Positions 1 through 25,305 of a DNA stretch of 25,305 nucleotides are shown here, one piece after another (positions within the stretch are counted from its first letter, which is position 1; every line of letters begins with the position of its first letter). Both the position numbers and the translations under genes were made by a program. The stretch is from a virus. Location: positions 1-25,305 of IMG/VR virus record IMGVR_UViG_3300030329_005169, one strand, 5' to 3'. The notes below the pieces were generated by a model. It ran no database searches. It saw only the letters and a program-made list of their open reading frames with translations, and was not told where the DNA came from.

Positions 1-3000
1 TCAGCACGATACTTCATCCAAACTAGATCCGGCTGGAAACCATATCCTGTTATGTCTCTATTGGTTGCATTACCTATAAACCTCCGTGCATTGAACAGCG
101 TTGGCTTAGTCTCAGCATCCACTGCAATGGTGAGCATCGAGTCAGTATTATCCAGCACCTCACTTCCATTTACATGGATCTGCCTTTCAGGATCACCAAA
201 ATGAAGAGTCTGGGAAGTCAATGCACCACCCGTGGTATCCGCAGATAAAGTCAGGGTTGTCGAAGAATCAATTGAAGTGATTGTGGTTCCAGCAGGGATG
301 CCAGTTCCAGTAACTGTATACCCAGGTTGCAGTCCTTCTGTATTTGTTGAACTGGAAAAAGTGACTAAGCGTTTTGAAGAACCTGTGGAATCATAAGCAG
401 CATTCCCTCTCTCTGTTCGGACCTGTGCTTTTACTGGTAGGTTTGCTCTTGTTGTACCACTAAAATTATTACTAATTGTTCCTGTTAAGGTTGCTTTGTT
501 TTTGTCTGATCCTGTCAGGTTTGTTAGAGTCAACCCGATGTTCGTATCATCAAGCTTCTGCATTCCAGTTGTGATTGAAGTGTTTGCTACATTGGAAAAC
601 TCAATGTCCTCATCAGATTGCAAGTCACCCGATGCCAGTTGACCTGTGAAGGTGATGGTTGGGATCGTTTTGTCTTTATAGGCTCCGTAGATTTTGGTGG
701 GTGGGGTAAATCGTTGCGTTGAAGCATCTTCAGACCAACCACTGTAACCACTACCCCAATCATTAGCACCTTCGACTATCCTAAAAGAATCAATGTATCC
801 GTGGAAGAAGTTATCAGTTCTTGATGAGTAATTGATGCCAATAAAACAATCGGCTCCATCACTTGCGGAATTATAAGTAAACTTTTTAAATGTAGTATCC
901 TTTTTCCTAAGATACCCATTTACAAAAATCCCAGCATAGTTTGTGTCAAATACAATCGCTAAATGTGTCCATGTATTTGCATTAACAACTCCAGATGCTG
1001 TTTCATAAGCAACATGAGAAGCACTGCTATTGTTATAGTAGTGAAACCCAACTGCCCCATCATTTTTAATATACCAATGGGATGCCACATTATCTTTGCC
1101 CATTATCGTTGACCCAAGATTATCTATACTTGACCCTGATGTGCTTAAACTAAGTGGATAAACCCAACAATCAATCGACCCCTGAGTAACTGTACTAGGC
1201 AGGTGACCACTACCAATTGAGAGATAATCCCCTGTCCCATCAAAATAAGCACCAGCACTCCCAGTCTTCTTCTTGCTTGCAGGCCAAGTCATCGCAGGGG
1301 CGATTCCTCCGTGGCCTTGGCTGTGGTAGGCTCCTGTTGGGGTTATGATGTGGGCTGTATTATTAGCAGGGGAATCAGAAGAACTATCGGTAAACTTTGC
1401 ACCATCGCCATGTACTAAAAGTTTAGTATGTGATGCTGGAAATGACCTATTCACATTCGCTATGTCTGAACCAACAGTGTAAGAGCCTCCTGTTGTGGTT
1501 AGTGGGCCAGATGGGGGAGAATTATTGAACGCACCAGTATATACTTTTGTACCAACCACAATTCTCAAATCTTCAATCATCCCATCAAAGTAATTGGTAG
1601 GTGTTCCAGAATAACCACCTACTGCACTGGTTCCAGATGAAGACCTAGCTCCAATTAATACTGGTCGATTTGTCGCATCGTAGTTCCAGTCTGTTGTACT
1701 GGCATCGGTTGTTTGACCAACTTGAACTCCATCTTTGTACATTGTTAGTGTGTCTGCCGTGTAATCGTGAACAACAGCATAATGATGCCAAGTTCCTTCA
1801 GTTGGAACTGAGCTTGCCCCACCACTTATATTGACAGTTTCATTATCATCTCCAAATAGCATGTGGTAATTACTGCCATTAAGATGTAAAGCCCATCCGC
1901 CCCAATCATCTTTGTCTGCTAAAGAAGCAATTCGATCCCAACCACCCAGATTTTCAACACGAATCCAGCATTCAAGTGTCCAATCGTAGGTTTTTCCTAA
2001 ATCAAAATCGGTAGATGGGGTCGTAAAGGCATAATCATCAGACCCATCAAAATCCCAAGCAGATCCACCCCACGCTGTTCTGGCATTAGTTGTGCTTTGT
2101 ACTGGCCCGCTTGTAGTTAAAATGCGATTAAAGTCTGAAGCATCATCTGACTGATCACTATGAATCAGCAATTTGGTATTCGTAATTGCTGTAAATCTTG
2201 AAGTTGGGGCATCGAAATTTGAAGTATAAACGGCACTACCATTAACAATGCGGATTTCGTCTAAGTATCCACCCCAATCTAACTCATCATTATGTCCACA
2301 TCCTATTTTTAAATCTTTAGCTGCATTAGCGGTTGTTGCAATATGCGTTGAGGCTGTCGATGATGCTTCAAGTGTTCCGTCAATAAACAATCGTGCAGTA
2401 GTTCCATCCCTTGTCCATGCGAAATGATACCAAGAGCCAATATTTAACACTGTTGTACTAGCTAAATCATAATTTGTTGAAGAAGTGCGAACTCTAACAG
2501 TTACTGTTCCATCACTATTCCTATAAATAGTCCATCCATCAACATCCGCTGTACTTATCCCACCATGCGACATTACTATTTCAGTGCCACCATGAGAATC
2601 ACATTGATACCAAAATTCTACACAAGAAGATGTTCCCAATTCCCAATCATCATGATCTGCTATAACTAATTTATCATCACTCCCATCAAAGAACATCGCA
2701 CTCTTCCCATCCCCAAAAGGTGACGCTTTGATGACTGCGTTTCCGCTTGTTGTTGTTTTGTGACCAATGCCACCAGTGTTGCTACTGTCTTCTATGTCCG
2801 TTCCACCACCTCTGTCGAAATTCAGCAGTAATTTTGTGTTACTATCCTGCTGTCCACCAGCAACCCTACCCCCATAAGTACCAAGGTGAGTGCTTTCGGA
2901 ATAACTAGCACCTGAACCACCAGTAAAGGTTACTGTAGGATCTGCGGATACTACAAATGCCGTGGAAAATCTTGCGGTAATCCCAGAATTTTCTGCTTCT

Positions 3001-5123
3001 ACATAAACTGTATCGCCAGCACTCAAAGAACCATGACCAAAGGTTGCTTCAAGTCTACCTGCTGTTTGATTGGTAATCGTTGCATCTGACCCAACTTTAG
3101 ATCCTCCTGAACTTGCGTTCCAAAGGGATACTGTGGTGTCACTTAGAAAATCTGCTCCAAAGAGCGTTAAGGTTGAGTCCTGATCATGATTCAATGCACC
3201 TGAAACACTCGTGATCGTTGGTGCAGTTGACGTTACTTGCCATGCGGTTTCGCCTGTGCTGGTGTCCGACATCGCAAGAACATAGTTGTCCTGGGATGCT
3301 CTTACGTTAGGAAGCTTGATCGTGTTGGAACCTGAATTGATGATGACGTTGTTCGAAGCAGTCTTGCCCTTGACTGTTAAATCCGAATCGGAAGAGGATG
3401 GCTCAACTGTATCTCCTCCCACTGATGCCACCATCGTTTCCCAGTTCGAACCATTGTAAACATAAAGCTTCGTATCACTCGTGTTGTAATAAAAATCCCC
3501 GGCAACTAAAGACGCTCCACTGCCATTCGGATCCCTGGTCGTTGGATTCGAACTGCTGTTTCCTAAAAATCGGGCTACGGACGTTGCTGCAGTATTTTTA
3601 TGACCCTCTGCCGTGTCCGCATGATCCGATGCCACCTCCGAATAATGCTTCGCAGATCGGTCGGTTGATGCTGCACCTGGGACCGCCGTGTTCTTGTCTG
3701 TCTGCGACCAGCCCTTCGACGATCCGCCTGACGTATCTGCGCCTAAAGCCGTGTCCTGGGCATATACCTTCGAACTGTAATCCGTGTCTACTGCACTGCC
3801 GGTTTTTGATGCCCAGCTTTTCGAGGAGCCAGTCGAAGGTTCATTCACATCCGTCGAATTCGCGTATGACTTCGAACTGTATTCGGATCCTGAAACCTGT
3901 CCGTCCGTCTTCGATGCCCACTCCTTCGACGATCCTGATGACGGAGCATAACTCTCCGCAATCGATGTCAAAGTTGCTCCCATACCCGAGTGCGCCGTAC
4001 AATAAAAATAAACAGTTGCTGCTGCATCCGACGGAACTGCAAATGTTACTGTTGCTCCCGCTTGACCAGGTGTGCCGGATCGCGTGACTGTGTAATCGGG
4101 TGAGGTGTCTTCGGCTGTCGTGCTGAAAGCAATAATATGAGTGCTATTACTGCTGTCACTGACATCAAACGTGTAGGTCGTACCCTTGATGATGTTGTAA
4201 ATGGAGTCGGATCCACTGCTGATCGTCTTCCCATTTAAAATGAATTTTCCCCCTGAAGCCGTTACATAAATCGTGGTCGGAGTCCCTGCCGCAATAGAAT
4301 ACGCTTTGGACGAGTACTCATTCGAGTCCACACCCGTGTCGGTGTCTGTTACTGTCCCAGTTGTCTTTTTTGCCCAATCTGATGCTGTCGTCCTGTGCTG
4401 ACCCGCGTCCGCAGAATGACCAGAGGCTGTGTCGGAACTCGCTAATGCACTCTGCCTCGCCTGCTCCACTGCGACACTCGTTCCCCAAACAAATACATTC
4501 GGGGTAGAAGAGGTCGGAGGCGCGGTTACAAACGTCAGATCCGTTCCGCTGATGGTATAAGATGCCGCGTCGGAACTGCTCGACTCCGATTGAGGGGTCT
4601 TTAAACTCCCCGCAACAAATACCATTACATCCTTGTCTGAACCATACGTCGTCGATAATGTGAACGTCTGGGTGCTTCCATTCCCAGTGAACTTCTCAAC
4701 CTGAACCGCAGAAGAACTGATTGCTGCATTGGCAATCATTACAAACTTCGACTCATTCGACGCAAAAGCTGACGCAGATGTGTGGGCCGTGATGCAATAA
4801 TAAGTGGCTTGGCTGTTTTCAACTACATCACCTACCACATAGGCAGTGGACGCCGCCCAAGCCCCCTTGATGTTGAAGCCGGATCCGGATGCGCCTATCA
4901 GCGCCAAGGCATCTAAACCGAATTGCTGATTTCCTACTGACGAATTCGCCAGCTTCCCATCATCACGTTGAATTAATTTTATGTTCGTGTTAATGCCGTC
5001 CAGGTTGGTCTTGACCTGGTTCAGCTCCGCGTCTACCTGGGAGCCGGGTAACGGATCGGAGGGGTTACTGGTTGCGCGGTCAGTGAAGTTATATTGCCGC
5101 GTATAGGGGGTCGGTTGTGCCAT
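1..5123 (-). CDS. Tail fibre / receptor-binding protein with cupredoxin-like, Ig-like and three LamG-like domains (C-terminus cut off)
   Basis: A single open frame runs from the ATG at 5123 to the left edge (1707 codons, no stop). The N-terminus (about residues 5-55) has the NPSDPLPGSQVDAELN pattern of podovirus-type tail fibres. A chitin-binding-like WxxxxxYxxGDVV segment and a beta-rich GNGSTQTFTL module follow. Stalk-like repeats of the type WAxKTxGxV...YSSKxYA occur at about residues 240-500, interrupted by a cupredoxin-like domain (H329, C375, H378, M381). Then come an IPT/TIG-like Ig fold (about 630-735) and three LamG/concanavalin-like modules (about 753-978, 980-1225, 1229-1485), each opening with N/HTKLL and closing near R-I-V-x-G. 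The last visible residues, FQPDLVWMKYRA, match a phage fibre domain I recall as DUF7483. The likely role is adsorption to host surface glycans. The domain reading is from motifs; the copper site is inference. Confidence 0.9.
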   Translation of the reverse strand, partial: MAQPTPYTRQYNFTDRATSNPSDPLPGSQVDAELNQVKTNLDGINTNIKLIQRDDGKLANSSVGNQQFGLDALALIGASGSGFNIKGAWAASTAYVVGDVVENSQATYYCITAHTSASAFASNESKFVMIANAAISSSAVQVEKFTGNGSTQTFTLSTTYGSDKDVMVFVAGSLKTPQSESSSSDAASYTISGTDLTFVTAPPTSSTPNVFVWGTSVAVEQARQSALASSDTASGHSADAGQHRTTASDWAKKTTGTVTDTDTGVDSNEYSSKAYSIAAGTPTTIYVTASGGKFILNGKTISSGSDSIYNIIKGTTYTFDVSDSSNSTHIIAFSTTAEDTSPDYTVTRSGTPGQAGATVTFAVPSDAAATVYFYCTAHSGMGATLTSIAESYAPSSGSSKEWASKTDGQVSGSEYSSKSYANSTDVNEPSTGSSKSWASKTGSAVDTDYSSKVYAQDTALGADTSGGSSKGWSQTDKNTAVPGAASTDRSAKHYSEVASDHADTAEGHKNTAATSVARFLGNSSSNPTTRDPNGSGASLVAGDFYYNTSDTKLYVYNGSNWETMVASVGGDTVEPSSSDSDLTVKGKTASNNVIINSGSNTIKLPNVRASQDNYVLAMSDTSTGETAWQVTSTAPTITSVSGALNHDQDSTLTLFGADFLSDTTVSLWNASSGGSKVGSDATITNQTAGRLEATFGHGSLSAGDTVYVEAENSGITARFSTAFVVSADPTVTFTGGSGASYSESTHLGTYGGRVAGGQQDSNTKLLLNFDRGGGTDIEDSSNTGGIGHKTTTSGNAVIKASPFGDGKSAMFFDGSDDKLVIADHDDWELGTSSCVEFWYQCDSHGGTEIVMSHGGISTADVDGWTIYRNSDGTVTVRVRTSSTNYDLASTTVLNIGSWYHFAWTRDGTTARLFIDGTLEASSTASTHIATTANAAKDLKIGCGHNDELDWGGYLDEIRIVNGSAVYTSNFDAPTSRFTAITNTKLLIHSDQSDDASDFNRILTTSGPVQSTTNARTAWGGSAWDFDGSDDYAFTTPSTDFDLGKTYDWTLECWIRVENLGGWDRIASLADKDDWGGWALHLNGSNYHMLFGDDNETVNISGGASSVPTEGTWHHYAVVHDYTADTLTMYKDGVQVGQTTDASTTDWNYDATNRPVLIGARSSSGTSAVGGYSGTPTNYFDGMIEDLRIVVGTKVYTGAFNNSPPSGPLTTTGGSYTVGSDIANVNRSFPASHTKLLVHGDGAKFTDSSSDSPANNTAHIITPTGAYHSQGHGGIAPAMTWPASKKKTGSAGAYFDGTGDYLSIGSGHLPSTVTQGSIDCWVYPLSLSTSGSSIDNLGSTIMGKDNVASHWYIKNDGAVGFHYYNNSSASHVAYETASGVVNANTWTHLAIVFDTNYAGIFVNGYLRKKDTTFKKFTYNSASDGADCFIGINYSSRTDNFFHGYIDSFRIVEGANDWGSGYSGWSEDASTQRFTPPTKIYGAYKDKTIPTITFTGQLASGDLQSDEDIEFSNVANTSITTGMQKLDDTNIGLTLTNLTGSDKNKATLTGTISNNFSGTTRANLPVKAQVRTERGNAAYDSTGSSKRLVTFSSSTNTEGLQPGYTVTGTGIPAGTTITSIDSSTTLTLSADTTGGALTSQTLHFGDPERQIHVNGSEVLDNTDSMLTIAVDAETKPTLFNARRFIGNATNRDITGYGFQPDLVWMKYRA

Positions 5124-5153
5124 AGCCTGGATCAGTTTTTAGGTTCTAATTCC

Positions 5154-5181
5154 AGTATATTCTGTTGATCGACGTTGTCAA
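5154..5181 (-). promoter_or_regulatory. Sigma70-type promoter of the tail fibre gene
   Basis: Read on the minus strand, a perfect TTGACA (5181-5176) is followed after 16 bp by TATACT (5159-5154). Transcription would start near 5147 and leave a leader of roughly 24 nt before the ATG at 5123. Upstream of that ATG only a weak AGG is visible as ribosome-binding site. The fibre gene therefore seems to have its own promoter, separate from the terminase gene. Confidence 0.75.
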
Positions 5182-5203
5182 CTAGACGGAAAGTACGGAT
5201 TCC

Positions 5204-5256
5204 TTTGTTAAATCGTTTGTTGGAACAAAAATTTTTGTTGACAAATGTGTAACAAA
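5204..5256. promoter_or_regulatory. TTTGTT/AACAAA palindrome cluster upstream of the tail fibre promoter
   Basis: TTTGTTGGAACAAA (5216-5229) has 6-bp inverted arms around a 2-bp spacer. A second, wider pair (TTTGTT at 5234-5239 and AACAAA at 5251-5256) and a lone TTTGTT at 5204 lie alongside. The same arm sequence recurs at 11040-11070 before the phosphate-transporter gene, which suggests a shared DNA-binding protein. The site lies upstream of the -35 box, a position usual for an activator. The regulator is unknown. Confidence 0.5.
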
Positions 5257-5270
5257 AAAGACCAAAAGTC

Positions 5271-5381
5271 TCAAAAAATCAAAATTTTGTACGTCGGCCC
5301 ATAATCGATTAGCGCCAGCTCCGCTGGCGGTGGCCGGGGGTGGGGGTCGGCATCACGCGGAATCACTTGGTTTCTGTTCAT
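5271..5381 (-). other. Terminase-fibre gap: doubtful 36-codon ORF with a GC hairpin and weak terminator
   Basis: The gap of about 290 bp between the terminase and fibre genes holds a small ATG frame (5381 to the TGA at 5271-5273) reading MNRNQVIPRDADPHPRPPPA and onward. It has no recognisable family and no clear ribosome-binding site. Inside it lies a perfect 7-bp hairpin, CGCCAGC/GCTGGCG (5313-5329), with a 3-nt loop. Just downstream a short AGAC/GTCT stem with a T6 run could end leftward terminase transcription. I favour a terminator/leader region over a gene. Confidence 0.3.
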
Positions 5382-5417
5382 TTCTACGCCGTTTTCGTTC
5401 AAATAGTCCTGGCCGGA

Positions 5418-5912
5418 CTATTCGGATCCCTGGCCTGGCTGACCTGGTTCATCATTTTGCGATTTAAAACTACCCGGAGTGACATCTTTGGCTAGATTCA
5501 CTCTCTCGTTTTCCCATTTATCAATGATGGATCCCAGCTCGTCCGGCGTCATTTCAGCAAGCGACCTGGTCGATAGATCATCGCCCTTTCCCTTGTTCAA
5601 ATCCCCGGCCAGCTCAAGAACTGTCCTCGAAGCCTGCACCCTGGCCGCCGCCGGAGCGTCGTCATCCTGCATGACCTGGCGGAGAGTCCCGACGGCCAGA
5701 CTGGCAAGCTCGCCCTGGTAGTGAGTTTGTCGGGCCTGCCGAATAGCACGGATTATTTTGGGATTCTGAATTAGATGATAGCTGGTTTGTCCAGGATACG
5801 AATATCCAGCTCTTCTTGCGGATTCGGTTTGGTTCAATCCTTCAACTACAAGATAGTTGATAAATTGATTTTGCTTCGGCGTTAATTGGTTTGATGTTAT
5901 AGCGGTTTCCAT
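5418..5912 (-). CDS. Small terminase subunit (TerS-like)
   Basis: This 164-residue protein has an N-terminal helix-turn-helix of the Terminase_2/TerS type. LTPKQNQFINYLVVEGLNQT (about residues 11-30) is followed by ESARRAGYS, the usual DNA-recognition block of small terminases. A helical middle with VQASRTVLELAGDLN, typical of the oligomerisation region, leads into a polar, acidic tail. TerS rings recognise the packaging site and regulate the large ATPase/nuclease subunit. No large subunit is visible, since the next gene leftward is the tail fibre; terL is presumably beyond the left edge. The gene is divergent from the 6069 operon across a control region with a perfect palindrome. Length and motif suit the family well. 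Confidence 0.8.
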   Translation of the reverse strand: METAITSNQLTPKQNQFINYLVVEGLNQTESARRAGYSYPGQTSYHLIQNPKIIRAIRQARQTHYQGELASLAVGTLRQVMQDDDAPAAARVQASRTVLELAGDLNKGKGDDLSTRSLAEMTPDELGSIIDKWENERVNLAKDVTPGSFKSQNDEPGQPGQGSE

Positions 5913-5971
5913 AATCTTTTTTGTCCTTTCTTAGATCATTTTAACATTTTTTTATGATTTAGCTTTACATC

Positions 5972-5986
5972 TAGACAAATTGTCTA
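5972..5986. promoter_or_regulatory. Operator-like palindrome between divergent terminase and accessory operon
   Basis: TAGACAA-A-TTGTCTA is a perfect 15-bp palindrome in the AT-rich divergent gap 5913-6068. A TTTACA hexamer (5964-5969) and TATAAA (5985-5990) on the plus strand flank or overlap it at 15-bp spacing, so a bound protein would block a rightward promoter. The half-site GACAAAT also occurs near 5240 and in the control region at 17369-17375. Confidence 0.5.
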
Positions 5987-6068
5987 TAAATAATTGGTTG
6001 TTTGTTGTTTGGTCAGCTTGACCGACGGACCTGGACGAAACCAGGTAATCATTTAATATAAGGTAAAT

Positions 6069-6260
6069 ATGGATCAAAAAGCATTTGATATTTGGATGAA
6101 ACAAGTTGACCAGGAGCTGGTCAAGATTTGCGGATTCACTTCTGATTGTTTAGCGGACTATTACTACGCTGACAAATTCGAGGACGGCGAGAAGCCTGCC
6201 CAGGTTGCCATCGAAGTTCTTGAGTACAATGATTTCCCGCTTGAGGAGTTTGGCTTATGA
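6069..6260 (+). CDS. Small acidic protein of unknown function
   Basis: A 63-residue protein, first of the rightward accessory operon. It reads MDQKAFDIWMKQVDQELVKI at the start, then a CGFTSDCLADYYYADKF segment and an acidic end. The pattern (FDxWMxxVD...DxxxxYYxDxFEDGExPxxxAxEVL) resembles a family of small proteins common in phages and their hosts (I recall it as DUF5419-like, unverified). The function is unknown. An AAGG (6061-6064) lies 4 nt before the ATG, and its stop overlaps the next start as ATGA. No signal peptide or membrane segment is visible. Confidence 0.75.
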   Translation: MDQKAFDIWMKQVDQELVKICGFTSDCLADYYYADKFEDGEKPAQVAIEVLEYNDFPLEEFGL

Positions 6261-6433
6261 GTTATGAGGAATATTACAAAGAGCTTTCATTCAATAGAAA
6301 GCTAGTCAATTTGATAATGCGGAATGCCTGGAGAAATGCATCTAAATGCGAAGCAGGCATGGAAAGACGAACCACAAACCAGGACGGCATCCGCCTGGCT
6401 GAACTTATGAACCCAATTCCAGAAAACCTCTAA
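6257..6433 (+). CDS. Small hypothetical protein (58 aa)
   Basis: The ATG overlaps the stop of the preceding gene (ATGA at 6257-6260), giving a 58-residue product that ends at TAA 6431-6433. It begins MSYEEYYKELSFNRKLVNLI, has a basic middle (RNAWRNASKCEAGMERR) and ends with MNPIPENL. No family is recognised. The reason for calling it is the translationally coupled start, the clean fit between its neighbours and the hairpin that directly follows its stop. Confidence 0.6.
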   Translation: MSYEEYYKELSFNRKLVNLIMRNAWRNASKCEAGMERRTTNQDGIRLAELMNPIPENL

Positions 6434-6442
6434 TCCCTAACG

Positions 6443-6465
6443 GCCAGGCTTTTTTTTGGCCTGGC
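6443..6465 (+). terminator. Hairpin with T8 loop after the first two accessory genes
   Basis: GCCAGGC (6443-6449) pairs perfectly with GCCTGGC (6459-6465) across a loop of eight T and one G. Unusually, the T-run is in the loop and not after the stem; only a weak TTTT follows at 6472-6475. It may attenuate transcription or protect an RNA end between the 6257 and 6494 genes. Confidence 0.45.
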
Positions 6466-6493
6466 TGTTGGTTTTATCAGGAGAATGAGATAA

Positions 6494-7210
6494 ATGAAAT
6501 CAACAATATTTTATGAAGGCCCTTCAATGATCGATGGCGGACCTATCGTCGCCATCATGTCCGGCCTTAATGGATCCAGCCACAACCGGAAAACTGGACC
6601 GATGATTCAATCCTGGATTATCCGATCCGACATAAGCCCAAACGAAGCAGTAAAAAAGAAAAAAGATCAAAGCGTATGCGGAGCCTGCAAACTCCGGCAC
6701 AACCTTGGCGGAGCCTGCTATGTCCTACCCTTTGAGGCACCCGGCACCCTATTCCGATCCTACAAGGCCGGGAACCTTTACCGGACATCCAACCTAACCA
6801 AACGACAGGCCAAACGTCTGACCTGGTCTTTCAAAACTTTTGCTTTCCGCATGGGAGCCTACGGCGACCCCGGAGCGGTCCCCTTCGAAGCCTGGCAACC
6901 AATATTAAACGAGTTGAAACCAGATCCCGGATGGACTGGATATACCCATCAATGGATGAATCCGGCCTGCACCTGGTTAAAGCCCTGGTGCATGGCATCT
7001 GTTGAAAACCTGGATGAAACCGAACTGGCGCAGAGTCTTGGCTGGAAGACATCCAGAACTTCAAAGGACGGAATGCCTTTGAGAAATGAAACGCTCTGTT
7101 TAAATCAAACTAGAGCAAAAACCGAATGCTCTGAATGCCTACTATGTAATGGCCAGAGTAAAAACATAATTGGATCCGTGCATGGATCCAGAAAGGAAAG
7201 GTTCAAATGA
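6494..7210 (+). CDS. DUF7227-like Cys-rich phage protein
   Basis: A 238-residue protein with the layout of a family found in phages and actinobacterial/proteobacterial mobile elements (I recall it as DUF7227). NRKTGPMIQSWIIRSDISP lies at about residues 31-49, C62xxC65 with C75 in ...ACYVLPFEAP, and RMGAYGDPGAVPFEAW follows in the middle. GWTGYTHQW comes next, and ...CSECLLCNG at the C-terminal end. The paired cysteines suggest metal binding; no enzymatic role is known to me. AGGAG at 6479-6483 is the ribosome-binding site, 10 nt before the ATG. The stop overlaps the next start (ATGA), so the two are translated together. Confidence 0.8.
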   Translation: MKSTIFYEGPSMIDGGPIVAIMSGLNGSSHNRKTGPMIQSWIIRSDISPNEAVKKKKDQSVCGACKLRHNLGGACYVLPFEAPGTLFRSYKAGNLYRTSNLTKRQAKRLTWSFKTFAFRMGAYGDPGAVPFEAWQPILNELKPDPGWTGYTHQWMNPACTWLKPWCMASVENLDETELAQSLGWKTSRTSKDGMPLRNETLCLNQTRAKTECSECLLCNGQSKNIIGSVHGSRKERFK

Positions 7211-7866
7211 CCATGAGAATAAAACAAGTTTCACTGATCAGGCTGGAAGGGCCAATTGATCAATGCGATCAAGAAATAAACTGCAAATCTTTTGATGATG
7301 CGAACAAGGTTCTTTTGAACTGGGCAAACCAAATGGAAGACGCACCCGGATATGACAAAGTGAAATTTTATATCACCTGGATTGATGACAGCATCTATTC
7401 CGGACGTTACGACCTGCACCATCCAAACCAGGGACAAGATGAAGGAACCCGGCACCCTGATATTCTTTTAGGCGTCCGGCAGTATGTTGGATACATGGCC
7501 AGGTTACCGGAACTGAAACCGGAAAGCATGGAGCTGGAAGAGTGGTTCAAACCTTGTCTTGATGAGAACGGCGCAAGAATTCCGGGATCCCAATGTGATC
7601 GATACCTCGAATATTACGAAAAATATTTGGACCCAGAAATCAAAGGCAATGGTCTTGCTGAGAACGGACCCTGGCGGTGTCCAGCTTGTAACGAACTCAC
7701 AACTGATTATCCAGCATTGAGTCGCCGTGATAACAAAACCGATATTTGTAGCGATTGCGGAACCCGGGAAGCCCTCGAGGACTTCAAAGGATCCGGCGTC
7801 GTAGCCTTGAACCCAGGCAACCCCGAAAACCTCCATAAAACTTTAATGGGGATATTCGGAGAATGA
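7207..7866 (+). CDS. LPD25-like N-terminal domain with C-terminal zinc ribbon
   Basis: A 219-residue two-part protein. Residues 8-70 (RLEGPIDQC..., CKSFDDANKVLLNWA, GYDKVKFYITWIDD, YSGRYDL) match the pattern of large polyvalent protein-associated domain 25 (LPD25), usually a module of very large phage or plasmid proteins. Here it stands alone with a zinc ribbon, C158-x2-C161...C181-x2-C184, containing TTDYPALSRRDNKTDICSDC, a block I recognise from phage zinc-ribbon proteins. It is probably a nucleic-acid or protein adaptor; the exact role is unknown. GAAAGG lies 6 nt before the ATG, which overlaps the previous stop. Confidence 0.75.
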   Translation: MTMRIKQVSLIRLEGPIDQCDQEINCKSFDDANKVLLNWANQMEDAPGYDKVKFYITWIDDSIYSGRYDLHHPNQGQDEGTRHPDILLGVRQYVGYMARLPELKPESMELEEWFKPCLDENGARIPGSQCDRYLEYYEKYLDPEIKGNGLAENGPWRCPACNELTTDYPALSRRDNKTDICSDCGTREALEDFKGSGVVALNPGNPENLHKTLMGIFGE

Positions 7867-7964
7867 AAACCTGGATAAGAATCACTCTTGAACTGGCCTT
7901 GCTGTTAAGCATGGCCGGTTCTTTTTACCTGATAATTTTGTGCCTGTCAGTGATGGCAGGCTGA
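7863..7964 (+). CDS. Single-pass membrane mini-protein (33 aa)
   Basis: An ATGA-coupled start gives MKTWIRITLELALLLSMAGS and then a second hydrophobic stretch (FYLIILCLSVMAG). Almost the whole protein after the basic N-terminus is one transmembrane helix. It could be a small membrane effector such as a holin-like or superinfection-exclusion peptide, but no lysis partner is visible nearby. The coupling and the next gene 9 bp downstream support expression; the function is open. Confidence 0.5.
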   Translation: MKTWIRITLELALLLSMAGSFYLIILCLSVMAG

Positions 7965-7973
7965 AAGGAATAA

Positions 7974-8117
7974 ATGAACAAAGAAGAAAAAGTGACAGTA
8001 ACCCTAACCCGGCAACAATGGTTAAACGCTATCAAAATTTTACGAATGAGGCCGAATGTTTGGAGTCCAAACGGAATTCCGACAAAAATTGAAAACCAAT
8101 TAAAAGGGGAAAAATGA
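7974..8117 (+). CDS. Small hypothetical protein (47 aa)
   Basis: The ATG at 7974 follows AAAGGA at a spacing of about 5 nt and the frame ends in an ATGA overlap with the next gene. The product begins MNKEEKVTVTLTRQQWLNAI and ends with a basic KIENQLKGEK. The start resembles short phage proteins with a ribbon-then-helix pattern (VTVTLTRxQWxxAIKIL), but I cannot name a family. Confidence 0.6.
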   Translation: MNKEEKVTVTLTRQQWLNAIKILRMRPNVWSPNGIPTKIENQLKGEK

Positions 8118-8317
8118 ATATCAAAATATTTTTTAGAGAATACGACGGCCATGCTTATGTCTACAGCATCGCAGAGAATGAGTGGATCGCTTTTCCGGTA
8201 TTCAAAACCGGGGATCCAGACTGGTTGAACCCGACGATTCTATCAGATATTAATCTGAACGAAGAAGATTTGAAACAGCTCCAAACCTGGCTTGAAGAAA
8301 AAGAAAAGGAATTATGA
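8114..8317 (+). CDS. Small acidic hypothetical protein (67 aa)
   Basis: It reads MNIKIFFREYDGHAYVYSIA, then ENEWIAFPVFKTGDPDWLNP, and ends with an acidic helix. AAAGGGGAAAA precedes the ATG. Beta-rich N-terminus and charged helical C-terminus are predicted by eye. No family is recognised; the ATGA overlaps on both sides place it in the accessory operon. Confidence 0.65.
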   Translation: MNIKIFFREYDGHAYVYSIAENEWIAFPVFKTGDPDWLNPTILSDINLNEEDLKQLQTWLEEKEKEL

Positions 8318-8514
8318 AAACTAAATCAAACGTGCTTTGGATCGACCCGGAGCTGGTCGCCCAGAAAATGAAAGACAACGGATTCAATAATCGATATGCA
8401 GACGATGATATGGTTTTGGATCACGACGGATGGACAAACACCTTAATGGATGTCCTCGAGGATATGTATTCACTCGAAACTTATGTTCACGATCAACTCG
8501 AAAGGATCAAATGA
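8314..8514 (+). CDS. Small acidic hypothetical protein (66 aa)
   Basis: MKTKSNVLWIDPELVAQKMK opens the protein and a strongly acidic segment follows (YADDDMVLDHDGW). It ends with an acidic helix (MDVLEDMYSLETYVHDQLER). AAAAGGAATT is the ribosome-binding site. It is coupled by ATGA overlaps to both neighbours. No family is recognised. Confidence 0.65.
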   Translation: MKTKSNVLWIDPELVAQKMKDNGFNNRYADDDMVLDHDGWTNTLMDVLEDMYSLETYVHDQLERIK

Positions 8515-8735
8515 AACTCTCAATTGAAATAAACGATCAGATGAAAAAGCTTTTGCTGGAATTACTGCAAGACGGAGATATCCAGAATAAGATTTTAGAT
8601 ATCGCAGGGCAAGTTGAAGATTTAGATGATGCGGTCGATGCTCGAACGGATGGGTTTGTTCGTGTCGATGATATCGATGATCACATTAATGAATTTTTAA
8701 AAGAAGCCACCTTTTCTGCAAATTATGAAGGATAA
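8511..8735 (+). CDS. Small acidic helical protein (74 aa), last gene of the accessory operon
   Basis: The start chosen is ATG 8511, which overlaps the previous stop (ATGA) and has GAAAGG about 5 nt upstream; the frame is open further upstream but only as a shadow of the preceding gene. The protein reads MKLSIEINDQMKKLLLELLQ, then a helix rich in acidic residues with repeated VDDIDD/VEDLDD patterns. The length and charge suggest an alpha-helical phage accessory protein; the function is unknown. Confidence 0.65.
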   Translation: MKLSIEINDQMKKLLLELLQDGDIQNKILDIAGQVEDLDDAVDARTDGFVRVDDIDDHINEFLKEATFSANYEG

Positions 8736-8767
8736 ACCGCAACACTGATCAGATTTAACCTCGAACC

Positions 8768-8789
8768 CGGCCCCGCTCACCTGGGGCCG
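8768..8789. terminator. Hairpin between convergent operons
   Basis: CGGCCCC (8768-8774) pairs with GGGGCCG (8783-8789) around an 8-nt loop. The stem straddles the stop codon of the leftward DUF6378-like gene and sits 33 bp after the stop of the rightward operon. It has no T-run, so it may act as a pause or RNA-stabilising element and not as a classical intrinsic terminator. Confidence 0.45.
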
Positions 8790-9205
8790 TCCCTCCGCAT
8801 TTTCATCACTTCAAAACCGATAGCCGAGTAACCGCATATATCAGCCCAGGAATCATCTTTTTCCCGGTCATGGGCCAGTCTACCCACTTTCAGCAAAATC
8901 CCCAGTACAGCAACATCATGGGGCTCCAATTCGGTCCCTTTTCTTTCACCCAGGTAAGCCTTCACCAGGTCGCAGGTCCGCGAGAGGTTATCCATTGGAT
9001 CGCCATAGTCCTTATTGCGATCCTGGGAGATGAGTTTCCCGACTTTCTCGAGCAGCTGGAGGCGGGGCTCCAAATCATCTTCCGGAGGCGGCACAACTTC
9101 GAGAGGGACGGACTGCTCCAATTCGTTATATCTCATTTGGGGATCATATTGCGGATCGTCGAAACCCGGCGGCAGGTTGTTACTGCAAACTTCGTAGTTA
9201 GACAT
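8777..9205 (-). CDS. DUF6378-like phage protein
   Basis: A 142-residue protein when started at ATG 9205, one base after the upstream TGA (TGATATG); an in-frame ATG at 9235 would add ten residues. The conserved half has QDRNKDYGDPMDN (residues 61-73), EPHDVAVLGILLKVGRL (about 94-110) and DDSWADICGYSAIGFE (about 117-132). These are the motifs of DUF6378, a widespread phage protein of unknown function whose helical fold has been compared with MazG/HisE-like all-alpha nucleotide hydrolases. The first 45 residues are an acidic, proline-rich variable extension. It is the last gene of the leftward early operon, where nucleotide-metabolism accessories are common; enzymatic activity is inference. Confidence 0.8.
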   Translation of the reverse strand: MSNYEVCSNNLPPGFDDPQYDPQMRYNELEQSVPLEVVPPPEDDLEPRLQLLEKVGKLISQDRNKDYGDPMDNLSRTCDLVKAYLGERKGTELEPHDVAVLGILLKVGRLAHDREKDDSWADICGYSAIGFEVMKMRRDGPR

Positions 9206-9206
9206 A

Positions 9207-9788
9207 TCATATCTCGAATTCAGGTTGGTTATCATTCGGATCGGGTGATCGGATATCGTTGATCACCGAGCCTGGGAACTGATCTTTAAACTGCATGACC
9301 TTATCGGATCCTTTTTGCTCCAAATACCATTGGATAACGTGGCACAGCTCGTCGAGGGTCCAGGTACGATCCACGGCATTCTCCGGGACCTGCTTGATGT
9401 CTTTTTGTTCAGCAACGAAGGCATACTTCTCTTGGTTAGGACCTTGGTGATACCAGATGACCGGGTTTTGTGCAGACTGGGGTTCGTATCCCAGGTCGAT
9501 GGCTTTCTGGTTCATGAGCTTATAACCTTTAATGAGGTTATCGACTTTCTGGCAGACGAGGGTGTAATTCTTTTGGTGTACTGCATCCCCGAGGTTCTGC
9601 TGGGCAAGGTAGAACTTTTCTTCGGTTTCGGGTTTCATGAGGGTCGGCAATCGGCCAGGCCCCCATTTCTTTTCCATGATCCTGGCGATGACATCGAGGG
9701 ATCGGATCTTCATGGTGATCTCTTCGTTGAGAGAGTTTTCGAGGGACCAGGGTTTGTAAGGTTTCTTCTCAGTATTTTTCATAATCAT
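9207..9788 (-). CDS. Conserved phage protein of unknown function (193 aa)
   Basis: A soluble, mostly helical protein. Its middle, SLDVIARIMEKKWGPGRLPT followed by LMKPETEEKFYLAQQNLGDA, has the pattern of proteins carried by alphaproteobacterial phages, where it has no assigned function. A second block, WTLDELCHVIQWYLEQKGSD, lies toward the C-terminus. Starts ATG 9788 and ATG 9782 are both possible; neither has a strong ribosome-binding site, and the frame overlaps the stop of the upstream gene by about 20 nt. It lies in the operon between the HTH_17 protein and the DUF6378-like gene. Confidence 0.7.
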   Translation of the reverse strand: MIMKNTEKKPYKPWSLENSLNEEITMKIRSLDVIARIMEKKWGPGRLPTLMKPETEEKFYLAQQNLGDAVHQKNYTLVCQKVDNLIKGYKLMNQKAIDLGYEPQSAQNPVIWYHQGPNQEKYAFVAEQKDIKQVPENAVDRTWTLDELCHVIQWYLEQKGSDKVMQFKDQFPGSVINDIRSPDPNDNQPEFEI

Positions 9789-10116
9789 TAATCTTCAAAT
9801 AAGCGCGGGGAAGTTGCGGGAGCGTATGCGTACAACTTCTCCATAGCGTTTGCCGCATTATCGGATTACCGGGGTACCGGATCCCCGGGCATCCGGGGTG
9901 CAGGAACCCGGCTACCCGGGACGGATCAGGGGTTTGATTGCTGGGGGACAGGTTGTCTGGTAACAGTAAGCAGTGCCTTATAGGGGGTATGGGGGATTTC
10001 TCCCACCCAGAACACCGCCCATAACGTGCTGCAAATTCTTTTAAGGTGTTCTCTTGGAGTGGGGTTATTTTGTTACTTCCGCCCATTTCACCCTCATATT
10101 TTCCACTTCCGCCCAT
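9769..10116 (-). CDS. Possible small protein (115 aa), perhaps degenerate
   Basis: The start at ATG 10116 lies one base after the stop of the HTH_17 gene (TGAAATG); a second in-frame ATG at 10086 has a better GAGGGTGAA leader. After the duplicated GEMGGS peptide comes NKITPLQENTLKEFAARYGR, which looks like the N-terminus of small phage proteins of the type TPxQxxTLxxFAxRYGR. From there the sequence loses that pattern and becomes proline- and cysteine-rich over the CCGG-dense tract 9869-9920. It may be a decayed gene whose 3' half was replaced by non-coding DNA. Tight overlaps on both sides favour translation. Confidence 0.4.
   Translation of the reverse strand: MGGSGKYEGEMGGSNKITPLQENTLKEFAARYGRCSGWEKSPIPPIRHCLLLPDNLSPSNQTPDPSRVAGFLHPGCPGIRYPGNPIMRQTLWRSCTHTLPQLPRAYLKINDYEKY
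9810..9920. repeat. Hairpin plus CCGG-rich palindromic tract
   Basis: GAAGTTG (9810-9816) pairs with CAACTTC (9833-9839) around a 16-nt loop. Immediately to the right, 9869-9920 packs six CCGG-containing motifs into about 50 bp. They include CCGGGG/CCCCGG arms (9869-9874 and 9883-9888) and CCCGG at 9907 and 9915. Such a cluster is unlike normal coding sequence. It could be a replication or regulatory site within the replication operon; no AT-rich unwinding element is seen next to it. Confidence 0.4.
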
Positions 10117-10123
10117 TTCACCC
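10075..10123 (-). repeat. Tandem 19-bp repeat duplicating a translation start
   Basis: ACTTCCGCCCATTTCACCC occurs at 10075-10093 and 10105-10123, exactly 30 bp apart. On the coding (minus) strand each copy reads GGGTGAAATGGGCGGAAGT, which is a purine-rich ribosome-binding region plus ATG and the next codons. The gene therefore carries two in-frame starts ten codons apart, with the peptide GEMGGS repeated. A partial third TTTCACCC lies at 10127-10134. Confidence 0.6.
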
Positions 10124-10582
10124 GCTTTCACCCAGACAGCTCGTCCGTTTTGACTCAAGCCAAGCAGCTAAATCTGATTCAGGGTAAAGTACGCGGCGAT
10201 CCATTTTCAAATAGGTAGGACCACGTTTTTGCCGCCGATAATGCTGAAGGGTTTTTACTGATAGTCCGGTTATCTCTGCGACTTGATGTTCGTTGAAATG
10301 TTTCTGTATTGGGCTGGGTTCTTCTTCCTGTTTTGCGGTGTCGATGGACAGCCTGAGATACTTCAAACTATGATCGAGGTTCTGTAGTTTCTCGATCAAT
10401 CGACGGCTATTCTGATCGGATTGCTCTCTGGACTTTTGGACTTCATTGCAGAGAACAATTAAGACTTCGGTCAGGTTCAGATTCCATGATTTCTGGATCG
10501 TGTCGAAGCGTTCTTCGGTGTAGAAGTGATCACCCAGGTCGATGAGGATGTTGCAGATGCGGTCGAATTGTTTATCAGTCAT
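10118..10582 (-). CDS. AlpA/excisionase-type HTH_17 DNA-binding protein
   Basis: The C-terminal third (about residues 96-147) is a MerR/AlpA-like winged helix: FNEHQVAEITGLSVKTLQHY, RRQKRGPTYLKM and then R-R-V-L-Y-P-E-S-D-L-AAWL, the standard HTH_17 signature. The first 90 residues form an acidic, helical, probably dimerising region with SREQSDQNSRRLIEKLQNLD. At 154 residues it is longer than free excisionases, so a transcription regulator or partition-like role is as likely as recombination directionality; the integrase has its own excisionase-like gene at 18147. It sits between the phosphate-transporter-like gene and an overlapping small gene in the leftward operon. Confidence 0.75.
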   Translation of the reverse strand: MTDKQFDRICNILIDLGDHFYTEERFDTIQKSWNLNLTEVLIVLCNEVQKSREQSDQNSRRLIEKLQNLDHSLKYLRLSIDTAKQEEEPSPIQKHFNEHQVAEITGLSVKTLQHYRRQKRGPTYLKMDRRVLYPESDLAAWLESKRTSCLGESG

Positions 10583-10596
10583 TTCGTTTATTAGAA

Positions 10597-11025
10597 TTAG
10601 AATTTTTGTATGAATCTTGCGATTGGGTTAATAAAAGGAAGCAGTGAGGCTGCCATGAGAAGGTTTGCTCCAGTATGAAAAATTGCTATCTGTTTTGTGG
10701 GTCCGTAATAGAGGCCCTCGCTTAACATGAGCCCTGCAATATGAATGGTTAGGGTCGTCCCCAGGTTACAGCCAAGGATTGCGGCAACTGCTGATGGAAG
10801 TGGGAGAGTCCCAGCAAAGACTAGCGAGATAACGGCTGTTGAACTAAGTGAGCTGGACTGCCAAAGCATGGTGCAGATAAGCCCTCCCAGGAATGCCAAA
10901 TAGGGGTTATCGATGTAATTTTGGAATGAGCCTAATCTTAATTCTTTCATGCCTCCGGCGAATAGCTTCAGCCCGACATAAAACAGGATGAGGCCCAGGA
11001 CTATGCTGATTAATGGATATTTCAT
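10597..11025 (-). CDS. Half-size Na+/phosphate cotransporter (Na_Pi_cotrans domain)
   Basis: A 142-residue membrane protein with one copy of the NptA/SLC34-type repeat. It opens with a hydrophobic helix (YPLISIVLGLILFYVGLKLF). The substrate-site motif Q56-S-S-S59 follows in MLWQSSSLSSTAVISLVFAG, then GCNLGTTLTIH (85-95) and FHTGANLL (116-123), the usual conserved blocks. Full transporters have two inverted repeats, each with QSSS, so this protein would have to dimerise or act as a partner subunit. Start ATG 11025 is preferred; a TTG at 11055 would add ten residues but falls within the palindromic operator. Its probable role is phosphate supply or altered Na+/Pi transport during infection, an auxiliary metabolic function (inference). 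Confidence 0.8.
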   Translation of the reverse strand: MKYPLISIVLGLILFYVGLKLFAGGMKELRLGSFQNYIDNPYLAFLGGLICTMLWQSSSLSSTAVISLVFAGTLPLPSAVAAILGCNLGTTLTIHIAGLMLSEGLYYGPTKQIAIFHTGANLLMAASLLPFINPIARFIQKF

Positions 11026-11039
11026 GGTTTTTGTTACTC

Positions 11040-11070
11040 GTTTGTTAACAAACAAATTTGTTCAAACAAA
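11040..11070. promoter_or_regulatory. Two operator-like palindromes before the phosphate-transporter gene
   Basis: GTTTGTTAACAAAC (11040-11053) is a perfect 14-bp palindrome. TTTGTTCAAACAAA (11057-11070) has the same 6-bp arms around a 2-bp spacer. They lie 15-45 bp upstream of ATG 11025. The TTTGTT-NN-AACAAA form recurs at 5216-5229 before the tail fibre. No confident -35/-10 pair is visible between them and the gene. Confidence 0.55.
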
Positions 11071-11085
11071 TGATTCAGCAAATAG

Positions 11086-11222
11086 GCACCAGGTTAAACA
11101 GCGTATGGCAGCATCCGGCCATCTTGCTTTCCAGGTGAGAACATCGATGCGCTTTGTATGGGTCGGGAAATCGCTTGACCGCCCATAAGGAGAGGCACCG
11201 CCCGGTTGGCTTAACCTGGTGC
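11086..11222 (-). ncRNA. Structured untranslated element closed by a perfect 12-bp stem
   Basis: GCACCAGGTTAA (11086-11097) and TTAACCTGGTGC (11211-11222) are perfect inverted copies enclosing 113 bp. Inside, TATGGG (11157-11162) pairs with CCCATA (11182-11187), with a bulged GGTC/GACC continuation. ATGGC (11105-11109) pairs with GCCAT (11118-11122), and further short helices are possible. The element starts 7 bp after the stop of the 11229 gene and ends about 60 nt before the cotransporter start, so on the minus strand it would be an intercistronic leader. I do not recognise a known riboswitch core. It could be a cis-regulatory RNA, a processed phage sRNA or a small inverted-repeat insertion. 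Confidence 0.5.
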
Positions 11223-11228
11223 AAAAAT

Positions 11229-11444
11229 TCATTGAGAGATTCCTGCTTTCTTTGCGTCGAGCAGCAACTGGATTGCTTCTCTTTTAAAGTCGATGATGTC
11301 GGCTTCAGTGATGTGAGGCCCCCAGTTGGTTCGGGTGTCGATGGACCTGAGATAGCCTTCGATCTCCGTGAGGCTGTCTTGGCGGACACTCAGCTGTCGG
11401 ATGAAGTGTTTTTCGTCGGTAGGGCGCCAGTTTTCGATGCTCAT
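11229..11444 (-). CDS. Small hypothetical protein (71 aa)
   Basis: Starts at ATG 11444, overlapping the stop of the HTH gene (ATGA). It has GGAGG at 11463-11459 about 14 nt upstream. The protein reads MSIENWRPTDEKHFIRQLSV, continues with a helical RQDSLTEIEGYLRSIDTR, and ends in FKREAIQLLLDAKKAGISQ. It looks all-helical and soluble, without a recognised family. A longer reading of the same frame is possible upstream but lies wholly inside the HTH gene and is rejected. Confidence 0.65.
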   Translation of the reverse strand: MSIENWRPTDEKHFIRQLSVRQDSLTEIEGYLRSIDTRTNWGPHITEADIIDFKREAIQLLLDAKKAGISQ

Positions 11445-11707
11445 ATATCTATATCCTCCATAGCAAGTTCCGCCTGGGCTGGCTTTTTCAGGTGATAGTC
11501 TGTTTTCAGTTGAACGTAGGGTCGGTTGCAGGTTGGGCAGGCGGAAAGGTGGAGGTTCGACATTGCGATCATGGCCATGCCTTTCAGCGGGACGGCTCCG
11601 GTTTCCCATTGGGATACGAGTCCGTCTGAACAGTCGAATATATCGGCAACATCCTGCTGGGTGAGGCCGAGGTGTTTCCTTCTTTTTTTGAATTCTTCTG
11701 GGGTCAT
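11441..11707 (-). CDS. Cro/CI-type helix-turn-helix regulator with CxxC tail
   Basis: An 88-residue protein whose residues 4-37 form a classical HTH_3 domain: FKKRRKHLGLTQQDVADIFD is followed by SDGLVSQWETGAVP. A short C-terminal part has C57-P-T-C60-NRPY, a possible half zinc-binding site or dimer contact. It starts with an ATGA overlap to the upstream nuclease-like gene. It is likely a transcriptional regulator within the early operon, perhaps timing late or accessory genes. It is separate from the presumed lysogeny repressor at 17735. Confidence 0.8.
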   Translation of the reverse strand: MTPEEFKKRRKHLGLTQQDVADIFDCSDGLVSQWETGAVPLKGMAMIAMSNLHLSACPTCNRPYVQLKTDYHLKKPAQAELAMEDIDI

Positions 11708-12375
11708 TTTTCTACTCCAAAGTGTGGTTTAAAATCTGCCATGCGGTAAGTGACACGGCGGTTCATGGGTTTTGCGTCCATATCAAAGTGATAGTCGCGG
11801 ATGACATCGTAACCTTGCTGGTTGACGACCAGGTTCTCCCGGACTTTTTTGTTATCCAGCCAACTGTAGATGTAAACAGTTTGGGATCCGTGGCGCGGGG
11901 TGCGGCAATAGATATACAGGGAGGCTCCAAGGATCATCGGGTGCCGCCATTCGGGAGCGAATCCGGTTCCCAGGCCTTGGGTGACAGTTTTCACATCAAT
12001 GGAAAATCGGGAATCCGGATACATTTCTGATGGAGGTGCATCCCAATAGAAGTCGATGCCGTTATCGCCGAATCTCCGGTATCGGGGATCGATTTTGGTT
12101 TCGAGGTAGTTGGCGACTGCCAGCTCCCCTTTGAGGCCGGACATCCATTTCTTGAATTGAGTGCTTTGGTGCATGGACGGATCGTAGCCGTAGCGTTGGC
12201 CGGTGGATCGTTCTGCAGCAAGTTCCTGAAGCCATTCATATTCTTCCCGGGTCAGCACCATGCGGATGTAGCCGTTTTCCTCACAGTATTCCTTGATCTC
12301 TTTCTGTAGCTGCTCTTCCTCTTCTTCCGGAGTCAGTGGTTTGATGACTAAATCTTCTAAATTAAAATCATTCAT
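11704..12375 (-). CDS. PD-(D/E)XK nuclease-like protein
   Basis: A 223-residue protein when started at ATG 12375, one base after the upstream TGA; an in-frame ATG at 12414 would overlap the primase gene. It has an acidic helical start. The putative nuclease core has E84 in GLKGELAVANYLE, D108 in GDNGIDFYWD, and D127-V-K129 in FSIDVKT, which fit the E...D...D/ExK layout of restriction-endonuclease-like folds. The following segment (ILGASLYIYCR...VYIYSWL) is a plausible beta-strand continuation. It could be a structure-specific or recombination nuclease next to PrimPol-helicase. Catalysis is inferred from motif order only. Confidence 0.6.
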   Translation of the reverse strand: MNDFNLEDLVIKPLTPEEEEEQLQKEIKEYCEENGYIRMVLTREEYEWLQELAAERSTGQRYGYDPSMHQSTQFKKWMSGLKGELAVANYLETKIDPRYRRFGDNGIDFYWDAPPSEMYPDSRFSIDVKTVTQGLGTGFAPEWRHPMILGASLYIYCRTPRHGSQTVYIYSWLDNKKVRENLVVNQQGYDVIRDYHFDMDAKPMNRRVTYRMADFKPHFGVEK

Positions 12376-12376
12376 A

Positions 12377-14536
12377 TCAGTTTGCGTATGTAGGGGTTCC
12401 AAGGTTGGGTTCATTCACGACCTTTAGGCCGTAAATTTTACCTTTTGTACTAAACAAGGTGTTTAGAAGGTATCCGTGATTGAGCCATGAGTTCATGTAT
12501 TGCTTTGCAGAGTTGTGAGACATTCCGTATTCGTTCTTCAGCCATCCAATGAAGGACCTTCCGGTGTTGGTGCCAATGGCAAAGGGATTCTCAGCAACCC
12601 AGCGTCTTCGGATTTCGGAGAAGATGGCTGCAACCTGGTTCGGTTCGAGGGTGGAGGACTGGTCCAGGATCTCGAGGACCTCGCTGGTTCGGTCCTGGAG
12701 TAGACCGGAATCAGACTTGATGAATGTCTGAATGCTGAAATCCGCATAGTCGTTGGCCTTAACGACGGATCCACAGACGCAATGCCCGGTTCCTGGTTCG
12801 AAGCCCATTCTTTGAGCAAGAACGATTTCGTCGGATTCCGGCATCAGCCAGAGTGCATAGGCAAACCTGGCTCCATCGACCAGGGCGGTGGTTCCTCGAA
12901 TCGCTTCTCGAGCTTGCGCTGCTTTTCGGATGGACCAGCTTCCTTCTTTTCTCATGTGATGTGTCACTAAAATGGTTGCATTAAGTTTTGCCGCGAGTTC
13001 ATTCATCATGCTCCACCAGTGTTGAGCAGCTGCAGGATCGGCGTTGATGTCGGCATTTGAGAATGGCTGCAGCGGATCGATGATGATGAGTTTGATCTTC
13101 TTCTGTTCATTCAGATCCATGAGCTGTTTTCGAATATCCTTATATTCTGGAGACTGCTCCAAACCATTGAATCCGGAATGGAGGAAGGGCTGCACTCCGC
13201 CCAAGTCGGATAGCGGAAGGATGATGACGTTTTCACCGGCACGTTTCTGGATCGTCGAGTCCTGGATCGAGTGGATCCGCCGGTGGATCGCGTCCCTGGA
13301 ATCCTCTGCAGTGAAGTAGACGACGCATCCATTGTCGGCAACCAGACCGCCAAGGGCGTATTCCTTATGGAAGGATTGGTCACCACCTCCGACTTTGAGG
13401 GCCAGGTCAAGCATCAGGAATGATTTTCCGACACCGCCTTGACCGGCGATCAGACCAGAGACTCCAAGCGGCAACTTATTCTCAATGAGCCATACCTGCT
13501 CCGGCGGATCGCCAACGTAGTTCTTCAGCCAGTGATCGGTAAGCTGGATCCGTTTCTCCGGAGGCGGGAGTTCTTTTGCGTTGCCAAAGGACAACTCATG
13601 CTCCGAACCAGGATCCACATCCTGGAGGATCTTCATCCGGCCTTCGTTGGCGAGCTTGATCCAGTATTTTGATTTCTTGGTGAATTGAGCCAGGCCCCGG
13701 CCATCCTCATCCAGGGATCGGCCTCGAGCTTTGGCTTTGCGGAGGTAGTGGGGCCAGGCATCTTCGATCAGTTCTTCCAAAGTAGGAATGCGGCCTCGCT
13801 CTCCCCACCAGGTTCTGATCGTTCCAGCAATAAGAGTCATCATGTAGCCTTCGCGTCCATCCAGGACATTGCCCCACATATCGATAGTCTGATCCTGAGT
13901 CGGCGCTGAGTCCGTTTGGGACTCAGTTTGCTGAACAACAAAAGGAATCAGCCATTCCGGACAGTCTGCTGGTTCATCTAAGCTATCGTCACGATAACTG
14001 TAGAATCCGCCGGAATGGTGTTCGGAAGGCGGGACCACTACGAGCCCACCTTCTCCACGCCCATCGACATCTTTACCTAAAGTATTTTTATCAGTGATCC
14101 CTTTCATGCCCTTTGGGATCTTGTAGAAATAATGCAGTCCGCCTCCGCCGGTACTAACTGTCAGGGTTTGCGGAAATTCTTCGTGCTGCATCATGAAGTC
14201 GAGGATGTTTTCCTTGCCTTCTTTACCAGGTCCGCCGTCCACATCAATGACAACGACGTTTCCGGAAACCTGGCCGGTGATGACACCTATATTGTAAAGC
14301 TCGTATTTTCCACCTGGTTCAAACCATGCTTCTACAGTCCCTCTCGAGGGGCGGGTGATCTGATACCTGGTCCAGGATTTGAGTGCAGGGTGTTTACCGG
14401 TTGAGCCGCAATCGACTTTGCAGCTGCACGTTCCGTCCAGGTTGATGTAGTGAATTGGTATAACGGCGAAGCCTCGGTCGTGCCATCGAAGGGCTTCGTC
14501 CAGCATCCTGATGGCAGGATTTGAATCGTTCATCAT
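12377..14536 (-). CDS. Bifunctional primase-polymerase / RepA-like helicase
   Basis: A 719-residue replication protein. Residues 12-200 form a PrimPol (archaeo-eukaryotic primase) domain with the metal site VVVIDVDG (D98, D100), GGGLHYFY (H135) and GKDVDGRGEGGLVVVPPS (155-171). Residues 345-585 are a RecA-fold helicase of the RepA/AAA_25 type, with Walker A GQGGVGKS (365-372), Walker B KLIIIDPL (D487) and sensor motif ILVTHH (522-527). The C-terminal 130 residues, with a winged-helix-like pattern, probably bind DNA or partners. AAGGAG stands immediately before two tandem ATGs; the second (14533) has better spacing. It would prime and unwind phage DNA. Confidence 0.92.
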   Translation of the reverse strand: MMNDSNPAIRMLDEALRWHDRGFAVIPIHYINLDGTCSCKVDCGSTGKHPALKSWTRYQITRPSRGTVEAWFEPGGKYELYNIGVITGQVSGNVVVIDVDGGPGKEGKENILDFMMQHEEFPQTLTVSTGGGGLHYFYKIPKGMKGITDKNTLGKDVDGRGEGGLVVVPPSEHHSGGFYSYRDDSLDEPADCPEWLIPFVVQQTESQTDSAPTQDQTIDMWGNVLDGREGYMMTLIAGTIRTWWGERGRIPTLEELIEDAWPHYLRKAKARGRSLDEDGRGLAQFTKKSKYWIKLANEGRMKILQDVDPGSEHELSFGNAKELPPPEKRIQLTDHWLKNYVGDPPEQVWLIENKLPLGVSGLIAGQGGVGKSFLMLDLALKVGGGDQSFHKEYALGGLVADNGCVVYFTAEDSRDAIHRRIHSIQDSTIQKRAGENVIILPLSDLGGVQPFLHSGFNGLEQSPEYKDIRKQLMDLNEQKKIKLIIIDPLQPFSNADINADPAAAQHWWSMMNELAAKLNATILVTHHMRKEGSWSIRKAAQAREAIRGTTALVDGARFAYALWLMPESDEIVLAQRMGFEPGTGHCVCGSVVKANDYADFSIQTFIKSDSGLLQDRTSEVLEILDQSSTLEPNQVAAIFSEIRRRWVAENPFAIGTNTGRSFIGWLKNEYGMSHNSAKQYMNSWLNHGYLLNTLFSTKGKIYGLKVVNEPNLGTPTYAN

Positions 14537-14553
14537 TCTCCTTGGGTTGCGAC

Positions 14554-14587
14554 GGCACGGACCAGGTGGTTGACTCTGATCCGTGCC
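14554..14587. promoter_or_regulatory. Perfect 8-bp hairpin in the leader of the primase-helicase gene
   Basis: GGCACGGA (14554-14561) pairs with TCCGTGCC (14580-14587) around an 18-nt loop in the 80-bp gap before the primase start. The stem ends about 18 nt before the first ATG and leaves the AAGGAG site exposed. It may adjust translation or act as an RNA processing site within the operon; there is no T-run. Confidence 0.45.
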
Positions 14588-14616
14588 AATGTTGGAAAGA
14601 AACCTAGTGGGAAAGG

Positions 14617-15588
14617 CTAGATTTCCTCGTCGAAAGTGTCGTCAGCTGGTTTTGACGGAGCAGAGCCAAAAACAGCATCGAGGTCGTCACTCTCGGCGCC
14701 AACATTTTGCGCTTCCGCCTCGAGTTCCTCGGGGCGTGGTACATATTTCATGATTTCGAACTGAGGAATGCGGGTGTTGCCGCGTCCCAGTCGGAGTTTC
14801 TTTGCAGGAAGCATCTTGAGAACAGGGACTTCACCCGATTCAAATTTGCCGTCTGCTTCGACCTTGTTATAAAGGTCCTGGATGAAGTTCAGCACCCCAG
14901 CACTGGAGCTGCTGAATTCGCGGATCGGCTCATCGTCGAACAGCTTGGTGCTGAAAAAATCAACCCGGAATCCCTGCTTGTGTTCGCTTGAGGGCTTTTC
15001 AACAGGTTCGTTGTTCGGCCAGGGCTGGAAGTCGCGTCCGCCCATGAGTTTGAGCCAACCCATTTGGGTTTTTTCAATGTCAACAATGACTGGTCCTGTA
15101 AAATCCACATTCACAGGTTCACCTTCTGAGCTGGACCTGGTCCACTCGTCGTCTGAGGGGGAATAACGGATGAATGGTTTACCGCCGCCGCCGGATAAAA
15201 GTGTCAAAGGCATAAGATTTCCTTTTTCTGAGGTTTTATGGGCTTGTATTTCGTAACAAGCAATGACGCCGGAGATGAGTTTCTCCGGATACTTGGCCCG
15301 GATGAATTTCCAGGCCGTAGTTCTAATGAGTTCTGAGTCAACTTTTGCGAGTTCACATACGTCTTCGAAGTCCTGAGTGTCAGCCAGTAGCCATCCGATT
15401 GCGTCAATCGCATCTGGTCGCATTTCTGGATCAAGCAGAGTACCCGAGTCCTTAACTGCATTAGATATGACGCCACGCCAAAGCAAGACTTCGGGTGGCT
15501 GGACCGGGTCGTGGTCATCCTGGATGAAGATCGCGCCATGCTGTTTTATCTCAGCCGTAAAGTTCGGCGGCGATATGGGCTGCTTCAT
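14617..15588 (-). CDS. Probable ssDNA-binding protein with fused N-terminal module
   Basis: A 323-residue open frame in two parts. The first about 125 residues (LLWRGVISNAVKDSGTLLDP..., DAIDAIGWLLADTQDFEDVC...) match the pattern of small stand-alone phage proteins. From M126 (ATG 15213) on, MPLTLLSGGGGKPFIRYSPS begins a second part with the acidic, Asp/Glu-rich C-terminal tail (ESDDLDAVFGSAPSKPADD) typical of phage ssDNA-binding proteins. An AAAAAGGA ribosome-binding site sits about 6 nt before ATG 15213, so a separate 198-residue product is likely. It lies between nuclease and primase genes, a usual place for an SSB. The SSB function is inference from tail and context. Confidence 0.65.
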   Translation of the reverse strand: MKQPISPPNFTAEIKQHGAIFIQDDHDPVQPPEVLLWRGVISNAVKDSGTLLDPEMRPDAIDAIGWLLADTQDFEDVCELAKVDSELIRTTAWKFIRAKYPEKLISGVIACYEIQAHKTSEKGNLMPLTLLSGGGGKPFIRYSPSDDEWTRSSSEGEPVNVDFTGPVIVDIEKTQMGWLKLMGGRDFQPWPNNEPVEKPSSEHKQGFRVDFFSTKLFDDEPIREFSSSSAGVLNFIQDLYNKVEADGKFESGEVPVLKMLPAKKLRLGRGNTRIPQFEIMKYVPRPEELEAEAQNVGAESDDLDAVFGSAPSKPADDTFDEEI

Positions 15589-16399
15589 TCCAATAGAAGG
15601 AATCCGGATTGTGTGGGACGCATTCCAGCATTTCTTCTTTCGTTTGAAACTTATTCAGCATTTTCTCCATCGAAATCACAGTTCGCTTATACAAATCTAA
15701 AAAATATTCCGCATCTTCTTCTTCTAATGTCAGCCATACGAAGGGATCTTTTTTTCGTTTTAAGCAGTACAGGAAACGGACAGGAATCAGCTTGCCGGTT
15801 TTCTTTTTCATGGCCCTTTGATATATCGCCGCCTGGATGCCATGACTGGTTGAGAATTTACTTGGTGCGGTTGCCGTGGTCTTGAGATCAACAATGCCTT
15901 CGTCCTCGAACCAGTAATCAAGGAAGCCTTTGGTTATGATGGAACCACCGGCACCTGGTCGGAACCTGACCGGGATCTCGATTTGATGTTGGCGCTGGCC
16001 TAATGAAGGAGCGACTGGTTTGCCGTAAGGAAGCAGCTGCTCGAGGGCCGTTTGAACCATTTGCTTGATGATCGGAGTCCGTTTTTCAATCTCGTCATAC
16101 TGGTCCTTCATCATCTTTGATCGCTTCACGAATTCGGCAACAGCTCTGTCTTGGCATTCGTCGATTGGTGCTTGGTTGTAGACTCCGAAATCGACGCCCC
16201 ACTCGACAGAGCTTCCCTGAATGGCTGCATAACCGGCTGGAAACCGGAGGTGATACAGATAGGACGCAACCCAGGAATCCGGGGATTCCCGGAAGCGGTT
16301 CACGTTGGATGCAGAGACATGGTAAATCTTGTGCCGGTTGAATCCGTTCTGGATGGTTTTGAGTTGTTGCTGTTCTTTTGTAATCAATGTGACCCCCAT
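15551..16399 (-). CDS. RecB-like PD-(D/E)XK exonuclease (Cas4/PDDEXK_1 type)
   Basis: A 282-residue protein with the RecB-family nuclease layout. It has VSASNVNRFRESPDSW at residues 28-43, then an early helix QGSSVEWGVDFG (61-72). The catalytic core GFLDYWFEDEGIVDLKTT (158-175) supplies D161, D171 and K173, and HGIQAAIYQRAM corresponds to the QxxxY motif. Phage proteins of this type process DNA ends or recombination intermediates together with an SSB or annealase. Its 3' end overlaps the SSB-like gene by 38 nt and its start overlaps the upstream small gene by 16 nt. Confidence 0.88.
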   Translation of the reverse strand: MGVTLITKEQQQLKTIQNGFNRHKIYHVSASNVNRFRESPDSWVASYLYHLRFPAGYAAIQGSSVEWGVDFGVYNQAPIDECQDRAVAEFVKRSKMMKDQYDEIEKRTPIIKQMVQTALEQLLPYGKPVAPSLGQRQHQIEIPVRFRPGAGGSIITKGFLDYWFEDEGIVDLKTTATAPSKFSTSHGIQAAIYQRAMKKKTGKLIPVRFLYCLKRKKDPFVWLTLEEEDAEYFLDLYKRTVISMEKMLNKFQTKEEMLECVPHNPDSFYWNEAAHIAAELYG

Positions 16400-16593
16400 C
16401 CGAATTTGTTTTCAAAAGGGACCGGATCAATCCTTAGAGTTGTAGGCGTCTGTCTTTCCGCCTGTTCGAGTTTCTGGGTGTAATCGCCTCCACTGTTATC
16501 CTGCTTGAGCTTTTTGATCTTCCCGCCTTTTTTTAAGAAGTCTTTGACGGCCTGGTCTACAACTTCATGGGTTGGCTGTTTCTTTTTCTTCAA
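16384..16593 (-). CDS. Small basic hypothetical protein (69 aa)
   Basis: It starts MKKKKQPTHEVVDQAVKDFL and continues KKGGKIKKLKQDNSGGDYTQ. The pattern VxxFLxxGGKIxKL is seen in many short phage proteins of unknown role. The protein is lysine-rich at the start and polar later, consistent with nucleic-acid contact. It begins with an ATGA overlap to the RuvC-like gene and overlaps the nuclease start at its end. Confidence 0.65.
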   Translation of the reverse strand: MKKKKQPTHEVVDQAVKDFLKKGGKIKKLKQDNSGGDYTQKLEQAERQTPTTLRIDPVPFENKFGWGSH

Positions 16594-17063
16594 AAATCCT
16601 CCAATCCGAAACGCTGACCCCAGAATGCGATGCAGGCAGCATCCGCTCTTCCGTCATCCTTTTTTCTTTTGAATTTGTCTGAGTATTGAGGAAACAGATT
16701 CATGGCGGCTTCCCGGGATCCGTCCTTACCTGGAGGGAGCTTCAGGTCGCGCTTCCACTGGGTTGGTGTGACCAGGTGAATGCTCATCTGCATTCCGGCA
16801 ATCACTCCCAGGATCATCCCGAAGCCTTTGCCGAAGTTGAACATTGAGGTGACGCCTTGACCAGGTCGTGCAGCAACACGCTCGACATAAACCCGGGTAT
16901 TGGATTCGGTCAGCAGAATGTCTGCAATCAGGATCGGCGCGATTTCTCGTTTCTCTTTTTTTATGGCCAGAGTGGGCATATCAAAAAGTTCGAGAGTCTG
17001 GCCATTTGAGTCCAGGAGGGCGATGGCCCCATTCAAGCCTGGATCAATTCCCCAGGTCTTCAC
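16590..17063 (-). CDS. RuvC-like Holliday-junction resolvase
   Basis: A 157-residue protein with the RNase H-fold signature: GIDPGLNGAIAL (residues 5-16, catalytic D7), VYVERVAARPGQG (E61) and KKDDGRADAACIAFWG (D137 and D141). HLVTPTQWKRDL is the usual conserved block between them. Size and motif spacing match bacterial and phage RuvC. It would resolve branched DNA before packaging. ATGA overlaps join it to both neighbours. Confidence 0.9.
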   Translation of the reverse strand: MKTWGIDPGLNGAIALLDSNGQTLELFDMPTLAIKKEKREIAPILIADILLTESNTRVYVERVAARPGQGVTSMFNFGKGFGMILGVIAGMQMSIHLVTPTQWKRDLKLPPGKDGSREAAMNLFPQYSDKFKRKKDDGRADAACIAFWGQRFGLEDF

Positions 17064-17278
17064 GCAACTTCTTTAATGTATTCGGATAGATCGAAACGCT
17101 GATTGCGCTCCCTGGCGAGGGTAGACAATGCGACTAGCCATTTGCCAGCAATGGTGCCTCTACGCCTCCATTTTTGAATACCATCGGCGGTTATCGGGTG
17201 GCCTATTTCCGTTAGTTGTCTGGACAGTTTTGATACACCGCCGAAATCCCTGACCAGAGTTTTTGTGTCTAAAATCAT
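17060..17278 (-). CDS. Carph-isopro/YdaS-like HTH protein, first gene of the leftward operon
   Basis: A 72-residue protein when started at ATG 17278. The core VRDFGGVSKLSRQLTEIG, followed by ADGIQKWRRRGTIAGKWLVA, matches the carph-isopro type of Cro-like helix-turn-helix (FGG...L...VQxWxxRGxIPxxW). A TTG at 17323 in the same frame would add 15 residues but would lie inside the probable -10 box, so ATG 17278 is chosen although its AGG is very close. As first gene opposite the repressor gene it occupies the place of Cro. Confidence 0.75.
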   Translation of the reverse strand: MILDTKTLVRDFGGVSKLSRQLTEIGHPITADGIQKWRRRGTIAGKWLVALSTLARERNQRFDLSEYIKEVA

Positions 17279-17322
17279 CCTACAAATTCCATCTTGTTGG
17301 TTGTCGATTGCATCAGCCAACA

Positions 17323-17351
17323 AAACTATGCTAACCAGAATGTCTTGTCAA
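17323..17351 (-). promoter_or_regulatory. Probable leftward early promoter
   Basis: On the minus strand TTGACA (17351-17346) is followed after 17 bp by TAGTTT (17328-17323). The -35 is perfect, while the -10 keeps only the most conserved positions, as is common for repressor-controlled phage promoters. The 20-bp repeat at 17368-17387 lies just upstream, where a repressor could act. The remaining gap to 17474 shows GTTAAC and a CCCC/GGGG pair but no rightward promoter I can place securely. Confidence 0.5.
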
Positions 17352-17367
17352 ACTAAAAAATAATACT

Positions 17368-17387
17368 GGACAAATCGACCGGACAGG
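17368..17387 (+). repeat. Left copy of 20-bp inverted repeat flanking the lysogeny block
   Basis: GGACAAATCGACCGGACAGG. Its reverse complement matches 19444-19463 at 19 of 20 positions. The copy sits in the divergent control region between the HTH and repressor operons, so it could be an operator, an integrase arm site, or both. Confidence 0.65.
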
Positions 17388-17474
17388 ATTACGCTTGATT
17401 CCTCAACAGCCTAGCTCGGGCTAATTGTTAACCTGCCCCATGAAAGGAAGGGGTATTTATTAAAAGGAGTAGTT

Positions 17475-17618
17475 ATGAAAACTGTAAAAGAAAAAGTAAC
17501 TTGCATAGGCCGATGTGGTATTACGAATAAAAGCGGAATCGACACAAAAGCGTATGCATTAATACTGAGAGGGGACTTAGCTTCAGGAAGTTCTAGGGGA
17601 GGGCTAAATGATATTTAG
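17475..17618 (+). CDS. Small hypothetical protein (47 aa)
   Basis: An excellent ribosome-binding site (AAGGAG, 17464-17469) precedes ATG 17475. The product reads MKTVKEKVTCIGRCGITNKS and then a segment ending SGSSRGGLNDI; C10 and C14 form a CIGRC motif. No family is recognised. It is the first frame after the switch region and ends by overlapping the next ATG. Its strong start suggests expression in lysogeny. Confidence 0.55.
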   Translation: MKTVKEKVTCIGRCGITNKSGIDTKAYALILRGDLASGSSRGGLNDI

Positions 17619-17874
17619 GCACCCAATTATGTTTCATCCACCTCCGCTAACAATAATCAATAATTCAAGCCCTTGCGGTCATCGTAGACGGCGAAAGGCA
17701 CTCATTTTTGAACATCCACCACCATCACTAGACTATGAATGCAGAAAAAGTCGCAAAACCAACTCTCCTAACCGGAGGGGCAGCCCCGGATCCCGGGGTG
17801 AAGCGTTTACGAAGACAGGAGTTCGCCCGACGGCTGGAACACCTGCTGATGCAGAAAGCCTGGCGACAGGTTGA
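17608..17874 (+). CDS. Doubtful small basic protein overlapping the repressor gene
   Basis: GGGGAGGG lies about 5 nt before ATG 17608, which overlaps the preceding stop. The frame gives a basic, proline- and histidine-rich product with a repeated HPPP pattern (MFHPPPLTII and LIFEHPPPSLD). Its last 46 codons overlap the repressor gene in another frame, where codon choice is clearly that of the repressor. It may be a short leader peptide of the repressor or noise. Confidence 0.3.
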   Translation: MIFRHPIMFHPPPLTIINNSSPCGHRRRRKALIFEHPPPSLDYECRKSRKTNSPNRRGSPGSRGEAFTKTGVRPTAGTPADAESLATG

Positions 17875-18154
17875 TTTATCTCGCGCCTCGGGTATAGGCC
17901 GGGATTCTATCTCGACGTACCTGAAAGGCAAAACAGTACCTTCTAGATTGAGCTTACAGAAAATGGCAAAAGTATTTCAGATAGAGCCGGATCAACTCTA
18001 CCCGAACTATGCTGCCGATGCTGTTGCTGAAGAAGAAGTACCTGCTTTGGAGATCAAAGCAGTTTCAGGTCGCCCTGGTAAGATGTGGGTTCAGGTGAAT
18101 CAGGAACTCACCAACGACCAGGCAATGAGAATTATGACTATCATAAATGAGTGA
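17735..18154 (+). CDS. CI-type lysogeny repressor (HTH_3)
   Basis: A 139-residue protein. Residues about 29-88 form an XRE/CI helix-turn-helix: EFARRLEHLLMQKAWRQVDL, SRASGIGRDSISTYLKGKTV, then SLQKMAKVFQIEPDQLYPN. A 50-residue tail follows (EEEVPALEIKAVSGRPGKMW...), with no LexA/CI-type Ser-Lys peptidase, so classical RecA-induced self-cleavage is not expected. The ATG at 17735 has no clear ribosome-binding site; translation may depend on the upstream small frames. It is first in a tight operon with excisionase-like and integrase genes and is divergent from the early leftward operon. Confidence 0.8.
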   Translation: MNAEKVAKPTLLTGGAAPDPGVKRLRRQEFARRLEHLLMQKAWRQVDLSRASGIGRDSISTYLKGKTVPSRLSLQKMAKVFQIEPDQLYPNYAADAVAEEEVPALEIKAVSGRPGKMWVQVNQELTNDQAMRIMTIINE

Positions 18155-18470
18155 AACTCTTCTTACGCAGCTGCAATGCAGCATGGTCTTGGGGATTTCA
18201 GAGAAATCCGTGCAAAGGCTAAGAAGAATCGGGAAGCTCCGGACCATTCGGATAGGCCGTTTGGTTCGGATCCCTCAATCTGATATAGAAAGGATACAAT
18301 GGGAAAGCAGACGTTGCCGCCCAGGTTACACCAGGCTGACAACGGATGGTGGTACGTCCTCTATCATGAACATGGAAGAGGGCAAAGAACGAGCCTACGG
18401 ACGAAGGATTCAGAAACAGCAAAAGAAAGGTTCTCAGGCTGGCTTGACGCTAGAAGCCTCGAAGAGCTGA
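18147..18470 (+). CDS. Excisionase-like HTH_17 protein, long overlap with integrase
   Basis: Residues 5-52 form a MerR/excisionase-type domain: LTQLQCSMVLGISEKSVQRL, RRIGKLRTIRIG, RLVRIPQSDIERI. The start overlaps the repressor stop. The frame then runs on for about 57 residues across the first 172 nt of the integrase gene, where the residues have no domain character. Either the 107-residue protein truly has an overprinted tail or the overlap is the price of a missing stop. Expected role: control of integration versus excision, or regulation of int. Confidence 0.7.
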   Translation: MSETLLTQLQCSMVLGISEKSVQRLRRIGKLRTIRIGRLVRIPQSDIERIQWESRRCRPGYTRLTTDGGTSSIMNMEEGKERAYGRRIQKQQKKGSQAGLTLEASKS

Positions 18471-19414
18471 TTTGCGCTGATCCGAAAGTTTCTTTTGTTT
18501 TAGATGTATGGTTCGAAGACTGGATCCAGGGAAGGATGCTGTCTGAAGATCGATACCCTTCCGTCGTTAATCACTTAAAAGATCATTTTGGGAAAATGAG
18601 TGTTAGTGAGGTACGAAGGAAGGACAGCCGCGAATACATTCGGCTTCGAAGACAAGGTGTTTACGGAGTCAAAGTTGCGGCAGATGGAACCATAAGGATG
18701 GAGCTGCTCAAGTTACGCGCCGCCCTTAATTTTTTTAGGGATAAGGTCGAACCTAGTGAAAGACGACTTGATCCTAAAATTATTCCATACATTGAACTTC
18801 CACCAGCAAGTCCTCCTAGAGATGATATTTTCACTCTCGAAGAACTGGATTTGATTTATTATTATTGTATGGAAGACTTTGCCCGGGCTGGGTCAAAGCA
18901 TTCCGGGGAGCAAGGATGGCTGACACGCGAAGCCAGGTTTTGCATCATTGCGATGGAAACGGCACAACGTAAAACAGCAATCCTGGAATTGAATTGGGAC
19001 CAGGTTGACCTGGACAATGGCAGAATTCAATTCAATCCCACTGGCAGGAACCAGACATCGAAGAGGCGCCCTCCGGTGCCGATCAGCGATTTGCTGATGC
19101 CTATGTTAAAAATTGCATATCAGCATCGAAAAACAAATCTGGTTCTTGATTATAAAACCGACATCCATTACGGAGTCCAAAGAATTATGGTGGATCTTGG
19201 GCTCGAAGGATCACCTCACAAGTTCAGGCATTCATGGGCAAGCCATGCGGCGATGAGAGGTGTTTCGATGGGTGAAATTGCTGGGGTTTTGGGTGATACG
19301 CAAAGGACTGTAGAAATGAATTATCTACATCTTTCGCCGGATTATCTGAGGTCCGCAATTAATCGGAAACCTACCCTCGAAGATAAATCTCAAAATGCGA
19401 TTTATCCCTCATAA
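18299..19414 (+). CDS. int: Tyrosine-family integrase
   Basis: A 371-residue site-specific recombinase. The N-terminal arm-binding region has WWYVLYHEHGRGQRTSLRTK, followed by a SAM-like core-binding segment (about residues 70-155). The catalytic domain has R224 in ETAQRKTAILELNW, K255 in the TSKRR beta-hairpin, H307-x2-R310 in HKFRHSWASHA, and the nucleophile Y342 in EMNYLHLSPDYL. The second His/Trp position is D333 (LGDTQRT), a known variant. It is third in the repressor-xis-int operon and convergent with the giant virion gene. Confidence 0.93.
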   Translation: MGKQTLPPRLHQADNGWWYVLYHEHGRGQRTSLRTKDSETAKERFSGWLDARSLEELICADPKVSFVLDVWFEDWIQGRMLSEDRYPSVVNHLKDHFGKMSVSEVRRKDSREYIRLRRQGVYGVKVAADGTIRMELLKLRAALNFFRDKVEPSERRLDPKIIPYIELPPASPPRDDIFTLEELDLIYYYCMEDFARAGSKHSGEQGWLTREARFCIIAMETAQRKTAILELNWDQVDLDNGRIQFNPTGRNQTSKRRPPVPISDLLMPMLKIAYQHRKTNLVLDYKTDIHYGVQRIMVDLGLEGSPHKFRHSWASHAAMRGVSMGEIAGVLGDTQRTVEMNYLHLSPDYLRSAINRKPTLEDKSQNAIYPS

Positions 19415-19443
19415 AACGCAAATTGCGTTGTTGATTGTCCGGA

Positions 19444-19463
19444 CCTGTCCGGTCAATTTGTCC
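19444..19463 (-). repeat. Right copy of 20-bp inverted repeat flanking the lysogeny block
   Basis: CCTGTCCGGTCAATTTGTCC is the reverse complement of 17368-17387 with one mismatch (A for G). The TGTCCGG half is also repeated just before it (19438-19444 within GTCCGGAC context). Confidence 0.65.
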
Positions 19464-19503
19464 TTCCAGCCCTTAGAACGGCTGTAGGTCAGCACTCTAC
19501 AAA

Positions 19504-19553
19504 ACCAACTGTGGTCGAGGTGAAACCATGCCAACTTACCTCGATCCGTTGGT
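19504..19553. terminator. Nested double-stem hairpin between integrase and virion gene
   Basis: ACCAAC (19504-19509) pairs with GTTGGT (19548-19553) outside, and TCGAGGT (19515-19521) pairs with ACCTCGA (19538-19544) inside, with a 16-nt loop. A smaller CAGCC/GGCTG stem (19467-19471 with 19480-19484) and a GTAG/CTAC stem precede it. It may end transcription from both sides or form part of the recombination site; there is no long T-run. Confidence 0.45.
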
Positions 19554-19594
19554 ATCACTGTCTTTTGTGAAACGGATTGCGTTTTTATTTGCGT

Positions 19595-22500
19595 TTAATA
19601 ATTAGTGAACTTGCCGGACTTGTTCTGGACCCTGCGCTTCTTCGCCTGGCGGCCCTTCCTGGGTGTGTATGTCTCACCAGTCAAAAACCATAGCAGCGAG
19701 TTTGCTATAAAATGCTTAACATCCGGTGTTGAAACAGTAGCCATGATTCCGGCAGCTGTAGGACCTTGAGCCATCCCCAGGAAAGGCGCAAAGTTAGGAT
19801 TGGATCCGACATACCAGGCGGTCATTGGAACGATGAATGCTTCAATGAACCCGATCCACGCCTGATATTCTGCAGCCTGTGTATTTGCCGAATTTGTATC
19901 TTCATTTAACCATTTAAGCATTTTCTCGCCACCCCTGGCAAACATGGTCGGCCCTGCACCAATAAACAGATTGCCCAGGTCAACTTGGTATTTCAGAGAT
20001 CGCCATGCCTGGAAAAGCGGATCAAAGGCTCCAGTGATACCTGATCGGTAAATCCCCATTTCCAATAAATATTTCCCCAGCTCACCTTTCTCTTTCTTTT
20101 CCTTCCAACGCTCTTCATTGGTAAGCCGTTCCCGGAAAGCGTTTACAATGGTATGACCCATGTAAACGGAGAACATCGCTGCAGATAACCTGGCCGCCAT
20201 CAGATTCCCGGAAGTGAGTCCGCGCTTGCTGTATTCTCGCTTCGTCTTTTTATAACCGGCAACCAATACATTCTTGCCGAAGGCATAACTGAACGATGTG
20301 ATCCCATAAACCAACTGACCAACTGGATGCTCGGCCCATCGAGGGCGGTCTTGTGCATCCGGATCCTGGATCGACCAATTGGTGAAACGTCCAACCGATA
20401 TGGACATCAGCCGACCCATTTCATGCAGCTGTCCGTCACTTTCTAAGAGTGCATCGATGTCTGGAAGCTGAACATTGAACTGCGTCATGTATTCGGCATA
20501 CGCCTTCATGTCGTTATCGGTGATTCCGAAATCCAGCAACGTATCCCGCGCATAACCAGGTCCAGGGTTATCCAGGTATTCCTGACTCATTTCTTTTAGG
20601 AACTGGATCCCGACTCGCATCACTGCTCGGCGGCTGGCATTGGTGTATCCGGTCAGCAAAGTCCGCCTAAAATATATCTGCATCCGTCTGGCCAGTGCAG
20701 GGTCATCGGCAAACGATCCACCCAGGCGATTCGAAATGATGTCACCAATTTCAGGATCATCAACAACTCCCAGGATGTTAGCGAGTTGCCTTCGGACCTT
20801 GACGCGCTCCTGCATATTTTTAGTTCCTAGCTTCGAAAAGACCTCTTCAATGGTTAGAGCCATTGCTTCCATCCCCTTGAGAACGGATTCCGATTGAACC
20901 CCTGCAGTCAGCGGTTCCGCAATACTCGAGATCGCAGCTCGGGAAAGCAGACTCATGGTTCCCATAGCATGGATCTTTTGCAGCGCCTTCCGCATCCCAT
21001 CATCCTGGAAGTGGCTTTGGGTGCCGGTCGAATGCTGGATTGTTAATCGAAGCTGTCTGATGTCTGTCTCATCCAGGACGCCGGAAAGTTTTTCTTGAAA
21101 GAGGTAGTCCAGGTAATTTCTAGGCTGCTTCGTAACCGGATCCCTTTTCTGCTTTCTTGGAACCAGGTGAGTCCCGAATCGTCGATTGTATTCTGCTTTC
21201 CGGACTGCACTCGTAATGTAATTGGAGATTGCTTCCAGGCCGTCCATATAGAATTCACGCATATAGGTATCGGCTTCTCTTGGCAGCACCCTGGATTTGG
21301 TAAACCGGCCCATCGGGGAATGAGCATTCGGATCCTCGCCTGCAGTAATCTCGATTCGATGCAGCCAATCCTGGGCTCCGAATTCCGCCCACAAATCTGC
21401 AACTTCGTAGTAAGCATCCTCCAGGGCTTCCGGATTCATCATCACTGCTTCGTTTATGTCTTTTCTGGATTTTTCTAATATTTCATTAAGGTCTTTCTCT
21501 GAGATGGCGTCCTGCTCGAACTGCTTCAATGCCTTCTTCATGGCATTTTGTGAAGAAGTAATGGTCCTGTAAATATCCCTTAAAACCGAAACTGGGGAAT
21601 CTGGATCCTCGGCCAGCTCATTATACTGCTGCTTCATGGCCTCCTTGCCGACACTCAGGATCTGATCGACACTGTCCGGAATAGCATTGCCGTTTTCATC
21701 CAATTCCGGTTCTACAAACTCTCCATGATCATTGGGCCAGAGGACTTCATAATATAAAGGTTTTGCGCCTTTCTGAGTGGACCCTGGAGGGCCATAAAGA
21801 AAATTCTGTTTATCACCGAAAACCTTGATGGTATCCGTCACTCGAGGGAGATAACCATTCTCTGGCAAATAATTTATATCAACTCGGGTTTCAGGTCCTT
21901 TTACATATCGGTGAATCTGGTTTAATAAAATCCTAAGATCAGCAGCTGCATCGACGAGCTTCTTGTCAATCTCGCCACGATCCAATTTAGCCTGGGTTTC
22001 AGGATCCGAAACCATGATCAGCTCAAGAGTCTTTTCCTGCTCTGGTGTGATCAGATCAAGCTTATGCTTTTTTACTTTATCAATATAACTCTTGGCGAAA
22101 ATACGATGCCGGGCTTTGACTGCTTCCGGGAATACTCCGTCTTTATGAGTCTCAAAGGATGCACCAGGTTCCGTAAATATCGCACTCTGGATGTAGTTGA
22201 TTGCTTCAAGGGCTTCCAGACGCCTTGACCTGTCTGCAGCCGTTTCACCAGGTCGCGCTTTCTTTATTCTGTTCCGCATTCCAATGACAGTCGCAGTCTT
22301 TGATCTGAGGAACGGATAATAAAACTGATCCTGCAATGCCATTTGAGTACGCGCCCTCCAGGATTCTTCGCCGTAACGCAATGGACGCATCTTCTGTTTG
22401 TCCATGTGGTTACGAGCAGCCTGGATGTTGCGCTTCACCTCGGCATTCCAGATCGACCAGCTTTTCGGATCCCAGACACTGAGTTCCTGTACGCCGGTGA

Positions 22501-25305
22501 ACTGTGACTTGAGATCCAGAATATCGTAATCACCAGGTGCAGCTGCAGGGTCGCCTTCGAGGAAGTCCGGGTGAGTCTGGATCGAGGCAAACAGTCTCTC
22601 GAATGCTAGGATGACGTTGTTTCGTTCAGATTCCTGGGGATGAGTAAGTGGGAATCGCTTGTCGGCCCCTTCGACTTCGTCGAGGCTCATCTGGTATGCC
22701 GCGTCAGACGAGGTCAGAAATTCGGTTGTGAAGTTAGCCTGGGTGATCTTGTGGGCAAGGTACATCTCGAAGGCCCTGGCGAACATCTCCGTAGGGCGCT
22801 GCCAGTAAGGTTTCTTCGAGAACGCCTGAACATCTTCTATGTACTGGGAGCCCTTCACTTTCATGTTGGTGCTTCCCTCAATGAAACTTTTCAGTTTTCT
22901 TCTATCCTCGGTCAGGCTTTGGCTTTCGTTTTCGCCAAGCTTCTTGCCGTCCCGCAAATGGTTCATCTCTTTCCTGGCAATCGAATGCTCCAGGTTCATC
23001 ACCTTCGATGCAACTTCATCCATGTCAAAAAAGAGAGCATTCATCACCTCACCGAATGCCAGCTGCAGCTCCCTGGTATTCGGATCATCTGCATAATCGA
23101 CATCATCCATCCAGGCAGAGTCGTCCTTTTTGAGGGTGCGGATCCGCGCAGACATACCCCGATCCCAGTCGGTTCCTAATTTGGAAAGGATGTGATAATC
23201 AAGTGCATGGCCCCATTCATGGCCGAAGGATAATGAACGACCCAGGCCCTTGATCGGGGATGGAGGCATGATGATGAAAGGTGCAGCAATCTCCGGAAGA
23301 TCAGATTTCGTGGTGACGGCGTCGCCTCCCTTCTCATTATAAAAGGCAGCGTAATATCCGCCCCAGTCCTTACCTGGGAGTGCTAATCCTAAATCACCAT
23401 TGAGACTGATTGCTGAATTGGGAAGCTGTAGAACATTGGCCATAACCTGCAGCTGACGATAGGCGTCCAGCAGGTTATCTAAATCATCATCGATCTTTAT
23501 GTTAGTCGGTGATGTTGCAATGTAGGGTATTTGAAACTTTTCCTGAATCAGTTCCTTCAGGACGTTTCGTTTGAAGATTGGGGTTTTGTTTTCAATGTCC
23601 TGCCATCGTTGCCCTCTTGGTGCTGCATAGTCCGTGAAGGCTTGGCGGAAGATGGAGATTCTCGGGTTGGCATGTTCTTTGTTTCCGATTTCTCCGGGTC
23701 GGGTTCCTGGCGGCGGTTTACTTTCACCCCCAGGCTCAGTATCTCGTCTAGAAACTTCAGGTTCGCCCCTGGTGCTGGTGTCGGCATCTAACTCTGGTCC
23801 GCTATCTCGTTTAGCTTTTGTGCGGCTTTTCTTGCGTCCGGTAGGTCGTGCTTGTTCGCTGTCCGCATCAAGGCTTTCGCTACGAGCTTCATCGATTCCC
23901 GGGAGGCTTTTTTGCTTTCTGGCGTTTCTTCTTTCTTTTCTGGCATCTTCTCTCTCTCTTGCTTTACGTTGTGCGATATCGATTACTGTACCGGCTTCGA
24001 CAGTATTTTCAAGACCAGGTAATCCACCTGGTTCCTGACCCATGACTTCGTCCACCAGGAACTGCACCATATCCCGGATGTATTCCTTGGATTTCGGTCT
24101 GGTTTTCTCTTCATTATAAAATGCAGAAATGAAGGCATCCCGGACAGGATCGGCGTCCTCCTGGAAGAGAGAGCCCTGGTTAAAATATTCTTTGACCGGA
24201 TTCGGTATCGTTTTATCGTTTCTTAGATCAGAGATTTTATTGACCGCGTCCACCAGCTTCTGCGGGATCGCCTTCATCTCTTCAGTAATATTGTCCGCAA
24301 CCTTGAGCTTCGCAAATGCAGGCGCTGCGTCCCTCAATCCTTCTGATAAGGCTTTGACGTTGTCGGTTCCAGTCGATTCGAGCATCCGCTCCAGGGCCGT
24401 AGGATCATCATATGCCTTGGCAAGGATGGCATTCTGGATACGCTTCTCGCCTTCCAGGGTGAGTGCGCCCTTGTTATAAAACTGGCCCTGTTCTGATTTC
24501 GGAACAACACGCCGATCAAAGGCGCTGATAAACATGGCGTTATCCGTATTCGTCAGCGATCCGCCTTTGTATAAATCCAGAGTCTCGAGATTCAGGGCGT
24601 CTGCATCACGCTTGGCCTGCTCCGTGGCACTCAGGGCGCTGACGGCAGCTTCATTCGAAGCCGTGGCAAATTCTTTCAGCAGTTCCGGGGTGACAGGATC
24701 CCCAATCTTATTTTCACCAGTTAGTTCTCTGACCAGGATCGGCTTCTTAAAGTCTTTTGCTCTAGGCGCCCTTTGCAGAATGTAATCGAGATACTGCTGC
24801 TTCTGTTCAGCAAATGCCGGGTCCGTGAATACCAGGTCCAGGGTCAATGCCCTGCCGTTGCCGGATATGATGGTGCCGTCGGGCGTAATGATGGGGGAGC
24901 CTGTATCGGAAGTCCTGGAATTTTCTGTGATTTGAGGAACATCAAGATTCTGCGCTCGATCCCGGACCCCGCGATCCGATTCCAGCCTGCTGCGATCCCG
25001 GATCTGCAGGTCGCCTGTTGCCTGCTTCAGGTCATCCAGCTCAACAACCGCCTGCATGGATTCCAGCTCGATGTCGCTGTTAGGCGGTTTTATCTTTGTT
25101 CTGTCTTCTGAATCTAAAGGACGGATTGTGCTTTCAGGGCCTTGCTTCCTTTTCAGCGAAGAAATTGAATTGCTGAATTCAGGCGCCATCTTAGACCAGA
25201 AACCTGGTTCTTCTTTTGGTGCCTCCGGAGGCTTCGGCCCTTCGATAGGCGTGTCTGGTTGCTGAAGGGGAGGTGCTGGCTTTAAAAACTTTTTAGGTAC
25301 ATTAA
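19595..25305 (-). CDS. Giant virion-associated polyvalent protein: ddrB-like ParB, LPD1/zincin, ejection-type C-terminus (N-terminus cut off)
   Basis: At least 1902 codons are visible. The frame stays open through the right edge, and the ATG at 25189 is internal: the 38 residues before it include PGFWSKM, like the start of other such proteins. Counting from that Met, residues 90-390 contain a ddrB-like ParB domain (GSPIITPDGTIISGNGRALT). A charged, disordered linker (about 410-510) follows. The LPD1 domain spans about 510-840, with zincin site HEWGHALDY (H657, E658, H661) and RPTEMFARAFEMYL later. The rest is long helical sequence, ending in hydrophobic segments (WIGFIEAFIVPMTAWYVG..., HFIANSLLWFL). 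Such proteins are packaged and ejected with DNA to protect it or breach the envelope. The protease activity is inferred from the motif. Confidence 0.88.
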   Translation of the reverse strand, partial: NVPKKFLKPAPPLQQPDTPIEGPKPPEAPKEEPGFWSKMAPEFSNSISSLKRKQGPESTIRPLDSEDRTKIKPPNSDIELESMQAVVELDDLKQATGDLQIRDRSRLESDRGVRDRAQNLDVPQITENSRTSDTGSPIITPDGTIISGNGRALTLDLVFTDPAFAEQKQQYLDYILQRAPRAKDFKKPILVRELTGENKIGDPVTPELLKEFATASNEAAVSALSATEQAKRDADALNLETLDLYKGGSLTNTDNAMFISAFDRRVVPKSEQGQFYNKGALTLEGEKRIQNAILAKAYDDPTALERMLESTGTDNVKALSEGLRDAAPAFAKLKVADNITEEMKAIPQKLVDAVNKISDLRNDKTIPNPVKEYFNQGSLFQEDADPVRDAFISAFYNEEKTRPKSKEYIRDMVQFLVDEVMGQEPGGLPGLENTVEAGTVIDIAQRKAREREDARKERRNARKQKSLPGIDEARSESLDADSEQARPTGRKKSRTKAKRDSGPELDADTSTRGEPEVSRRDTEPGGESKPPPGTRPGEIGNKEHANPRISIFRQAFTDYAAPRGQRWQDIENKTPIFKRNVLKELIQEKFQIPYIATSPTNIKIDDDLDNLLDAYRQLQVMANVLQLPNSAISLNGDLGLALPGKDWGGYYAAFYNEKGGDAVTTKSDLPEIAAPFIIMPPSPIKGLGRSLSFGHEWGHALDYHILSKLGTDWDRGMSARIRTLKKDDSAWMDDVDYADDPNTRELQLAFGEVMNALFFDMDEVASKVMNLEHSIARKEMNHLRDGKKLGENESQSLTEDRRKLKSFIEGSTNMKVKGSQYIEDVQAFSKKPYWQRPTEMFARAFEMYLAHKITQANFTTEFLTSSDAAYQMSLDEVEGADKRFPLTHPQESERNNVILAFERLFASIQTHPDFLEGDPAAAPGDYDILDLKSQFTGVQELSVWDPKSWSIWNAEVKRNIQAARNHMDKQKMRPLRYGEESWRARTQMALQDQFYYPFLRSKTATVIGMRNRIKKARPGETAADRSRRLEALEAINYIQSAIFTEPGASFETHKDGVFPEAVKARHRIFAKSYIDKVKKHKLDLITPEQEKTLELIMVSDPETQAKLDRGEIDKKLVDAAADLRILLNQIHRYVKGPETRVDINYLPENGYLPRVTDTIKVFGDKQNFLYGPPGSTQKGAKPLYYEVLWPNDHGEFVEPELDENGNAIPDSVDQILSVGKEAMKQQYNELAEDPDSPVSVLRDIYRTITSSQNAMKKALKQFEQDAISEKDLNEILEKSRKDINEAVMMNPEALEDAYYEVADLWAEFGAQDWLHRIEITAGEDPNAHSPMGRFTKSRVLPREADTYMREFYMDGLEAISNYITSAVRKAEYNRRFGTHLVPRKQKRDPVTKQPRNYLDYLFQEKLSGVLDETDIRQLRLTIQHSTGTQSHFQDDGMRKALQKIHAMGTMSLLSRAAISSIAEPLTAGVQSESVLKGMEAMALTIEEVFSKLGTKNMQERVKVRRQLANILGVVDDPEIGDIISNRLGGSFADDPALARRMQIYFRRTLLTGYTNASRRAVMRVGIQFLKEMSQEYLDNPGPGYARDTLLDFGITDNDMKAYAEYMTQFNVQLPDIDALLESDGQLHEMGRLMSISVGRFTNWSIQDPDAQDRPRWAEHPVGQLVYGITSFSYAFGKNVLVAGYKKTKREYSKRGLTSGNLMAARLSAAMFSVYMGHTIVNAFRERLTNEERWKEKKEKGELGKYLLEMGIYRSGITGAFDPLFQAWRSLKYQVDLGNLFIGAGPTMFARGGEKMLKWLNEDTNSANTQAAEYQAWIGFIEAFIVPMTAWYVGSNPNFAPFLGMAQGPTAAGIMATVSTPDVKHFIANSLLWFLTGETYTPRKGRQAKKRRVQNKSGKFTNY

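Follow-up and report, generated by a model that had tools for sequence, protein, structure and literature searches.

Inverted-repeat transporters are thought to have descended from half-size proteins that paired head-to-tail. In the NaPi-II phosphate transporters, the two repeats form inverted units, each of which carries one QSSS motif (PMC6325988). In phages, the corresponding family, PF02690, has been described from the genomes of eight marine phages of the HMO-2011-type subgroup I, where it was read as serving phosphate uptake (PMC9038755). A transporter assembled from two antiparallel copies of one small protein has its precedent in the SMR transporters (PMC6805155).

The locus analyzed here lies on a viral contig of 25,305 bases, which is referred to as the window over its whole length. 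The window encodes a protein that contains one PF02690 repeat instead of two, and this protein is referred to as the half transporter.

The half-transporter protein and its gene setting

The features of the window and of the related contigs are listed in Table 1. PF02690 (Na_Pi_cotrans) matches the window protein with 60.7 bits (E 2e-16; curated cut-off 29.1 bits) in one stretch covering residues 14-103, and the motifs QSSS, GCNLGTT and FHTGANLL each occur once. The sequence-only reading had named a single-repeat Na/Pi cotransporter before any profile search, and this clear match bears it out. The canonical two-repeat architecture is absent: the chain contains one repeat, and no second repeat was found in any frame. 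The matches to the two-repeat models NF037997, TIGR00704 and TIGR01013 span only about one third of each model. The window protein (P0001) scores 49.9 against NF037997, just under the cut-off of 50, and 54.5 against TIGR00704, below the cut-off of 210.1; two relatives (P0002 and L030) exceed the NF037997 cut-off. With phmmer, the window protein aligns separately to each of the two repeats of zebrafish SLC34A2, and the family profile matches the zebrafish SLC34 repeats in two stretches (E 2.7e-21), PDB 9z60 being matched by the sequence profile. The protein thus corresponds to one repeat unit.

Table 1. Positions of the features discussed (window numbering unless a contig is named; a dot marks features without strand).
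Feature	Position	Strand	Details
Half-transporter gene (single-repeat Na/Pi cotransporter)	10597-11025	minus	142 aa + stop; ATG at 11025, stop 10597-10599
Possible in-frame basic N-terminal extension	11026-11055	minus	MFVNKRVTKT, if TTG at 11055 is the start; candidate start only
Perfect palindrome, operator-like	11040-11053	.	GTTTGTTAACAAAC
7+2+7 palindrome, operator-like	11056-11071	.	ATTTGTTCAAACAAAT
137-nt element	11086-11222	minus	12-bp perfect inverted terminal arms GCACCAGGTTAA/TTAACCTGGTGC; starts 6 nt past upstream stop
Second palindrome-module copy	5204-5264	minus	upstream of giant tail-fibre-like ORF; from local alignment
Giant tail-fibre-like ORF	3-5138	minus	partial, runs past contig end; three Laminin_G_3 stretches and carbohydrate-binding module CBM_5_12
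DUF6378 protein	8777-9235	minus	76.4 bits
Polyvalent protein	19595-25189	minus	1864 aa; domains ddrB-ParB and LPD1
Class II tRNA synthetase (D, K, N) core-domain gene	L014:2027-3064	minus	PHROG 29758, unknown function
Bmp/PnrA-like ABC substrate-binding protein	L016:848-1963	plus	second possible uptake gene

The window phage encodes a small terminase subunit, a Prim-Pol/AAA protein, a PD-(D/E)XK nuclease, a RuvC-like resolvase, a repressor-like regulator and a tyrosine integrase. The combination of terminase, replication, repressor and integrase genes indicates that the virus is probably a temperate tailed phage; a search among viral contigs for relatives by means of its Prim-Pol protein gave 0 matches. 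An alternative genetic code at the left end of the window is unneeded, as the giant frame there is open with the standard code. The half-transporter gene sits just past the minus-strand replication block (RuvC, PD-(D/E)XK nuclease, Prim-Pol/AAA and HTH genes). Its earlier placement within a phage replication operon was therefore roughly right in location, except that the gene follows the block and has its own control region. The codon score of the gene, 0.094, is below that of most genes of the phage (gene median 0.236). With its own control region and this low codon score, the gene resembles a moron, as extra genes added to phages are called, in line with the auxiliary and separately controlled gene proposed at the outset.

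Control region and the 137-nt element

Both predicted palindromes are present and fall 15-46 nt 5' of the ATG of the half-transporter gene. The module that they form aligns with a second copy upstream of the giant tail-fibre-like ORF with a score of 27, where shuffled sequences gave a mean of 12.2 and a maximum of 21 (0/500 as good). Counts of 12- to 14-base consensus sequences allowing mismatches showed no excess over chance, so the shared module rests on the alignment of the module as a whole. The module suggests that the half-transporter gene and the tail-fibre gene are under one regulator, in which case the half would possibly be made late or in the lysogen. The region upstream of the tail-fibre gene contains no hairpin like the 137-nt element (fold z −0.04), which is thus not part of the shared module.

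The minus (coding) strand of the 137-nt element folds with −56.1 kcal/mol (z −3.23; 1/200 shuffles as good), and the opposite strand gives a z of −2.6. An ORF of 56 amino acids, whose ATG overlaps the upstream stop, crosses the element; its score of −0.018 bits per codon is close to the off-frame median of −0.027, so the element looks untranslated. The structured, untranslated leader of the sequence-only reading is accordingly retained. The element is probably an untranslated RNA or a DNA hairpin, and our guess is that its role lies in insulating or processing the transcript before the promoter of the half-transporter gene.

The idea that this leader forms a unit with the gene is not supported. 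The element is absent upstream of the relatives of the half-transporter gene, most of which lie directly behind other genes. An exact 34-nt probe and a search for the arm pattern found nothing in viral contigs, and blastn found nothing in named phages or plasmids; a single 30-nt match in the 296 sampled Bacteroidota genomes was judged to be due to chance. Since no relative of the element was found, the half-transporter gene does not travel with it. In Rfam, no family reached the gathering score, and the only match to a known RNA had an E of 5.4, which is at chance level.

Extent, conservation and origin of the viral family

In the first scans of viral contigs with narrow queries, the only match was the closest relative, L002, a viral contig whose half is 82-83% identical and which has no further DNA similarity to the window. 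Terminator-like hairpins stand both before and after the half-transporter gene of L002, together with a different AT-rich dyad pair, as expected of an independently expressed extra gene. The family required a wider alignment (A2), which gave relatives on at least 599 viral contigs, from at least 600 matched stretches. The best 80 of these at least 599 loci have near whole-query coverage at 55-63% identity (L002, 83%) and encode proteins of 138-164 amino acids by the chosen start, within stop-to-stop frames of 145-202 amino acids; a profile search of every frame of their fetched flanks found no second repeat. Exactly one PF02690 match occurs in each of 26 viral records of up to 177 kb, which indicates that there is no separate viral partner half in these records, some of which may be fragments.

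All 35 aligned members match PF02690 (E up to 0.01). In window numbering, Q56, S57-S59, T63, G85, N87, G89-T91 and T93 are invariant, including all residues of QSSS and GxNxGTT, which suggests that each half retains a complete set of the binding residues predicted for a repeat. Between the window gene and that of L002, 77 codon differences are synonymous and 25 non-synonymous, with synonymous sites saturated; three other pairs of halves show dN of 0.05-0.13 against dS of 0.81-1.68. These values point to strong purifying selection, and, judged from the sequences, the half-size gene represents a functional family of viral proteins rather than a broken remnant. PHROGs gave no convincing match for any of the 35 members (the single weak hit has an E of 0.0036), and among the records of named phages none has a half that spans 80% of the query. 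The matches in named phages (Listeria, Staphylococcus and fecal phages; unverified records) were rejected, the four phage or plasmid types inspected being two-repeat proteins.

When two family patterns were compared with 84,980 species genomes, two loci were found, both on MAG contigs. The neighbors of the first include several clusters in common with the viral contigs L032 and L035, and those of the second include one cluster in common with T4-like contexts, so both are probably viral contigs binned into MAGs. No full-length PF02690 copy was detected in these two MAGs, which are incomplete and do not necessarily represent the hosts. PF02690 matches are present in 24 of 301 Chloroflexota and 115 of 296 Bacteroidota genomes sampled, and, apart from the two MAG halves, every listed match lies in an open frame of at least 322 amino acids. 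The statement that cellular transporters have two QSSS repeats holds for 24 of 25 cellular-type proteins inspected whole, which have two repeats above 15 bits; the remaining protein shows a single scoring repeat. A tree of the repeats places the halves in one clade (support 1.0), well separated from the cellular repeats. The attachment of this clade to the second-repeat side is weak (support 0.55-0.76), so the tree allows both descent from a second repeat and an older single-repeat state.

By shared neighbors, 82 loci fall into 12 context groups. The neighbors include T4-like gp32 and gp59, a T7-like terminase, an SU10-like portal, family B DNA polymerase and ribonucleotide reductases. The half-transporter gene has been transferred among distinct phage lineages. 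None of 20 viral records checked contains PhoH, a phosphate-starvation gene that phages often carry. The tRNA synthetase core-domain gene in Table 1 is found near the half in T4-like contexts at 17 other loci as well, and the ABC substrate-binding protein at 11 other viral loci. Boxes like TATATAAT, which resemble T4 late promoters, occur directly 5' of the extended start codon in T4-like contexts (e.g., L066, L069 and L081). The sequence TATAWAW lies within 40 nt upstream of 19 of 81 halves.

Proposed mechanism, alternatives and known systems

By analogy with the NaPi-II topology, the three membrane helices and the re-entrant hairpin would leave the two ends of the half on opposite sides of the membrane. 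A basic N-terminal extension, for example MKKKDRKLYDSWKYK, is present in 51 of 81 members, where the loop-charge bias is mostly +3 to +5. In the 30 short members, including the window protein, the bias is −1 to −4 (average −2). As the bias takes both signs, the charge-based orientation does not appear to be fixed across the family, which is compatible with dual topology rather than proof of it and counts against dual topology in the extended members.

The confidence of the AlphaFold2 monomer models is low to middling, with a mean pLDDT of 63.6 for the window protein and 74.7 for the member L057, and the helix is broken at QSSS in both. Fold searches gave no match with E < 0.001 and recovered no NaPi transporter; SLC34 (PDB 9z60), which may or may not be part of the fold library, was not among the rows. 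The top row, with a Foldseek probability of 0.99 and a VIA alignment over 149 residues, was the split sorbitol (Gut) PTS membrane protein (PDB 9x2m chain F). This likeness is weak (E 0.054, Z 6.7, rmsd 10.8 Å, 10-13% identity), in the range of common helical arrangements, and serves as a lead only.

The best explanation, to which we give an even chance, is an auxiliary phage gene whose one-repeat products import phosphate as antiparallel, dual-topology homodimers. One polypeptide would supply one repeat unit, consisting of a first helix, the QSSS re-entrant hairpin and two more helices, and two copies inserted in opposite directions would form the homodimer. This would restore the two-fold inverted-repeat transporter, which in cells is built from a single chain with two repeats. 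Phosphate would be imported with sodium during infection and would enter nucleotide synthesis for phage DNA, and in this phage the gene would be driven by a promoter/operator module of its own, which the tail-fibre gene also has. The PF02690 match in the 35 members, the profile hit to the SLC34 repeats, the invariant motifs, the spread over at least 599 viral contigs, the purifying selection, the single copy per record and the loop charge of either sign argue for this explanation, as do the SMR precedent and the inverted repeats of NaPi-II. The basic N-terminus of the extended members, which should hold one orientation (N-in), argues against dual topology, and the quality of the models, the fold searches and the lack of PhoH weigh against the explanation as a whole. 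We rate as slightly short of even the broader proposition that the halves are an overlooked large viral family of one-repeat NaPi proteins, working as antiparallel homodimers and representing the single-repeat state before duplication and fusion.

The same basic extension, which suggests one orientation in its bearers, and the constant single copy with no viral partner would also suit a fixed-orientation subunit that joins the two-repeat Na/Pi transporter of the host and boosts, inhibits or locks it, perhaps to regulate the flow of phosphate or to shut out another phage whose receptor is that transporter. This is unlikely: by profile, most of the sampled genomes have no cellular transporter, no full-length copy was detected in the two half-bearing MAGs, and the binding residues are all invariant. 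That the antiparallel homodimer carries a substrate other than phosphate is quite unlikely, as QSSS and GxNxGTT match those of phosphate transporters, even though the half clade is well separated from the cellular repeats and no phosphate gene such as PhoH co-occurs. A parallel oligomer, forming a channel or a leak that passes phosphate or ions instead of a coupled symporter, would agree with the small size and with the fixed orientation predicted in many members; the invariance of the symporter motifs makes it more doubtful still, and we know of no channel precedent in the PF02690 family. A decaying or frameshifted remnant of a host-derived two-repeat gene, toward which the weak second-repeat-side placement might point and which the sequence-only reading had itself raised as a counter-reading, is rejected as extremely improbable, given that the single-repeat ORF is intact in 80/80 best loci with no second repeat following it, that purifying selection is strong and that the halves are monophyletic.

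If the homodimeric phosphate importer is correct, it is an unrecorded way for distinct phage lineages to alter the phosphate uptake of infected cells and a living example of the state that preceded duplication and fusion in inverted-repeat phosphate transporters. As the half is compact and widespread, it can be expressed and tested directly.

The viral half has the QSSS hairpin, GxNxGTT and the helix order in common with the cellular PF02690 transporters (bacterial Na/Pi symporters and SLC34/NaPi-II), with significant profile scores. The cellular members have two inverted repeats per chain, often with a PhoU-like tail, whereas the viral half has one repeat and no PhoU. EmrE, a small multidrug transporter, works as an antiparallel homodimer in place of an inverted-repeat transporter, which is the principle proposed for the half; its fold and substrates are unrelated, and its dual topology is demonstrated, whereas that of the half is proposed. 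The HMO-2011-type genes, compared by description only, are likewise phage-borne and proposed to serve phosphate uptake in infection, and the portion of their report considered here mentions neither one repeat or half size nor a spread over many phage lineages (PMC9038755). No report of a half-size PF02690 form and no description of a natural half of SLC34-related phosphate transporters was found in the literature, where coverage of subscription journals was thin and PMC9038755 was the one paper found to link PF02690 with viruses. The idea of a phage-borne PF02690 transporter is thus already on record. What appears to be new is the one-repeat form, together with its spread over phage lineages and the absence of a cellular counterpart.
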